NCBI RefSeq assembly: GCF_000429165.1
Contig: NZ_AUBI01000001.1
Location: forward strand, 496,001 to 560,000
DNA: 64,000 nt
Direction of reading: 5' to 3'
Source: Acetobacter nitrogenifigens DSM 23921 = NBRC 105050
GTDB taxonomy: Bacteria; Pseudomonadota; Alphaproteobacteria; Acetobacterales; Acetobacteraceae
The translations under genes were made by a program, and so were the position numbers. Shown here in pieces: positions 1 to 64,000 of this stretch; position 1 is the stretch's first letter; each line of letters starts with the position of its first letter. A model generated the notes under the pieces. It was not told the origin of the DNA and searched no databases. It was given only the letters and a program-made list of their open reading frames with translations.

Positions 1-83
1 GCTTCGGCAACCATTTCGATGGAACCGTGAAGCCGGAGGATGTTGCGAAGATGCGGCAGCCCGTTCAGATGGAAGAGCAATAA
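1..83 (+). CDS. 3' end of an unidentified CDS (partial)
   Basis: An open frame enters from the left edge and ends at a TAA at 81-83, leaving 26 codons whose product ends in QPVQMEEQ. The next gene starts only three bases later, so the two are probably co-transcribed. The visible tail is too short to assign a family. That this is coding is inferred from the open frame and the tight spacing. Confidence 0.5.
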   Translation, partial: FGNHFDGTVKPEDVAKMRQPVQMEEQ

Positions 84-86
84 GCA

Positions 87-602
87 ATGAACTCCACGAT
101 CCGTAACCTGACTTTCGCGATCGCCAGCGTCGCCGCCATCGGCGCCGCCAGCGCGTCCGCCGCCGACGGCGTCGTCCGACACACCGACCCGGCGGGCCAC
201 TTCCCGATCGCTCAGGCCATCGAAGTGCCGCCCGGCGCCTCGACGATCTATCTCAGCGGTATGGGTTCCCCACCGACGAACAAATCGGCGGACCCGAAGA
301 CCCTCGCCGCCTATGGCGACACGGAGACGCAGACCCGCGGCGCGCTGGAGAAAATTCAGGACGCTCTCGCCAAGCTGAACCTGACGATGGGCGACGTCGT
401 GCAGATGCACATGTACATGGTCACGGACCCGAAGCTCGGCAAGCTCGATTTCGCAGGCATGATGAAGGCTTACACGCAGTTCTTCGGGACGGCAGCGCAG
501 CCTAACCTGCCGGTTCGCTCCGCGTTCGAAGTCGCTCACCTCGCCAACCCCGGCTGGCTCATCGAAATCGAAGTCACCGCCGTTCGGGCGCCTCATTCAT
601 AA
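87..602 (+). CDS. Exported RidA/YjgF-family protein
   Basis: A 171-residue protein with an N-terminal signal peptide (hydrophobic stretch at about residues 8-22, likely cleavage after ASA) followed by a Rid-family domain. The C-terminal block NLPVRSAFEVAHL carries the arginine that RidA enzymes use to bind the carboxylate of imine/enamine substrates, and the ending EIEVTAVRAP is typical of the family. Classical RidA is cytosolic and about 130 residues and hydrolyses reactive 2-aminoacrylate-type enamines; this copy appears to be periplasmic, so its substrate is unknown. It starts three bases after the preceding stop, suggesting an operon with the truncated upstream gene. Family assignment is firm; function in the periplasm is open. 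Confidence 0.85.
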   Translation: MNSTIRNLTFAIASVAAIGAASASAADGVVRHTDPAGHFPIAQAIEVPPGASTIYLSGMGSPPTNKSADPKTLAAYGDTETQTRGALEKIQDALAKLNLTMGDVVQMHMYMVTDPKLGKLDFAGMMKAYTQFFGTAAQPNLPVRSAFEVAHLANPGWLIEIEVTAVRAPHS

Positions 603-742
603 TTCATACGTTATCCCTGATATTGATCCAGTTCACTTCGTCGCCACGCACTGGATGATATAAGCGAAGAGTTCGCCGGGATTCGCTCCTCCGCTTCATC
701 ACGGCGGAGCGAAGGCGCAGGAGAGCGCGAAAAAGGGGTACG

Positions 743-2128
743 ATGGACCAGTTTCTTCCGACCGAAAGTCACTCAGAATCCGTCGAGGTATGCCTCGATC
801 CCGCGAACGCGGCCACGGATTCCAAAACGTCGACGGACGCCAGTGACGCCGAAAATCGGTCCGTATCTCCAAACAGCGCCTCCGGGCAGGACCTTCGCCG
901 CATCCACTGCGATCCGGATTTCTGGTATCCCGTCGCCTGGAGCCGCGAACTGAGGCGCGGCAAGGTTATCGCCACGCGTTACGCCGGGCATCCGATAGCG
1001 CTTGTCAGACCTGACGAAGGCCCCGTCTTCGCTCTCGAAGATCGCTGCGCTCACCGGCAGGTCCCGCTCAGCAAGGGGCGAGTGTGCGGGCAATCCGTTC
1101 AATGTTGCTACCATGGCTGGGCCTATGGCCGCTCAGGTCGCTGCATTGATGTGCCGTATCTCGGCAAAGGCAAACTGCCGAACGGCGTACGCACCTATCC
1201 GGTGCGGGAACAGGACGGCCTGATCTTCGTCTTTCCCGGAGACCCTGAAAAGGCCGCCGCCACGCCACTACGCCGCGAATTGGCTCAAAGTAACAACGCA
1301 GCCTACAAAACCCGCCGTTTTGGGCGACATGTCGCCTGCCACTACAGTTTCATGCACGAGAACCTGATGGATATGAACCATCAGTTCATGCACATGAAAC
1401 AGATGGGGCAAATGCGCCCTCGCTTCCTCGGCCAGAAGCGCGAGCCCGGTCTGGTTGAAGCGCGCTACAGTTTCGCGCGTACCAGTGGCAAGCAGCCCCT
1501 CGGCGAGGCCCTGATTTTCGGAGAACGTCGCGACGCGTCGGCCAAGTACGCAGACCGCGATGTCATGACGATCCGCACCGAATACCCGTTCCAGACGCTG
1601 CGAATCCAGACCGGCGACGAAGCCCCCGTCATGGACCTGTGGATCGCTTACACGCCGCAGGACGCGGACCAACTCACCAACCGCACTTTCGGCCTGCTGT
1701 CGGTCAAGAAGCCTGGCGTCCCCGGCCTGCTCGACCTCGCATGGCCGTTCCTTGTGGCGTTCACCGAGCGTATTTTCGCGGAGGACCGCGAAATCGTCGA
1801 GCTCGAACAAAAAGCGTGGAATGAACTGGGCGGCGATCACAATCAGGAAGTCTTCCCCGTGATCAACGCGCTCCGCAGCCTGCTCGCCGAATGCGGCGTG
1901 CAGCCGGGCGCTTCAACGCCGGGCAGTTCGCCACAAGAGGCATCCCCGCCGTCCTCCTCGTCACAAGGCCGGGAAGACGCCGCCGCCGCTCCTGTCTCGC
2001 GCAGTGACGCTCCAGCGCCTGAAAACGTGACGGCGACCCGCGCCAAACCGGAGTCTCGGTCCAGTAAGCGCGCTCCGAGCGCGAAGAGGAAAGCTGGCGC
2101 CGCGAAGCCAGACGACAAGCCGACCTGA
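743..2128 (+). CDS. Rieske-type aromatic ring-hydroxylating oxygenase, alpha-subunit-like
   Basis: A 461-residue protein. After a polar N-terminal region of about 50 residues comes a Rieske [2Fe-2S] domain with C102-x-H104 and C121-x2-H124 ligands. A catalytic domain follows, with a mononuclear iron motif around residues 206-217 (D210, H213, H217). The last 75 or so residues are Ala/Pro/Ser-rich and end in a Lys/Arg-rich tail, probably disordered; this tail is unusual. Members of this family hydroxylate or demethylate aromatic or sterol-like substrates with electrons from a reductase. No reductase or ferredoxin gene is adjacent, so the substrate cannot be inferred. The next gene begins six bases downstream, so an operon is likely. 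Confidence 0.85.
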   Translation: MDQFLPTESHSESVEVCLDPANAATDSKTSTDASDAENRSVSPNSASGQDLRRIHCDPDFWYPVAWSRELRRGKVIATRYAGHPIALVRPDEGPVFALEDRCAHRQVPLSKGRVCGQSVQCCYHGWAYGRSGRCIDVPYLGKGKLPNGVRTYPVREQDGLIFVFPGDPEKAAATPLRRELAQSNNAAYKTRRFGRHVACHYSFMHENLMDMNHQFMHMKQMGQMRPRFLGQKREPGLVEARYSFARTSGKQPLGEALIFGERRDASAKYADRDVMTIRTEYPFQTLRIQTGDEAPVMDLWIAYTPQDADQLTNRTFGLLSVKKPGVPGLLDLAWPFLVAFTERIFAEDREIVELEQKAWNELGGDHNQEVFPVINALRSLLAECGVQPGASTPGSSPQEASPPSSSSQGREDAAAAPVSRSDAPAPENVTATRAKPESRSSKRAPSAKRKAGAAKPDDKPT

Positions 2129-2134
2129 TCACTC

Positions 2135-3139
2135 GTGGAAAGTCATCATAACACCCGGACACCTGATCTCGAGGCCGGCCCCTACCGTCTCCGGGCCCTC
2201 GACGTCAGCGACGCCAGCGGGATGCACCGTCTGGTGAACGACTGGAACGTCATCCGGATGCTAAGCCGACTACCGTTCCCCTACCCCCGCGAACTCGCCA
2301 TGGACTGGATCGCCAGCACCCGCGAGCAGGCGGCGAGAGGCGAAAGCCACCATTTCGCGATTCTGGACGGCGACGAGGCCCTGATCGGGTGCGTAGGCCT
2401 CACACTTGAAAAAAACCCGGCCATCAAGGTCGCCCGGCTGGGATACTGGATCGGCAAGCCGTTCTGGGGCCGCGGCGTCGCAACACTCACCGCCGGGCGC
2501 GTCGCCCGCTGGGCTATGGCCAACCTTGACGTTCAGGCGTTGCGCGCAACCGTGGCGCAGGACAACCCGGCTTCAGCCGCCGTACTGCGCCGCATTGGCT
2601 TCCGCCAGATCGGAGAAGGTTCGCAGCCCTTCATGGCGCGCGGCGGTGAAATCCCGATCCACCTGTTCGAGGCGTCGCGAGGCGACCTGGACGTCGGGTC
2701 GGGCGACGCTTCCGCCGCGCCTGCCGCCACAGGCGACGCACGAAAGCTGGTCCTCGTGGCCGCGGCCGCTCTGATTGACGCTGATTGCCGTATTCTTCTG
2801 GCCAGACGTCCCGAAGGCAAGCCTATGGCGGGCCTGTGGGAGTTTCCGGGCGGCAAGGTTGAACCCGGAGAAACGCCCGAAGCTGCGTTAATTCGCGAAT
2901 TGAACGAGGAACTGGGGCTCGACGTGACCAGCGCCTGCCTCGCCCCGTTCACCTTCGCGTCTCACGCTTACGAGACGTTTGACCTTCTGATGCCGCTATA
3001 TGTCTGTCGTCGCTGGAAGGGCGCGCCCCAGCCGAAGGAGGGCCAGACCCTGAAATGGGTCGCCGCGGAACAACTCGCAGATTATCCGATGCCCGCCGCA
3101 GACCTGCCATTCATTCCGCTGCTACGCGACCTGCTGTGA
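2135..3139 (+). CDS. Fusion of GNAT acetyltransferase and NUDIX (MutT-like) hydrolase
   Basis: A 334-residue two-domain protein starting with GTG six bases after the Rieske gene. Residues about 15-180 form a RimJ/RimL-like GNAT domain, with the acetyl-CoA-binding stretch [15 protein letters not shown] and the family's characteristic [13 protein letters not shown]. Residues about 203-334 form a NUDIX hydrolase; the full NUDIX box runs from G240 to L262, with E246, R254, E255, E258 and E259 in place. The C-terminal half resembles MutT-type (deoxy)nucleoside triphosphate pyrophosphohydrolases that remove oxidised nucleotides. Both domains look intact. The link between acetylation and nucleotide sanitation is not evident from sequence. 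Confidence 0.88.
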
Positions 3140-3363
3140 CGCCCAAACGGGCGCCGCCCGCTGGCTAAATCCCGACACCCGGCGCACACTCTGTCGAACA
3201 GAGCAGTCAACCGCGTATTGGCGCATTGCCCCGCGCGGCGCGCTCGCTCAAAAACAATCAACCGTCCTCCTCACCACAGCCGAGCGACGATTTCGGAAAG
3301 CAGCCCCCAAACAGGCTCGCTGAAACACGCCCGGAAAACGGGCCAAGGACAGGATAGCACCCG

Positions 3364-4119
3364 ATGAACCCAACATCCGCGCTGATCGTTATCGGCAACG
3401 AAATTCTCTCGGGGCGAACACAGGACGCCAATATTCGTTTTCTGGCCCAGAGGCTGGGCGAACTCGGCGCGCCACTGCGGGAGGTCAGGATCATCCCGGA
3501 TATCCGGGAGACTATCATCACGACCGTGACGGAGATGAAGGCGCGTTTCGGGCAGGTGTTCACCACCGGAGGGATCGGTCCGACCCACGACGACATCACC
3601 GCCGCCTGCATCGCCGAAGCGTTCGGCACGACGCTTGAACTGCATCAGGACACCGCCGCCCGGATGGAGGCGCACTACGGCGTCGACCAGTTCTCCGAGG
3701 CGCGGCACCGTATGGCCATGCTGCCGAAAGGAGCAACGCCGATCATCAACAAAGCCTCCGTCGCACCCGGCTTTACGATCGGCAACGTCCACGTCATGGC
3801 TGGCGTGCCGTCCATCATGCAGTCGATGTATGAAGCGGTGGAGCCCGACCTCCTGCGCGGATCGCCGATCACGTCGCGCACCTGGCATACGACGACGCTG
3901 TTCGAGAGCATGATCGCCGCGCCGCTGGAAGCGGTGCAGAATCGTTTTCCCGATCTCGACATCGGCTCATACCCCTTCATGCGCGCGGATGGACGGCGGG
4001 GCGTCGCTCTGGTCGCCAAGGGCGCGAACGCCGACCACGTGGCGGCGGCGTCCGAGGAAATCCGCAGCCTTATCGTTACGGCAGGCGGCGATCCGATCGA
4101 GGGAGAATCGCCAGTCTGA
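3364..4119 (+). CDS. CinA/MoaB-like molybdopterin-binding domain protein
   Basis: A 251-residue protein that begins with the MoCF_biosynth fold of CinA N-termini: GNEILSGRTQDANI near residues 11-24 and TTGGIGPTHDDIT near 62-74. It lacks the C-terminal deamidase domain of full-length CinA (about 400 residues), so it is the stand-alone form often annotated as competence/damage-inducible protein A. In CinA the equivalent domain has ADP-ribose/NMN pyrophosphatase activity; whether this short form does is inference. It is convergent with accA. Confidence 0.85.
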   Translation: MNPTSALIVIGNEILSGRTQDANIRFLAQRLGELGAPLREVRIIPDIRETIITTVTEMKARFGQVFTTGGIGPTHDDITAACIAEAFGTTLELHQDTAARMEAHYGVDQFSEARHRMAMLPKGATPIINKASVAPGFTIGNVHVMAGVPSIMQSMYEAVEPDLLRGSPITSRTWHTTTLFESMIAAPLEAVQNRFPDLDIGSYPFMRADGRRGVALVAKGANADHVAAASEEIRSLIVTAGGDPIEGESPV

Positions 4120-4259
4120 CGGGCTGAGCGACAAACATCAGGCGAAAAAGAAAGCCGCCTCGCCGGCAGCCGCGCCGCAACTCTGCTGCTTCGGGAGCGT
4201 CGCGCCGTAGCCCGGAAGACGCAGGGTCTGCCGGGCGTGTAACCCGCGCCCGGAAAGCA

Positions 4260-5231
4260 TCAGGTCAAAGCGTCACGCCCCATGGCGACGAACTTGTCTC
4301 GCCGTTGCGCGACCAGAAGCGCGGGCTCCAATCCGACCAGCGGCGCCAGTTCTTCCGAAATCGCGTTCTTTACGCTCTCTATGGTCGACGCCGGGTCACG
4401 CTGCGCGCCGCCGACAGGCTCGGTCACGATTCTGTCGATCAGCCCAAGTTTCTGCAGATCCTGCGCCGTCAGCTTTAGAGCCTCCGCCGCTGTAGTGGCC
4501 TGCTTCGGGTCTCTCCACAGAATCGACGCGCACGCTTCCGGCGAAATGACGGAATAGATGGCGTTCTCCAGCATCAGCACACGATCGCCCGACGCCAGCG
4601 CCACGGCGCCGCCTGATCCGCCCTCACCGATCACCGTTGCAACCAGCGGCACGGGAACCGTCAGGCAGGTCTCGATCGAACGGGCGATAGCCTCGGCCTG
4701 CCCACGCGCTTCCGCGTCGATGCCTGGCCATGCGCCGGACGTATCGACGAAGGTCAGAATCGGCAGGCCGAAACGCCCAGCCAGCTCCATCAGGCGCATG
4801 GCCTTGCGATAGCCTTCCGGACGAGCCATGCCGAAGTTATGGACAAGCCGCGTATCGAGATCCGACCCACGCTCCGTGCCGATCACCACCACGGACTGGC
4901 CATTGAACCGGCCCAGACCGCCGACAACGGCCTTGTCGTCAGCAAACTGCCTGTCGCCCGCCAGCGGCGTGAAATCGGAGATCGTCGCGCGGATGTAATC
5001 CAGCGCATGCGGACGCTGCGCATGACGCGCGACCTGCACTTTCTGCGAGGGGGTGAGCTTCGCATAAAGCGCGCGAAGCTGCTTCTCCGCCTTGTCCGAC
5101 AGACGAGAAATCTCGTCGGAAATATTGACACCATCAGGCCCGCCCTCGCTCGAGGCGGCCATATTTCGCAGATCGTCGATCTTGGTCTCAAGCTCGGCGA
5201 CCGGCTTCTCAAAGTCCAGAAACTGACGCAT
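4260..5231 (-). CDS. accA: Acetyl-CoA carboxylase carboxyltransferase subunit alpha
   Basis: This subunit, with AccD, transfers the carboxyl group from carboxybiotin to acetyl-CoA, the first committed step of fatty acid synthesis. The chosen start (ATG at 5229-5231) gives MRQFLDFEKPVAELE, which matches the usual AccA N-terminus; an in-frame start 36 bases upstream would add residues not seen in the family. The core stretches RPEGYRKAMRLMELA and VIGEGGSGGAVALASGD are typical of the carboxyltransferase alpha fold, and the length (323 residues) is normal. It is followed by a convergent CinA-like gene, and xerD lies upstream on the same strand. Confidence 0.95.
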   Translation of the reverse strand: MRQFLDFEKPVAELETKIDDLRNMAASSEGGPDGVNISDEISRLSDKAEKQLRALYAKLTPSQKVQVARHAQRPHALDYIRATISDFTPLAGDRQFADDKAVVGGLGRFNGQSVVVIGTERGSDLDTRLVHNFGMARPEGYRKAMRLMELAGRFGLPILTFVDTSGAWPGIDAEARGQAEAIARSIETCLTVPVPLVATVIGEGGSGGAVALASGDRVLMLENAIYSVISPEACASILWRDPKQATTAAEALKLTAQDLQKLGLIDRIVTEPVGGAQRDPASTIESVKNAISEELAPLVGLEPALLVAQRRDKFVAMGRDALT

Positions 5232-5470
5232 GGCGGATGGCGATAGCACAGTGGCGCGCAAAGCCAAGCTTCACAGCGCAACGACCGCACATCTTTTACA
5301 TCAGGCCAGCGTGGCCGACAGGGCTGCACCGGTGGCAAACTCGCGGCGAATCATGGCGATAGGCAGGTTTTATCGCCATTGGCGCGTCAGGCTGCCTCCG
5401 TCACACGCCTTCAGTATATGGATATCAGAGCACAACCCTCGTCCTTCGCCGTCCCCAGATCGTCGGCTGA

Positions 5471-6418
5471 TCAGTCGCATTCTGGCGGCGACGCGTCGTC
5501 TTCGGTCGAGTCGGCGGCCTCCCCAAGTGGATGATGGGCGAGCACGACCTCGCGCAGCCTGTCGGCCTGCACATGCGTATATATTTGCGTGGTCGCTATG
5601 TCGGCGTGCCCAAGCAATGTCTGCAGCGTCCGTAAATCCGCGCCGTGCGCCAGCATATGCGTCGCGAATGAGTGCCTCAGCGTGTGCGGCGACAAACGCG
5701 CGACGTCGAGATCCGCCCGGGTGGCGATGTCCGCAAGAATCTTGTCGAACCCCTGCCGAGTGAGCGCGCGCAGCGGGTTGCGTCCAGGAAAAACGAACGG
5801 GCTGCCTTTCGTTTCGTCCGCGCGCATCAGCGCCACCGCCGCCTCTCGCGCGGGGTCGGATAACGGCACCAGCCGCTCCCTGCCGCCCTTGCCTCTTACA
5901 AGAAGCATCCGTGCGCGATCCCGAAAAGCGGCCCTGCGCAACGCCAGCAACTCGGAAACGCGGAGCCCGGTTGAATAGAGCAGCTCTATCGCCGCCCGCC
6001 CGACCAGCAGACGGCGCGTCAATTCCGGCGACGCCCTCTCGTCAGGACGGCAAGCGCCGATGAGCGACAGAACCTCTGCCTCGGAGAGAAATTTCGGCAA
6101 CGAATCCTGTGGCGACGGCGCATCGAGTCGGGCCGCTGGATTGTCAGGCCGCCGACCGTCCCGGAGCAGGAAGAGAAAATATTGTCGGACGCAGGAAACA
6201 CGGCGGCTGATCGTCCGGCGCGATAACCCTGCGGCGCCCATCTCCGCCACCCATGCCTGCAGCCCCTCGCCAGAAGCTTCCGGCAAGGCTTCGCCCCGCG
6301 CGGCGAGACTGTCGGAGCATTCCGAAAGATCGCGCGTGTACGCGGCCAGCGTGGCCGGGGCGGCGCCGCGCTCCGCCGCAAGCATTTCAAGAAAAGCGTC
6401 CACCAGAGCGCCGGTCAC
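5471..6418 (-). CDS. xerD: Site-specific tyrosine recombinase XerD
   Basis: A 315-residue tyrosine recombinase with a GTG start. It has an N-terminal SAM-like core-binding domain (residues 1-90) and a C-terminal catalytic domain carrying the full set R153, K177, H245, R248, H271 and nucleophile Y280. The C-terminal RLREVVLAHHPLG resembles XerD rather than XerC. With XerC it resolves chromosome dimers at dif during division. Its position next to divergent aroK/aroB is a common alphaproteobacterial arrangement for chromosomal xerD, which argues against a mobile-element integrase. Confidence 0.9.
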   Translation of the reverse strand: MTGALVDAFLEMLAAERGAAPATLAAYTRDLSECSDSLAARGEALPEASGEGLQAWVAEMGAAGLSRRTISRRVSCVRQYFLFLLRDGRRPDNPAARLDAPSPQDSLPKFLSEAEVLSLIGACRPDERASPELTRRLLVGRAAIELLYSTGLRVSELLALRRAAFRDRARMLLVRGKGGRERLVPLSDPAREAAVALMRADETKGSPFVFPGRNPLRALTRQGFDKILADIATRADLDVARLSPHTLRHSFATHMLAHGADLRTLQTLLGHADIATTQIYTHVQADRLREVVLAHHPLGEAADSTEDDASPPECD

Positions 6419-6500
6419 TGACGGTTCAGCCTTTTACTGGCTGACATATGATCGTAGCCGACGGCGGAGCACACGGGCGCCAGCCCGATCCCGCACGGCG

Positions 6501-6779
6501 TCAGCGCCCGGCAGCCGCTGGCGTCGACGGAGGAACCGAAGAGGCCGCCGCCGGGGCCGCAGCGACAGGTGCTGGCGCCGCAGGAGCCGTCATCGCACCG
6601 GGCGGAATGACGTTCGGGAGAGCTTCTGCTGGCGGGGCGCTGGAGGCGAACGCGCTGGAAGGCAGGGTCTTATGGACGACCTGCTGGACGGGCGACTGCG
6701 GCGAAGTTCCCAGCATCGCGATCCCCCCCACGAGGATTACGACGACCAGAGCGGCCACAATGATGACGAGTCGACGCAT
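6501..6779 (-). CDS. Small single-pass membrane protein with Ala/Pro-rich tail
   Basis: A 92-residue protein starting at the ATG at 6777-6779. It has an N-terminal hydrophobic segment (residues about 4-22), then a low-complexity, Ala/Pro-rich periplasmic tail with no recognisable domain. It lies upstream of xerD on the same strand (82-base gap) and about 80 bases from the divergent aroKB start, so it shares that promoter region. The open frame extends upstream of the chosen start, but the hydrophobic segment then would not be N-terminal. Function unknown. Confidence 0.6.
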   Translation of the reverse strand: MRRLVIIVAALVVVILVGGIAMLGTSPQSPVQQVVHKTLPSSAFASSAPPAEALPNVIPPGAMTAPAAPAPVAAAPAAASSVPPSTPAAAGR

Positions 6780-6859
6780 TCCTGTCTCTATGCTCCACAA
6801 CTGTCGGGCGCGCGCCCGTTCTCCACGCAATAGCGGGTCTTCCCTCGCTCTATGTTACG

Positions 6860-8662
6860 ATGCCGTCCATGTCACGCACTCGCCAAGCCCATACCAACGC
6901 CGACGCCGCCGACGTCTATTCGGAACACGAAGACGCGCACGCCATCGCGACGCCGCCGGACCTGCCGCTCAACCTCGACGTGGTGCGCTCCGCCGCCGGA
7001 TTCGGACCGCTCTCGGGGCGCAGCATCGTGTTGATCGGCCTTATGGGCGCTGGAAAGAGCACCATCGGCCGCAGACTCGCCGAACGCCTGAGGCTCGGCT
7101 TCGTCGACGCCGACGCTGAAATAGAACGGGCCGCCGGTTGCTCGATCAGCGACGTGTTCCGCCTTTATGGAGAGCAGGCGTTTCGCGAGGGCGAGCGGCG
7201 TGTGATCCGACGGCTTCTGGACGGACCGCCCTGCGTCCTGGCTACCGGAGGCGGCGCGTTCATGAACGCCGAAACCCGCGCCCTGATCCGGGAACGCGCG
7301 ATGTCGGTATGGCTGCGCTGTCCCCTGCCCATGCTGGTGCGACGCGTCGCCGGGCGCTCACACCGCCCCCTGCTGAACGACGCGCGTCCGAAGGACGTAC
7401 TTGAAAGACTGATGACGGAACGCCACCCGATATACGCGGAAGCCGACGTCATCGTACAATGTGGAGACGACAACGTGGATAACGGGACAACGCGGGTCAT
7501 CGAGGCGCTGGCGCAAAGCAGACGGCCCCGCCGCCTCGCCATCACGCTGGAGAAAGCCTCTTACGAAGTCGTGATCGGCTCCAGCCTGCTGGCCCGCGCC
7601 GGCTTGCTGCTCGCGCCGCTGCTGCCTCAGCCGCGAGTCGTCGTGATCACGGACGAAACAGTCGCCTCGCTTCATCTGCAAAGCCTGCTCGACTCCCTTT
7701 CGGATTCGGGAATCCGTTCGCAGACCGTGATCGTTCCTCCTGGAGAGCGATCAAAGTCTCTCGAAGAGTACAAGCGTGTAACGGACGCCGTGCTGGAAAC
7801 GGGTGTGGAGCGCCGGACGACGATCATCGCCTTCGGCGGCGGAATCGTCGGCGATCTGGCCGGCTTCGTCGCCGCAACAACGTTGCGCGGGCTTCCGTTC
7901 GCGCAGATCCCGACGACCCTGCTGTCGCAGGTCGACTCGTCGGTTGGCGGAAAGACCGGAATCAACACGAGTTGGGGCAAAAACCTGCTCGGCGCGTTCC
8001 ATCAACCGATCGCCGTTCTGGCGGACGTATCCACCCTGCGCACCCTGCCTCAGCGGGAGTTGATCGCCGGTTACGCCGAGATCCTCAAGGCCGGTCTTAT
8101 CAGCGATCCTGCGCTGTTTGCGTGGTGCGAAGCCAATGCCTCTGCGGTTCTGTCACAGGACGCAGGCGCGCTGACCGAAGCGGTCGAACGCGCCTGCGCA
8201 TTCAAGGCGTCGGTCGTCGCTGACGATGAATTCGAGCGGCGGTCCGATGGCGGTCGGGCTCTTTTGAATCTCGGCCACACGTTCGGACACGCGCTCGAGG
8301 CGGAGATGGGATACGACGGCAGCCTGCTGCATGGCGAAGCGGTCTCGATCGGCCTGCGTCTGGCCTTCCTGCTCTCCGTGCGTCTTGGCGTCTGCCCGCA
8401 GGAAGACCTCGACCGCGTGACCGCGCATCTGGAGGCGCACGAGATGCCGTCGCGTATCTCCTCGCTCTCTCGCCCCGTCACGGCGGATGCGCTGGTCGCC
8501 CACATGGCGCGGGACAAGAAGATGAGCGACGGAAAGCTGAGCTTCGTTCTGGTGAAAGGCATCGGACAGGCGTTCAGCTCCCGCGACGTTCCGATGCCTC
8601 TGGTGCGTGACATTCTGATCGAGGACGGCGCCCTGAACATTAGCGATGCACGTGGCGAATAG
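6860..8662 (+). CDS. aroKB: Bifunctional shikimate kinase / 3-dehydroquinate synthase
   Basis: A 600-residue fusion of two shikimate-pathway enzymes. An N-terminal extension of about 45 residues precedes shikimate kinase (about 50-215), with P-loop GLMGAGKST at 60-68 and the nucleotide-binding ATGGGAF block. From about residue 227 a 3-dehydroquinate synthase follows, with FGGGIVGDLAGFVAATTLRG, the NAD-binding and substrate region SQVDSSVGGKTGIN, and the metal-ligand stretch NLGHTFGHALE. The separate genes aroK and aroB are adjacent in many Proteobacteria; fusion ensures equal amounts of two steps of chorismate synthesis. ATG 6860 is used; an in-frame ATG at 6869 is also possible. Confidence 0.95.
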   Translation: MPSMSRTRQAHTNADAADVYSEHEDAHAIATPPDLPLNLDVVRSAAGFGPLSGRSIVLIGLMGAGKSTIGRRLAERLRLGFVDADAEIERAAGCSISDVFRLYGEQAFREGERRVIRRLLDGPPCVLATGGGAFMNAETRALIRERAMSVWLRCPLPMLVRRVAGRSHRPLLNDARPKDVLERLMTERHPIYAEADVIVQCGDDNVDNGTTRVIEALAQSRRPRRLAITLEKASYEVVIGSSLLARAGLLLAPLLPQPRVVVITDETVASLHLQSLLDSLSDSGIRSQTVIVPPGERSKSLEEYKRVTDAVLETGVERRTTIIAFGGGIVGDLAGFVAATTLRGLPFAQIPTTLLSQVDSSVGGKTGINTSWGKNLLGAFHQPIAVLADVSTLRTLPQRELIAGYAEILKAGLISDPALFAWCEANASAVLSQDAGALTEAVERACAFKASVVADDEFERRSDGGRALLNLGHTFGHALEAEMGYDGSLLHGEAVSIGLRLAFLLSVRLGVCPQEDLDRVTAHLEAHEMPSRISSLSRPVTADALVAHMARDKKMSDGKLSFVLVKGIGQAFSSRDVPMPLVRDILIEDGALNISDARGE

Positions 8663-8806
8663 CTGAGAAGCAAAACTATTACGAAAACGAACACGTTACG
8701 GGCATGATTTTAATGCCAATCTCCGCGTCGGCGTATTAAAAGCGCCGCAAGCAGGGATTTTCTTAAAGGGCGGTCGTTTTGATTGCCCTGTTTTCTGCCT
8801 AAATTT

Positions 8807-8837
8807 TTGCCTACCGAAATGAAGTGTTGCATATAAA
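8807..8837 (+). promoter_or_regulatory. Candidate sigma-70 promoter for the ompA-like gene
   Basis: A TTGCCT at 8807-8812 and TATAAA at 8832-8837 are separated by 19 bases in a locally AT-rich stretch. Transcription from here would start near 8844, just before the structured leader, giving a 5' UTR of about 145 nt. The spacing is slightly long, so the call is tentative. Confidence 0.4.
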
Positions 8838-8855
8838 ACACGCTTATGGCTTGTA

Positions 8856-8961
8856 ATGTCTGATAGAGCTAAACAGCGGGTTCCATTGGAGGAACCGCTG
8901 GCCCTATAGGGCTTTCAGACATCTTGCGGGGGCTGACACGCCAATGGTAGGCGTCGGCCCC
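8856..8961 (+). promoter_or_regulatory. Structured 5' leader RNA of the ompA-like gene
   Basis: Four helices can be drawn by eye. P1 pairs 8856-8863 with 8915-8922 (8 perfect pairs). Inside it, P2 pairs 8874-8884 with 8891-8900 (10 pairs, one bulged G, 6-base loop) and P3 is the short GCCC-TATA-GGGC hairpin 8901-8912, making a closed three-way junction with a 10-base joining strand TAGAGCTAAA. P4 pairs 8929-8942 with 8950-8961 (one G-U pair, a 2-base bulge) and ends 27 bases before the start codon. I do not recognise a known riboswitch class. mRNA stability, small-RNA or temperature control of an abundant porin are possibilities. Confidence 0.6.
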
Positions 8962-8987
8962 GACAGATGAGGGAAGAGGACGAAAAA

Positions 8988-10127
8988 ATGCGTCTCCGCA
9001 CGGCGTTACTCGCAACAACCTTGATGGCCGCGGCGCCTGTGGCTGCATCGGCCACGACGATCACTGGCCCGTATATCAATCTCGGCGGCGGCTATGATCT
9101 GACCCAGACCCAGCACGCTCACTTCTCCCCGACGACGCAGGCGGACGGATCTGAATCCAATTCCGGCACGTCCTCGAAGTTCCGTCACAAGGACGGCTTC
9201 ACGGGCTTCGGCGCGTTCGGTTGGGGCTTCGGCAACGGTCTCCGCGCTGAGCTCGAAGGCGTTTACAACTACTCGCAGATCAACCACCGCAACGCGACGC
9301 CTGTCGCCGGCTCGACCAGCGGCAGCGATCAGTCGTACGGCGGTTTCGTCAACGTCCTGTATGACATCGATCTGAAGCAGTTCGGCATCGATGCGCCGAT
9401 CACGCCGTTCGTCGGCGTTGGCGCCGGTTACCTGTGGCAGCACTACAACCCGATCACCACCACCTACGCGAACGGCAACGTCAACCGCGTCGGCGGAACG
9501 AACGGCGGCTTCGCCTATCAGGGCATCGTCGGCGCCGCCTACGACATTCCGTCGGTTCCGGGCCTAGCGATCACGACCGAATACCGCATGATCGGCCAGA
9601 CGTTCACGGACGGCGCTTACTCGTCGACCTCGTGGAACGGCTCGGGCGTTCACAAGGGTAACGTGAACTTCGACCACCGCTTCAACCACCAGTTCATCCT
9701 GAGCCTGCGTTACGCGTTCGACACGGCTCCGCCGCCGCCGCCGCCGGCTCCGGTCGCTCCGCCGCCGGTCGTCGCTCCGGCTCGCACGTACCTCGTGTTC
9801 TTCGACTGGGATAAGTCGATCCTCACGGCGCGCGCTCGCCAGATCGTCGCCGAGGCTGCTCAGGCTTCGACGCACGTTCAGACGACGCGTATCGAAGTTA
9901 ACGGCTACACCGACAACTCGTCGGCTCGTGGCGGCGCTTCGGGTGCGAAGTACAACATGGGCCTGTCCATCCGTCGCGCTGACAGCGTGAAGGCTGAACT
10001 GATCCGTGACGGCGTTCCGGCGACCGCCATCGACATTCACGGCTATGGCGAGCAGCACCCGCTGGTCCCGACGGGTCCGAACACCCGCGAGCCGCAGAAC
10101 CGTCGCGTCGAGATCATCCTGCACTGA
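8988..10127 (+). CDS. OmpA-family outer membrane protein
   Basis: A 379-residue protein with a signal peptide (residues 1-21, ending ASA) and an N-terminal beta-barrel domain with alternating aromatic strands. A Pro-rich linker follows (PPPPPPAPVAPPPVV, about residues 246-262), and then a C-terminal OmpA/MotB peptidoglycan-binding domain with VNGYTDNSSA and EPQNRRVEIIL. The barrel sits in the outer membrane while the C-terminal domain tethers it to peptidoglycan. The start at 8988 is chosen because an upstream in-frame ATG (8967) would put charged residues MREEDEK before the signal peptide and because AGAGGA precedes 8988. Codon use is noticeably more biased than in neighbours, consistent with high expression. 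A terminator follows. Confidence 0.93.
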   Translation: MRLRTALLATTLMAAAPVAASATTITGPYINLGGGYDLTQTQHAHFSPTTQADGSESNSGTSSKFRHKDGFTGFGAFGWGFGNGLRAELEGVYNYSQINHRNATPVAGSTSGSDQSYGGFVNVLYDIDLKQFGIDAPITPFVGVGAGYLWQHYNPITTTYANGNVNRVGGTNGGFAYQGIVGAAYDIPSVPGLAITTEYRMIGQTFTDGAYSSTSWNGSGVHKGNVNFDHRFNHQFILSLRYAFDTAPPPPPPAPVAPPPVVAPARTYLVFFDWDKSILTARARQIVAEAAQASTHVQTTRIEVNGYTDNSSARGGASGAKYNMGLSIRRADSVKAELIRDGVPATAIDIHGYGEQHPLVPTGPNTREPQNRRVEIILH

Positions 10128-10160
10128 TCGACTCGTCGATCCAGTCTGGATATCGGAGGA

Positions 10161-10187
10161 AAGGGCGCCATTCGGTGCCCTTTTTTC
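10161..10187 (+). terminator. Rho-independent terminator after the ompA-like gene
   Basis: A GGGCGCC/GGTGCCC stem (one G-U pair) with loop ATTC is followed by six T residues, 33 bases after the stop codon. Confidence 0.85.
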
Positions 10188-10268
10188 TTGCCTCTCGTCC
10201 GCTGCGAAATAGCCTGCTTGCAGCGCGCCTTGTCATGGCTTCTTCACGCGATCAGGATCTCACCTGAC

Positions 10269-10784
10269 ATGGCCTCCGCCCATCCGCCTCTCTCCGCCCA
10301 GCGCCTTGCCAAGATGCAGCGATTCCTGAAGTTCGGCCTAATCGGTAGCCTCGGTTTTCTGTGGGATACCGGCACGGTCTACGCACTTCGCCCAATTATC
10401 GGACTTGGTCTGGCAACCCTTGCGGCCTATTTCGTCGCCGCCTCGCTCAACTGGCTGGCCAATCGTCTCTGGACGTTCCGTGGCGTTGGGCTGGACGAAC
10501 ATCCAGTGCTGCAATGGCTTCGGTTTCTGACAGCCAACAGCCTCGGCTTTCTCCTCAACCGCGGCGCGGTCTATCTGCTGTTTTATCTGGAGCCATTCTG
10601 CGTCCAGCACCCGGTCACAGCCATCGCCGTCGGGTCGCTCACAGGAATGCTGGCGAATTTCAACCTCAGCCAACGCCTGGTTTTCCGCGAACGACCACCG
10701 CACTCCGCGCTCGATCTCGCCGAGATCGCCACGGGCCTGACCAGCGCGGAAAAATCCGATTCAGAAGACAGCGCCGCCGCATAA
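10269..10784 (+). CDS. GtrA-like small membrane protein
   Basis: A 171-residue protein with four predicted membrane segments and the GtrA-family features: an N-terminal FLKFGLIGSLGFLWD segment and LANRLWTF after the second segment. GtrA proteins are thought to help move undecaprenyl-linked sugars across the inner membrane for O-antigen or lipid glycosylation. The start at ATG 10269 is preferred; the frame is open upstream to a TTG at 10188 but that part lies in the ompA terminator. No glycosyltransferase is adjacent, so its partner is unknown. Confidence 0.85.
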   Translation: MASAHPPLSAQRLAKMQRFLKFGLIGSLGFLWDTGTVYALRPIIGLGLATLAAYFVAASLNWLANRLWTFRGVGLDEHPVLQWLRFLTANSLGFLLNRGAVYLLFYLEPFCVQHPVTAIAVGSLTGMLANFNLSQRLVFRERPPHSALDLAEIATGLTSAEKSDSEDSAAA

Positions 10785-10911
10785 AACCGTTCTGGCGAGC
10801 AGAGCGTCGTCCCCGACACTTCCGGGGCGGGCTCGACTAGGTTAAATCTGCCTGAGAACCAGTTTCCGACCATCTTTCGGCCGCGCGGCTGTCCTCGGGC
10901 GCCACGCATCC

Positions 10912-10926
10912 ATATCCCCGGGATAT
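10912..10926. promoter_or_regulatory. Perfect palindrome immediately upstream of alaS
   Basis: A 7+7 base inverted repeat with one central base (ATATCCC-C-GGGATAT) ends 12 bases before the alaS start codon. Its position fits an operator or a start-proximal hairpin. E. coli AlaRS binds a palindrome at its own promoter; an equivalent here is only an analogy. Confidence 0.35.
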
Positions 10927-10938
10927 CCGTCCGCCGCC

Positions 10939-13587
10939 ATGCCTACGACAAACGACATCCGCGCCGCGTTCCTCGATTATTTCGCGTCGCAGGGGCACCA
11001 GATCGTGCCGTCCTCCCCCCTCGTTCCCCGCAACGATCCGACGCTGTTGTTCACCAACGCCGGAATGGTGCAGTTCAAGAACGTGTTCACAGGGCAGGAA
11101 ACGCGCCCCTACAACCGGGCCACAACGGCGCAGAAAGTCGTCCGCGCAGGCGGCAAGCACAACGACCTCGACAACGTCGGCTATACCGCGCGCCATCACA
11201 CGTTCTTCGAGATGATGGGCAACTTCTCGTTCGGTGATTACTTCAAACCGCTCGCCATCGAACTAGCGTGGAATCTGATCACGCGTGATTTCGGGCTGCC
11301 GAAAGACAAGCTGCTGGTCACCGTCTACTCGGAAGACGAAGATGCTGCGGCGCTGTGGCGCAAGATCGCCGGTCTTTCTGACGACCGCATCATCCGCATC
11401 CCGACCTCCGACAATTTCTGGCGCATGGGCGACGTCGGCCCCTGCGGCCCCTGCTCCGAGATCTTTTACGACCACGGCCCCGACGTTCCAGGCGGCCCGC
11501 CGGGCTCGCCCGATGAGGACGGAGACCGTTTCGTCGAGATCTGGAACCTCGTGTTCATGCAGTTCTTCGAGGATCCGCCAGGCACGCGAACGCCGCTGCC
11601 ACGTCCGTCGATCGACACCGGCATGGGCCTTGAACGCTTCGCCGCGATCATGCAGGGCAAGCGCGACAATTACGACACCGATACGCTGCGGGCGCTGATC
11701 CTCGCCTCCGCCGACGCGACCGGACAGGACCCGGACGGACAGTTCAAGTCCAGCCATCGCGTGATCGCCGATCACCTGCGCTCAACCGCGTTCCTGATCG
11801 CCGACGGCGTCCTGCCCGCAAAAGACGGGCGTGGCTACGTGCTACGCCGCATCATGCGCCGCGCCATGCGGCACCTGCACATGATGGGCACGACCGATCC
11901 GGTCTTCTACAAGCTGCTGCCGGCTTTGATCCGCCAGATGGGCGCAGCCTACCCCGAACTGGGACAGGCCGAGGCGCTGATCCGCGAAACGATGCTGGGT
12001 GAAGAAGAGCGCTTCAAGGCAATGCTTGGACGCGGCCTCGGCCTGCTCGGCGAAGAAACCGACAAGCTGCCATCGGGCGGCGCGTTGCCCGGCGACGTGG
12101 CGTTCAAGCTGTACGACACATTCGGCTTCCCGCTCGACCTGACACAGGACGCGCTCCGTTCCAGCGGCCACACGGTAGACGTCGACGGCTTCGACGCCGC
12201 GATGAAGCAACAGCGTGAGCGCGCCCGCGCCGCGTGGACCGGCTCCGGCGACACCGCGACGGAGACCGTCTGGTTCGAAGCACGCGACCGTTTCGGCGCG
12301 AGCGAGTTCCTTGGCTACAGCACCGAAGTCGCGGACGGCGAGATTCAGGCGATCGCGCTCGGCGACCGTCTGGTCGAGAGCGCAGGTCCCGGCGAGCAGG
12401 TCGCCATCCTGCTCAACCAGACCCCGTTCTACGGCGAAAGCGGCGGACAGGTCGGCGACACGGGCGAGATCACCGCGCCGGGTGTTCGCATCGCCGTCAC
12501 TGACACGCAGAAGAAGCTCGGCGATCTGCTAGTGCATTACGGCACGGTCACCGAAGGAACCGTGAAACCCGGCCTCGCCATCCACGCCGTCGTCGACCAC
12601 ACGCGACGCAGCGCCATCCGCGCCCACCACTCCGCGACACATCTTCTGCACGAAGCGCTGCGTCGGCGTCTGGGCGAGCACGTCACGCAGAAGGGCAGCC
12701 TGAACGCGCCGGACCGTCTGCGCTTCGACGTCAGCCAGCCGCGCCCGATCACGCGCGAGGAACTGGCCGAGGTCGAGGCCGAGGTGAACGCCCGCATCCG
12801 TGAAAACACGGCGGTGACGACGCGCATCATGACGCCGGAGCAGGCCGTCGCCGAAGGCGCCATGGCCCTGTTCGGCGAGAAATATGGCGACGAGGTCCGC
12901 GTCGTCTCCATGGGCGCCTCCGACGACAAGTCCGGCTGGTCCGTGGAACTGTGCGGCGGCACCCACGTCGCACGCACCGGCGATATCGGCCTGTTCCGCA
13001 TTTCCTCGGAAAGCGGCGTGTCGGCGGGCGTCCGTCGTATCGAAGCCCTCGCCGGTCCCGCCGCCGAAGCCGCCGCCAACCTGAACGATGAGCGGCTGTT
13101 CCAGATCGCCGCCATGCTGCGCGTTAACGCCGCAGAAGCGCCGGAGCGGCTGGCGACGATCCTCGAAGAGCGCAAGGCGATGGAAAAACGCATCGCCGAT
13201 CTCCAGCGCAAGCTCGCAGCGGGAGGAACCGAAGCCGCAGGCGTGGAGACCATCGCTGGCGTTCCGTTTGCAGGCCGCAACATCGGCGACACGCCCGCAC
13301 GTGAACTGAAGGGGTTGGCCGAGACCATCGGCAAGCAGATCGGCGTGGGCGTGGTGGCGCTTGTTTCCACCGCCGACGGCAAGGGAACCGTAGTGGTGTC
13401 CGTGAACCCGGAACTGCCGGAAGCCATCGACGCAGTGGCCCTCGTCCGCGCCGCAAGCGCCGCGCTGGGCGGCAAGGGCGGCGGCGGACGGCGCGACATG
13501 GCGCAGGCTGGCGGACCGGACGTTGGGGCCGCCGATGCGGCGCTGGACGCGGTGCGGGCGGGCATTGTTGTTGCGGCGCAGGGGTAG
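10939..13587 (+). CDS. alaS: Alanine-tRNA ligase
   Basis: An 882-residue class II synthetase of normal length. It has the N-terminal catalytic core ([30 protein letters not shown], and GMGLERFA as motif 3). The editing domain carries the zinc-site residues HHSATHLLH and CGGTH that hydrolyse mischarged Ser/Gly-tRNA(Ala). The C-terminal C-Ala domain has the glycine-rich [17 protein letters not shown]. It charges tRNA(Ala) in the cytoplasm. A strong terminator follows, and the lower-GC insert begins directly after that terminator. Confidence 0.97.
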
Positions 13588-13628
13588 GCTGATTGCTGAG
13601 TGATGCCGCAGCGCTGAAAACGGAAAAG

Positions 13629-13653
13629 CCCCTCGTGTGAACGGGGGGTTTTT
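13629..13653 (+). terminator. Rho-independent terminator of alaS
   Basis: An 8-base stem (CCCCTCGT with ACGGGGGG, one G-U pair) with loop GTGA is followed by five T residues, about 40 bases after the alaS stop. Confidence 0.85.
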
Positions 13654-14116
13654 CGTATGTGGTTATTTTTGCGCGACTATGACCGCTTTCGCCCTCATCG
13701 CAGACATTCAAACGGTTGTGACAGGAGTCCGAAAGCCGACATTCGTTAGGTGAGTCGCATAGACCCAGTTTGGAGACGAGTGGTCGCTTGCTGCGCGTCA
13801 TCTATTATCACCTGAGGTTGTGACGGCCGATCAGGACTCGGCTGCACCACTGCAACATCGCCTGTCCGCACAGTAACCTTGGCGACCGATTCCGCTTCGC
13901 CCCACCTATATCAAGGCAATGGCGACGGATACAAAAGTGTACCAACAATTAAGCTGGAGACCCACAAGAACCGATCGTTTGCGTCAGTCATTATCACATT
14001 TATTAAATTCCGTATAAAACGCGTATATAAGTTCATAAAACGGTGATATAATTACTCTAACCATGAGGGGTCTATCTCTAGTGCGCTCCTCCCCAATGTA
14101 ATATCGGAGATGACCA
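13654..14116. other. Gene-free left flank of the accessory insert
   Basis: No convincing gene on either strand. The stretch becomes AT-rich after about 13985, with a candidate -10 box TATAAT at 14047-14052 that could drive the Mrr-like gene; no good -35 is seen. A GGAG at 14106-14109 is the ribosome binding site of the next gene. No integrase, tRNA or clear attachment repeat is present. Confidence 0.5.
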
Positions 14117-14686
14117 TTGACCAGACGAAAGACTGCCAAGGACTTTGACCCTCAAAACGCTGACATGGAGGTAATAGCTCAGGATGTGGCTCGCACAATG
14201 AACCCCAATCTCGAACAAATTCGGGGTCCGAGCAATGACGCCGGAGATGACGGATTATTCCGAGACACGAAAACGGGCCGCCTCCTTACAGTAGAATCTA
14301 AATTCGTGCGGCAGCAGAACAATATCTCTAAAGGTGCCGTCGTGAACTTAGACGAGGCAGGAGCCCGGAACGGAGAGATGTACGGGGCAGAGTCTGATGG
14401 TTTACTTGTTACAACGTCGGGAGATACGGGAAGAGGCGCCAAACAAGCGGTAAGACAGGCGGCAAGCGAAGGCCGGAAAATCGAGATCGTTGGCTTCACA
14501 CAACTTCAGAATATCGCCCGAAACCCCGAAACTGACCCAGACCTTGCCCAGCGTATCGAAGCCGCGCTGAAAAAAAAGGCCCGTCGTGTCACCTCTCAAA
14601 ATGGAGACGTACTAAATGGCAGCCGAGTTATAACACCTACTCCACGATCCCTTGTCGCCGCGACAAGTGGCCAGACACTACTCTAA
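14117..14686 (+). CDS. Mrr-like restriction endonuclease-fold protein
   Basis: A 189-residue protein that resembles the catalytic domain of Mrr-type nucleases. It has a PD-(D/E)xK pattern with D45 (in DAGDDGLF), then E60-S61-K62 at the end of a strand (LLTVESKF). The typical Mrr C-terminal half follows: AESDGLLVTTSGDTGRGAKQ, then KIEIVGFTQL. Mrr-family enzymes cut modified or foreign DNA. The start is a TTG at 14117 supported by GGAG seven bases upstream; an ATG at 14110 is in another frame. No separate DNA-binding domain is visible, and the last 45 residues are polar. Base composition is lower in GC than the flanks. It faces the ATPase/HNH operon tail to tail. Fold assignment is by motif reading only. 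Confidence 0.6.
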   Translation: MTRRKTAKDFDPQNADMEVIAQDVARTMNPNLEQIRGPSNDAGDDGLFRDTKTGRLLTVESKFVRQQNNISKGAVVNLDEAGARNGEMYGAESDGLLVTTSGDTGRGAKQAVRQAASEGRKIEIVGFTQLQNIARNPETDPDLAQRIEAALKKKARRVTSQNGDVLNGSRVITPTPRSLVAATSGQTLL

Positions 14687-14695
14687 CAGGTTGTT

Positions 14696-14739
14696 AAAAA
14701 AGCCATTGGAACGGCGCTGAAGGTTTCTTCATCGCCGTT
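14696..14739 (-). terminator. Terminator-like hairpin of the HNH operon
   Basis: Read on the minus strand, an AACGGCG/CGCCGTT stem (14710-14716 with 14733-14739) with an inner GAAG/CTTC pairing is followed nine bases later by six T residues. It lies 17 bases after the HNH gene and between two convergent genes. Confidence 0.6.
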
Positions 14740-14756
14740 GTGTTATTCGAAATCGA

Positions 14757-15611
14757 TCATCTACGTTTTGGATTTTTGAAATAAGCGTCGGGCATCTTGC
14801 AGAATTGCGAGCAGAGCATTAACCCCCGCAAGAACGCAGCGCGCCAGTCATTTAACCCAAAATCCCTAGCCCACTGTTCGGATACAGTTTTGAGATAGGC
14901 GCAACGCAACTTAGCCGCATCTTTCCCTGTAAAGCCGAGTAGAGCGACTTTTTGGCTAAATAAAAAATTATTTATTGGTGCCGCGTAACGCGTATTCAGT
15001 TCGAGTTTTTCGAATTGATAGCGAAGCCGTTCTACAGTTTGTGAGGACAGTGTCGGGTGCGAAATACTAAAGATCACGCGTAGCGTTCCTCGAGTATAGC
15101 TCACTTTTGCATGTAAAAAAGGCTCATCGTTCCAATGATCCGGAAGATTTTCATAATAAGCGTGAATGAAACCTTTGTTTCCTTTAGGGGCAGCCGTACC
15201 CTTTTTCCTATTGCAAGGCTGGCATGCTGGAATAAGGTTGCGCGGATAGATTGCTAATGCCTTGTACTTTGAGCGTGGGAGATAATGATCAAGCGTGGTT
15301 GGGTCGCCATAACCACATAAGGGACATTCTGAGGCACCCGTCAGAAGGCGTCCACGCAGCTTTTCAAGTCGACCACCAATTTGAATCTGACTATAACAAT
15401 CATGTAGAGTTTGCTCACAGCCTTTGAGAACCGCAGGCTTCAGGCCGCTGATAGGCTGACCTTGCTGGGTTTCATAGAGGGCATAAAGATCCTTTATGGC
15501 GATCCACTCTGCGTTACTTAAGGTGTATATGGGCGGCGCGGTTTTGCGGGATAGCGCTGTTCGCACTTGCGTGCGTGCCATACGCACAGCTGGAGGATCA
15601 AGAGTCCACAT
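14757..15611 (-). CDS. HNH endonuclease, PtuB-like partner of an AAA ATPase
   Basis: A 284-residue protein with an HNH nuclease core at residues 96-138. A zinc-binding CPLC (C96, C99) is followed by LDHYLPRSKY with catalytic H109, NLIPAC with N125, and CQPCNRKKG (C130, C133, N134). About 95 residues precede the core and 145 follow it, without another recognisable domain. The gene starts three bases after the ATPase stop on the same strand, so the two are almost certainly translated from one mRNA. An ATPase plus a small HNH protein in this order is the layout of Septu (PtuA-PtuB) phage-defence systems; PtuB cleaves DNA when released by PtuA. Low GC fits acquired DNA. Confidence 0.75.
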   Translation of the reverse strand: MWTLDPPAVRMARTQVRTALSRKTAPPIYTLSNAEWIAIKDLYALYETQQGQPISGLKPAVLKGCEQTLHDCYSQIQIGGRLEKLRGRLLTGASECPLCGYGDPTTLDHYLPRSKYKALAIYPRNLIPACQPCNRKKGTAAPKGNKGFIHAYYENLPDHWNDEPFLHAKVSYTRGTLRVIFSISHPTLSSQTVERLRYQFEKLELNTRYAAPINNFLFSQKVALLGFTGKDAAKLRCAYLKTVSEQWARDFGLNDWRAAFLRGLMLCSQFCKMPDAYFKNPKRR

Positions 15612-15614
15612 TGA

Positions 15615-17285
15615 TTATCCTTCGTCTCCTGCCTGCGCATCCCGGTCTGCCATTCGGCTCATAACATAAGCACGAGCCTGAAAGCTGAGACCCCGCTCGA
15701 AAAGATCTTCGATCTGCTGTTGGGACATGCCGGCGTTAACAAGTTCGTCAAGGACGTTGTGATAATCGGTAACATTAGTATTCAAACCGAATACAGCGTT
15801 AGTAATCTCACCAATGCTTTCACCATAAGTTTCAATACGAGGTCGCAATATAGTCGTGATTGAGCCCGATCGCCGCACTATGGCCACATGTTGTCCTAGA
15901 GTTTCTTGCGCCACCACTGGAGAATGAGTTGCAACGATGGCAAAAGCATCGTGCGCGGCGAGAATGGTCCGAGTTGCATGCATCAGTGCTGCCAGCAATG
16001 GTGGATGCAGATGACTTTCGGGCTCATCCATAAGGATAAGACTCTTGGGTTCGACATAAGCAATAAGAGCTGCAATCAAATGAAGAACAATCTTATGACC
16101 AGTGCTTCGGGTAAGGAACATAGCCCGGGGATTGGAGGTAAGAAAAGCTGCCGGCCTCTCGTCGGCAAAATCTGCAAAAGAGGCGTCACTGAGCAGAATT
16201 TCTAATATGTCCTGCAAGAGCGGCATGCGTGCATGCTTTTTGATCCGTCGAATCATGACGTCAAATTCATCGGCAAGAGTATCAGCTGATTTAAGATAAG
16301 TTTTTACTTGTCGATCTCGGCCGAAAGCGCCAAGTTCTTCATTTACGCTGCTGAAACGCTTGTTTACTTTATCAATGGTCTCGTCAAGAAGTTCACTTAG
16401 CTCGCGACCAATATCTCGCAGACCGCAATAAACATAACGGCCAGCCCCAACCGATAAGTCACTAGCAATTTGTTGTTTGTCGGCACGTGAAATACCAGGG
16501 ACATGAAAAGTATCAAATGCGCTATACGAAACTGCAATAATACGGGTGAAACCTATTCCCTTAGGTTCGATTTTTCCTAGTCTTCGGATTGACTTCCTAG
16601 AACGCTCCATTGGCGAGGCATGCAGTACTCGCGCAAGTCTTGCTAGCAAAGTGCTCTTTCCAGATCCGTTTTCGCCGGTTATCACTGCAATCCTCTCAGG
16701 TAATCGCGTATTAAGTCGGCGCTTTCCTGCTGTATCTTCAGATGAGTTGTTGCCAGCAAAGGAAATTTTTAGTGACTTATTCCAATTGCGGACCCTAAAA
16801 GACATTTCAATGCCAAGCGACGCAAGGGCACTGTAATCACGTTCTACCAGAACCATCGCAACTGAACGATATTCGGCTATACTGCTTGAATCGCGCATGA
16901 TCGAGGTATTCCAACCTCGTTCATTAACAAACTTCTCGGCATGATCGGGATATTTCAATGCGTCACGGAGTCCAAGTAGGACCGCATTCCGATCCTCGGC
17001 TGAAAGCTGAGCAAGCCTCTCATAATAATCGAGAGACTGACCAAGAGAGCAGTAAGCCTCGGAGAGAGGCTCAAGCGTCCCTACAGGAAGTACGTCGCTA
17101 GAACCCTCAACTTGTCCACGTTTCAGAATTTTTACGTTTCCGATAAACCCTTCGAATTCGTTTCCAAAATAATAGACATGGTATTGTGTGCGATATGAAA
17201 AGTCGTTCCAAAGATCCTGTTCAAGAACCAAGCCCTTATATCCATGGGGCACGCCACGCTGTGGCGGAATCACTGTTATTTTCAT
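15615..17285 (-). CDS. AAA/ABC-type ATPase, PtuA-like, with N-terminal extension
   Basis: A 556-residue ATPase. Walker A GENGSGKST is at 204-212, an ABC-signature-like STGHK at 394-398, Walker B SLILMDEPESHLHP at about 415-428, and the switch histidine in ATHSP at 454. This is the OLD/RecF-like ABC ATPase arrangement used by PtuA and other defence ATPases; no TOPRIM domain follows, so it is not an OLD nuclease or GajA. The 200 residues before Walker A are unusual, since such ATPases mostly have Walker A close to the N-terminus; the extension could sense a phage component. The C-terminal 75 residues are helical and polar. The HNH gene follows directly. There is no reverse transcriptase nearby, so it is not a retron. 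Confidence 0.75.
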   Translation of the reverse strand: MKITVIPPQRGVPHGYKGLVLEQDLWNDFSYRTQYHVYYFGNEFEGFIGNVKILKRGQVEGSSDVLPVGTLEPLSEAYCSLGQSLDYYERLAQLSAEDRNAVLLGLRDALKYPDHAEKFVNERGWNTSIMRDSSSIAEYRSVAMVLVERDYSALASLGIEMSFRVRNWNKSLKISFAGNNSSEDTAGKRRLNTRLPERIAVITGENGSGKSTLLARLARVLHASPMERSRKSIRRLGKIEPKGIGFTRIIAVSYSAFDTFHVPGISRADKQQIASDLSVGAGRYVYCGLRDIGRELSELLDETIDKVNKRFSSVNEELGAFGRDRQVKTYLKSADTLADEFDVMIRRIKKHARMPLLQDILEILLSDASFADFADERPAAFLTSNPRAMFLTRSTGHKIVLHLIAALIAYVEPKSLILMDEPESHLHPPLLAALMHATRTILAAHDAFAIVATHSPVVAQETLGQHVAIVRRSGSITTILRPRIETYGESIGEITNAVFGLNTNVTDYHNVLDELVNAGMSQQQIEDLFERGLSFQARAYVMSRMADRDAQAGDEG

Positions 17286-17587
17286 GCCAAAGCTCTTATG
17301 ATTCTACTCTTTGAAATCCATCTTACACGTTGATGGATATGTTGGTTGATCTAAATTGTCGGGGCTATTCTTCCATAAATTCCCTTGCATATGAGCATTT
17401 TATATCTTCAATAATTATTATAATGTTTCCTATAGTGGGGCACTTCAAAAGCTATCTTTAGTCAGATTCAATGTCCGATAATTTAAATTTTTATGCCAAA
17501 CAGCCGACCTTCCGTTTCCCCTCCCAAAGTAGTCACAACACACGACGTCTTACGTCCTTTTCTTCAAAAAAGACGCAATCTCAGCTC
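17286..17587. other. Promoter region of the ATPase-HNH operon; right flank of the insert
   Basis: A very AT-rich stretch with no convincing gene. On the minus strand a TATAAT (17417-17422) is a possible -10 for the operon, with only a weak -35 further upstream. A short plus-strand frame starting at 17471 runs into the amidohydrolase gene and lacks the codon bias of real genes here. GC rises sharply at about 17590, marking the return to core chromosome. Confidence 0.45.
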
Positions 17588-18946
17588 TCACCCGTTAATC
17601 AAATCCAGAGCAAGCCGATTATGGTCCGCCACCAGCCTACGCTCATCCGTGACCAGTAAAACCCCGCCACGCACCAGCACCCGACCATTCACCATCGTCA
17701 GCGCCGCACGCACCGGGGAGCAGAACAGCAACGCCGCAAGCGGATCGCACTGCGCCCCCGCGTGCTCGATCCCGGAGATATCGAACGCCGCGAGGTCCGC
17801 CGCCATACCGGGCTCAATCGTCCCGACGTCATCGCGGCCAAGCACCTCCGCCCCTCCCCTCGTCGCGATCTCCAGCACCTCGCGCGCACCCAGCAACGGC
17901 CCGTTCGTCTGATCCAGCACGCGGCCCAGCAGCATCGCCTGCCGCGCCTCGCCCAGCATGTGGCCTCCGTCGTTCGACGCCGAACCATCAACGCCAAGCG
18001 CCACCGGCACGCCTGCCGCACGCATCACGCGCACCGGCGCAATACCCGAGCCCAGACGCATATTCGAGCAGGGGCAATGCGCAACGCCCGTTCGCGTTGC
18101 CGCAAACCGCGAAATGCCGTCCTGATCGAGTTTCACGCAATGCGCGTGCCACACGTCCGCGCCAAGCCAGCCGAGATCTTCGGCGTAATGAGCAGGCGTT
18201 TTTCCGAATTTCTCCAGACTGTAGGAGACGTCGCTGTCATTCTCCGCAAGATGCGTGTGCAGAGTCGTGCCTGTGGCGCGGGCGAGCGACGCCGCGTCGC
18301 GCATCAGCCCCTCACTCACCGAAAACGGCGAGCACGGCGCGACGACGACGCGCCGCATGGAAAAGCGCGAAGCGTCATGCCACCGCTCGATCACGCGTTG
18401 CGTATCGGCCAGAATAGAACGCTCGTCCTCGACCAGCGAGTCCGGAGGCAGGCCCCCGTCGCTTTCGCCGACACTCATGGAGCCGCGCGCGGCATGGAAG
18501 CGCATGCCCATGTCCTCGGCGGCCTCGATCTGGTCATCGAGGCGCGCGCCGTTGGGAAACAGGTAGAGATGATCGCTACTGGTCGTGCAGCCCGACAGCA
18601 GAAGTTCCGCCATTGCTGTGCGTGTAGAGGCCCGGATCATCTCCGGCGTCAGACGCGCCCAGATCGGATACAGCGCACGCAACCAGCCGAACAGCGACAC
18701 GTCCTGCGCCTCCGGCACGGCGCGGGTCAGCGTCTGATACATGTGGTGGTGGGTGTTGATCAGGCCGGGCAGCAGCACGTGCCCGGCGAGATCGATGCGC
18801 TCCGACGCCTCGGGCTCCGGGTCCGTGGCGGCTCCCACTGCCGTAATCTGATTGTCCGTGACCAGAACCCAGCCGCCGGGCAACTCCCGGCGCTGGCCGT
18901 CCATGGTCGCCACATAGGCGTTAGAAAGCAGGACGGTTTTCGTCAC
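17588..18946 (-). CDS. 8-oxoguanine deaminase-like amidohydrolase
   Basis: A 452-residue metal-dependent amidohydrolase of the AtzB/TrzN/8-oxoguanine deaminase group. It shows the metal-binding NTHHHMYQ (H66, H68), HTHLAEN, HAHCVKLD and the aspartate in GVDGSASND. The motif SSDHLYLFPNG and the overall length fit characterised bacterial 8-oxoguanine deaminases, which convert 8-oxoguanine to urate in purine salvage and detoxification. Closely related enzymes dechlorinate triazines or deaminate other purines, so substrate is likely but not proven. Confidence 0.8.
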   Translation of the reverse strand: MTKTVLLSNAYVATMDGQRRELPGGWVLVTDNQITAVGAATDPEPEASERIDLAGHVLLPGLINTHHHMYQTLTRAVPEAQDVSLFGWLRALYPIWARLTPEMIRASTRTAMAELLLSGCTTSSDHLYLFPNGARLDDQIEAAEDMGMRFHAARGSMSVGESDGGLPPDSLVEDERSILADTQRVIERWHDASRFSMRRVVVAPCSPFSVSEGLMRDAASLARATGTTLHTHLAENDSDVSYSLEKFGKTPAHYAEDLGWLGADVWHAHCVKLDQDGISRFAATRTGVAHCPCSNMRLGSGIAPVRVMRAAGVPVALGVDGSASNDGGHMLGEARQAMLLGRVLDQTNGPLLGAREVLEIATRGGAEVLGRDDVGTIEPGMAADLAAFDISGIEHAGAQCDPLAALLFCSPVRAALTMVNGRVLVRGGVLLVTDERRLVADHNRLALDLING

Positions 18947-19020
18947 GACGGGGCCTCCGCAGGCTGCTTGCTTTTTCTACCAGAACGCAGGCCCGCGTCG
19001 CTCGAGACGAAAAGGCTGTT

Positions 19021-19776
19021 TCAGCGCCGTCCTGCCGGAGCCGATGCGGGCGTGCTGTGCACCGCGGGCGGCGGCAGAAGCGACTGCACGAAATACAGCG
19101 TCCCGTTCGACTGCGGCGCGCCTGTGACCCACAGCCGCGTCACGACGCCCGCTCCGTTGGACAGCACGATCTGACCGCTCGACGCCTCGACCGTAGCAAC
19201 GATGGAGGCGCCGCCAATGGTCGGCAGCGCAAACGCGCCGTTGGGCGAGTGCGCGATCGCTTTCGCGATCTTCGGCGCGGGCCAATTCCCCTCTACGATC
19301 GTGTAGGACAGAAGCGACTTCAGGGCCGGAGCGTTCGCCGGAGCCAGAATTCCGCCCGGGAACTGTGTGGAGTAATGTTCCAGCGGGCTGTTCGGGATGG
19401 CGAACACCGTGAATGGCCCATTACGCTGCAGAAGCCTGAACATATCCGCATCCTGCAGGGCCTTGCGATAATCGGCCAGCTCGATGGCGGCCATCAGCGA
19501 TTCGGAAATCGGACGGTCGCAGTAGATCGGCGTTTCAGGGTCCGGGTACGCGATCGCGCTGTCCGGCGCCGCGCCTTTGGGTGCGTAGGTTCTGGCGCCG
19601 GACACAGTGGGCGCCATGAAGGAACAGGCGCCGGTAGGCTTCGTATAAGGGTCCTGCCTCGCGGAACTTTCGCATCCTCCGAGCGACAGAGCCGTCCCGA
19701 GGACGAGCCCCGCCACGCCGAACCGTCCAGCCAGACCTGGCAGCATCCCGTTCCTCACGTTTTCAATCATTGACAT
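19021..19776 (-). CDS. Fasciclin (FAS1)-domain lipoprotein
   Basis: A 251-residue protein with a signal sequence ending in lipobox SLGGC (Cys near residue 34). A FAS1 domain follows from about residue 100, with the H1-type stretch GPFTVFAIPNSPLEHY and a YTIVEG motif. FAS1 domains mediate adhesion or protein-protein contacts at cell surfaces. The gene lies upstream of the 8-oxoguanine deaminase on the same strand, with a 74-base gap. The start has an upstream alternative within the first few codons. The anchoring membrane cannot be told from sequence alone. Confidence 0.8.
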   Translation of the reverse strand: MSMIENVRNGMLPGLAGRFGVAGLVLGTALSLGGCESSARQDPYTKPTGACSFMAPTVSGARTYAPKGAAPDSAIAYPDPETPIYCDRPISESLMAAIELADYRKALQDADMFRLLQRNGPFTVFAIPNSPLEHYSTQFPGGILAPANAPALKSLLSYTIVEGNWPAPKIAKAIAHSPNGAFALPTIGGASIVATVEASSGQIVLSNGAGVVTRLWVTGAPQSNGTLYFVQSLLPPPAVHSTPASAPAGRR

Positions 19777-19892
19777 TCAGCCGCATCACAACTGACGCGG
19801 CTCGCGCCGAGCGTATTCACGCCCGGTTTCGAAGACGTAAAGCCGCCTCCCGAGCGAAAGTCGCACATGGCGTCCAGTTTCAAACTGTCGGC

Positions 19893-20327
19893 CTAGCAAC
19901 CGTCGCCGCGCATCGTCCAACCGGACACGACGCCGTTGGCGAGTTCGAAAGTCGTCTGACAGGAGCTGTTGTAGTAGCTGGGCGGCATTCCGCCGCCACC
20001 CCAACCGCCGCCCCAGCCATTACCCCAGCCGCCCATGCCGCCGCCCCAACCCCAGCCGCCGCCGCCCCAGCCAGGGCTGCCGCCCCAGCCCCAGCCCCAG
20101 GCGCTGCCGGTTCCCGGCGAATAGCTGGTCTGGTTGTCGATGTAGGCGAGGAAGGTGTGGCCAGACGCCTGGAAGGTTCGCGTCGGCACGCCAAATGCGC
20201 GGATCACGTCGACTTCGGTCTTGCCAATCAGCGTATTGAGTTGGGCGCGCTGTTCGGCGCTCGGGCCGGATGAACAGGCCGTGAGGACGACCGCCGTCGC
20301 CACTGCGCAGAGACGCTTGGATTTCAT
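19893..20327 (-). CDS. Lipoprotein with Trp/Gly-rich low-complexity segment
   Basis: A 144-residue protein starting at ATG 20325-20327, with the RBS-like GAGGGGCGAG just upstream. A signal peptide ends in lipobox LTAC. A short SmpA/OmlA-like stretch (TLIGKTEVDVIRAFGVPTRTF) follows, then about 40 residues made almost only of Trp and Gly, and a C-terminal part with two cysteines (SSCQTTFEL and GDGC) that could form a disulfide. The 'transition to next small domain: V..AFG.P' pattern resembles proteins of the outer-membrane assembly SmpA fold, but only weakly. Function unknown. Confidence 0.7.
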   Translation of the reverse strand: MKSKRLCAVATAVVLTACSSGPSAEQRAQLNTLIGKTEVDVIRAFGVPTRTFQASGHTFLAYIDNQTSYSPGTGSAWGWGWGGSPGWGGGGWGWGGGMGGWGNGWGGGWGGGGMPPSYYNSSCQTTFELANGVVSGWTMRGDGC

Positions 20328-20445
20328 CAGCTCGCCCCTCACTGGTTGTCTATGCTCAACGCCGGCGCGCCCGTCCGACGGAGCCGCGCCCATAGCGGCT
20401 CTGAATTCCCTAACGACTGACGCGCGCCTAAGTTACGCGAAATCC

Positions 20446-21483
20446 CTAAAGCCACAAGATATCAGCCAGTCGCGGCGCCCCGGTCGCGAGCATAACCAGA
20501 CGGTCAAAGCCAAGCGCGATCCCCGAGGTCGGCGGCATATCGGGCAGCGCATCGAGAAGCGCCTCGTCGAGAGGCCAGTCCGGGCGCGACGGATAAAGCG
20601 ACCTGCGCCGCCCCCGATCAATCTCAAAGCGGCGCTTCTGCTCCGCCGCATCGGTCAACTCTTCGAAGGCGTTCGCAAGCTCGACCCCGCCTATATAAAG
20701 TTCGAAGCGCAGGGCGGCGCGCGGATCGTCAGGACAGGCGCGCGCCAATGCCGCCTGACTCACGGGCCAGTGCGTCAGAAACGTCGGACGGTCGCGCCCG
20801 ATCACTGGCTCCACACGCTCGAGTAGCAGGCGAAAGAACAGATCCTCCCACGTCTCCCCATCCCGAAGGACGCAACCGGCCTGCGACGCCAGCCCCGCCG
20901 CATCCTCGGCCGTTTCGAGCAAGTCGGCGCCGACATACCGATGAAACGCCTCCGCGACCGTCAGTCTCTCGAACGGCAAGTCGATGGGAATGTCCCGGCC
21001 GCCTCGATGGATCGTCAGCGGTAGAGCAAGCCGGGTCAGGACCTCCGTCTCATCCATCAGAGAAGAGAGAGAGGCCCCTGGCCGATACCATTCCAGCATG
21101 GTGAACTCGGCGGCGTGCAGATCGCTTCCTTCGCCATTTCGCCATACGCGAGCGAGTTGAAAGACCGGCAACCCTGTCGCCGCGACGATGCGTTTCATCG
21201 CAAATTCGGGACTGGTGTGGAGGAACAGATCCTCCACGCCGCCATCCGGAAACTCACGCCGCGTGGCGAACGGGTATAGATGCGTCTCCTCGCCCGGAGC
21301 CGGAACGGCGTAAGGCGTCTCGACCTCCAGATAGCCTCGCCCGTCGAAGAACGCCCGGACCGCGCGCACCAGCAGGGCGCGTCTACGCAGGAGCGGAAGA
21401 CGCTCGGCGATCCTGCCCGGATCTGTTCGCGCTCCGGTCACGAGTGTAGACCGCCCTTTCTGGCCTGCACTGCCGCTTCCCAT
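20446..21483 (-). CDS. epmA: EF-P lysine ligase EpmA (PoxA/GenX)
   Basis: A 345-residue class II lysyl-tRNA-synthetase paralogue lacking the anticodon-binding domain. It has motif 2 (FQLARVWRNGEGS...HAAEFTMLEWYR) and motif 3 (GIALGFDRLVML). EpmA attaches (R)-beta-lysine to a conserved lysine of elongation factor P, which relieves stalling at polyproline. The lysine 2,3-aminomutase gene epmB is divergent, 290 bases away, which supports the assignment over a tRNA-charging role. The gene for EF-P is not in the window. Confidence 0.92.
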   Translation of the reverse strand: MGSGSAGQKGRSTLVTGARTDPGRIAERLPLLRRRALLVRAVRAFFDGRGYLEVETPYAVPAPGEETHLYPFATRREFPDGGVEDLFLHTSPEFAMKRIVAATGLPVFQLARVWRNGEGSDLHAAEFTMLEWYRPGASLSSLMDETEVLTRLALPLTIHRGGRDIPIDLPFERLTVAEAFHRYVGADLLETAEDAAGLASQAGCVLRDGETWEDLFFRLLLERVEPVIGRDRPTFLTHWPVSQAALARACPDDPRAALRFELYIGGVELANAFEELTDAAEQKRRFEIDRGRRRSLYPSRPDWPLDEALLDALPDMPPTSGIALGFDRLVMLATGAPRLADILWL

Positions 21484-21773
21484 GTCCCGCCCCCTGTTTT
21501 CCGACGCCCGACATAATTACGCGTCGCCAACGATCTCGCCCAGATCCTCCCGTGCGCCAGATACTCCCTGCGCAATCCGACCGAAGGCCGAACTGTTCAT
21601 ATCGCCTTACGCCAGAACGACCGAAAGCAGGCCATGAATGGCGCAGGAAGCACCATTCATGAACCTGGGCGCGCGACGAAACCGCCGCTTATCGCCGTAG
21701 CCTCACGCGGCCGCAACGCCGCCTTTCGCCCGCGCAGTTGCGCGCGCGACGCCGGGAACGGTAAAGACCGCTC

Positions 21774-22871
21774 ATGCCAGAGATTTCCTCATCTCCTGAC
21801 GCCCGTCACGAGGCGCCGTCCCAGACGCACGCCCGAAAGGCCGCCCGCGCGCAACGGACGTTACGCACGCCTGGAGACCTGCTCGAATCGGGACTGATCG
21901 ACCGCGACGCCCTCGCGGATGTGACCCGCGTGTCCCAACGCTACGCCACCGCCATTCCGGACGTCTTTCGCGCCTTGATCGAACATCCGGACGATCCGAT
22001 CGGCCTGCAGGTCATACCGCACGCCGACGAACTGATCCTCTCTCCCGACGAGGACGCCGATCCCATCGCCGACGACGCGCTGTCGCCTGTGCCGGGCATC
22101 GTGCGGCGTTACGCCGACCGCGCGTTGCTCAAGCCGCTTCTGGTCTGTCCGCTTTACTGCCGGTTCTGCTTTCGCCGCGAACATGTCGGTCCGGATGGCG
22201 GCCTGCTTGGCGACGACGATCTGGATCGCGCGCTTGGCTGGCTGTCCGATCACGCCGAAATCCGAGAAGTGATCCTGACCGGCGGCGATCCGCTGATGCT
22301 GTCGCCCCGGCGTCTCTCGACCATCATGGCACGGCTGAACGCGATTCCGCACGTCACCACCATACGCATTCACAGCCGCGTTCCCCTCGCCGCGCCGGAG
22401 CGGGTCAGCGGCGAGTTGCTGGACGCGCTGGAGACCGACCGCGCGCTCTGGCTGGCGCTGCACGCCAATCACGCCCGCGAATTCACGCAGGCTGGAGACG
22501 CCGCCCTACGTACGATCATCCGCCGGGGCATTCCCGTGCTCGGTCAGTCTGTGTTGCTGCGTGGGGTCAATGACAGCAGCGCGGCGCTGGAGGATCTGTT
22601 TCGCGCCATGGTCGAACGACGCGTCAAACCCTACTACCTCCATCAACTGGACCGGGCGCCCGGCACGGCGCGGTTCCATGTGCCCATAGAAGAAGGCCGC
22701 GCACTGCTCGCGTCGCTGCGCGGTCGCGTGACAGGTCTCGCATGGCCGACCTACGTCCTCGATATCCCGGGCGGCCATGGCAAGGCGCCGCTGGGGCCGG
22801 ATTATGTCGACCTCGACTCCGGCATGATCATCGATCCGTCCGGGCAAACTCACGCTCTTGGCGCCGCGTGA
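21774..22871 (+). CDS. epmB: EF-P-specific lysine 2,3-aminomutase EpmB (radical SAM, KamA family)
   Basis: A 365-residue radical SAM enzyme. The [4Fe-4S] motif C125-x3-C129-x2-C132 (CPLYCRFCFRR) is followed by the SAM-binding ILTGGDPLML. C-terminal YYLHQLD and PLGPDYV belong to the PLP-binding aminomutase family. It converts lysine to beta-lysine for EpmA. About 40 N-terminal residues before the conserved part are polar; a later start is possible. It is divergent from epmA, so both steps of EF-P modification share one intergenic control region. Confidence 0.92.
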   Translation: MPEISSSPDARHEAPSQTHARKAARAQRTLRTPGDLLESGLIDRDALADVTRVSQRYATAIPDVFRALIEHPDDPIGLQVIPHADELILSPDEDADPIADDALSPVPGIVRRYADRALLKPLLVCPLYCRFCFRREHVGPDGGLLGDDDLDRALGWLSDHAEIREVILTGGDPLMLSPRRLSTIMARLNAIPHVTTIRIHSRVPLAAPERVSGELLDALETDRALWLALHANHAREFTQAGDAALRTIIRRGIPVLGQSVLLRGVNDSSAALEDLFRAMVERRVKPYYLHQLDRAPGTARFHVPIEEGRALLASLRGRVTGLAWPTYVLDIPGGHGKAPLGPDYVDLDSGMIIDPSGQTHALGAA

Positions 22872-22889
22872 GGTGAACCTGGCGACTTG

Positions 22890-23103
22890 AAGATCTCAGC
22901 GCCCTGCAGCCAACGGAGATCAGATTCGACCGGAACCCTGGGAAGATTGAAAATAGATTGTTATATTCAATAAATATCCGTAAATATAAATTTTTATACA
23001 AATATTATTAATAATACAACCTGATTTCCCTCTTTCCAATGTTCAATAATATGCCCAAGAGCAGTCGCTTCCCTCTTCGCCGCTTTTCTCTTCAGGATTT
23101 TGA
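22890..23103. other. AT-rich region upstream of the glycosyltransferase
   Basis: From about 22945 to 23035 the sequence is strongly AT-rich (runs such as TAAATATAAATTTTTATAC), in contrast to its surroundings. No gene is seen. It probably contains the promoter of the glycosyltransferase gene; several TATA-like hexamers prevent a precise call. Confidence 0.4.
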
Positions 23104-24618
23104 ATGACGAAAGTCGCTGCCGTTCTTTTCGTAAAAAACGAAGTGGAGGACATCGTCTGGTGGCTCGCATGGCACTTCGCCATCGGTTTCGATACCGTAT
23201 TCGTCTACGACGACGACTCAACCGACGGAACGCGCGAACTCGTACAAGCTGCGGCGTGGTCGGTGGACGTCCGCTGCCGCAAAGCCCTTCCGGCGCTGCG
23301 TTTCAATCAACGCCAGAATTTGACGTACATGGCCGCACTGGATGAGGCGCGTGCAGAATTCGACTGGGTCATCTTTCTCGACGCTGACGAATATCTCGAC
23401 ATCAAATCAGGCGAGAACGTTCACGACTTCCTCGCCCGTTATCCGAACGCTGACGGAGTCGCCATCAACTGGACCTGCTTCGGCAGCGGCGGCCACGTCC
23501 TCAAACCGTCCACGCCGAACGTATTTGAAACCTACCTGAGTCATTCGACCGAGGATCTGGAAGAAAACAGGATCGTCAAATCCTTCGTTCGCCCAAAGGC
23601 CACGGCGACCGAATACATGAACCCCCATCGCTTTCATGTGCGCGGTCGCTACGTGCTTCCTTCCGGTGAAGACGTGACGTGGTCGGACGAACATCCCGAA
23701 CGCATCGCCGGACGCCCGGACTGGAGCGTCGCGACGATCCGCCATTACATCGTCCGCAGTGCGGAGCACTACGTAAGGAAGGTGGCGCGACGCAGCGATC
23801 TGCGGGAAGCGCGGGTCAATATCGGTCTCTTCGTATATCACGACACAAACAACGTGTTCTCGCCGGGCCTCGACGCGCGACACTGGCGGATGTTCCAGAT
23901 CGTCCACAGCGTGCAGAACTCTCTTGCCCGACGCGCCCTCGCCCTCGTCTTTCCCCACCGCATGACGGATCAGGCAGTCGTCGTGACCGCTTCTCTTTCG
24001 CCCGGCTTCCGTCAGTGGGAGTTGCACACCGGCGAGGGAATGCAACTTTGCTACGACGCCCACACTGGCAGCATCGCCCAGGCGCGATCGCCCGAAGCGG
24101 AAAAAAATCTCGTCAGACTCTCCGCCCTCATCGTCGATGCGCAGCCCGACGTTGTCTATCTGGTCGCAGCGGAGCCTGTCGTCTCCCTGCACCTTACCCG
24201 CGATTGCCGCGTTTCTTCGGTTCTTTCATTCAGGCTTTCGCATGGTGAACAAGGCGATATCGGATTGCGCAGCCCGCATTCCGGCAAGGCGGTCTGCTGC
24301 CTGCCCCCGCAGTCCGGCCAATCCGTATCGTCACATGTGGAGCTTGATCGCGAGGCCATTCTGGGGTGGGAGGGATTTAAGTTTATCGAGCGCGCAACGC
24401 CGCCCGGAGCGCTTGCGCTCATCGTGGCGGACATCGTCCAGAGACAGGCGCGTGGCGAGGATATTCCGCACTATGCGGACGCGGGCGAGAAGTTCACCGC
24501 CGACGCCTATATCGCGACGATCTCAGCCCTGGAGAGAACAGCCATAGACGCGTGGCGTGCGGCCCACGGCGTCCCCAATGTTCCCTGGCTGGACAACGCG
24601 CAACCCCATACACTGTAA
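23104..24618 (+). CDS. Family 2-like glycosyltransferase with C-terminal extension
   Basis: A 504-residue protein whose first 250 residues form a GT-A glycosyltransferase domain of the Glyco_tranf_2_4 type. It opens with VAAVLFVKNE and has DDDSTDGT at 36-43 and the metal-binding DADE at 93-96 (FLDADEYLD). Such enzymes transfer sugars to surface polysaccharides or lipids. The remaining 220 or so residues contain no motif I can name. No other polysaccharide gene is adjacent. Its AT-rich upstream region sets it apart from neighbours and hints at separate acquisition or special regulation. Confidence 0.78.
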   Translation: MTKVAAVLFVKNEVEDIVWWLAWHFAIGFDTVFVYDDDSTDGTRELVQAAAWSVDVRCRKALPALRFNQRQNLTYMAALDEARAEFDWVIFLDADEYLDIKSGENVHDFLARYPNADGVAINWTCFGSGGHVLKPSTPNVFETYLSHSTEDLEENRIVKSFVRPKATATEYMNPHRFHVRGRYVLPSGEDVTWSDEHPERIAGRPDWSVATIRHYIVRSAEHYVRKVARRSDLREARVNIGLFVYHDTNNVFSPGLDARHWRMFQIVHSVQNSLARRALALVFPHRMTDQAVVVTASLSPGFRQWELHTGEGMQLCYDAHTGSIAQARSPEAEKNLVRLSALIVDAQPDVVYLVAAEPVVSLHLTRDCRVSSVLSFRLSHGEQGDIGLRSPHSGKAVCCLPPQSGQSVSSHVELDREAILGWEGFKFIERATPPGALALIVADIVQRQARGEDIPHYADAGEKFTADAYIATISALERTAIDAWRAAHGVPNVPWLDNAQPHTL

Positions 24619-24855
24619 CAGCCACAGGGCGGCAGTTATGGGGTCATGCCTTTTGCGGCGCGACGACCCGGGCGACGCAGCATTCGATCTCCGCGCACGA
24701 AGACCTGCTGTCGCGAGATCAGGCCGGGGCTGAGCAAGCCTCGTCGACGCGATCCCGCAAGCAACACGCCCCACCGTTTCGGGGGCCATGCGTCCCACCC
24801 CCGATGACGCAGCGACGCGGGTAAAAAATCCACCCGCATCCTGACGCTTACGAAT

Positions 24856-25236
24856 TTACATATGCGTCGACGTCGTGTCCGCCCCTGGAGCAGGAGACGA
24901 CTGGACGCTCGGCTGAGATGCCGAGCCCATATTTCCAGGCTCCGCCGAGTGCTCGACGTCGTAGGCCGTCGCTTTCTGGGCGTACGTTCCTTTCACGCCC
25001 GGATGCTCCTGATCATACAGAGCCGCCTTCGCCTTCGCTTCCTTGCGATATTTGTGACGGACATACATGCCGGTCACGCAGCCGCCGACCGCCCCGAGCA
25101 CGCCGTGATTCGCCAGATGGCCGCCGACAGCGCCCGCCGCGCCGTATTTGATGCAACCGCCAGGCTCAGCGTTGGCGACGGAAAGTGAACCCGCCATCAT
25201 GGTTACGGCGAGAGTCGCCGTCAGAACTTTACGCAT
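24856..25236 (-). CDS. Exported glycine-zipper-like small protein
   Basis: A 126-residue protein starting at ATG 25234-25236, with a signal peptide (MRKVLTATLAVTMMAGSLSVANA). A glycine-rich helix-helix segment follows (GAAGAVGGHLANHGVLGAVGG, two residues over a typical zipper repeat), then a basic/charged helix YRKEAKAKAALYDQ and a Ser/Pro-rich tail. Glycine-zipper proteins of this kind often sit in or on the outer membrane. The frame is open for 45 codons upstream, but that part lacks a signal peptide. Function unknown. Confidence 0.7.
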   Translation of the reverse strand: MRKVLTATLAVTMMAGSLSVANAEPGGCIKYGAAGAVGGHLANHGVLGAVGGCVTGMYVRHKYRKEAKAKAALYDQEHPGVKGTYAQKATAYDVEHSAEPGNMGSASQPSVQSSPAPGADTTSTHM

Positions 25237-25451
25237 CGATATAATCCTAAACTGCCAGGACGCCGGGACCCGGCGCACGCACATCATGCCGCCGAATTGT
25301 GGCGACAGCCAGTACGCCAGAAAGCGCGCCGTCATCGCGCAGTCTTGACGCTCCCCTCCCGGTGCGGCCATGAGCTAAGCCAGTTTCGCCAGCCCCCACG
25401 AACGGACGCGACCGCCGCGCCCGAGAACCGTCTACGCCGGAGCCTGAATCC

Positions 25452-26114
25452 ATGCAGCTTTCCCGCCGCGTCCTTCTCGCCGCCAGTCTATCCGCGCCCG
25501 CAGCTACCCTTGCGCCACGATTCGCACTGGCCGACGCCGTCGATCCGCGCATGGCCCAACGCTCGTTCGGCTCCGCGAACGCCAAGGTCGTGGTGGAGGA
25601 ATGGTTCTCCCTAACCTGTACTCACTGCGCGCGCTTCGCGATGGACGTGTTCCCCGACATCCGTAAAAAGCTGATCGACACGGGCCGCATCCGCTATGTC
25701 TTCTGCGATTTCCCGCTCGATCGCGTGGCGTTGATGGCTGCGCAGGTCGCGCGGGCGCTGCCGCCGGAGCGTTACGAAGCGTTCGTCCTCTCTCTCCTGT
25801 CCAATCAGGATCGCTGGGCGTTCGTGCAGGATGGCAACCCCGAGGACCAGCTTCGCAAGATGTCGGCTCTCGCCGGCATGTCGGCCGATAATTTCGACCG
25901 CGTCGTCAACGACGTCGCCCTGCAAAACGCCATCCTCGCGGAGCAGAACCGGGCCGAAGCCGCGTACAAGATCGACAGCACGCCGACCTTCCGCTTCAAC
26001 GACGAAGTGTACCGTCAGGGCGAACTGACCTATGACGCGTTCGCCCAGAAAGTCGCCGACGCCGAAAAGGCCGCCGGCGTCCACACGGCGCAGCAAGGCT
26101 CTCGCACACCTTGA
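25452..26114 (+). CDS. DsbA-like periplasmic thiol oxidoreductase
   Basis: A 220-residue protein with a signal peptide (residues 1-28, ending ALADA) and a thioredoxin fold of the DsbA/Thioredoxin_4 group. The active site is C56-T-H-C59 within VVEEWFSLTCTHC, and a cis-proline region is TPTFRFND. It likely forms or isomerises disulfides in exported proteins. It lies 77 bases upstream of smc on the same strand and may be co-transcribed. Confidence 0.85.
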   Translation: MQLSRRVLLAASLSAPAATLAPRFALADAVDPRMAQRSFGSANAKVVVEEWFSLTCTHCARFAMDVFPDIRKKLIDTGRIRYVFCDFPLDRVALMAAQVARALPPERYEAFVLSLLSNQDRWAFVQDGNPEDQLRKMSALAGMSADNFDRVVNDVALQNAILAEQNRAEAAYKIDSTPTFRFNDEVYRQGELTYDAFAQKVADAEKAAGVHTAQQGSRTP

Positions 26115-26191
26115 ACGCTCCCTGCACGTCCCGCTCAACCGCCCCGCACACCGCCGTATCCCCGCTTTGCGGCGGGCGGTGATCTCCATCC

Positions 26192-29100
26192 ATGAGCGCG
26201 CGTTTCGTCCAGCTCCGCATTGCGGGATTCAAGAGTTTCGCTGAACCGATCAGCGTCGATATCCTTCCCGGCCTGACCGGGATCGTCGGCCCGAACGGGT
26301 GCGGCAAATCAAACGTCGTCGAAGCCCTGCGCTGGGCGATGGGCGAAACCTCCGCCCGCTCCCTGCGCGGCGGAGAAATGGACGACCTGATCTTCGCAGG
26401 CACCGCCAACCGCCCGGCGCGCAACCTGGCCGAAGTCACGCTGACCCTTGAAAACGCCAAAGGGCTTGGTCCCGGCGCGTTCGCTGAAGTGGACGACCTG
26501 CAGGTCACTCGCCGCGCCGAGCGCGGTTCAGGCAGCGACTATCGCCTAAACGGCAAGACCATCCGTGGCCGAGACGTGCAGACGCTGTTCGCGGACCTTG
26601 CTTCCGGCGCACGATCTTCAGCAATGGTCAGTCAGGGCCGCGTCGCCATGCTGGTCGGCGCACGCCCGGAAGAACGCCGCACTATCCTCGAAGAAGCGGC
26701 GGGCATCACCGGCCTGCACGCCCGCCGCCATGAAGCCGAACTGAAGCTACGCGCCACCGAAACGAACCTCACCCGCGCAGAGGATCTCCGAACCCAGCTT
26801 GAATCCCGCCTCGAAGGACTGACCGGGCAATCGGAGCAGGCCGCCCGCTATCGCGAGATTTCGGCGTCGCTGCGCGAATCAGAAACCTCCCTGCTCGCCC
26901 TGCTGCACGCCCGCGCGCGCCAGCAGGTGGAGCGCGCCATCGAAGCGACGGCCGCCGCTCGCAAGGGACTGATCGCCGCCGAGGAAGCCGCCGAAACCTC
27001 CGTCATCGGCGATTTCGAAGCTGGAAAAGTCCTCCCAGCCCTGCGCGAAGCCGCCGACGCCGCGCGAACCGCGCTGGAGCGTCGCCGCGTCGCCGCCGAA
27101 GGCGTCGCCCGGGAAGAGGAACGCGCCGCCGAAACCGCCCGCGCCGCCGCCGAAAGACTGAAGCAGAGCGAGGCTGATCGCGACGCCGCGCTGGCCCGCC
27201 ACAGCGACGCGCAGGGCACGTTGCAGCGCCTGACCGCCGAAATCGCGGACACCGAAGCGGCCACGGCGGCTCTGCCGGAGAAACAGGCCGACGCCGAACG
27301 CGCGATGGCGACCCTGCAGACCGCCATCGCCGAAGCACTGGAAACACTTGAACGCGCGACGGGAGAGGCCTCCGCCGCACGCGCCAGACTCGAACAAGCG
27401 CAGACCGCCCTGCAAAGCGCCGCCACGCGCCACGAACGGCTTGTCGAAACCCGTGCGGCCCTGGAAGCCGAATTCGAAAAGCTCAAGGCCGACTTGCCCG
27501 ACGCGGCCAGCCTGACCGCGCGGGAAGAAGCCATCGTCGCAGCCGTCGCAGCCCTCGTCGCCCGACGCGCGGCGCTGGAGGAAGCGACGCAACGCCGCAG
27601 CGACGCGCAACTCGCACTGTCCATCGCCCGCAACGCTGCGGAAACCGCCCGCGCCCGGCATACGGAGCGCAGGACCGCGCGCGACGGCGCCGCCGCGCGG
27701 CTGAAGACCCTGCAACAAGACCGGGACACGCTGAGCCGTCGCAAGACGGAAACCGAAACCGGATTGGTGCCGGAAGAGGTCCGCGCCGCGCTGGCGACAG
27801 CGCTCGCGGAAGCGGAATCACTGCGCGCCGCCGCAGGCGCCGCACTGGAGGCTGCGGAGGTTGAACGCGCAGCTTCCGGCGCCGCGCTGGTCGAAGCACG
27901 CGCCCGCGCACAGGAAGACAATACGATCCGCGCGGCGGCGGCGGACGCCCTGCGCGCCGCCGAGGCCGCGTTGCGACGGGCCGAACAGGAAGCGGCGACC
28001 CTGTCGCGCGACTTGCAGGCCGCCATCCGCGACGAGGTTCCCGACGACGTCCTCTCCACCGCCCAGACGGCGCGTGCGGCGGAAGAGTTACGCCTGAGCG
28101 AAATCGAACGGACGCTGGAAGCCGCCGATCGCGCCCAGAGCGAAGCCACTGCCGCTGTCCGGGAACGCGACGCCGCTCTTGGCGCGCTGAAGGCTGAACA
28201 GACCCGCGTCCGCGCGCAGGCCGAAGGCCTTGCCGAAGCGCTGAAGGGCGGAGAAGAGCACGATGCTGGCGGTACGCCGGTCTCCGACCTGCTGAGCGTG
28301 CCGGATGGGCTGGAAGCCGCGCTGGCTGCGGCGCTCGCTGAAGGACTCGACGCCCCGGAGGCGTTGACCTCCCCGAACGCCCCGCGCAACTGGCGCGACC
28401 TGCCGCCGCTCGCAGCTCCCCCGCCGCTTCCCCCGGAGACGACGCCTCTCGCGTCGCTCGTCACTGCGCCGGACGTGCTGGCTCGGGCGCTGTCGCTGGT
28501 GGGTCTGGTCGAAGAGGCCGACGCAGAACGCCTCGCTCCGAGCCTTGCCGCCGGCCAGTGTCTGGTCACACGCGCCGGGGCCTTGTGGCGGTGGGACGGA
28601 CTGCACATGCGGGCGGGCCTGCCCAGCGCCGCCGCGCTGCGTCTTGCCCAACGCCGCGTGTTGCGGGAAGCCGAACAGCGACTTCAGGATCTCGCCACAT
28701 CATTGCCAGAGGCCGAGCGCCTTGCCGCCGAAGCCGCCCACGCGGCGCAGGATGCGTCCGACGCGGTCAAAGCCGCTCGCACCACGCGCGCAGCCGTCGA
28801 GGCCGCACTGGGCAAGGCCCGCTCGCAGGAAGCAGACGTCGCCCGGCGTCACAGCGCCGCGAAGGCGCGGCTCGACGCCGTGCGCCCGCAGCATGAGCGC
28901 GCGGCTCAAGCTCAGGAGGCCGCGCGGCAGACACACGCAGAGGCGCAGCAAGCCCAAAACGCCCTGCCCGACCCGGCTGCACTGCGGGCGGCGCACGACG
29001 GCGCGCGCGAGCGTGACCAGCGCGCAGCGCAGGCCGAAGCCTCAAGCAGAACAGAACGGCAGCGTGCGGAGCAGGCGCTGGATACCGCCCGCAAGCGTGC

Positions 29101-30742
29101 GCAGGAGGCCGAAACGCGTCATGGCGCGGCTGAGGCGCGCCTCGCCACCATCCTGCCGGAACTCGCGCGGCTGAGCGATGAAATCGCCGCCGCCGAGGCC
29201 GCGATCATCGCAGCGGAGAGCGCGCTTGGCGAAGCGGCGGACCCGCAAGCTGCGGCGATCGCGCTTCAGGCGGCTGAGACCGAGACCCGCGCAGCCGACG
29301 CGGCCCTGACGGAAGCCCGCGCCGCCACCGAAGCCGCCGAGGCCGCGAGTGAAGTCGCACGCGCGACCCATCGCGCGACGCAGGAACGCTCCCTCGAACT
29401 CGGCGCCAGAATTTCCGCTCTGGAACCTCGCCGCGCGGCGATGGAACAGGAACTGGCCGAAGCGCGCGACGCGCTTGAGGCCGCACGCCGCAACACCGCC
29501 GCGTCCGAAGCCTCAGCGGTTGATCCCGCGAGCATCGATACACTACGCGAGCGCGTGACGGTCCTTCGCGCCGAAGAACAGGCGGCGCGAGAGTTGCGCG
29601 CGACCCTCGCGGCGGAGGCGGGCGCTCTGGCCGCACGTGCGACCGCCCTCAGGGCGTCCGTTGCGGAATGGACCGCGCGCGAGGGCACGACCCGCACGGC
29701 CCTGAACGACGTCGAGGCGCGTGTGCAGGCGGCGTCCGGCGAGCACGCAACGGTCTCCGCACTGCCCGCCGAAGTCCAGCGTCTGCGCGAAAGCAGCGCT
29801 TCAGCGCTGGCGGAAGCCGAGGCTGTTTTTCTGGCGGCAGATTCCGCGCGCGACGCCGCCGAAACCCGCATTCGCAACGCGCAGGATGAGCGTCGCCGCG
29901 CCGAAGCCGCGCTGGCTTCGGCGCGCGAGGACGTGCTGCGCAGCGAAGGCAAGAGCGAACAGGCCCGGGCCATCCTCGACCAGTTGCTGGCCGAAACCCC
30001 TGAACCGCCGCTCGCCCCGGTCAGCGATCTGACCGAGTCCGCCGAAACCAGCCTTCGCCGCAAGATCGCACGCCTGACGCGTGAGCGGGAGGACATGGGG
30101 CCGGTCAACCTGCGCGCCGATATTGAAGCCCAGGAAGCCCAGACCCATATCGACACTATCCAGCGCGAACATGGTGAGCTGGAAACCGCCATCGCCCGCC
30201 TGCGCGGGTCGATCGGCGCGTTGAACAAGGAAGGCCGGGAGCGGCTGATGGCCGTATTCACGCAAGTCGACCAGCATTTCCAGTCGCTGTTCTCGCGGAT
30301 GTTCGGCGGCGGGCGGGCGCATCTTGGCCTTGTGGGCAGCGATGATCCGCTTCAGGCCGGGCTTGAAATCTACGCCCAGCCACCCGGGAAGAAACTTGCC
30401 ACCCTGTCGCTGCTGTCGGGCGGCGAGCAGGCCCTTACAGCTTTATCATTGATTTTTGCTGTATTCAGGTGCAATCCAGCGCCGATATGCGTGCTCGACG
30501 AGGTTGACGCGCCTCTCGACGACGCCAATGTTGGTCGTTTCTGCGCCCTGTTGGGCGACATGGCCAGTGAAGCCGGAACGCGTTTTCTTGTTGTGACACA
30601 TCATCAACTCACCATGGCCCATATGGACCGCCTGTTCGGAGTAACGATGCAGGAGCGCGGCGTAAGCCGTGTGCTCTCGGTCGATCTTGAACGCGCGTCC
30701 GCCATGGCTGGAAGCCAAACACGGGAAGAGGCCCATGCCTGA
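26192..30742 (+). CDS. smc: Chromosome segregation protein SMC
   Basis: A 1516-residue SMC ATPase. The N-terminal head has Walker A GPNGCGKSN at 33-41. Two long Ala/Glu/Arg-rich coiled coils flank a hinge at about residues 690-800. The C-terminal head has signature LSGGEQ at about 1408-1413 and Walker B CVLDEVDAPLDD with D1436/E1437. SMC dimers with ScpA/ScpB compact and segregate the chromosome. The protein is several hundred residues longer than the usual 1150-1200, the extra length lying in the coiled-coil arms. The following gene overlaps its 3' end. Confidence 0.95.
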   Translation: MSARFVQLRIAGFKSFAEPISVDILPGLTGIVGPNGCGKSNVVEALRWAMGETSARSLRGGEMDDLIFAGTANRPARNLAEVTLTLENAKGLGPGAFAEVDDLQVTRRAERGSGSDYRLNGKTIRGRDVQTLFADLASGARSSAMVSQGRVAMLVGARPEERRTILEEAAGITGLHARRHEAELKLRATETNLTRAEDLRTQLESRLEGLTGQSEQAARYREISASLRESETSLLALLHARARQQVERAIEATAAARKGLIAAEEAAETSVIGDFEAGKVLPALREAADAARTALERRRVAAEGVAREEERAAETARAAAERLKQSEADRDAALARHSDAQGTLQRLTAEIADTEAATAALPEKQADAERAMATLQTAIAEALETLERATGEASAARARLEQAQTALQSAATRHERLVETRAALEAEFEKLKADLPDAASLTAREEAIVAAVAALVARRAALEEATQRRSDAQLALSIARNAAETARARHTERRTARDGAAARLKTLQQDRDTLSRRKTETETGLVPEEVRAALATALAEAESLRAAAGAALEAAEVERAASGAALVEARARAQEDNTIRAAAADALRAAEAALRRAEQEAATLSRDLQAAIRDEVPDDVLSTAQTARAAEELRLSEIERTLEAADRAQSEATAAVRERDAALGALKAEQTRVRAQAEGLAEALKGGEEHDAGGTPVSDLLSVPDGLEAALAAALAEGLDAPEALTSPNAPRNWRDLPPLAAPPPLPPETTPLASLVTAPDVLARALSLVGLVEEADAERLAPSLAAGQCLVTRAGALWRWDGLHMRAGLPSAAALRLAQRRVLREAEQRLQDLATSLPEAERLAAEAAHAAQDASDAVKAARTTRAAVEAALGKARSQEADVARRHSAAKARLDAVRPQHERAAQAQEAARQTHAEAQQAQNALPDPAALRAAHDGARERDQRAAQAEASSRTERQRAEQALDTARKRAQEAETRHGAAEARLATILPELARLSDEIAAAEAAIIAAESALGEAADPQAAAIALQAAETETRAADAALTEARAATEAAEAASEVARATHRATQERSLELGARISALEPRRAAMEQELAEARDALEAARRNTAASEASAVDPASIDTLRERVTVLRAEEQAARELRATLAAEAGALAARATALRASVAEWTAREGTTRTALNDVEARVQAASGEHATVSALPAEVQRLRESSASALAEAEAVFLAADSARDAAETRIRNAQDERRRAEAALASAREDVLRSEGKSEQARAILDQLLAETPEPPLAPVSDLTESAETSLRRKIARLTREREDMGPVNLRADIEAQEAQTHIDTIQREHGELETAIARLRGSIGALNKEGRERLMAVFTQVDQHFQSLFSRMFGGGRAHLGLVGSDDPLQAGLEIYAQPPGKKLATLSLLSGGEQALTALSLIFAVFRCNPAPICVLDEVDAPLDDANVGRFCALLGDMASEAGTRFLVVTHHQLTMAHMDRLFGVTMQERGVSRVLSVDLERASAMAGSQTREEAHA

Positions 30743-31616
30743 TCCTGACGTCCTCACACTCGACGTCGCTCCTTCGCGCTCTGTCTGCGACTGCAAGAAC
30801 AGCGGCGTGGCGCGCCCGGTGGTCATGCGCCGCTGCATGCGCAAGGCCGCTATGGCGATGTGCGCCCTTGGCGTGGCCGGCGGTCTGCTTGTCTGGCGGG
30901 AATCCCGCGCCGACGCCATTCTGTCGCGCATCCATCATGGCATGCTCGTCTGCGCGAGTGGCGACGCCGCCACGGCGACGCTGGTTGGTCCGCTCACTTC
31001 GGGCGGCGCCATGTCGGCAATTCTCCCCGGCGCGGTCGCCAATGCGGCCATTCCCACGGATCTGCTGACCGGGCATCAGTATGCGCCCGCGATGGTCAGG
31101 CTGGACGTTTTCGAGTCGGCCAGCGGGCTGTTGACCGTCGGCGGCGGGACGCAATCGCTCTCCAGCGCGCTTTCGGCGTCCCGAAAAGGACGCAAGCTGG
31201 TTATGCTCTCCCTGCATGGCGCGACCCCGAAGCACGTGGCGCAGGCCATTCGGGCCGCGGATATGCGCCATCACGTCATTCTCGCCGCGACCAACGACGC
31301 TGAAGCGCGTACCGCCATGGCCGCCGACGGCGGCATGATGATCGCTCTTCCCGTGCGCTCGGCGCGCGAGGAACAGCACGCCCGACGCCTTGTGGGCTCG
31401 CATCGGTTCGCCGCTTATCTGCCCGCCTCCGCGACGCCGGAGCTGTTCGCCCTGGCCCATCACGACGCGGAAGCGGTTATTGCCGACGGCCCGACGACGC
31501 CTGACGATCCCGCGAAATTGCAGGCGCTGCTCGACGAGCCCGTGGATATCATAGTGACGGACCAGCCAGTGCGCTTCGCTGAGACGATGACTGGCGAGGA
31601 CGCCGCCCGGCAGTAA
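30735..31616 (+). CDS. Membrane-anchored protein, possibly degenerate GDPD-like
   Basis: A 293-residue protein whose ATG overlaps the smc stop by eight bases, so translation is probably coupled. Residues about 38-55 are a hydrophobic anchor or signal. The remaining region resembles a glycerophosphodiester-phosphodiesterase barrel in layout: MVRLDVFESASG where GDPD has its substrate strand, LVMLSLHGAT, and a C-terminal VDIIVTDQPVRF. The catalytic histidine pair of true GDPDs is not clearly present, so it may be inactive. The fold idea is inference from weak patterns. Confidence 0.6.
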   Translation: MPDPDVLTLDVAPSRSVCDCKNSGVARPVVMRRCMRKAAMAMCALGVAGGLLVWRESRADAILSRIHHGMLVCASGDAATATLVGPLTSGGAMSAILPGAVANAAIPTDLLTGHQYAPAMVRLDVFESASGLLTVGGGTQSLSSALSASRKGRKLVMLSLHGATPKHVAQAIRAADMRHHVILAATNDAEARTAMAADGGMMIALPVRSAREEQHARRLVGSHRFAAYLPASATPELFALAHHDAEAVIADGPTTPDDPAKLQALLDEPVDIIVTDQPVRFAETMTGEDAARQ

Positions 31617-31693
31617 GGCCGGACGCCAATAAACTGACGGGAACAAACGGCGGACGCCAGTTTTCAGACGCCTCGCCGGTTCAGTTGCGCTCC

Positions 31694-32158
31694 CTAGAGA
31701 CCCAGCTCGCTCAGCGACGGATGATCGTCGGGACGAACGCCCTGCGGCCAGTGAAACAACCGCTCCTTTTCAGCAATCGGCACATCGTTGATCGAGGCAA
31801 TCCGCAGCGCCATCAGCCCGGCGTCGTCGAACTGCCAGTTCTCATTCCCGTAGGACCGAAACCACTGTCCGCTGTCGTCCCGCCATTCATAGGCGAAGCG
31901 AACGGCGATGCGGCGCCCTTCATGCGCCCAGACTTCCTTGATAAGGCGATACTCCATCTCCCGCGCCCATTTGCGCGTAAGAAACCCCACGATCTGTTCA
32001 CGGCCAACAATGAACTCGGCGCGGTTCCGCCAGATGCTGTCCTCAGTGTAGGCGAGCGACACCTTGTGCGGGTCCCGGCTGTTCCACGCATCCTCGGCCA
32101 TACGAGCTTTGATCGCAGCTGTTTCTGCAGTGAACGGCGGTACGGGCGGTCGAGTCAT
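31694..32158 (-). CDS. NTF2-like DUF1348 family protein
   Basis: A 154-residue cytosolic protein of the nuclear transport factor 2-like superfamily, DUF1348 branch. Recognisable stretches are [21 protein letters not shown].., the tryptophan-rich [10 protein letters not shown] and [22 protein letters not shown]. Proteins of this type are common, about 150 residues long, and of unknown enzymatic role. An inverted repeat sits directly upstream of the start. Confidence 0.82.
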
Positions 32159-32166
32159 TACGCACT

Positions 32167-32196
32167 CCTCTTCCAGAAATTCTCCTGTGGAAGAGG
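32167..32196 (-). promoter_or_regulatory. Inverted repeat overlapping the ribosome binding site of the DUF1348 gene
   Basis: A perfect 9-base repeat, CCTCTTCCA and TGGAAGAGG, with a 12-base spacer lies 9 bases upstream of the start codon at 32158. In the minus-strand mRNA the arm nearest the start contains AGAGGAG, so folding would hide the Shine-Dalgarno sequence; it could equally be an operator. Confidence 0.4.
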
Positions 32197-32303
32197 GTAT
32201 CTCCCCTCAAGAGAGAAATACTTTAAAAACATTGCAATACAGCTTTGAACACAAGTCTTTTCGAACAAAAAAGACTCCCTGATCGCTCGCAAAACGCCCA
32301 GTC

Positions 32304-33449
32304 CTAAGCGCCAAGCCCGGATCCCAGCCTGATCGCCATGGCGACGTTGCGCGCTGTCCGGCGCAGGCTTGAGCGAGCTTCCGCCAGAGCCTCGGAAAGC
32401 GACCCGGGCCTTTGCATCGTCGAGAAGACGGCGTCGATTCCGGCCCCGTAGACGTCGTCAACGCCCGCGCCGAGAGAGCCGGCTATTGCGATCACCGGTT
32501 TCCCCGCCTGCCTAGCCACCCGTGCAACGCCCGCAGGCGTCTTACCGCGCACAGTCTGGCCGTCGATCCGTCCTTCGCCGGTAATGACCAGATCCACGTC
32601 CGCGACGATCTCTGCGACGCCGAGAGCCTCCATCACGATTTCGACGCCGGGGCGCATGCGCGCATCAAGAAATGCCAGCGCCGCAGCGCCCATGCCGCCA
32701 GCAGCGCCAGCGCCGGGAACAGACGCCACGTCGCGCCCCAGATCGGCTGTGATCCGCCCTGCGTAATGGCTCAACGCCGCATCCAGAACGTCCACCATCG
32801 CCTGTGTCGCGCCCTTCTGCGGCCCGAAGACCGCCGAGGCGCCGTGCTCGCCAGTCAGGGGATTGTCCACGTCGCAAGCCACATCGACGCGCGTTTCCGC
32901 CAGACGCGGATCCAGCTCATCAAGGCTTATCCGGGCAAGCCGCGTCAGCGCCGCGCCGCCCGCTTCGATCTCGCGCCCGGAATCGTCAAGGAGCGACGCT
33001 CCCAGCGCCTGCGCGAAGCCCGCTCCACCATCGTTCGTGGCGCTGCCGCCAAGACCAAGGATGATATGCCGACACCCGGCGTCGAGCGCCGCGCAAAACA
33101 GTTCGCCCACGCCGCGCGTCGTCGCCCGAAGCGGATCGCGGCGTTCCGGCGACAACAGCTCAAGCCCCGCAGCCGCAGCCATCTCGATGATCGCCGTCCG
33201 GCCGTCGCCCGTGACGCCAAAGAACCCCTCCACAGGGTCGCCCAGCGGACCCGTAACGCATGTCCGCACAACGCGTCCGCCGGTCGCAGCGACCAGCGCC
33301 GCAACTGTCCCTTCGCCGCCGTCAGCCGCGGGCAGCTTCACGCAGACGACGTCAGGCCAGACGAGACGGAACCCCGCCTCGATCTCGTCGGCCACCTCCA
33401 ACGCGGAGAGACTCTCCTTGAAGGAATCGCAGATGATCGCAATCTTCAT
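32304..33449 (-). CDS. Glycerate 2-kinase (GarK/GlxK family)
   Basis: A 381-residue kinase of the type found in glycerate utilisation. The N-terminus is CDSFKESLSALEVADEIEAG and LPAADGGEGTVAALV, and the body has GLGGSATNDGGAGFAQALG and VITGEGRIDGQTVRGKTP. It phosphorylates D-glycerate to 2-phosphoglycerate, feeding glycolysis. It is the second gene of an operon with an MFS transporter (34 bases apart), pointing to uptake and use of glycerate, tartronate or a related acid. Confidence 0.93.
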   Translation of the reverse strand: MKIAIICDSFKESLSALEVADEIEAGFRLVWPDVVCVKLPAADGGEGTVAALVAATGGRVVRTCVTGPLGDPVEGFFGVTGDGRTAIIEMAAAAGLELLSPERRDPLRATTRGVGELFCAALDAGCRHIILGLGGSATNDGGAGFAQALGASLLDDSGREIEAGGAALTRLARISLDELDPRLAETRVDVACDVDNPLTGEHGASAVFGPQKGATQAMVDVLDAALSHYAGRITADLGRDVASVPGAGAAGGMGAAALAFLDARMRPGVEIVMEALGVAEIVADVDLVITGEGRIDGQTVRGKTPAGVARVARQAGKPVIAIAGSLGAGVDDVYGAGIDAVFSTMQRPGSLSEALAEARSSLRRTARNVAMAIRLGSGLGA

Positions 33450-33483
33450 CTCGTCTCTCTCCCTGCTTCGCGTCCATCGAACA

Positions 33484-34854
33484 TCACGCCTGCCGCCGGT
33501 CCGTTCGGCCAGCCACCGGACTACGGAGGACGATGACGACGCCAGTAATCATCAACGCGGCCAGAACCGCCAACGCGTCGCCCGGTCCGCCCGTAACGTG
33601 ACTGATCCATCCGACCAGATAGGGGCTGACGAACCCGGCGACCTGCCCCATCGAATTGATCAGCGCGAGTCCCGCCGCCGCAGCCTCCGCACCAAGGAAC
33701 AAGGACGCAAGCGGCCAGAACATCGCCAACCCCGTCAACGCGCCCGAGGCGCCCAGCGACACCCCGACCAAAGCAACAAGGCGGATCGCCGGATCCTGCG
33801 CATGGGCGCCTCCGGTCCATGCCGCCGTCAAAAGCCCGGCGGACGCCAGCAACATCGGTCCGGCGAGATGCCATCGCCGCTCCCGCGTGCGATCCGCAGA
33901 ACGCCCTATGAGAAGCATCACCGCTGCGGCGACCGCATAGGGCGCGGCGCTCAGCCAGCCGATCAGTTGCAGATCCTCCCCGAAGCTCGCCCGCATAAGC
34001 GACGGCAGCCAGAAGTTGATCGCGTAAACCCCGCCCTGCACGCAGAAATAGACCAGCCCCATCGCCCATATCCAGGGGCTGCGTAAGACGTCGCCAAAAT
34101 TCGCTGCGCGCTGAGCGGGCGCCTGTGCGGCGGCATCGGCTGATAATCGCCCTTCCAGCGCTGCGCGGTCCATTGATGACAGCCATCGCGCGCGCTTCAC
34201 GTCATCGCTCAGGATGAAGGCCACACCCACGCCCAGCGCCACGGTCGGCGCGCCCTGCAGCAGAAAGAGCCACTGCCACGCCTGCAAGCCGCCGACGCCG
34301 CCCGGCGCTCCGGCGGTCCCGCCCACGAACGAGGTCATGATCCACCCGGAAAGCGGACCGCCCACGACGCCAGACAGCGGAATCGCCGCCATGAACAGCG
34401 CCATCACGCGTCCCCGGCGATCAGTCGGGAACCATCGCGTCAGGTAGAGCACCAGACCGGGGAAAAACCCGGCCTCCGCCGCGCCTGTCAGGAAGCGGAG
34501 GACGTAAAAGGCGGTCGCGCTGTGAACGAACGCCAGACTGGCGGACAACGCTCCCCAGACGATCATGATGATAGACAGCCAGCGCCGGGCGCCGAATTTT
34601 TGCAATGCGACGTTCGCCGGAACTCCGCAACAGACATATCCGATGAAGAAGATGCCTGCCGCCAGCCCGAACTGCTCGTCGTTCAGGCCGAGAGCGTCGA
34701 GCATCTGCAACTTGGCGAAGCCGACATTCACCCGGTCAAGGTAATTGAACAGGTAACAGACGAAAATATAGGGAACGATACGAAGGGTGACGCGGCGATA
34801 CAATGCCTCGGCGTCGCCGCCGAAACCCGTCGCCCGGTCTGCGCCGGTGGTCAT
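33484..34854 (-). CDS. MFS transporter, anion:cation symporter (tartrate/glucarate-like) type
   Basis: A 456-residue permease with 12 predicted membrane helices. Family signatures are FNYLDRVNVGFAKLQM in the first helix region and LTRWFPTDRRGRVMALF between helices 4 and 5, typical of the ACS family that imports organic acids such as tartrate, glucarate or phthalate. It precedes glycerate kinase in the same operon, so a C3/C4 hydroxy acid that ends in glycerate is the most likely substrate. Confidence 0.88.
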   Translation of the reverse strand: MTTGADRATGFGGDAEALYRRVTLRIVPYIFVCYLFNYLDRVNVGFAKLQMLDALGLNDEQFGLAAGIFFIGYVCCGVPANVALQKFGARRWLSIIMIVWGALSASLAFVHSATAFYVLRFLTGAAEAGFFPGLVLYLTRWFPTDRRGRVMALFMAAIPLSGVVGGPLSGWIMTSFVGGTAGAPGGVGGLQAWQWLFLLQGAPTVALGVGVAFILSDDVKRARWLSSMDRAALEGRLSADAAAQAPAQRAANFGDVLRSPWIWAMGLVYFCVQGGVYAINFWLPSLMRASFGEDLQLIGWLSAAPYAVAAAVMLLIGRSADRTRERRWHLAGPMLLASAGLLTAAWTGGAHAQDPAIRLVALVGVSLGASGALTGLAMFWPLASLFLGAEAAAAGLALINSMGQVAGFVSPYLVGWISHVTGGPGDALAVLAALMITGVVIVLRSPVAGRTDRRQA

Positions 34855-34952
34855 GGTCGCTTTTCCAGCTCTTTGTTCTTGAGGCGCGCAAATACGCCTG
34901 AGGATACGAAGGCCACGTCCGATACGGCGCGGCGAAGCTTCACGTTACGACC

Positions 34953-34994
34953 AAAAACCTCCGTCCGACCAGCCGCCTCGACTGGTCGGGACGG
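34953..34994 (-). terminator. Terminator-like hairpin between aarC and the MFS gene
   Basis: Read on the minus strand, a 12-base-pair stem with one bulged G (34961-34972 with 34982-34994) is followed three bases later by five T residues. It would stop aarC readthrough before the MFS operon; being about 105 bases upstream of the MFS start it could also act as an operator. Confidence 0.5.
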
Positions 34995-35132
34995 AACTAC
35001 TTTTCGTACACACGTTGCCGATCAAGGCGACCCCGACCGCCGGCGGACAAACGAATCTGCGGCAAACGAGCTGGCGGACCCGGAACGAGTTGGCGAGCAC
35101 ACCGACAGTTAAGTTGAGCAACTGACTTACCC

Positions 35133-35163
35133 GGCTGGGCTGGCGTCGCCCGCCAGTCCAGCC
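35133..35163 (-). terminator. GC-rich hairpin just after aarC, no T-run
   Basis: A 13-base-pair stem with one G-U-type pair and a 5-base loop lies 11 bases after the aarC stop codon. It lacks a T tract, so it may protect the mRNA 3' end or pause polymerase rather than terminate on its own. Confidence 0.45.
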
Positions 35164-35174
35164 AGATTTGTTTC

Positions 35175-37138
<1,964 letters not shown>

Positions 37139-37936
37139 ATGAGTGAAAACAGTTCATTCGCGCGACTGATTGCTGGCCGCCCCGTGCGGGTGGTGGGAGA
37201 CGTGCACGGCGACATAGCCGCCTTCCGCCATGCGACGGCGACGGACCGTTTCATCGTACAGCTTGGCGATCTGGTGGATTATGGACCTGATAGCGTTGGC
37301 GCGCTGCGGCTCATGGCGTCCGTAATAGAGGAACGTCGAGGCGTCTTTGTGCTCGGCAATCATGATCGCAAGCTGGGGCGCGCCCTGCTCGGACGCAAGC
37401 TGCGGCGCGATCCTGTCGTCGAAGCCACCCTCGCCCAGATCACCCGCCCTGAAAACGCGGACGTTCTGGATATGGTCGTCCCAATGCTGTCCGCTGCGCC
37501 CACATGGTTGCGTCTCGGCCGCCGCGTCTTCGTACATGGCGCCTTCCACACACGCATGCTCGTAGAAGATGCGCCTGGCGGTCTCGACGGCGTCACGCCG
37601 GTCCTCTCACGCGCGATGTTCGGAGAAGTGGTGGGACGCACTCAGGCGGACGGCTACCCGGAGCGACGCCTGAACTGGGTGGACCACATTCCCGCCGGAT
37701 ACACTGTCTATTGCGGCCACGACCGTCGCTCCACAGATGGTCGGCCCTGGGTGAAGCACGGACGAAACGGCGGAACCGCGGTATTCGTGGATACCGGAGC
37801 CGGCAAAGGCGGGCATCTGGCGTGGATCGATCTGCCTGCGGAAGATCCCGACACCCCTGACTATCCTGCGCCGGAACCTTACTTCGACCATGGCTCTCCG
37901 CGCGATTCTCACGGCGCCGCGCCACAAGGATTCTGA
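37139..37936 (+). CDS. Metallophosphoesterase (Ser/Thr phosphatase-like)
   Basis: A 265-residue calcineurin-like phosphoesterase with the ordered metal motifs GDVHGD (D21, H23), GDLVDYGPDS and GNHDRKLG, and a later GHDRRSTDGRP that supplies the last histidine. The layout is that of PrpE/PphA-type bacterial protein phosphatases or Ap4A hydrolases; the substrate cannot be settled. It begins a plus-strand run followed by chorismate mutase, SixA and citrate synthase. Confidence 0.85.
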   Translation: MSENSSFARLIAGRPVRVVGDVHGDIAAFRHATATDRFIVQLGDLVDYGPDSVGALRLMASVIEERRGVFVLGNHDRKLGRALLGRKLRRDPVVEATLAQITRPENADVLDMVVPMLSAAPTWLRLGRRVFVHGAFHTRMLVEDAPGGLDGVTPVLSRAMFGEVVGRTQADGYPERRLNWVDHIPAGYTVYCGHDRRSTDGRPWVKHGRNGGTAVFVDTGAGKGGHLAWIDLPAEDPDTPDYPAPEPYFDHGSPRDSHGAAPQGF

Positions 37937-38062
37937 TGCACGCCGCAGGGTCGTCGGCTTTGACAGAAGGCTTGTCCACGTGATGAATGGGCAAGCGTTT
38001 CCGACCGCCTTTTCGGCACGGGAAATGCGCCGTTTTTCACGAATTCAGAACACGGGGCAGGT

Positions 38063-38437
38063 GTGACCGCGACGACAAACGAGCCAACTGGCGCCGGATT
38101 AGCGGATGGGGCGGACGCCGCCGCCAGACTCGCTGAGCTGCGACAGAGCATCGACAATATCGACACCGCGCTGATCTCAATCCTCGCGGAACGGTTCCGC
38201 TGCACGCAGGCGGTCGGCGAGCTGAAAGCCCGAAGCAGCATGCCGGCCGCCGACCCGGCGCGGGAAGCGCGCCAGATCGAGCGGTTACGCACGCTTGCCG
38301 CCAGTTCCCGGCTGGACCCCGATTTCGCGGAGAAATTCCTGAACTTCATCATTCGTGAGGTCATCCGCCACCACGAAGCCATCGCCCGCGACCGAAATCA
38401 GGGGCAGGCTTTGTCCGGAGCAGGCGGCGCACCGTGA
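38063..38437 (+). CDS. Chorismate mutase, AroQ class
   Basis: A 124-residue all-helical AroQ-type chorismate mutase with a GTG start. Recognisable are LRQSIDNIDTALISILAERF, the TQAVGELKA helix and a C-terminal FLNFIIREVIRHHE. It converts chorismate to prephenate for Phe/Tyr synthesis; an extra 20 polar residues precede the domain. Its stop overlaps the next start by four bases, so translation is coupled with the SixA-like gene. Confidence 0.9.
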   Translation: MTATTNEPTGAGLADGADAAARLAELRQSIDNIDTALISILAERFRCTQAVGELKARSSMPAADPAREARQIERLRTLAASSRLDPDFAEKFLNFIIREVIRHHEAIARDRNQGQALSGAGGAP

Positions 38438-38970
38438 AACCCGTCGCCCATCGTCTGCTGTTGCTGCGCCATGCCGAGGCCGCGCCCCCCGAAGGCGGCG
38501 ATCTCGGACGAGACGCCGATCTGGCGCGCCCCCTGACAGCCACAGGCCACCAGATCGCCCGGCAACGCGGCGAAAGCATGCGCCGCGCCGGGCTCATCCC
38601 GGATCTGGTCCTGTGCAGCCCCGCGCTGCGCACCCGACAGACTTATGCAGGATTGCTGCCCTTCGGACGCAATGCGCGGCCAGAGATCAGAATCGAGCCG
38701 ACGCTTTATCTCGCCGCGCCCGACGAACTGCTGGCCCGTTTACGAGCCACCCGCGACTCCGTTCATACGATCCTGCTGGTAGGCCACAATCCTGGCCTTC
38801 CGGCTCTCGCGCGTTATCTCAACGGCGTGGAAGCGGCGCTGGATTCCGACTTCGCGCTCGCCACGCTGGCCACCTTCCGGGTGGAGGCGGAGGAACGGGA
38901 ATCAATCGCACTGGCGTGGGCCGGATTGGGACCGAAGACGTCCTGGCTGGAATCGTTCTCGCAAAGTTGA
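38434..38970 (+). CDS. SixA-like phosphohistidine phosphatase
   Basis: A 178-residue histidine phosphatase with the phospho-accepting LLLRHAEA motif near residue 11, a second arginine in PALRTRQTYAG and the late histidine in LLVGHNPGLPAL. SixA removes phosphate from histidine of phosphotransfer domains in E. coli. The GTG start overlaps the chorismate mutase stop. Which phosphoprotein it acts on here is unknown. Confidence 0.88.
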   Translation: MKPVAHRLLLLRHAEAAPPEGGDLGRDADLARPLTATGHQIARQRGESMRRAGLIPDLVLCSPALRTRQTYAGLLPFGRNARPEIRIEPTLYLAAPDELLARLRATRDSVHTILLVGHNPGLPALARYLNGVEAALDSDFALATLATFRVEAEERESIALAWAGLGPKTSWLESFSQS

Positions 38971-39075
38971 GCCGAAAAACGCCCTCAGAAGCCTGCCTCG
39001 CAACAAGGTGAGCTACTGAGCGCCCGTCTTCGACTTCCTGTTTTATCTCTGATCGGGGAAAACCGGGGGGAACGT

Positions 39076-39099
39076 CACCAACCGTACAACCGGTTGGTG
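39076..39099. promoter_or_regulatory. Perfect inverted repeat upstream of citrate synthase
   Basis: Nine-base arms CACCAACCG and CGGTTGGTG are separated by TACAAC, ending 25 bases before the start codon. The position fits an operator or a 5' UTR hairpin; GCAGGAG at 39111-39117 is the ribosome binding site. Confidence 0.5.
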
Positions 39100-39124
39100 G
39101 TAGGATCGTTGCAGGAGTATCACC

Positions 39125-40438
39125 ATGAGCGCGTCGCAGACCGGGGTGACGGGACAGCCCGCCACAATCACGCTTGGAAACAAAACAGCCGAATTGCCGG
39201 TTCTTACGGGCGTTCTTGGACCGGATGTCCTCGATATCCGCCGCATTACCGCCGATCTGGGCGTCTTCACGTTCGATCCGGGTTACGGCGAGACCGCATC
39301 CTGCGAGAGCAAGATCACGTTCATCGACGGCGATGAAGGCGTTCTCCTGCATCGCGGATATCCGATCGAGCAGCTCGCCACCGAAGCGACATTCCCCGAG
39401 CTGGTGTATCTGCTGCTGAACGGCGAACTGCCGAACAAGGCGGAATACGCCGCGTTCGTAAGCACGCTGACCAATCACACCCTGCTGCACGAGCAGATTC
39501 GCAACTTCTTCAACGGCTACCGCCGCGACGCCCATCCGATGGCGATCCTGTGTGGCACGGTCGGAGCGCTCGCCGCGTTCTACCCTGACGCCAACGACAT
39601 TTCGAAGCCGGAGAACCGCGAACTGGCCGCTATGCGCCTGATCGCGAAGATCCCGACGATCGCCGCCTGGGCCTACAAATACACGATCGGCGAAGCTTTC
39701 GTTTATCCGCGCAACGACCTCAGCTACGCGGAAAATTTCCTGTCGATGATGTTCGCGCGCCCCTCGGAGCCGTACACGATCAACCCGGTTCTGGCGCGGG
39801 CCATGGACCGCATCCTGATCCTGCACGCCGATCACGAACAGAACGCCTCGACCTCCACCGTACGCATGGCGGGATCGACGGGCGCCAATCCGTTCGCCTG
39901 TATTGCAGCGGGCGTGGCCGCTCTGTGGGGACCCGCTCATGGCGGCGCGAACGAGGCGGTGCTGAAGATGCTCGCCCAGATCGGTTCGAAGGAGAACATC
40001 CCCGACTTCATCGAAAAGGTGAAGGACAAGAACAGCGGCGTGAAGCTGATGGGCTTCGGGCACCGCGTCTACAAGAACTTTGACCCGCGCGCGAAGATCA
40101 TGCAGGCGACGTGCCACGAGGTTCTGACTGAGCTCGGCATCACCGACGATCCGTTGCTGGAACTGGCGGTGGAACTGGAAAAGATCGCCCTGCATGACGA
40201 ATACTTCGTCAAGCGCAAGCTCTACCCGAACGTGGATTTCTATTCGGGCATCATCCTGAAGGCGATGGGCATCCCGACCTCGATGTTCACCGTTCTCTTC
40301 GCCGTCGCGCGCACCACCGGCTGGGTCAGCCAGTGGAAGGAAATGATCGAGGAGCCCGGCCAGCGCATCAGCCGCCCTCGCCAGCTCTATCTTGGCGCTG
40401 GACGTCGGGATTACGTCCCAGTCGAAAAGCGCGGCTGA
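39125..40438 (+). CDS. gltA: Citrate synthase
   Basis: A 437-residue type II citrate synthase. The N-terminal beta domain is followed by the helical core with [32 protein letters not shown] and [16 protein letters not shown], which contain the catalytic His/His/Asp set. It condenses acetyl-CoA and oxaloacetate. In Acetobacter aceti the equivalent gene (aarA) is needed for acetic acid resistance together with aarC, which also lies nearby here. Expression may be controlled through the inverted repeat at 39076-39099. Confidence 0.96.
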
Positions 40439-40493
40439 ATCGCTGCGCCCAGCCCGTCCGCCCTGAAAAGCTGGCGGGTCGCGTTTTCAGACA

Positions 40494-40524
40494 GGGCGCG
40501 TCGGCTAACAGCGCGCCTTTCTTG
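40494..40524 (+). terminator. Terminator of citrate synthase
   Basis: A GGCGCG/CGCGCC stem (40495-40500 with 40512-40517) is followed by TTTCTTGTTT, about 55 bases after the stop. Confidence 0.7.
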
Positions 40525-40844
40525 TTTGTGGCGCATGTTCCGGGAGACAGACATCCTTGCCTGGGAACAATTAAGGGCCTGCAAGCATCCATGAAGGTCC
40601 ATTCGGGCGCGATCGATCAGCAATAGCTTGCCTTGGTGCGCTCGTTTCTGGTGGATGAGGACGCTTTACCAAACAGGTAAACGGAGCGTCGCCGCTGTGC
40701 TGGCGTTTTCTGATGGCGCCACCTCCATCCGCTCCATTGCCTGACAAGTCTTGCGTCCAGAGGATGCGCATCTTCGCGGGATTCAGCGAAGGCCCTAGAA
40801 AGTCCTTCCCGTTCACCATGCGGGCGCCCCCTTTGCGAAACGGC

Positions 40845-40880
40845 AAAAAAAAAAGCGCGGCAGGCCGAGACCCGCCGCGC
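40845..40880 (-). terminator. Rho-independent terminator of the small gene at 40.9 kb
   Basis: On the minus strand a GCGCGGC/GCCGCGC stem is followed by ten T residues, 31 bases after the stop codon at 40911. A strong terminator that supports the reality of the small gene. Confidence 0.85.
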
Positions 40881-40910
40881 CGAGGCGCTCCCCAAAAGGG
40901 ATTCAGCTGA

Positions 40911-41150
40911 TCAGGGGCAGTCGCACCCGTTGGTTTGGCCCGGCGCCTGCCTGACGATGTGATGATCTATCCACTCCGACACCAGACGGCGGGCCTCGTT
41001 CACCGAAGCCTCGGGATGATGGATGCGATAGAGGGTCGTGCAGGCGTTGAACGCCGAGACCTCATTAATCCCCACCACTTTCAGCTCCTGATAGGCGGTG
41101 ATCACTGCGCGCTCGCACTTGCGGGCAATCCGGCTGGTTTCAACGACCAC
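40911..41150 (-). CDS. Small conserved-looking protein of unknown function
   Basis: A 79-residue product if translation starts at the GTG 41148-41150, which has AAGGA eight bases upstream; a TTG 33 bases further upstream is the alternative (90 residues). The protein is helical and ends in a cysteine-containing tail GCDCP. I do not recognise the family. Its own strong terminator, a good ribosome binding site and an operator-like repeat upstream (41162-41198) all support a real, regulated gene. Confidence 0.65.
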   Translation of the reverse strand: MVVETSRIARKCERAVITAYQELKVVGINEVSAFNACTTLYRIHHPEASVNEARRLVSEWIDHHIVRQAPGQTNGCDCP

Positions 41151-41161
41151 GGAGCGAGTCC

Positions 41162-41198
41162 TTAAACTGAGAATTAATTGCAACTGATGTCAGTTTAA
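41162..41198. promoter_or_regulatory. Operator-like nested inverted repeat
   Basis: Nine-base arms TTAAACTGA (41162-41170) and TCAGTTTAA (41190-41198) are perfectly complementary. Inside lies a second, tighter palindrome AACTGA-TG-TCAGTT (41182-41195), so three AACTGA half-sites occur in 37 bases. It is 12 bases upstream of the GTG start, where a promoter is expected. Confidence 0.5.
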
Positions 41199-41268
41199 TG
41201 GAAATGCTTCGTCGGGCGCAAGTCTCTTGAAGTATGGCAACCGCGTGCCGCCTGCATGCCCGGCGAGA

Positions 41269-42219
41269 TCAGAGCCCGAAGCGTTGACGAAGAAACGCCG
41301 CAACCCGCCCGGCCTCATCCAGCGGTTGGCGGGGCCACGGCGAAAATCCTTCATCCAGCACCCGCACATAATCGGCCGCGATCAAATTTTTGACGATTGC
41401 GTTACGGGCGCCAAACAGCCCCGGCGCTTCCCCGACGAACACGGGAAGATCGCTTGCCGCCGCATCGACAAGCGTCGCGGGCCTCCCGCAGAACACGACC
41501 ACGGCGTCGGAGCAGGCCATGAAGCCCAGCGTCGGATCGTCGTCCGGCTCCCCATGCCGCCAAACGAGATTGAAGCAGGAACCAAGTCCTGCGACGAACG
41601 AGTCGGCGACCTCCCGCGAGACCCCGTCCGCGATGGAAAGGAGGACCGAGCCATAATGGTCCTGCACCATGAGAGCGAGGCGCCGCGCGCTTTCATTAGC
41701 CAGCGACGGGGTCATATGCGCGCCTGAATCCAGAACGGCGGCAATTCTCGGTTCCGGCAAATGGTCGAGACGCTCGCTCCAGAGACGGCGAGCCCGGTCG
41801 AACAGCATCGGCGACACCGGAGTCAGCGGGCCAAAGACCGACATCACGCGATCATCCCGCAGGTCGCGCGGGCGAACGGACGGCACGATCGTCATATCGA
41901 AGGGCCTGCCGCGCGTGACCCGCGCGAACTGGCTTGCGCAATGGACGACCGGCGCGTCGAAACGCCTCCCCAGGGTGAGGCCGGCCAGACCGCCATTGAC
42001 CCCTGACGTCAGAATGAGATGCGGCGGCTGTCCATCCGCTTCGGCCGTGGCCACATCGCGCACGCGCCGAAAAGAGTTGCCGAGCCTTCCCGCCAGAGCG
42101 TGAGCCTGCCCCACCTGCCCCGCGCGAACGGTTTCGATCACCCAGATTGCGGCGTCGGGCGCAGCTTGTCTGGCCATGGCGGTCGGGCGGCTCGCCCTGG
42201 CTGAACCCTCTTTCTCCAT
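41269..42219 (-). CDS. ELM1-like (mitochondrial fission ELM1 family) protein
   Basis: A 316-residue protein of the ELM1/DUF1022 family. Stretches such as IWVIETVRAGQVGQAHALAGRLG, PHLILTSGV, the RPRDLRDDRV block and the C-terminal FCGRPATLVDAAASDLPVFVG follow the two-Rossmann layout of GT-B sugar transferases, to which this family is distantly related. In bacteria it is frequent in alphaproteobacteria and its substrate is unknown. It is divergent from pyrE. Confidence 0.82.
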   Translation of the reverse strand: MEKEGSARASRPTAMARQAAPDAAIWVIETVRAGQVGQAHALAGRLGNSFRRVRDVATAEADGQPPHLILTSGVNGGLAGLTLGRRFDAPVVHCASQFARVTRGRPFDMTIVPSVRPRDLRDDRVMSVFGPLTPVSPMLFDRARRLWSERLDHLPEPRIAAVLDSGAHMTPSLANESARRLALMVQDHYGSVLLSIADGVSREVADSFVAGLGSCFNLVWRHGEPDDDPTLGFMACSDAVVVFCGRPATLVDAAASDLPVFVGEAPGLFGARNAIVKNLIAADYVRVLDEGFSPWPRQPLDEAGRVAAFLRQRFGL

Positions 42220-42345
42220 CTCATCGGCGCTCCCGATCGCCAGCCTTACCCCTTTGAGCCGCGTTTCAAGGGCGCGGCGATGGATTTTCCGCCCATCTCC
42301 GTCTATGCCACGACGACGTCGGCAGGCGCGCGAGGATAGAGGGGC

Positions 42346-43101
42346 ATGGGAAACATGATCGGACAGGAATCGGTTCTGGGCAATGACGCATCGGCTTGGG
42401 ATCGCGACGCCGCTCTCACGACTGCGCGTCTTCTTCTTGAAATCAAGGCAGTCAATTTCCGACCCGAGGATCCTTATACACTAACCTCCGGCTGGAAATC
42501 CCCAGTCTACATCGATTGCCGCCGCATCATCTTCTTCCCGCGCGCCCGCGCCAAAATCGTCGAGCTGGGCGTCGAGAAAATCGGTCGCCATGTCGGCTAC
42601 GAAAGCATCGACGCGGTGGTCGGCGGAGAAACGGCGGGAATTCCGTTCGCCGCGTGGTTCGCCGACCGGATGATGACGCCCATGGCGTATGTCCGCAAAA
42701 AACCGAAAGGTTTCGGGCGCAACGCCCAGATCGAGGGCGACGTGCCCGAAGGCATGCGCACCCTGCTGGTCGAAGATCTGACGACCGACGGCGCATCGAA
42801 GATCGGCTTCGCCAAGGCGCTTCGCGACGCCGGGGCGATCGTCAATCACACCTTCGTGGTCTTCTTCTACGGCGTGTTCCCCGGCGCCCATCGCACGTTG
42901 TCCGACATGGGCATCACGCTGCATTCGCTGTGCACCTGGTGGGACGTGCTGGAGGCTTGCGCCGAGCGTCCGTATTTCTCGGAAGAAGCCGCTACCGAAG
43001 TCCGGCGCTTCCTCGAAGATCCGTGCGCGTGGTCCGCGAAGCACGGCGGCGTCGGCAGCCTTGAGGAAGCCCTCGCGCTGAAGACTGCGCGCGACTCCTG
43101 A
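42346..43101 (+). CDS. pyrE: Orotate phosphoribosyltransferase
   Basis: A 251-residue type I phosphoribosyltransferase with the PRPP loop TLLVEDLTTDGASK, the conserved YIDCRRI and VVGGETAGIPFA. It makes OMP from orotate and PRPP in pyrimidine synthesis. It is slightly longer than the usual 210-230 residues, the extra lying at both ends. A second ATG (42355) is an alternative start. A GC-rich inverted repeat and murI follow. Confidence 0.93.
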   Translation: MGNMIGQESVLGNDASAWDRDAALTTARLLLEIKAVNFRPEDPYTLTSGWKSPVYIDCRRIIFFPRARAKIVELGVEKIGRHVGYESIDAVVGGETAGIPFAAWFADRMMTPMAYVRKKPKGFGRNAQIEGDVPEGMRTLLVEDLTTDGASKIGFAKALRDAGAIVNHTFVVFFYGVFPGAHRTLSDMGITLHSLCTWWDVLEACAERPYFSEEAATEVRRFLEDPCAWSAKHGGVGSLEEALALKTARDS

Positions 43102-43109
43102 CGTCACGG

Positions 43110-43129
43110 CGGCGCGCCCCGGCGCGCCG
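43110..43129. repeat. GC-rich palindrome between pyrE and murI
   Basis: Arms CGGCGCGCC and GGCGCGCCG are separated by two bases, 8 bases after the pyrE stop. No T-run follows, so it is more likely an mRNA stabilising or pausing hairpin than a terminator. Confidence 0.4.
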
Positions 43130-43157
43130 GTCTCAACCCTCGACGCCGCGCGACGCC

Positions 43158-44051
43158 ATGGACGAACCTTCCATCCCCCTGCCCGACGATTTTTCGCGCT
43201 TTCGCGTGCTGGCGTTCGATTCCGGCATCGGGGGGCTCGGGATCGTCGCGGCCCTCCGCCACCGCCTGCCGGGCGCGCGGATCGACTACCTCGCCGATAA
43301 CGCCCTGTTTCCCTATGGAGAACAGGAAGACGAAACGCTGATCCGCCATATCGTGGCGCTTCTGACCGACGCCGTGCGGCGCCTGAACCCCGACGTCGTG
43401 GTCGTAGCGTGCAACACCGCCAGCACGCTTGCGCTGACCAGCCTGCGCGCCGCCTGTCCCACCGTCCCGTTCGTCGGTTGCGTGCCGCCGATACGTTGGG
43501 CGGCGCGGTTGAGCCAAACCCGCGTTATCGGCCTTCTGGCGACACGCGCCACCGTGCGTAGACCCTATGTCGCCGCCCTTCGGGAGCAATACGCCCCGGA
43601 CTGTGTTCTGATCGCGCATGGCGCGCGCCACCTTGCGGACATGGCGGAGAGGACGTTTCGGGGAGAAGCCGCCGACCCGGCTGTCATCTCCCGTGAACTG
43701 CGCGGCCTGTTCGAACAACCCAATGGCGACCGGATCGACGCCGTCGGCATAGGCTGCACGCACTACACGTTTTTGCTTGACGCCTTGCGGCAGGCGGCGC
43801 CGCCAGATGTGGCGTGGCTGGACCCTGCCGACGCTGTCGCCAGGCGCACAGCTACGGTCCTGACGACCGAGCGCGGGGCGGATGACGCGAAGCCCGAAAG
43901 GGCCGAAGACGAGGGCGGACCAGGCGGGGCATGGTTCACCGCTCCGCCCGAGCGCCCTTCGTCGCTTACGCGCGGTCTCGCAGACTGCGGCTATGCGGCA
44001 CCAGAAATCTGGCCTGCCCAGACCCCGTCGGTTCGCTCCCAAAGCGCCTGA
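43158..44051 (+). CDS. murI: Glutamate racemase
   Basis: A 297-residue racemase with the two catalytic cysteine motifs, VVACNTAST (first Cys) and GIGCTHYTF (second Cys), and the N-terminal FDSGIGGLGIV that carries the catalytic aspartate/serine pair. It produces D-glutamate for peptidoglycan. The first 10 residues vary. The C-terminal 40 residues after LDPADAVARRTATVL are low-complexity and unusual for MurI. It may be co-transcribed with pyrE. Confidence 0.92.
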   Translation: MDEPSIPLPDDFSRFRVLAFDSGIGGLGIVAALRHRLPGARIDYLADNALFPYGEQEDETLIRHIVALLTDAVRRLNPDVVVVACNTASTLALTSLRAACPTVPFVGCVPPIRWAARLSQTRVIGLLATRATVRRPYVAALREQYAPDCVLIAHGARHLADMAERTFRGEAADPAVISRELRGLFEQPNGDRIDAVGIGCTHYTFLLDALRQAAPPDVAWLDPADAVARRTATVLTTERGADDAKPERAEDEGGPGGAWFTAPPERPSSLTRGLADCGYAAPEIWPAQTPSVRSQSA

Positions 44052-44613
44052 AGCAAATCCCGGTCAAATGGGATCGTTTGAGAGCGCTCAGACGCCCGAT
44101 GGAATAGGGATTCGAGCTTTTCCACTGATCCCATGTTCAGTGGAAGAATTCTGGAGCCGTATCCGCTTGTGCAGATTCGCGGATGTGAAGCCAGTTCATT
44201 GTCATGGCCGGACCGTTCTCCGAGTGGATGTGGCTCCTTGACAGCGTCCAGTCTGACAGAATCGACTGGTTGAACGCGGACCTCTGCAAGGATCACGCGA
44301 AGCGCCTGATCGATACAGTATGCCTGAACGGACAAACCGCGAATTCGTGGGCCATCGCGCCGCTGAAAGGCGGCGGATGCGCACAGCCGCGCGCGGCGAA
44401 AACGCAATGAGCCGTCAGCACAGGAACTGCGCCCACTCTCCCCGATCTCACGGAAACGGCTCAGTCCGCCAGCAGCTGCAGCCAGACAGCGATAAGCCAT
44501 GCGCGTCGCATGACCGGTGGACGATCGTCAGGAACGCCCGAGCGAAATGCACTGCGGCATATCGCCCGTGAAATACCCAATAACCAGACGACGGCGCCTG
44601 GCTGTGAACCGGA
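44052..44613. other. Gene-poor region between murI and the polyprenyl synthase
   Basis: Several overlapping short frames exist on both strands but none has a convincing start, domain or codon bias. I see no transposase remnant that I can name. Both flanking genes converge here, so it may simply hold their 3' ends. Confidence 0.4.
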
Positions 44614-45669
44614 TTATCTGGAGCGCACAGCCGTATAACGCGCGACGGCCACTAACAGGCCCGCCAGCTTATCGTCGCCGCTGGAGATATGGGCGCCTTC
44701 AAGCGCCTGACACGCCTTCTCCGCGTAATCACGCGCGCGCGCCATCGTCACGCCGATGGCGTCCGTTTTCGCGATAAGGTCGAGCGCCCGGTCGAGATCT
44801 GCGTCGACCTGCGACTCGTTGTCCTCGATCGTCTTGACCCAGAAAGCGCGCTCTTCTTCATTTCCGGCGTGATAGGCCGCCAGCACCGGAAGCGTGACCT
44901 TGCCCTCACGGAAATCGTCGCCGACGGTCTTGCCCAGCACCGCCTGATCGGCCGCGTAGTCCAGCGCGTCATCGACGAGCTGAAACGCCATGCCGAGATT
45001 GGCGCCGTAATCGCGCAAGGCTGCGCGCGTGTGCTCATCTGCGCCAGCCACGACGGCGCCGGTTTCGCACGCGGCGGCGAACAGGGCCGCGGTCTTGCCA
45101 TAAATGACCTGCAGATAGCGATCGACCGTGGTGGAAAGGTCGTTCTGGGTGGTCATCTGCATGACCTCGCCCTCTGCGAGAGTCGCCGACGCCGCGGAGA
45201 GAATCGCCATAACCGGCAGAGAACCGTCGGCGGTCAGAATCTGGAACGCGCGGGCGAACAGAAAATCTCCGACCAGCACCGAGGCCTTGTTGCCAAAGAC
45301 CGCGTTGGCGCTGGCGAGGCCGCGCCGGAGCTGGCTGTTGTCGACGACGTCGTCATGCAGCAGCGTGGCCGTATGGATGAATTCCACGCAGGCGGCGACG
45401 CCCACATGACGCATATCGTCGCCCTGAACGTCGTACCCGGCCAGACGGGCCGCAGCCAGCACCAGCAGAGGACGCAGCCGTTTGCCGCCAGCGGCGACCA
45501 GATGGGCGGCCAGTTGCGGGATCAAGGGAACCTCGCTCTGCATCCGCGCGACGATCTCGCGGTTGCAAGCTTTCATATCCTCGGCAAGATAGTCGGCCAG
45601 CGCCCTAAGCGCCGTCTCTCCGTCATGGACGCCCTCTTGAGCAGTCGCCTCTTCACCGCCAGAATTCAT
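44614..45669 (-). CDS. Polyprenyl (octa-/nona-/decaprenyl) diphosphate synthase
   Basis: A 351-residue trans-prenyltransferase with the first aspartate-rich motif LLHDDVVD and the second GDDFREGK, and the GGKRLRPLL entry stretch. It makes the isoprenoid tail of ubiquinone, essential for the membrane-bound dehydrogenases of acetic acid bacteria. The start ATG 45667-45669 is chosen; the frame is open 37 codons further but those are poorly conserved in type. It is divergent from the TrmN6-like gene. Chain length cannot be read from sequence reliably. Confidence 0.92.
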   Translation of the reverse strand: MNSGGEEATAQEGVHDGETALRALADYLAEDMKACNREIVARMQSEVPLIPQLAAHLVAAGGKRLRPLLVLAAARLAGYDVQGDDMRHVGVAACVEFIHTATLLHDDVVDNSQLRRGLASANAVFGNKASVLVGDFLFARAFQILTADGSLPVMAILSAASATLAEGEVMQMTTQNDLSTTVDRYLQVIYGKTAALFAAACETGAVVAGADEHTRAALRDYGANLGMAFQLVDDALDYAADQAVLGKTVGDDFREGKVTLPVLAAYHAGNEEERAFWVKTIEDNESQVDADLDRALDLIAKTDAIGVTMARARDYAEKACQALEGAHISSGDDKLAGLLVAVARYTAVRSR

Positions 45670-45835
45670 TGTATGTCTCGCGTCCTTTCCTTTTGTCGAC
45701 GCGATCCCGGAGCCGGGCGTGGCGTCGACGACGGGACTTCCGACATGATCAGTCGCGGAAGGATTGGCTGCAGCGCGCAAACGATTTTCTCCCGATGCAG
45801 GACGCCCGTTGGTGCAACCATATGAGCGGCGGTCA

Positions 45836-46792
45836 ATGGACGGTCAAGCTGTGACCTCCTCGCCTTACCCCTCCGCAGGACCGCATCCGGCGCAGCTCGG
45901 CGCGCCGAACGCAGGCTCAGCCCCCGACGCGGGCCATGAGGCCGTCCCGGATGAAATATCCGATGGAACGCTCCTCGGCGGCCGCGTGATCTACCGGCAG
46001 TTCCGCCACGGCTATCGCACCGGCCTTGAGCCGGTGCTGATGGCGGCGCTGACCCCTGCGCGAAATGGGGAGCGGGTTATCGAGGCTGGATGCGGCGCGG
46101 GCGCCGGGCTTTTATGCCTGACCGAGCGGATTCCGGGTCTGGCTGGCGTAGGTGTGGAGATCGATCCCGGCACTGCCGCCCTCGCCAGCGCCAATTTCGC
46201 CGCCAATGGTCGCTCGCGCCTGACGGCGATTGAAGAAGACATCCTTGCGTCGGCCCTCCCTGAACGGCTCGGCGCGCTGGGGGCGACCCGGTTCGACCAT
46301 GCCCTCGCCAATCCGCCATGGTGGCGGCCCGACGCCACGCCGTCGTCTGAAACCCGCAGGGATCAGGCCCGGCGAAGGCGACCCGACACGATTCCCGCCT
46401 GGGTGAGCGCCCTCGCCCGCCTGCTGAAGCCAAAAGGCTCGCTGACGCTCGCCCTGCCCGCCGAATTGCTGGCCCCTGCCCTCGCTGCGTGCGAAGCGCA
46501 TGGAATAGGCAGCGTCGAGATCATCCCGTTGTGGCCGGAGGCGGGAAAGGAAGCCAGGCTGACCCTTCTTCGCGGGCGGCTGGACGGGCGCGCGGGATCG
46601 CGGATGCTCGCTGGCCTCACGCTTCATCTTCCCGGCGGCGAGTTCACCACTGACGCACAGGCTGTTCTGCGCGAGGGACATGGATTGTATCAGGCGTCTT
46701 TCCGAACGACCGCCCGTACGGCAAGCGCCTCCGCCGTCGCACCCCAGATAGCCTCGGCCACCTCTGAAAGAGATGAGTCGGTCGGACGTTGA
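45836..46792 (+). CDS. tRNA1(Val) A37 N6-methyltransferase-like (TrmN6/YfiC)
   Basis: A 318-residue class I methyltransferase with SAM motif I VIEAGCGAGAGLLCL, GVEIDPGTAALA and the adenine-N6 motif NPPWW. Residues GHGYRTGLEPVLMAA-like at the start of the domain fit TrmN6. It methylates adenine 37 of tRNA1(Val) in E. coli; other RNA targets are possible. An ATG 72 bases upstream in frame exists; the nearer one is preceded by GAGCGG. It is divergent from the polyprenyl synthase. Confidence 0.82.
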   Translation: MDGQAVTSSPYPSAGPHPAQLGAPNAGSAPDAGHEAVPDEISDGTLLGGRVIYRQFRHGYRTGLEPVLMAALTPARNGERVIEAGCGAGAGLLCLTERIPGLAGVGVEIDPGTAALASANFAANGRSRLTAIEEDILASALPERLGALGATRFDHALANPPWWRPDATPSSETRRDQARRRRPDTIPAWVSALARLLKPKGSLTLALPAELLAPALAACEAHGIGSVEIIPLWPEAGKEARLTLLRGRLDGRAGSRMLAGLTLHLPGGEFTTDAQAVLREGHGLYQASFRTTARTASASAVAPQIASATSERDESVGR

Positions 46793-46965
46793 CGACATGC
46801 CCAGTTCCACGCGCCACGAATAACTGTCCTGCGTTGACATCAGTCTCTAGCGGGAGCCTCGTAACTGACGAGCGGCGACGCGCAAGCGTCGCAGGCTTCA
46901 GGTGAACGCCCTGAACACAGTCGCTCGCTACGGGCGGCTGCAGAAGATGCTCAAGGACCGCAAAA

Positions 46966-47523
46966 ATGGCGAAAGCACAGACATCCAGGTCAAAGCCGGC
47001 CGCAGCGAAGGCGGCTCAAATTCACCACTTTCTGGGCACGCCCTCCGATCTGGGCGCTGAAAACGTCGAGAACATTTCGGCCGCTTTACGCGCATTGCTC
47101 GCAGACGTGTTCGCGCTCTACCTCAAGACGAAGAACTTTCACTGGCACATGAGCGGTCGCCATTTCCGCGACTACCACCTGTTGCTGGACGAGCAGAGCG
47201 ATCAGATTTTCGCAATGACCGACCCGATCGCCGAGCGTGCGCGCAAGATCGGCGGGACCTCCCTCCACTCCATCAGCGAAATCTCGAAATTGCAGCGCCT
47301 TTCCGACAACAATGCGGAATACGTCGATGCGCAGGACATGCTCGCGGAACTGTGCGAGGACAACAGGCAGCTCACGACCGAAATGCGCGCCGTACATGAA
47401 CTGACCAGCGATGCAGGCGACTGCGCGACGACCAGCCTGCTGGAGAACTGGATCGACGAGACCGAACGCCGCACGTGGTTCCTCTTCGAAGCCTCGCGCA
47501 ATACGTCAGGGACGAACGACTGA
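46966..47523 (+). CDS. dps: Dps-family DNA-binding ferritin-like protein
   Basis: A 185-residue protein whose core has the ferroxidase ligands in KNFHWHMSGRHFRDYH and LLDEQSDQIFAMTDPIAERARKIGGT. The Lys/Ala-rich N-terminal tail (about 20 residues) can bind DNA. Dps dodecamers protect DNA from Fe/H2O2 chemistry in starved cells. A hairpin follows, and oxyR/ahpCD lie 1-4 kb downstream, giving a cluster of peroxide-defence genes. Confidence 0.92.
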   Translation: MAKAQTSRSKPAAAKAAQIHHFLGTPSDLGAENVENISAALRALLADVFALYLKTKNFHWHMSGRHFRDYHLLLDEQSDQIFAMTDPIAERARKIGGTSLHSISEISKLQRLSDNNAEYVDAQDMLAELCEDNRQLTTEMRAVHELTSDAGDCATTSLLENWIDETERRTWFLFEASRNTSGTND

Positions 47524-47531
47524 CACAGGGT

Positions 47532-47569
47532 GGCCGTATCTCGCGCTACGCTTGCGCGCGAATACGGCC
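47532..47569 (+). terminator. Hairpin after dps
   Basis: An 8-base stem GGCCGTAT/ATACGGCC with an inner CGCGC/GCGCG pairing starts nine bases after the dps stop. There is no T-run, so its role as a terminator is uncertain. Confidence 0.45.
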
Positions 47570-47629
47570 TGCCACACAGAGCGTCGCGCGGGTTCGCTAA
47601 AGAGCTACGGGCAGCAACTGGCGGAACCT

Positions 47630-48253
47630 TCAGGTCGGCCGACCGAACGCCTTCAGTTTCAGTTTGTCCTCACGAGCCGCGCCACCCGGCATTTTCGGGT
47701 CAAGCTCCAGAGCGCGCCGCCACGCTTTCAACGCAGCCTGCCCGTCTCCGCGTTGCTCTTCCGTCGCCGCCAGAAGCTGCCAGGCGCCGACATCATCCGG
47801 ATCGTGTTGCAGCGCCACGCCAAGGTCGCCGATAGCGCCATCGGTATCGCCCGTGGCGAGACGCGCCTGCGCGCGCAGACGCCAGAGGATTTCGGCGTCC
47901 CCCTGCAACGCCAGCGCTGCGCCAAGGTCCTCGATGGCGTCTCCATGCTTCTCCTGAGACAGTTCCCGATTGGCCCGTCGCAGCAACAGCAACGTCGCAG
48001 GCGCGAGGCCATGGCTACGCATCTCTTCCAGTTGCGCCGCGATCGCCGTCGCCTCGGATTCGTCGTGCGCCTGCGCGAGAGCCTTCACCAACGCGTCGCG
48101 CCGGTCCATCGCCTTTTTGGACGGAGTCGCCGGTTTGCCCGGCGGGACGGCTGTATCGGTCTGGCCGCTAGCATACGGGGCCGGGACTTGCGCCTGAGCT
48201 GCGGCCTGCCCGCACCACATCGTCAGCAGCAACGCCGACAGAAGCGGGCGCAT
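47630..48253 (-). CDS. Exported TPR-repeat protein
   Basis: A 207-residue protein with a signal peptide (MRPLLSALLLTMWCGQAAAQA). At residues about 100-195 are three tetratricopeptide-like repeats, with DAIEDLGAALALQGDAEILWRLR, DGAIGDLGVALQHDPDDVGAWQLL and AALKAWRRALELDPKMP. It is likely a periplasmic scaffold. The start ATG 48251-48253 is chosen because the signal peptide begins there; the frame is open upstream through rpmJ, which is coincidental. Confidence 0.75.
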   Translation of the reverse strand: MRPLLSALLLTMWCGQAAAQAQVPAPYASGQTDTAVPPGKPATPSKKAMDRRDALVKALAQAHDESEATAIAAQLEEMRSHGLAPATLLLLRRANRELSQEKHGDAIEDLGAALALQGDAEILWRLRAQARLATGDTDGAIGDLGVALQHDPDDVGAWQLLAATEEQRGDGQAALKAWRRALELDPKMPGGAAREDKLKLKAFGRPT

Positions 48254-48360
48254 CGCTCGAGTTCCGGCCTCAGAACGCGAAAACCCGCCAGACAGCTCTC
48301 TTAGAAGAGCCACATGGCGGGTCGACGTAATCCTGATCACCAAGGAAAAGGAAACCGGTA

Positions 48361-48486
48361 TCAGCCCTGACGAGCCTTCATGCGCGGGTTCTTCTTGTTG
48401 ATGACATAGACGCGCCCACGACGACGAACGACGCGGCAGTCCTTGTCGCGGATTTTCGCCGACTTGAGGCTGTTCCTGATCTTCAT
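48361..48486 (-). CDS. rpmJ: 50S ribosomal protein L36 (C-minus, 41 residues)
   Basis: A 41-codon gene encoding [16 protein letters not shown] followed by [19 protein letters not shown] and MKARQG. It matches the zinc-free L36 type, with only one of the four zinc-binding cysteines/histidines of the classical form, as is usual in alphaproteobacteria. It joins the peptidyl-transferase-side of the large ribosomal subunit late in assembly. It stands alone between the TPR gene and oxyR. Confidence 0.95.
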
Positions 48487-48624
48487 AACGGGTCTCTTTA
48501 ATCAGCACGCCGTGAGGCGTCGTGAAACGGAAAGTGGAGCGACATAAGCAGCCCCCGCGCCAAAGTCAAACCCTGACTGCGGTCGAGCGCGCTTTTTTAG
48601 CGTATAGCCGCCGGATAGCGACAG

Positions 48625-49614
48625 CTATACGGCGGCCTCCAACCCTACTGCGGCGCTCGCCACAGCCGGATCCCCCTCGGCCGACACAGACGTATCGCCG
48701 GGGGCCAGCGCACGCAACGCCTGGGCGAGCGCATGGTAATCAGCCGCACGAGGCGATTTGGCGCGCCAGCCGACGCCGATCGTCCGCCATGCCTGCCCGC
48801 CTTCAATGGAGCGCGTGACGACGCCCGTGCCGTTCAAAATACCCGAATCGACCGCCATGCGCGGCAGCAACCCGACGCCCAGCCCCTGCCCGATCATCCG
48901 CGCCAGCGTGTGCAGGGAGGACGCCGTATGCGCCGTCTCGCTCTCCTCGCCGCTCCAGCTTCCGCCCTGACGACATACGTCGACGGTCTGCTCCCGAAGG
49001 CAATGCCCGTCCTCCAGCAGCACCATGTGTTCAGATTGCAGCCGATTCAGCGGAACGTCCGCCATATTGATCGCGAACGGGTGCCCGGGCGGCGCGGCGA
49101 CGATGAACGGGTCGCGCCAGATTGGAATGGTCTCCAATCCGTCGCACATGCACGGCATGGCGAGAAGCAGAACATCCAGTCGGCCCTTCGACAGCTTTTC
49201 CAGCAACCGCTCGGTCACGTCCTCGGTCAGCACGAGCTTCATGCCCGGAAACCGCTCCCGCAGGAGCGGGACGAGACGGGGCAGCAGAAACGGTCCGATC
49301 GTCGGGATCACGCCCATGCGCATCGGGCCATGCATGGGCGCACGCGCGGCCTGCGCAATCAGGGGAATCGCCTCCAGCGCGTCCAGCGCCACTCGTGCGC
49401 GACGGGCGACCTCGTCTCCCAGCGGGGTGAAGACCACACGCTTGCCGACATCCCGGTCGAGCAATTGCGCATCCATCTGACGCTCCAGCGCGAGCAACCC
49501 GGCAGAAAGAGTGGACTGCGTCACGGAACAGGCCGCTGCGGCACGCCCGAAATGCCGCAGTTCCGCGAGTGCTATCAGGTATCGGAGTTGCTGGGGAGAA
49601 GGCAGCGCCTGCAT
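48625..49614 (-). CDS. oxyR: OxyR-type peroxide-sensing LysR regulator
   Basis: A 329-residue LysR-family activator with an N-terminal winged helix-turn-helix (residues 1-60) and an effector domain holding the two redox cysteines C205 and C214 in LLEDGHCLREQTVDVC, nine residues apart as in E. coli OxyR (199/208). Oxidation by H2O2 forms the disulfide and switches on peroxide defence. The start ATG 49612-49614 gives the standard N-terminus. It is divergent from ahpC, its likely target. Confidence 0.93.
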   Translation of the reverse strand: MQALPSPQQLRYLIALAELRHFGRAAAACSVTQSTLSAGLLALERQMDAQLLDRDVGKRVVFTPLGDEVARRARVALDALEAIPLIAQAARAPMHGPMRMGVIPTIGPFLLPRLVPLLRERFPGMKLVLTEDVTERLLEKLSKGRLDVLLLAMPCMCDGLETIPIWRDPFIVAAPPGHPFAINMADVPLNRLQSEHMVLLEDGHCLREQTVDVCRQGGSWSGEESETAHTASSLHTLARMIGQGLGVGLLPRMAVDSGILNGTGVVTRSIEGGQAWRTIGVGWRAKSPRAADYHALAQALRALAPGDTSVSAEGDPAVASAAVGLEAAV

Positions 49615-50088
49615 GAAAACGCCTCCGGTGCGGCTCAGATATGAAAAGGGCGGCGGCAAACGAACAGAACCGGTCGCCAGACGATGACCCAGAAATCGGC
49701 TCTTATGTCTTTATGGACAAGGGTGCGCCGCACTCACTCCGTCTGGCGAGCGGAAGACGCATCCATCTTGCCTTATGACGTCAGAGGAACAGCCGACGTG
49801 TCCGGTTGCGTAAGCTCCAGCGAAGACCCGTCGGCGCGGTGGCCTCAGCGCGCTCAATGGACCGCGCCTTTGCACCAGACAGAAGCTTTCGAGAACGCCG
49901 AAGCATCGGACGCAGGGACGAGCGGTCAGTACACCACATTGATGACACCGCGTCACCATCGAATATTTCAATCATCCTGAGATAAATTATTCATTGGCAT
50001 GATCAGACAATCGCCGCCATAGATACCTCCAGAGCGCGACGCCGTCCGGCGACGCGCCATGTGCCACTTCAAGCGCGAGGAGCGTTTC
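49615..50088. other. Divergent oxyR / ahpC intergenic region
   Basis: No gene is supported; frames of 60-100 codons here lack codon bias. A weak promoter, TTGATG 49939-49944 with AATATT 49962-49967 at 17-base spacing, could drive ahpC. A definite OxyR binding site was not found by eye. Confidence 0.4.
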
Positions 50089-50631
50089 ATGCTTACCGTA
50101 GGCGACAAGTTCCCCACATTCGACCTGGCCTCCGTCCCCGGCGGTCCGGAAGGCCTGAAAGGCAATTTCGTTCAGATTTCCGACACGTCGGACGCCGGCA
50201 AGTGGAAAGTCGTGTTTTTCTGGCCGAAAGACTTCACCTTCGTCTGCCCGACGGAGATCGTGGCGTTCGGCAAGCTCCACAAGGAATTCGCCGACCGTGA
50301 CGCCGTGGTCTACGGCGTGTCGATCGACAGCGAGTTCGTTCATCTCAACTGGCGCCTCCACCACGAGGACCTGAACAAGCTCGAGATCCCGATGCTCGCC
50401 GACATCAAGCGTGAGCTGTCGGAGCAGACCGGCGTTCTGGCGAAGGACGCGGGCGTCGCCCTGCGCGCCACGTTCGTCGTCGACCCGCAGGGCATCATCC
50501 GCCATGTGTCGGTCAACGACCTGTCGGTCGGCCGCAACCCGCAGGAAATCGTCCGCATTCTGGACGCACTGCAGAGCGACGAGCTCTGCCCGTGCAACTG
50601 GAAGCAGGGCGACGACTTCCTGAAGGTCTGA
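50089..50631 (+). CDS. ahpC: Peroxiredoxin AhpC (AhpD-dependent type)
   Basis: A 180-residue peroxiredoxin with peroxidatic C53 in FVCPTEIVAF and a C-terminal CPC (C167, C169) before NWKQGDDFL. The CxC ending is that of the mycobacterial type reduced by AhpD rather than AhpF, in agreement with ahpD as the next gene. It reduces H2O2, alkyl peroxides and peroxynitrite. The start ATG 50089 is preceded by GAGGAG. It is presumably under OxyR, encoded divergently. Confidence 0.95.
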   Translation: MLTVGDKFPTFDLASVPGGPEGLKGNFVQISDTSDAGKWKVVFFWPKDFTFVCPTEIVAFGKLHKEFADRDAVVYGVSIDSEFVHLNWRLHHEDLNKLEIPMLADIKRELSEQTGVLAKDAGVALRATFVVDPQGIIRHVSVNDLSVGRNPQEIVRILDALQSDELCPCNWKQGDDFLKV

Positions 50632-50650
50632 TTCCGCAAGGAAGACGACC

Positions 50651-50682
50651 GGCGACGAAGGTTCCCCCCGGCCTTCGTCGCC
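50651..50682 (+). promoter_or_regulatory. Large hairpin 1 in the ahpC-ahpD gap
   Basis: A perfect 11-base stem (GGCGACGAAGG with CCTTCGTCGCC) and a 10-base loop starts 19 bases after the ahpC stop. There is no T-run after it. Confidence 0.6.
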
Positions 50683-50728
50683 CGCGCGCCGAGGCCAGCC
50701 CCGCAGGGCGGACCCCGGCGCGCCGAAG

Positions 50729-50773
50729 CGCCCTTGCCCGATCGGACGACCGTCGTCCGATGCGGCAAGGGCG
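50729..50773 (+). promoter_or_regulatory. Large hairpin 2 in the ahpC-ahpD gap
   Basis: A 45-base structure: outer 10-base stem (50729-50738 with 50764-50773), a 2x2 internal loop, an inner perfect 9-base stem (50741-50749 with 50753-50761) and loop CCG. It ends 68 bases before the ahpD start. Confidence 0.6.
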
Positions 50774-50841
50774 ATCAAACCCCTTCCCGTTACCTGTCGG
50801 CGCATGCGCCGCCATCCGCCGCTATTCGGCAGGAGACCATC

Positions 50842-51372
50842 ATGTCATTCGAAGCACTCAAGGACCGGATTCCCGACTACGCCAAGGACCTGCGCCTCAA
50901 CCTCGGGACGCTCGCCAACGACGCCACGCTCTCTGCGCAGCAACTGGCCGGCACGTTCGTGGCCAGCGCCATCGCCTCGCGCAACGACGAGTTCACGAAG
51001 GCGGTGATCGAGGAGTTCGGCGCGAAGCTGTCGCCGGAAGCTCTGGCGGCCGCGAAATCGGCAGCCGCCATCATGGGCATGAACAACGTCTATTACCGCT
51101 TCACCCATTTCATGGGCGGCGATTACGAAAACCTCCCGGCGAAGCTGCGGATGAGCGTCATCGGCAAGCCGGGCGTGGAGAAGGTCGATTTCGAACTGTG
51201 GTCGCTGGCCGTGTCCGCGATCAACGGATGTGAGATGTGCGTGCGCAGCCACGAGCGCGCCGTGCGCGAAGGCGGCCTGACCAGCGAACAGGTTCAGACG
51301 GCTGCGCGCATCGCTGCGGTGGTGCACGCGGTGGCGGTCACTCTGGAAGCTTCCGCCGCCGCTGACGCCTGA
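50842..51372 (+). CDS. ahpD: Alkyl hydroperoxidase AhpD
   Basis: A 176-residue AhpD-fold protein with catalytic E118, C130, C133 and H137 ([11 protein letters not shown]), the same residue numbers as in Mycobacterium tuberculosis AhpD. It passes electrons from lipoylated dihydrolipoamide succinyltransferase to AhpC. The start ATG 50842 is preceded by CAGGAG. The two hairpins in the 210-base gap to ahpC could make its expression lower than that of ahpC. Confidence 0.94.
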
Positions 51373-51402
51373 CGCCGACGCGCGCCGAGAGGAGCGCCGT
51401 TA

Positions 51403-52383
51403 TTATCTGGGCGACGCTCCATCGGCGGGAGCGTCGTCGTTGCGGATATAGAGGCGCCTATACGGGTAGGATATCATTACCGAGTTATGGCGCAGGAAGT
51501 CAGCGCCCAGTAGTGAGGTCGAAATTTCCAGCGGTGCGACCAAAAGAGACGGGTCTCTGAATACCTCTTTCCCTACCTGCAATGTTCTGAACTTATGACG
51601 CCAGCTGCGCACCACGTTCTGGTCGACGCCGATCAGCGACGCTGTGCGGTCAGTCTGCAACATAGACTTCGTCACGCCCGCCCGCGCAGCATCGTCGGGC
51701 AGGATCGTCGTACCAACCGCCCCACTATCGAGAATGGCGTCCACCGACGCGCCGTTGAGCTTTATGCTGATCTCCACATGGCGATCATTGTCGATACTGA
51801 AGGGAACGGGATCGAATTCCTTTTCCCACCGCTCTTTTTCGTCCGCACATTCATGCAGGCGATATAGGCTGACCGTCAGATGGGGCAACTCCAGCGCCAC
51901 AGTGTAGTTGGAGAGAAAATCAGCGCCGAACAGGCCAACAATCGGCACGCCGCCGATGAAACCGAACTTCTGATCGGTCTGGATCATCTGTACGTTCCGC
52001 GCAATCGCGGTTCCCATCCCGAGTTCCGCGATCGACATAATGGGGAATCTTGAAAGCCCGCCTATCCCGTAACCCAGAGTCGTCGCTCCGGTGTACGCCA
52101 CATCGAACGCATGGATGGACGAAGATACGCCCGACATGCCTGCGCCAGTATCGACAATCATGGCTGCCGGCTTGCCGTTGATCGTCACCTTTACGATCGG
52201 AACGCCTTTCCTGTTCAGCACCTGAAGTGGACCGAGCCGCTCCACCTTGCATCCGCCGCCACCATCCTCACAGGCCGCCAGTCCGATAGCGGCGCAACAT
52301 AACGTGGCTTTGAACAGAGTTTTACCAACACGCGCTAAAATTTCGGCGAAAAAAACGTAAGCGGCCGTCCGGTTCAACTTCAA
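51403..52383 (-). CDS. Two-domain retropepsin-like aspartyl protease lipoprotein
   Basis: A 326-residue protein with a signal sequence and lipobox-like LAAC near residue 38, then two aspartyl-protease-like domains. The first has D78 in MIVDTGAGMSG and the second D219 in AILDSGAVGTT; each is followed by hydrophobic strands ending in GADFL (about 153-157 and a second copy near 297-301). One polypeptide thus carries both halves of a retropepsin-type site. The start is a TTG with AGGAG seven bases upstream. The substrate is unknown. Confidence 0.75.
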   Translation of the reverse strand: MKLNRTAAYVFFAEILARVGKTLFKATLCCAAIGLAACEDGGGGCKVERLGPLQVLNRKGVPIVKVTINGKPAAMIVDTGAGMSGVSSSIHAFDVAYTGATTLGYGIGGLSRFPIMSIAELGMGTAIARNVQMIQTDQKFGFIGGVPIVGLFGADFLSNYTVALELPHLTVSLYRLHECADEKERWEKEFDPVPFSIDNDRHVEISIKLNGASVDAILDSGAVGTTILPDDAARAGVTKSMLQTDRTASLIGVDQNVVRSWRHKFRTLQVGKEVFRDPSLLVAPLEISTSLLGADFLRHNSVMISYPYRRLYIRNDDAPADGASPR

Positions 52384-52590
52384 AACGCATCTCCTGCAGC
52401 GCCAGATGTACCGGGGCGTTAAGCCTTCAGGCCACAGCGCATCCAGTTACACTCTGAAACGGTCATAACTCCCTGACAACCCGCCCCGCGCACGGCGCTG
52501 CATGTTTGAGACAAAAATAAGACGCTCTGGCGGCGTAACGAAAACCATGTGATGCTGTTTCGGTTTTCAAAGTTTGGGACGGCCGCGGCG

Positions 52591-53883
52591 ATGCAGACCG
52601 ATTTACGCTCACACGGACTTTGGGAACGTACCGCGCCTCCCGCGCCCTATGCCGAGGCGCTGTATTCCACGATAGACACGGACGTCGTCATCATCGGCGC
52701 GGGTTACACCGGTCTGTCCGCCGCGCTGCATCTGGCGCAGGCGGGTTATGCGCCGGTAGTTGTCGAGGCCGCACAGATCGGTTTCGGCGGGTCGGGGCGC
52801 AACGTCGGACTGGTCAACGCCGGAATGTGGGTGAAACCCGAAGACTTCCCCGGCGTCCTGGGGCCGATCTACGGCCAGCGACTGCTCACGCTGCTCGGAC
52901 AGGCGCCGGATCTGGTGTTCGACGTGATCTCGGCGCACGCCATCGCCTGCGAGGCGACACGCGTCGGCACATTGCATTGCGCGCCGGACGAGCGGGGGTT
53001 GTCCGATCTGACGGAGCGGACGCGTCAATGGGCGCGGTGGGGGGCGCCGGTCAGCCTTCTCGGCGCGCAGGAGACTGCTCGGCTGATCGGGTCCTGCGAC
53101 TACAAGGGCGCCTTGCTCGACCGACGCGCGGGGACGGTGCAGCCGCTGGCCTATGCGCGCGGCCTCGCCGACGCCGCAATTGGCGCGGGCGCACGGATTT
53201 TCGTGAACTCTCCTGTCACCGGGATGATGCAGTCGGGAGACCGGCACATCATAGACACTCCGCGCGGACAGGTTCGCGCGGCGAAAGTCATCGTCGCGAC
53301 CAACGCCTACAGCACCGGTCCATTTGCCGCGATCTCGGACTCTCTGGCGCCGCTGCCCTACTTCAACGTCGCAACCGCGCCTCTATCGCCGTCAATGCGC
53401 GCCCGCATCCTGCCCGAAGGCCACGGAGCCTGGGACACGCGATCCGTGCTCAGTTCCTTTCGCATGGACGCTGCAGGGCGCCTCGTCTTCGGCAGTGTCG
53501 GCGGCCTGGGACGGTGGGACGCGGCCGTCCATCGCGACTGGGCGCGCCGCGAGGTGACTCGCCTGTTCCCTCAGCTCGCAGGCGTGGATTTCGAAACGGA
53601 GTGGTCCGGCTCCATCGGCGTGACCGCAACGCGGTTGCCGCGCCTGCACCGCCTGGCGCCGGGCGTCGTCGCGATGGCAGGATACAACGGACGCGGCATT
53701 GCGCCGGGCACGGCCTTCGGGCGCGTCCTTGCGGACATGACGGCCGGCCATACGCCAGACAGCGAACTGCCTTTGCCGGTCATGAACCTTCCGGAGCCGG
53801 ATGCGCTACGCGGACTGCGGGGGCTGATCTATGCGGTGGGCTCCGGTCTCAGACATTTCGCGGGAGCCAGGCGCCCCCGGTAG
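52591..53883 (+). CDS. FAD-dependent amino acid oxidase, L-pipecolate oxidase-like
   Basis: A 430-residue DAO-family oxidoreductase. The FAD-binding TDVVIIGAGYTGLSAALHLAQ is followed by VVEAAQIGFGGSGRNVGLVN, and the C-terminal MAGYNGRGIAPGTAFG closes the FAD site. N-terminal LWERTAPP and the GLVNAGMWV stretch resemble AmaA-type L-pipecolate oxidases and PuuB. It likely oxidises a secondary or primary amine to an imine in the cytoplasm. The two genes downstream encode enzymes of the pipecolate route, which favours pipecolate as substrate. The frame begins earlier at GTG 52549; ATG 52591 is preferred. Confidence 0.8.
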   Translation: MQTDLRSHGLWERTAPPAPYAEALYSTIDTDVVIIGAGYTGLSAALHLAQAGYAPVVVEAAQIGFGGSGRNVGLVNAGMWVKPEDFPGVLGPIYGQRLLTLLGQAPDLVFDVISAHAIACEATRVGTLHCAPDERGLSDLTERTRQWARWGAPVSLLGAQETARLIGSCDYKGALLDRRAGTVQPLAYARGLADAAIGAGARIFVNSPVTGMMQSGDRHIIDTPRGQVRAAKVIVATNAYSTGPFAAISDSLAPLPYFNVATAPLSPSMRARILPEGHGAWDTRSVLSSFRMDAAGRLVFGSVGGLGRWDAAVHRDWARREVTRLFPQLAGVDFETEWSGSIGVTATRLPRLHRLAPGVVAMAGYNGRGIAPGTAFGRVLADMTAGHTPDSELPLPVMNLPEPDALRGLRGLIYAVGSGLRHFAGARRPR

Positions 53884-54220
53884 GGCGCACTCCGTTTCGG
53901 CACGATGTTTGATCGGCGAAAGTCGGGCGCGGGGAAGCCGCAGTCTTGAGCCATCCGACTGAACCGGCGTGCGCCGAGGCTGCTTGCGGACCTTATTCAT
54001 AACGACAGCTAAAACATCAGGGTTCGCTTCGCATCTCGGCAGTGGACCCTCATTTGCCGAGAAATATTCTGGCAGGATAGGCGACGCAGCCGGACTTACA
54101 CATTCCGGCCACCCAGCGTCCGTCACACCGCAACCATGCGTCAGGCGCCGCCTGCGATGACGGCTCTGGACACAGTCGCCGCGTTTTCGTTTTGTCACGG
54201 GGAAACCCGGAGGAAAAACC
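53884..54220. other. Intergenic region upstream of the ALDH7-like gene
   Basis: No gene is supported. It holds the upstream control region of the ALDH7-like gene; CCGGAGGAAAAACC just before its ATG contains a strong ribosome binding site. Confidence 0.45.
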
Positions 54221-55765
54221 ATGTCCGACATCGCCTCGCTCGACCTCGCCACACAGACGCGCGACCTGCTCTCCAGCCTCGGGGTGGATGATCGACGCCT
54301 GTCGGCGCAAGGCTTGGCGATCACCGTCCGCTCGCCGGTCAACGGGCAGACGCTTGGACATGTAGCCTCAGCCACAGTTGAAGAAACGAACGCCGCAATC
54401 GAGCGCGCGCACGGAGCTTTTCTCACGTGGCGTCGCATCCCCGCGCCCCGGCGCGGCGAACTTGTCCGCCTGCTCGGCGAGGAACTGCGCGCCAACAAGG
54501 ACGCTTTGGGACGACTGGTCTCGATCGAGGTCGGCAAATCGCCGTCCGAAGGGCTGGGCGAAGTGCAGGAGATGATCGACATCTGTGACTTCGCAGTCGG
54601 TCTGTCACGGCAACTCTGCGGCCTGACCATCGCTACGGAGCGCGCCGAGCATCGGATGATGGAGACATGGCACCCGATCGGCGTCGTGGGCGTCATCTCC
54701 GCTTTCAATTTCCCTGTTGCAGTCTGGGCATGGAATGCTGCGCTGGCGCTGGTCTGCGGCGATTCTGTCGTCTGGAAGCCGTCGGAGAAGACGCCGCTGA
54801 CGGCCATCGCGACGGACGCGATTCTCCGCCGCGCAATCACGCGTTTCAACGCCAGCGGCGACGCAGCGCCCGACGGGCTGGCGGAGCTTGCGGTCGGCGG
54901 GCGGGAGACCGGCGCGGCGCTGGTGGCCCATCCGAGAGTCCCGCTGGTCTCGGCCACGGGGTCGACTGAAATGGGGCGCATCGTTGGACGTGAACTGGCG
55001 AGCCGCTTCGGACGGGCGATTCTCGAACTGGGCGGCAACAACGCGGCGATCGTCACGCCGTCCGCCGACCTCGATCTGGCGCTACGCGGAGTAGCCTTCG
55101 CGGCGATGGGCACGGCCGGTCAACGCTGCACCACGCTGCGCCGTCTATTCGTTCATAGCAGCGTCTATGACGCTTTCGTGCCGCGGCTGAAGGCCGCGTT
55201 CTCTTCGGTCAGCGTCGGCAGCCCGCTGGAGGGGCACCTCGTGGGGCCGTTGATCGACCATGCCGCACTGGAGCGCATGCAGGAGGCGCTGGCGGCGGCC
55301 ATGGAGCTCGGCGCGACGGTGCATGGCGGAGAGCGGGTCGACGTCGGCGCCCCGCAGGCGTTCTACGCACGCCCCGCGCTGGTGGAGACGCCGGTGCACG
55401 ACGGCCCTGTGCTGGACGAGACGTTTGCGCCGATTCTCTATGTGCTGCCTTACGACGATCTTGAAGACGCCATCTCGTTGCAGAACGACGTCCCGCAGGG
55501 CCTTTCCTCCGCCATCTTCACCACCGACCTGCGCGAGGCGGAGTTGTTCCTCAGCGCGCGCGGTTCGGACTGTGGCATCGCCAACGTGAATATCGGCACG
55601 TCAGGCGCGGAGATCGGCGGCGCGTTCGGCGGGGAGAAAGCGACCGGCGGCGGCCGGGAGTCCGGTTCCGATTCGTGGAAAGGCTATATGCGGCGCGCGA
55701 CCAACACGATCAATTACGGTCGCGACCTGCCGCTGGCGCAGGGTGTCACGTTCGACGTCGGTTGA
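54221..55765 (+). CDS. ALDH7-type aldehyde dehydrogenase (L-piperidine-6-carboxylate / aminoadipate semialdehyde)
   Basis: A 514-residue aldehyde dehydrogenase with the catalytic cysteine in GQRCTTLRRLF, the general-base glutamate in AILELGGNNAAIV and an NAD-binding GSTEMG stretch. GTAGQRCTTLRR and the N-terminal layout are those of ALDH7/AmaB, which oxidise 2-aminoadipate 6-semialdehyde (from piperidine-6-carboxylate) to 2-aminoadipate. This fits lysine breakdown through pipecolate together with the oxidase upstream and the reductase downstream. Confidence 0.87.
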   Translation: MSDIASLDLATQTRDLLSSLGVDDRRLSAQGLAITVRSPVNGQTLGHVASATVEETNAAIERAHGAFLTWRRIPAPRRGELVRLLGEELRANKDALGRLVSIEVGKSPSEGLGEVQEMIDICDFAVGLSRQLCGLTIATERAEHRMMETWHPIGVVGVISAFNFPVAVWAWNAALALVCGDSVVWKPSEKTPLTAIATDAILRRAITRFNASGDAAPDGLAELAVGGRETGAALVAHPRVPLVSATGSTEMGRIVGRELASRFGRAILELGGNNAAIVTPSADLDLALRGVAFAAMGTAGQRCTTLRRLFVHSSVYDAFVPRLKAAFSSVSVGSPLEGHLVGPLIDHAALERMQEALAAAMELGATVHGGERVDVGAPQAFYARPALVETPVHDGPVLDETFAPILYVLPYDDLEDAISLQNDVPQGLSSAIFTTDLREAELFLSARGSDCGIANVNIGTSGAEIGGAFGGEKATGGGRESGSDSWKGYMRRATNTINYGRDLPLAQGVTFDVG

Positions 55766-56058
55766 GACCGGTCGTTCGAAGCTTTCCGCCATCAGAACGC
55801 GGCGGAAAGACATACCAACGCTACGCTGCGACGCCACTCCGCAATAACCGCAGGAGTGATTTTCGAAGACGACAACGTAGCGTTTCTTGCACCATCCCTT
55901 GCCGCTGACCTCAAAACGGACATTCGGTTTCCCCTCCCTCGTCCAGACGTCTCCGCGTTCCGCACGGCTCGCCCGTCGACCGACGCTTTTCCATATGTCG
56001 TTTGAAGGGCGATTTACGCCCGCGCCGCCCCCCTTTTCGCATCAGGAGCATAAACACC

Positions 56059-56973
56059 GTGGATATCCTCAACGCCGGGCAAACCGCCTCCCGCCTTCCG
56101 TGGACTCCGTTGATCGAGACACTGGAGGCGACGATGCTGGACTACGCGGCGGGCAGGATTCTCTGCCCCGAACGGCAGGCGCTCACGCCTCCGGGGCGCG
56201 AAGGCGTCATGCTGTCCATGCCCAGCGCGGCGGCAGACGTATTCTGCCACAAGCTGGTGACCGTCTATCCCGGCAACGCCACACGCAATCTGCCCGCGAT
56301 TCACGGTGTGGTGACCTGCGGCGACGCCCGCGACGGCCGCACGATCCTGAGTCTCGACGGCCCGACCGTCACAGCGCGCCGGACGGCCGCCGTCACCTTT
56401 GTCGCAATCCGCCGCCTGTTGCCGGCCCCGCCGCGCTCCGCTTTGCTGATTGGTACGGGCGTGCAGGCGCGAGCACATGTGGAGGGTCTCTTCGCCCTGT
56501 GGCCGGATATTCGCGTGACCGTGCAAGGCCGCTCGGTTGAGCGGGAGAGCGCTTTTCGCGCAGCGACGGACTCGCGTGTCGTTCTTTCTCACGAAGCCGT
56601 AGAGCCCGGTCAGCCTGACGCCGCTCATGATGTGGTCATCATAGCGACCACGGCCCGGGAGCCTGTCTATGACCTTCCCGGCCGTGTTGGGGTTCTGGTG
56701 GTGGGATTGGGGGCCTTCCGCCCGGACATGGCCGAGATCGGCCCTGCGACGCTTGAGAGCAGTGCGATCTATGTGGACGACCTGCACGGCGCGCCTTCGG
56801 AAGCGGGAGACCTGATTCAGGCCGGAATCGACTGGAATCGCGTCAGCCCCCTCGCCTCCGCGCTCGATGCCCCACCCGATTCCCGTGTCCCGATCGTGTG
56901 CAAAACAGTCGGATGCGCCGCGTGGGATCTTGCGGCCTGCCGCACGGCGCTTGGTTTTTCCAGCACTCAGTAA
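56059..56973 (+). CDS. Ornithine cyclodeaminase/mu-crystallin-family reductase (delta1-piperideine-2-carboxylate reductase-like)
   Basis: A 304-residue protein with GTG start preceded by AGGAG. It has the Rossmann NAD(P)-binding ALLIGTGVQARAHVEGLFAL and the OCD-family TVTARRTAAVTFVAIRRL. In Pseudomonas, relatives reduce delta1-piperideine-2-carboxylate or delta1-pyrroline-2-carboxylate to pipecolate or proline. Next to a pipecolate-type oxidase and an ALDH7 gene, pipecolate formation is the best guess; the family also contains ornithine cyclodeaminases. A TTG 57 bases upstream is an alternative start. Confidence 0.8.
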   Translation: MDILNAGQTASRLPWTPLIETLEATMLDYAAGRILCPERQALTPPGREGVMLSMPSAAADVFCHKLVTVYPGNATRNLPAIHGVVTCGDARDGRTILSLDGPTVTARRTAAVTFVAIRRLLPAPPRSALLIGTGVQARAHVEGLFALWPDIRVTVQGRSVERESAFRAATDSRVVLSHEAVEPGQPDAAHDVVIIATTAREPVYDLPGRVGVLVVGLGAFRPDMAEIGPATLESSAIYVDDLHGAPSEAGDLIQAGIDWNRVSPLASALDAPPDSRVPIVCKTVGCAAWDLAACRTALGFSSTQ

Positions 56974-57093
56974 GGGGGCAGCCATGTTTCGGCAGCGTGT
57001 AGGAAAAATTTTTCCGACAGGTGTTGCCAGCGTCGAAATCCCCGCTATAAGTCGCGCCAACACGACGCCTCACCGAGGCGCTCGTTGAAAAAA

Positions 57094-57170
<77 letters not shown>

Positions 57171-57606
57171 CTTTCAAAAATCCATGTTGATTTAGAACAG
57201 TGGCGTCATTTGACACCATCACAAAAGTTCGAATTTCTCCTGATGCGCGCACGCATGCACCCTCGTTATCGGCGCTTTCAGCAGGCAACCGGAAATGATC
57301 GCCTGACAGCAGAGGCGATCGATCAAGACGGGCGCAACCGGCAGGGTCTGCTCCGTTCACGGCAATTCGTGAATCCCCCCTTCATCGGTGACTTCCGCTA
57401 CTCGCGAATCAGGCGCGTTGCGGCCCGAAAATTCGATCTGAATTCGTTCTTTCGGCGAACATCCTGATCCAGTCAGCAGATTCCCCAGCTGCTCCGTGTT
57501 CAGCGCAAGACTTTTCAGCGCTACGGTTTCGAATCGTCCCTGCAGCGATCGTCTTCAAGGCCGCGCGCCCCGCACGAACGAGACGCACGACGACGATCGC
57601 CCGATT
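57171..57606. other. Gene-free region between tRNA-Asp and hflX
   Basis: No convincing gene. A perfect 8-base inverted repeat GATCGCCT/AGGCGATC with 8-base loop lies at 57297-57320. No duplicate of the tRNA 3' end, integrase or attachment site was found, so there is no sign of a tRNA-inserted element. Confidence 0.5.
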
Positions 57607-58959
57607 TCAGGCTTCAGGCGCCTCTTCCATCGTGGCTAGCAACGAACGAAACTGAACCGCGAAGCGCGATTTATCGGCGTCGCGAAGGCGCACGGTTATG
57701 GAGACTCTCTCGTCGCCGTCGTCGCGCTCCAGTACCTCGCCATGATCGTAAAGCCACGCGATGGCCCCGCCTTCGTGAATCGGCAACCTGTAGCTCGCGA
57801 CGACCATGGCGCTGGTCAGGCGCGCATCGATGGCCTCCATCAATTCAGGCAACCCGTCGCCCGCCATGGCCGAGATCGGCACGATATCGTCCCGGTGCGG
57901 CAGAGTCCTGGGCTCGGCGAGCAAATCGACCTTGTTCAGCACCTCGATCACTCGCGACCGCCATTCGGCGTCCAGCATGCCGTCGCGCTCCATGCCGGTG
58001 AGCACGGAATGCACGTCCGATCGCTGCGCGGAAGAATCAGGGTGGGCGATATCGCGCACATGCAGGATGATGTCCGCCTCCGCCACCTCCTCCAGCGTAG
58101 CTCGGAACGCGGCGATCAGTTCGGTCGGCAGCTCGCTGATGAAGCCGACCGTATCCGACAGAATCACCCGCCGCCCTGACGGCAGCTCAATGCCGCGCAT
58201 GGTCGGATCGAGCGTCGCGAAAAGCTGATCCCTCGCCATCACCGACGCGCCAGTAAGCGCGTTGAACAACGTGGACTTTCCGGCGTTGGTGTAGCCCACC
58301 AGCGCCACGACCGGGAACGGCACACGCTTGCGCGCTGAGCGGTGCAGACCGCGCGTGCGTCGCACCTGCTCAAGCTCGCGCTTCAGGCGCACGATGCGGT
58401 CGCCGATCATCCGGCGGTCGGCCTCGATCTGGGTTTCACCGGGACCGCCGAGGAAGCCGAAGCCGCCGCGCTGTCTCTCGAGATGGGTCCACAGGCGCAC
58501 GAGCCGCGAGCGCTGGTATTCCAGGTGCGCCAGTTCGACCTGCAGCGTTCCTTCCCGCGTCGCTGCGCGTGCGCCGAAAATATCCAGAATGAGCCCGGTG
58601 CGGTCGATGACCTTGCACCCGAGCGCCGTTTCCAGATTGCGTTGTTGACCGGGGGAAAGACGCGCGTCAATCACAACGACGGTGACGCCCTTGTCCGCGA
58701 CCGCAGCTTTAAGCGATTCGACCTGGCCACTTCCGAGCAGCGTCGCCGGGCGACGCGCGCGCAGCAGAAGCACCGCACTCAAAACGACGACGAGGCCGAT
58801 GGAGGACGTCAGGCCGACTGCCTCGTCAAGCCGCGCTTCGGCGGCCCGAACGTCTTGATCCCTGTCTGGACGCTCCCACGGAAGAATGACGGCCGCCCGG
58901 GTGGCGGCCGGAGTGGTGTCAGTAGATGTCGTCGGCAAGGGTTTCGTCGTTCTCCACAT
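57607..58959 (-). CDS. hflX: Ribosome-associated GTPase HflX
   Basis: A 450-residue GTPase with the HflX N-terminal domain ([15 protein letters not shown]), the glycine-rich [15 protein letters not shown] linker and a G domain carrying G1 [16 protein letters not shown] and NKVD. HflX splits stalled or stressed 70S ribosomes. The ATG 58957-58959 lies inside the 3' end of hfq, an overlap of 41 bases; a TTG 27 bases further upstream is possible and no good start lies after the hfq stop. The hfq-hflX pair is conserved across Proteobacteria. Confidence 0.94.
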
Positions 58960-59224
58960 GCGCCGCCGTGCCCGCCTGCGCCGCAATTCCGGTCGCGGTC
59001 TCGAATATGTTCACTGGCACCAGCGGCATGACCGTGCTGATGGCGTGTTTATAGACCAGCTGCGTATGGCCGTCGCGACGCAGTAAAACGGTTTCTGCGT
59101 CGAACCAGGTGATGACGCCCTGCAGCTTTACGCCGTTCACAAGAAAGATAGTGACTGGCGCCTTGCCGCGCCGGACATGCCCTAGAAACACATCCTGTAC
59201 TGTCTGAGGTGCTGATTTTGCCAC
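58919..59224 (-). CDS. hfq: RNA chaperone Hfq
   Basis: A 101-residue Sm-like protein with motifs Sm1 ([29 protein letters not shown]) and Sm2 (YKHAIST). The hexamer pairs small RNAs with mRNAs and is a hub of post-transcriptional control. The C-terminal tail of about 30 residues is acidic, as in many alphaproteobacteria. It overlaps hflX and lies downstream of ntrX; a structured ompA leader (8856-8961) is one conceivable target. Confidence 0.95.
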
Positions 59225-59621
59225 GTTGTTGTCCTGCGCTTTTCTTTTTTTTATTGTTGCGGCCGATTAATGTTGAACGCGCGGAGATTGTCGTATCCCC
59301 TTCCCCGAAACGGGCGCGCAAAATGTCAGTTTCACCATTAAAGCAGATTTACCGCCACTGGCGAGAGCGCTTTGCGATGCTGGCCCTGCGTAGCGCGCCG
59401 GGCTTCCTCACAAACACGATATATTTTTATTTAGACATGCATCGTCCCGCGTTCCCTACCACGCGTCTGATCCATGATCGACCAGCCGCGCCGGTTGATT
59501 TGTAACGAAAGGCGGCGGCAGGAACCACCGGGTTTCCCGGAAAAAACACACCGTCGCTCCGGCCACCAGAGCGGCGGACGCAGTACTGCCCACCGGACAT
59601 CGCGTTTGTCCGACCTCTCCT
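59225..59621. other. Region between ntrX and hfq
   Basis: No gene is supported on either strand. It should hold the hfq promoter; an AT-rich stretch at about 59414-59440 is the only visible candidate. A trkA gene, common at this place in other alphaproteobacteria, is absent. Confidence 0.45.
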
Positions 59622-61010
59622 CTATACCCCGGCGCGTTCGTCCGCTGTCACTCCAAGCTGTTTCAGCTTGCGATGCAGGGCGCTACGCTCCATGCCGACA
59701 AATCCAGCTGTCCGGCTGATGTTGCCGCCAAATCGCAAAAGCTGGGCCTGCAGATATTGTGTCTCGAACAGGTCTCGCGCCTCGCGTAACGGCAGACTCA
59801 TCACGTCGGCGTTCGAATCCAGCTTCAGAAGGGCGGGAGCGCCTTCCGCTATTGTCGAAGGCAGCATATCCGCGCGAATCGGTTCAGTCCCGTTGCCCGG
59901 CATCATGATGAGCAGGCGCTCCATCAGATTCCGTAACTCTCGCGCGTTGCCGGGCCATTCATAAGCCTGCAACGCCGCAATGGCGTCCATGCTCAGTTCC
60001 CGCACCGGCAGTCCCGCCGATTCGGCCGCGCGCGTGAGAAACAGCCGCGCGAGATCCGGAATGTCCTCGCGCCGTTCGCGCAGGCTGGGCACACGCACCG
60101 GCACAACGGCGAGCCTGTAGAACAGATCCTCACGGAATCGACCCGCCGCGATCTCCACATGCAGATCACGATTGGTGGTGGAGATCACCCGCACGTCGAC
60201 ACGCACGCGCGTAGCTCCGCCAATTCGTTCGAAACTTTGATCCTGAAGCGCGCGGACGATCTTGCCCTGCGTCTCGATCGGCATGTCCGAAATTTCGTCG
60301 AGCAGCAGCGTGCCGCCATGCGCACGTTCCAGAACGCCGATGCGTCGCGGCGCTCCCTCCGGCCCCTCGAGGCCGAACAGCTCCTCTTCGAACCGGCTCG
60401 GCGCCAGGGTGGCGCAGTTTAGCGCAATGAACGGGCCTTCCGCGCGACGCGACCGCGCGTGAATCATGCGCGCCGCCACTTCCTTGCCTGCGCCGGGAGA
60501 ACCTGTGATCAGCACGCGCGATCCCGTCGGGGCGACGCGTTCAACCTGCGTGCGAACGGCTGCGATCGCAGCGCTTTCTCCGAACAGCGTGGTTTCCGGT
60601 CCGGCGCGAAGACGCAGTTCCGCGTTTTCACGCGCCAGACGCGACGCCTCGATCGCGCGACGCGTCACCACGAGCAGGCGATCCGACTGGAAAGGCTTTT
60701 CAATAAAATCGTACGCGCCGTGCTGAAGAGCCGCGACGGCCGTCTCGATCGTGCCGTGCCCGGAAATCATCACGACCGGAACGGAGGGGTCCTCCGCGTG
60801 CATAGTCTTGAGAATGTCGAGGCCGTCCAGCTTCGATCCCTGCAACCAGATATCCTGGATCACCAGCGCAGGGCGGCGGGCGCGGAACGCCGCAAGCGCA
60901 GCCTCCGAATCACCGGCTACCCGGGTCTCGTATCCTTCGTCATGCAGCACGCCTTCGATGAGCATGCGGATATCCGGCTCGTCATCAACGATCAGGACTT
61001 CATACGCCAT
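59622..61010 (-). CDS. ntrX: Nitrogen-regulation response regulator NtrX
   Basis: A 462-residue sigma-54-type response regulator. The receiver domain (residues 1-120) has the phospho-acceptor aspartate near 53 (LVIQDIWLQG). The AAA+ domain has Walker A GSPGAGKE and Walker B GGTLLLDEI, followed by a Fis-type helix-turn-helix. The GAFTGA loop needed to contact sigma-54 is replaced by GPEGAPRRIG, so it probably acts at sigma-70 promoters or as a repressor, as is usual for alphaproteobacterial NtrX. The start overlaps ntrY by 11 bases. Confidence 0.93.
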   Translation of the reverse strand: MAYEVLIVDDEPDIRMLIEGVLHDEGYETRVAGDSEAALAAFRARRPALVIQDIWLQGSKLDGLDILKTMHAEDPSVPVVMISGHGTIETAVAALQHGAYDFIEKPFQSDRLLVVTRRAIEASRLARENAELRLRAGPETTLFGESAAIAAVRTQVERVAPTGSRVLITGSPGAGKEVAARMIHARSRRAEGPFIALNCATLAPSRFEEELFGLEGPEGAPRRIGVLERAHGGTLLLDEISDMPIETQGKIVRALQDQSFERIGGATRVRVDVRVISTTNRDLHVEIAAGRFREDLFYRLAVVPVRVPSLRERREDIPDLARLFLTRAAESAGLPVRELSMDAIAALQAYEWPGNARELRNLMERLLIMMPGNGTEPIRADMLPSTIAEGAPALLKLDSNADVMSLPLREARDLFETQYLQAQLLRFGGNISRTAGFVGMERSALHRKLKQLGVTADERAGV

Positions 61011-63378
61011 CGTTTTCTTTCCGTGCTGAATCCTTGACGGGTAAAATCAGAACTGCCTCGCTTCCCGGGCACCCGGGCCGATCGGAGAGTTGAACACTGC
61101 CCTCATGGTCTTCCATGATTTTCTTCACGATGGCCAGCCCCAGACCGGTTCCCTTCGGCTTGTGAGTGACATACGGCTCGGTCAGCCGATCCCGGTCTGC
61201 CTGCGGCAAACCGACCCCGTCGTCCACTATGGCTATGCTCACCCGCCCGTCCTTCTCCGTGATTTCGACAGTGATCGCGCCGATCACGCCATCCGGATGA
61301 TGAACGCGTTGAGCGTCCCCAACGTTGTCGTCCCGCCTGTCTGCAGCCAGCGCCATACCGTTCGCCCGGCCGGTCATCGAGATGGCGTCAGCGGCGTTTT
61401 GCAACAGATTGGTCAGCGCCTGCCCGATCTGCCGCCTGTCGCACGGCGCGACAGGTCCATGCTCCGGCCCGATCACCGAATAGGCGATCTCCGGGTGGGC
61501 GTCGCGCTGAAGCACCAGAGCCTCCCGCACGATGCGCGACACGTCCTCCATCGCGATTTTCGGCTGAGGCATGCGCGCGAAGGACGAAAATTCGTCCACC
61601 ATCCGTCCGATGTCCCCGACCTGCCGCACGATGGTGTCCGCACATTGCTGGAACGTCTCGGGATCAGACGTGATTTCCCGTAGGAAACGGCGCTTCAGAC
61701 GTTCCGCCGCCAACTGGATCGGGGTCAGGGGGTTCTTGATCTCGTGGGCGATACGGCGCGCTACATCGGCCCACGCAGCCTTCCGCTGGGCCGCCTGCAA
61801 CGCTGTGATGTCATCAAAAGTCACCACGTAGCCGCGCGTGACGCTGCCCCGCAGCTCGGCGGCGACCCGGACCAGCAGCACCCGGCGGTTTCCTGTCGGC
61901 CCGATCTGCACTTCCCGCGTCAGCGCGCGGTCCGAGCCCTGACGCAGGTCGTCGAGGATGGAGGCGAACTCGGGAATCGCGTCCGACAGCTTTTCACCGA
62001 CCGCGAGCGTGAGGTCGCGGTTGAGCAACTCCGATGCGGCCCGGTTCGGCAGTTCGACCCGCGTCAGCGCGTCGAGGCCGATCACGCCTGCCGACACGCC
62101 CGATAGCACCGCCTCCGTGAAGCGGCGCCGTTCATTAATTTGCGCGTAGGCCGACATCAGTTCCGAACGCTGGCTCGACAGTTCGTCGGTCATCCGGTTG
62201 AACGCCCGCGACAGGCTGGTGATTTCGTCGTCGCCGCCGCCTTCAGGCACGCGGACTGCAAGATCGCCCTCACTGATTCGACGCGACGCGACCATCAGAA
62301 GCCCGAGGGGCCTTGCTATCTGGTTTGCGAGCGCAAGCCCCATCAACGCGGCCATCGCGAGGACCAGAAGCGCCACCAGCGCAAAAATCATCACGAACGT
62401 GAACTGAATTTTCGCGCGGTTGTTGTTCAGGCGGTGGTAATCCGCGACGACGCGCTCGGTCTTGCGCATGTGGCCGACGATTTCCGGGTCGACCGGGCGT
62501 GTTATCACCAGCATCAATTCCGGTGTGACGCCCAGGGAGACGACCGCCCGCACAGATTTTTCGTCCGGACTGTCATAAATCGCGACGTCGTTCGCCCGCG
62601 CCATCATCGTGGCGGCTGGCGGCGGAAGCGGCTCGTTGTAACCGGCGTGGCTCAGCAGGCCGCCTGACGCGACGACCTTGTTGGTCAGCGGGTCGTAGAC
62701 GACCGCCTCGGTCAGTCCTCGCACGGTCGCCTGACTGTCCAGCATTTCCCCCAGACTGGCCGGGTCGTGCATCAGATCCCCGCCATTGCCGGACAACTCG
62801 TTTTCCGCGCTGACAAGGTAGTTGGAGAGAGAGAAGGCGTCTGTTCGGATATTAGCGTTGTGTTCGGTCAGATATCCGCGCGACGCGAGCAACGCCTCGT
62901 TCAGGGCCGTATTGACCCGGTCGGAGAACCATATCTGGATGCCGTAATTGAAGAACAGCGTCGCGAACACGCCGACGAGGATAGTCGGAGCGACGGCGAC
63001 AAGGCCGAACAAGGCCACAAGCCGGACATGCAGCCGCGTCCCAGCCAGCCCGCTACGCGTATCGGCGAGGACGCTACGGACGCGCGACCCGAAAATGAGC
63101 GCAAGCAGGATGAGCGCAAGCGCGTTTCCGACGAACACGCAGGTCTGCAGCACCGGATGGTGAGCCAACGCCGAGCCGCCTGAAAGCACCACGAACGTCG
63201 CGAATCCCAGAACCAGCGCGAGCGCGACCAGAATGACGACGACGCTGCGCAGGTCGAGCGCCCAGCGCATGCGTCCAAGCAGCAGGCGCCGCTCCTGCCC
63301 CTCGCCCGCCGCCGGAGCGTTCGCTGCGGACGGGGCGTCCGCCCGCGAAGCCTTTGCGGATGTTTCGTGCCCGCTCAT
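61000..63378 (-). CDS. ntrY: Nitrogen-sensing histidine kinase NtrY
   Basis: A 792-residue membrane kinase. The N-terminal part has several hydrophobic segments around residues 35-150 with a periplasmic loop of about 130 residues. It is followed by a HAMP domain, a PAS domain, the phosphorylation box RRIAHEIKNPLTPIQLAAERL and an ATPase domain with DDGVGLP and GTGLGLAIVKKI. It phosphorylates NtrX in response to nitrogen or oxygen/redox signals. It is the second gene in an apparent ntrC-ntrY-ntrX operon. Confidence 0.94.
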   Translation of the reverse strand: MSGHETSAKASRADAPSAANAPAAGEGQERRLLLGRMRWALDLRSVVVILVALALVLGFATFVVLSGGSALAHHPVLQTCVFVGNALALILLALIFGSRVRSVLADTRSGLAGTRLHVRLVALFGLVAVAPTILVGVFATLFFNYGIQIWFSDRVNTALNEALLASRGYLTEHNANIRTDAFSLSNYLVSAENELSGNGGDLMHDPASLGEMLDSQATVRGLTEAVVYDPLTNKVVASGGLLSHAGYNEPLPPPAATMMARANDVAIYDSPDEKSVRAVVSLGVTPELMLVITRPVDPEIVGHMRKTERVVADYHRLNNNRAKIQFTFVMIFALVALLVLAMAALMGLALANQIARPLGLLMVASRRISEGDLAVRVPEGGGDDEITSLSRAFNRMTDELSSQRSELMSAYAQINERRRFTEAVLSGVSAGVIGLDALTRVELPNRAASELLNRDLTLAVGEKLSDAIPEFASILDDLRQGSDRALTREVQIGPTGNRRVLLVRVAAELRGSVTRGYVVTFDDITALQAAQRKAAWADVARRIAHEIKNPLTPIQLAAERLKRRFLREITSDPETFQQCADTIVRQVGDIGRMVDEFSSFARMPQPKIAMEDVSRIVREALVLQRDAHPEIAYSVIGPEHGPVAPCDRRQIGQALTNLLQNAADAISMTGRANGMALAADRRDDNVGDAQRVHHPDGVIGAITVEITEKDGRVSIAIVDDGVGLPQADRDRLTEPYVTHKPKGTGLGLAIVKKIMEDHEGSVQLSDRPGCPGSEAVLILPVKDSARKENDGV

Positions 63379-63445
63379 CGACGAAGCCCCGGTTTAGTAG
63401 GTGGACAGAGCCGTATGCCTGTGGCGCGCAGCGCGTCGTCGCGCC

Positions 63446-64000
63446 TCAATCGGCCTCCCTCGCGATCGGCCCCTTCATCACGGGAATGTTCAGATCGCGG
63501 ATCTTCTTGCGCAGCGTGTTCCGGTTAAGGCCCAGCATCGCCGCCGCCTTGATCTGATTGCCCCGCGTCGCTGCAAGCGTCATCTGAATCAGCGGCCGTT
63601 CGACTTCGGCGATCACCTTGTCATACACATCCTGCAAGGGGGCGCCGTCATTGCCTGCTGCGAAGTAGCGCCTGATATGGCGGCTCACCGCATCGGAGAG
63701 CGTCTCGTCATCCGAGGAAGCTGCCTGATGGCTGGCGGCGCGAGAGTCCTCGCGCACGCTTTCGGACAGTTCATGGTCGATCAATGCGCCTGTGATGGTC
63801 TCCTGCGGATACAGCGCGGTCACGCGCCGCATCAGGTTCTCGAGCTCACGCACGTTGCCGGGCCACCGCCATGCCTGCAATCGCGCAAGGGCGTCTTCAG
63901 ACAGCTGCTTGGGAAGGCCGCCCTCCGAACAACGCTCCAGAAAATGCTGTGCGAGCAGCGGAATGTCCTCCACCCGCTCGCGCAGGGGCGGCAGGCGGAT
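63446..64000 (-). CDS. ntrC: Nitrogen regulator NtrC (C-terminal part; runs off the right edge)
   Basis: The visible 185 codons continue past the window edge (RLPPLRERVEDIPLL lies at the border). They encode the end of the AAA+ domain (RWPGNVRELENLM) and a Fis-type helix-turn-helix with AAAMLGLNRNTLRKKI. In the standard gene order the missing part, with the receiver domain and GAFTGA loop, lies to the right, preceded by ntrB. It activates nitrogen-assimilation genes with sigma-54. ntrY starts 67 bases downstream. Confidence 0.93.
   Translation of the reverse strand: MRLPPLRERVEDIPLLAQHFLERCSEGGLPKQLSEDALARLQAWRWPGNVRELENLMRRVTALYPQETITGALIDHELSESVREDSRAASHQAASSDDETLSDAVSRHIRRYFAAGNDGAPLQDVYDKVIAEVERPLIQMTLAATRGNQIKAAAMLGLNRNTLRKKIRDLNIPVMKGPIAREAD

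What the first reader, a model, noticed from the sequence alone, without database searches (positions are those of the whole stretch)
14757..17285. Septu-like ATPase-HNH defence operon with a 200-residue N-terminal extension
An ABC/AAA-type ATPase (Walker A at 204, no TOPRIM) followed three bases later by an HNH nuclease is the layout of Septu (PtuA-PtuB). The long region before the P-loop is unusual for PtuA-type ATPases and could be a distinct sensor domain, making this a possible new Septu subtype. There is no reverse transcriptase or msr-msd next to it, which excludes a retron.
Basis: partly seen in the sequence, partly recalled or inferred. Interest (0 to 1): 0.78.

Follow-up and report, generated by a model that had tools for sequence, protein, structure and literature searches.

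The report
Lambda Ea59–Ea31-type ATPase–HNH defence pair
This bacterial genome carries, in a 4-kb island that it likely acquired from elsewhere, an ATPase gene joined to an HNH nuclease gene that belongs to the same family as two nonessential genes of phage lambda (ea59 and ea31), and the pair is predicted to be an anti-phage switch in which the ATPase would hold and release the nuclease.

Summary
In detail: an ABC-type ATPase (556 aa, Walker A at 204, no TOPRIM) is followed three bases later by a Cys4 HNH nuclease (284 aa). The "possible new Septu subtype" is already catalogued: both proteins match PADLOC's candidate system PDC-M01 (ATPase over its whole length, E 2.5e-105; HNH 1e-40). The N-terminal domain (about 155 residues) is in all 52 distinct family members compared, the window among them, and sets them apart from 24 PtuA (Walker A at median 201 versus 33.5; tree split with support 100). 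The unexpected result: phage lambda's b-region pair Ea59–Ea31 is a member (E 4e-201 and 6e-113). The HNH gene follows the ATPase in 52 of 53 distinct loci, catalytic residues are intact in 52 of 52, and the proteins co-vary (r 0.90). The pair sits in an AT-rich island missing from the one relative with the same flanks adjacent; relatives lie on phages, plasmids and among defence genes. The HNH model resembles PtuB end to end. Most likely it is a Septu-like nuclease switch, sister to PtuAB. Defence itself is untested.

The parts
15615..17285 (-). ABC-type ATPase (PDC-M01A / lambda Ea59 family), 556 aa
   Evidence: PDC-M01A E 2.5e-105 over 1-550; lambda Ea59 30% identity over residues 21-549
16821..17285 (-). 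N-terminal domain, residues 1-155, with conserved L21, W26, D28, T33, G49, K52, I53, L74, S80, G82, Y87, Y88, D108, S128, I129, R131
   Evidence: these 16 columns are 85-100% identical in 52 loci; 144 or more of 155 columns filled in 52 of 52; profile finds none of 24 PtuA-type ATPases
16653..16676 (-). Walker A GENGSGKS, residues 204-211
   Evidence: G204, G209, K210 the same in 52 of 52
15918..16106 (-). signature-like STGHK (394-398), Walker B DEPE (420-423) and H-loop THSP (453-456) region
   Evidence: D420, E421, H454 the same in 52 of 52; S394 and G396 at 100%
14757..15611 (-). HNH nuclease (PDC-M01B / lambda Ea31 family), 284 aa, 3 bases after the ATPase
   Evidence: PDC-M01B E 1e-40; PtuB-like predicted fold over residues 1-272
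15201..15326 (-). Cys4 HNH core, residues 96-137 (C96, C99, D108, H109, N125, C130, C133, N134, K137)
   Evidence: the first seven residues the same in 52 of 52
13589..17587 (.). AT-rich island between alaS and an amidohydrolase gene (bounds approximate)
   Evidence: GC 0.40-0.57 in the 500-base windows from 13500 to 17499 against 0.61-0.68 in those on either side; same flanking genes about 170 bases apart in G014

Best explanation
The pair is a member of the ATPase–HNH family catalogued as PDC-M01, which includes phage lambda Ea59–Ea31, and it is predicted to act as a Septu-like anti-phage switch. Shown here: family membership, operon, intact catalytic residues, PtuB-like predicted fold of the nuclease, mobile and patchy distribution. 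Inferred: the ATPase dimerises like other ABC ATPases and, bound to ATP and to the HNH protein through its C-terminal half, keeps the nuclease inactive. The N-terminal domain of about 155 residues, which most PtuA lack, would receive the trigger of infection. The released HNH protein would then cut nucleic acid, DNA or a host tRNA, and stop phage production, probably at the cost of growth. The substrate and the trigger are not determined by anything seen here.
Confidence: 0.6

Rival explanations
1. It is a true Septu: a PtuA–PtuB pair with an added N-terminal domain, working exactly as Septu does.
For: PADLOC PtuA1 model PDLC00282 matches full length, 264 bits, and lambda Ea59 at 611 bits; HNH fold is PtuB-like; in Bacillus cereus genomes PADLOC itself called the same proteins both Septu and PDC-M01 in 41 duplicate pairs, which the authors kept as Septu (PMC11811056, section).
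Against: Curated PtuA model 36 bits against cut-off 500, no TIGR02646 match at E<=1; ATPases split from 24 PtuA-type ATPases, SH-aLRT 100; N-terminal profile finds none of those 24.
Confidence: 0.25
2. It serves the mobile elements that carry it (for example phage DNA handling or replicon competition) rather than host immunity.
For: Relatives in 24 phage records, 36 viral contigs and 50 plasmid records; lambda ea59 lies beside int and attP.
Against: Both genes are listed as nonessential for lambda (PMC10695390, table passage); the window copy lies on a 0.5-Mb or longer contig between housekeeping genes, and the three complete genes read in its island include no integrase; some relatives lie among defence genes.
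Confidence: 0.12
3. An inactive remnant of a mobile island.
For: AT-rich island between housekeeping genes.
Against: Both frames are complete and all tested catalytic residues are kept.
Confidence: 0.03

Closest known systems
Phage lambda Ea59–Ea31 (b region)
   Same: Same gene order with overlapping ends, same N-terminal domain, same catalytic residues, same PADLOC models
   Different: 30% identity in the ATPase; placed apart in the family tree; carried by a phage beside attP
PADLOC candidate system PDC-M01
   Same: Both proteins match its A and B models, ATPase full length
   Different: No tested difference in kind; the window ATPase scores lower than Ea59 (351 against 667 bits)
Septu (PtuA–PtuB)
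   Same: ATPase–HNH pair, PtuB-like predicted fold, 16 residues from H to N (H109/N125 here; H75/N91 in Septu EcB88, PMC13096335)
   Different: N-terminal domain of about 155 residues; Walker A near 204 instead of at 30-90 in 22 of 24 PtuA-type ATPases; curated PtuA and PtuB models not met
Retron type I-A (Ec78/Eco7, Ec83)
   Same: Same two effector kinds; retron PtuAB entries give the best structural rows
   Different: No reverse transcriptase match on the contig
WonAB (Vibrio cholerae WASA-1 prophage)
   Same: Prophage-borne ABC ATPase plus nuclease, abortive infection (PMC12137116, passages)
   Different: Its nuclease is PD-(D/E)xK, not HNH

Membership tests
PDC-M01 | ATPase matching PDC-M01A over its length | tested here: met
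   E 2.5e-105, residues 1-550 to model 1-507 of 510
PDC-M01 | HNH protein matching PDC-M01B | tested here: met
   E 1e-40, residues 67-272
PDC-M01 | Adjacent genes on one strand | tested here: met
   3 bases apart
PDC-M01 | Anti-phage activity | not testable with these tools
   needs phage challenge
Septu (PtuAB) | ABC ATPase plus HNH pair without reverse transcriptase | tested here: met
Septu (PtuAB) | ATPase over the curated PtuA cut-off (NF041760) | tested here: not met
   36.1 bits, cut-off 500; the cut-off is strict: 0 of 299 phylum genomes reach it
Septu (PtuAB) | ATPase matching a PADLOC PtuA model full length | tested here: met
   PDLC00282, 264 bits; the other PtuA models among the 25 rows shown are at 73 bits or less
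Septu (PtuAB) | ATPase inside the PtuA clade | tested here: not met
   58 family rows and 24 PtuA-type rows fall on two sides of one branch, SH-aLRT 100 (unrooted, quick search, N-terminal columns included)
Septu (PtuAB) | HNH protein in family TIGR02646 (PtuB) | tested here: not met
   no match at E<=1
Septu (PtuAB) | PtuB-like fold | tested here: met
   [not shown]
Septu (PtuAB) | PtuA-like ATPase fold | tested here: inconclusive
   [not shown]
Retron type I-A | Reverse transcriptase in the operon | tested here: not met
   RVT_1 matches only on contig C7
Retron type I-A | msr-msd RNA | tested here: inconclusive
   no Rfam match at E<=1; library incomplete
OLD, Gabija GajA (ATPase with TOPRIM) | TOPRIM domain | tested here: not met
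   no TOPRIM family in the Pfam scan at E<=1
WonAB | PD-(D/E)xK nuclease partner | tested here: not met
   partner is HNH, PF01844

The most novel reading that the evidence does not exclude
Ea59–Ea31 of phage lambda and this chromosomal pair are two branches of a distinct, largely mobile class of ATPase–HNH immunity ('lambda-type Septu'), defined by an undescribed N-terminal sensor domain; lambda lysogens have thus carried an unrecognised anti-phage system in the b region all along.
Probability: 0.5. Interest if true: 0.78.

Novelty: new member of a known kind. Interest (0 to 1): 0.5.

Why it matters
The locus itself is one more copy of a catalogued candidate. Its value is the bridge it gives: the family includes two lambda genes for which the passages I read give no role beyond annotation ('ATP-dependent endonuclease' for ea59), so a question about the best-studied phage becomes testable in any E. 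coli laboratory. It also isolates a conserved domain of about 155 residues as the feature that sets this family apart from PtuA, a concrete target for finding what such ATPases sense.

Tried and rejected
A retron was rejected: no reverse transcriptase match on the contig, no Rfam hit. Canonical Septu membership was tested by curated models, profile-profile comparison and tree and only partly met. The Mrr-like gene 14117-14686 as a third component was rejected: no homologue at E<=1e-3 among the ORFs of the loci held, apart from the window's own copies.

The N-terminal domain alone: a protein search with residues 1-158 gave 12 hits of 119-262 aa, ten without Pfam domains, which I cannot tell from fragments of the same family. 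The structural rows for the whole ATPase span residues 151-513, and the structure cap left no job for the domain alone, so whether its fold is known stays open. BFVD gave only weak, generic ATPase-like matches in the rows seen. The genome-contig scan reached 4 relatives.

Literature: searches for PDC-M01 (2 papers), PtuA/PtuB/HNH/subtype (3), Septu/PtuA/HNH/cryo-EM (3), Ea59 or Ea31 (211, 30 listed), Ea59 with ATPase (0), lambda/b region/HNH/defense system (0), PtuAB (10), Ea31/lambda/prophage (5), Septu/HNH/ATPase/prophage/PADLOC/candidate defence with at least 5 of 6 terms (4), Ea59 with phage (17, 16 listed). Of the Ea59 papers I saw passages of five; none of the passages shown mentions defence, and the other Ea59 papers were seen as listings only. 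bioRxiv and most subscription papers are not held, so prior recognition of the lambda link elsewhere cannot be excluded. The Septu structure paper (PMC12318543) is not held. Passages only were seen of PMC8565338, PMC13096335, PMC11555353, PMC12137116 and PMC12948488; of PMC11811056 passages and two sections.

Mended on checking: the 41 Septu/PDC-M01 pairs in PMC11811056 are double calls within PADLOC, not PADLOC against DefenseFinder; confidence was lowered from 0.62 to 0.60 for that and for the picked neighbours.

Full report
What is there. The window encodes, on the minus strand, a 556-aa ATPase (15615-17285) and, three bases on, a 284-aa HNH protein (14757-15611). The ATPase carries Walker A at 204-211, a signature-like STGHK, Walker B at 420-421 and an H-loop histidine at 454; Pfam gives AAA_21 and AAA_15 and no TOPRIM. 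The HNH protein has the Cys4 HNH core C96, C99, D108, H109, N125, C130, C133.

What family. The best PADLOC models are PDC-M01A (E 2.5e-105, essentially full length) and PDC-M01B (E 1e-40). PDC-x are described as unpublished candidate systems in a study of Bacillus cereus genomes, where PADLOC gave the same proteins both the Septu and the PDC-M01 name in 41 duplicate pairs (PMC11811056, section). NCBIfam PtuA scores 36 bits against a cut-off of 500, and the PtuB family TIGR02646 is not matched at E<=1. One PADLOC model named PtuA (PDLC00282) matches full length, so the catalogue itself is split on the name.

The lambda link. A translated search of phage records finds the ATPase in 24 records, 19 of them over at least 80% of the query; the listed lambda records match at about 30% identity over 95%, as Ea59. 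In NC_001416 ea59 is followed, with overlapping ends, by ea31, annotated as HNH endonuclease, next to the attachment site and int. Ea59 and Ea31 match PDC-M01A and PDC-M01B at 4e-201 and 6e-113. The Ea59 alignment with the window ATPase starts at residue 21 and so includes the N-terminal domain; Ea31 aligns over 126 residues around the HNH core at 29%. Lambda ea59–ea31 DNA is in 91 of 5,426 complete E. coli genomes, 68 with at least 80% of it. A CRISPRi screen lists both genes as nonessential (PMC10695390, table passage).

A conserved two-gene unit. Of 60 fetched loci with the ATPase (E<1e-20; three of them are the window itself and three are re-fetched contigs), 59 have the HNH gene on the same strand at -79 to +11 bases by mechanical start choice; the other is cut by the contig end. 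Counted by distinct ATPase this is 52 of 53. Among the 52 the two proteins' distances correlate at r 0.903, with 0 of 2,000 permutations as high; this shows co-inheritance, not binding. Tested ATPase and HNH residues are kept in 52 of 52.

The N-terminal region. At least 144 of its 155 columns are filled in 52 of 52 loci, and 16 columns are at 85% identity or more. The Walker A glycine is at a median of residue 201 here and 33.5 in 24 PtuA-type ATPases, two of which have long starts of another kind (198 and 279). A profile of the region matches none of the 24. AlphaFold2 predicts it with pLDDT 85-95 up to about residue 130: strands first, then helices, the ABC core starting near 159. Its fold was not tested alone.

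Setting. The genes lie in about 4 kb of AT-rich DNA (GC 0.40-0.57 against 0.61-0.68) between alaS and an amidohydrolase gene. Of 22 same-genus genomes searched for both flanking genes, one (G014) has them adjacent, about 170 bases apart, without the island; in the others they are apart, on other contigs, or the amidohydrolase gene is not found, which tells nothing. No same-genus genome of 36 has a close copy; two have distant ones. In wider draws 1 other of 384 and 1 other of 397 genomes match at E<=1e-60. Relatives are on 50 plasmid records at E<=1e-20 and 36 viral contigs. Eight plasmid loci were fetched, seven with annotation. I scanned selected neighbours of four against PADLOC: IetA, IetS and a TIR protein in L064, MzaB and a ZorD-like helicase in L062, PDC-S06 in L060, nothing for the one protein of L066. 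L061, L063 and L065 were not scanned against PADLOC; toxin-antitoxin genes are annotated beside L063. The proteins were picked in part by annotation, so this shows that such company occurs, not how often.

How it most likely works. For Septu EcB88, Walker and H-N-H mutants lose immunity and tRNA-Tyr is cut in the variable loop during infection (PMC13096335, passages). Retron-Eco7 PtuAB arrests growth only when both proteins are present, while PtuAB of E. [quoted passage not shown] By analogy, inferred not shown, this pair is a held nuclease released on infection, with the N-terminal domain as the likely input. The substrate stays open because PtuAB relatives differ.

Verdict. It is not a subtype unseen by catalogues; it is a divergent member of PDC-M01, Septu-like in design. 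The part worth following is that lambda Ea59–Ea31 is in the same family.

Noticed in passing
window 14117-14686 (+): Mrr_cat-like 189-aa ORF in the same AT-rich island, convergent to the HNH gene, just under Pfam's cut-off (20.8 against 21 bits); one plasmid record matches, in Sphingobium; no homologue at the other loci of the pair.
   Followed up: partly
L013 3435-5899 (lambda ea59–ea31); hits H76-H80: Five of the 20 listed E. coli genomes, among them BL21(DE3) and BLR(DE3), match only the first 870 bases of ea59, so they would lack a whole lambda pair.
   Followed up: no
[not shown]
   Followed up: partly
L065 4314-8375 (E. coli plasmid pMY504-2): A family pair lies after icd among chromosome-type genes on a record called a plasmid; icd is recalled as a prophage insertion site.
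   Followed up: no
L100 and L104: Two ATPases on the PtuA side of the tree with long N-terminal extensions (Walker A at 198 and 279) that the profile of the region described here does not match.
   Followed up: no
G000 contig C7 51632-53558: Two reverse-transcriptase matches close together elsewhere in the genome.
   Followed up: no
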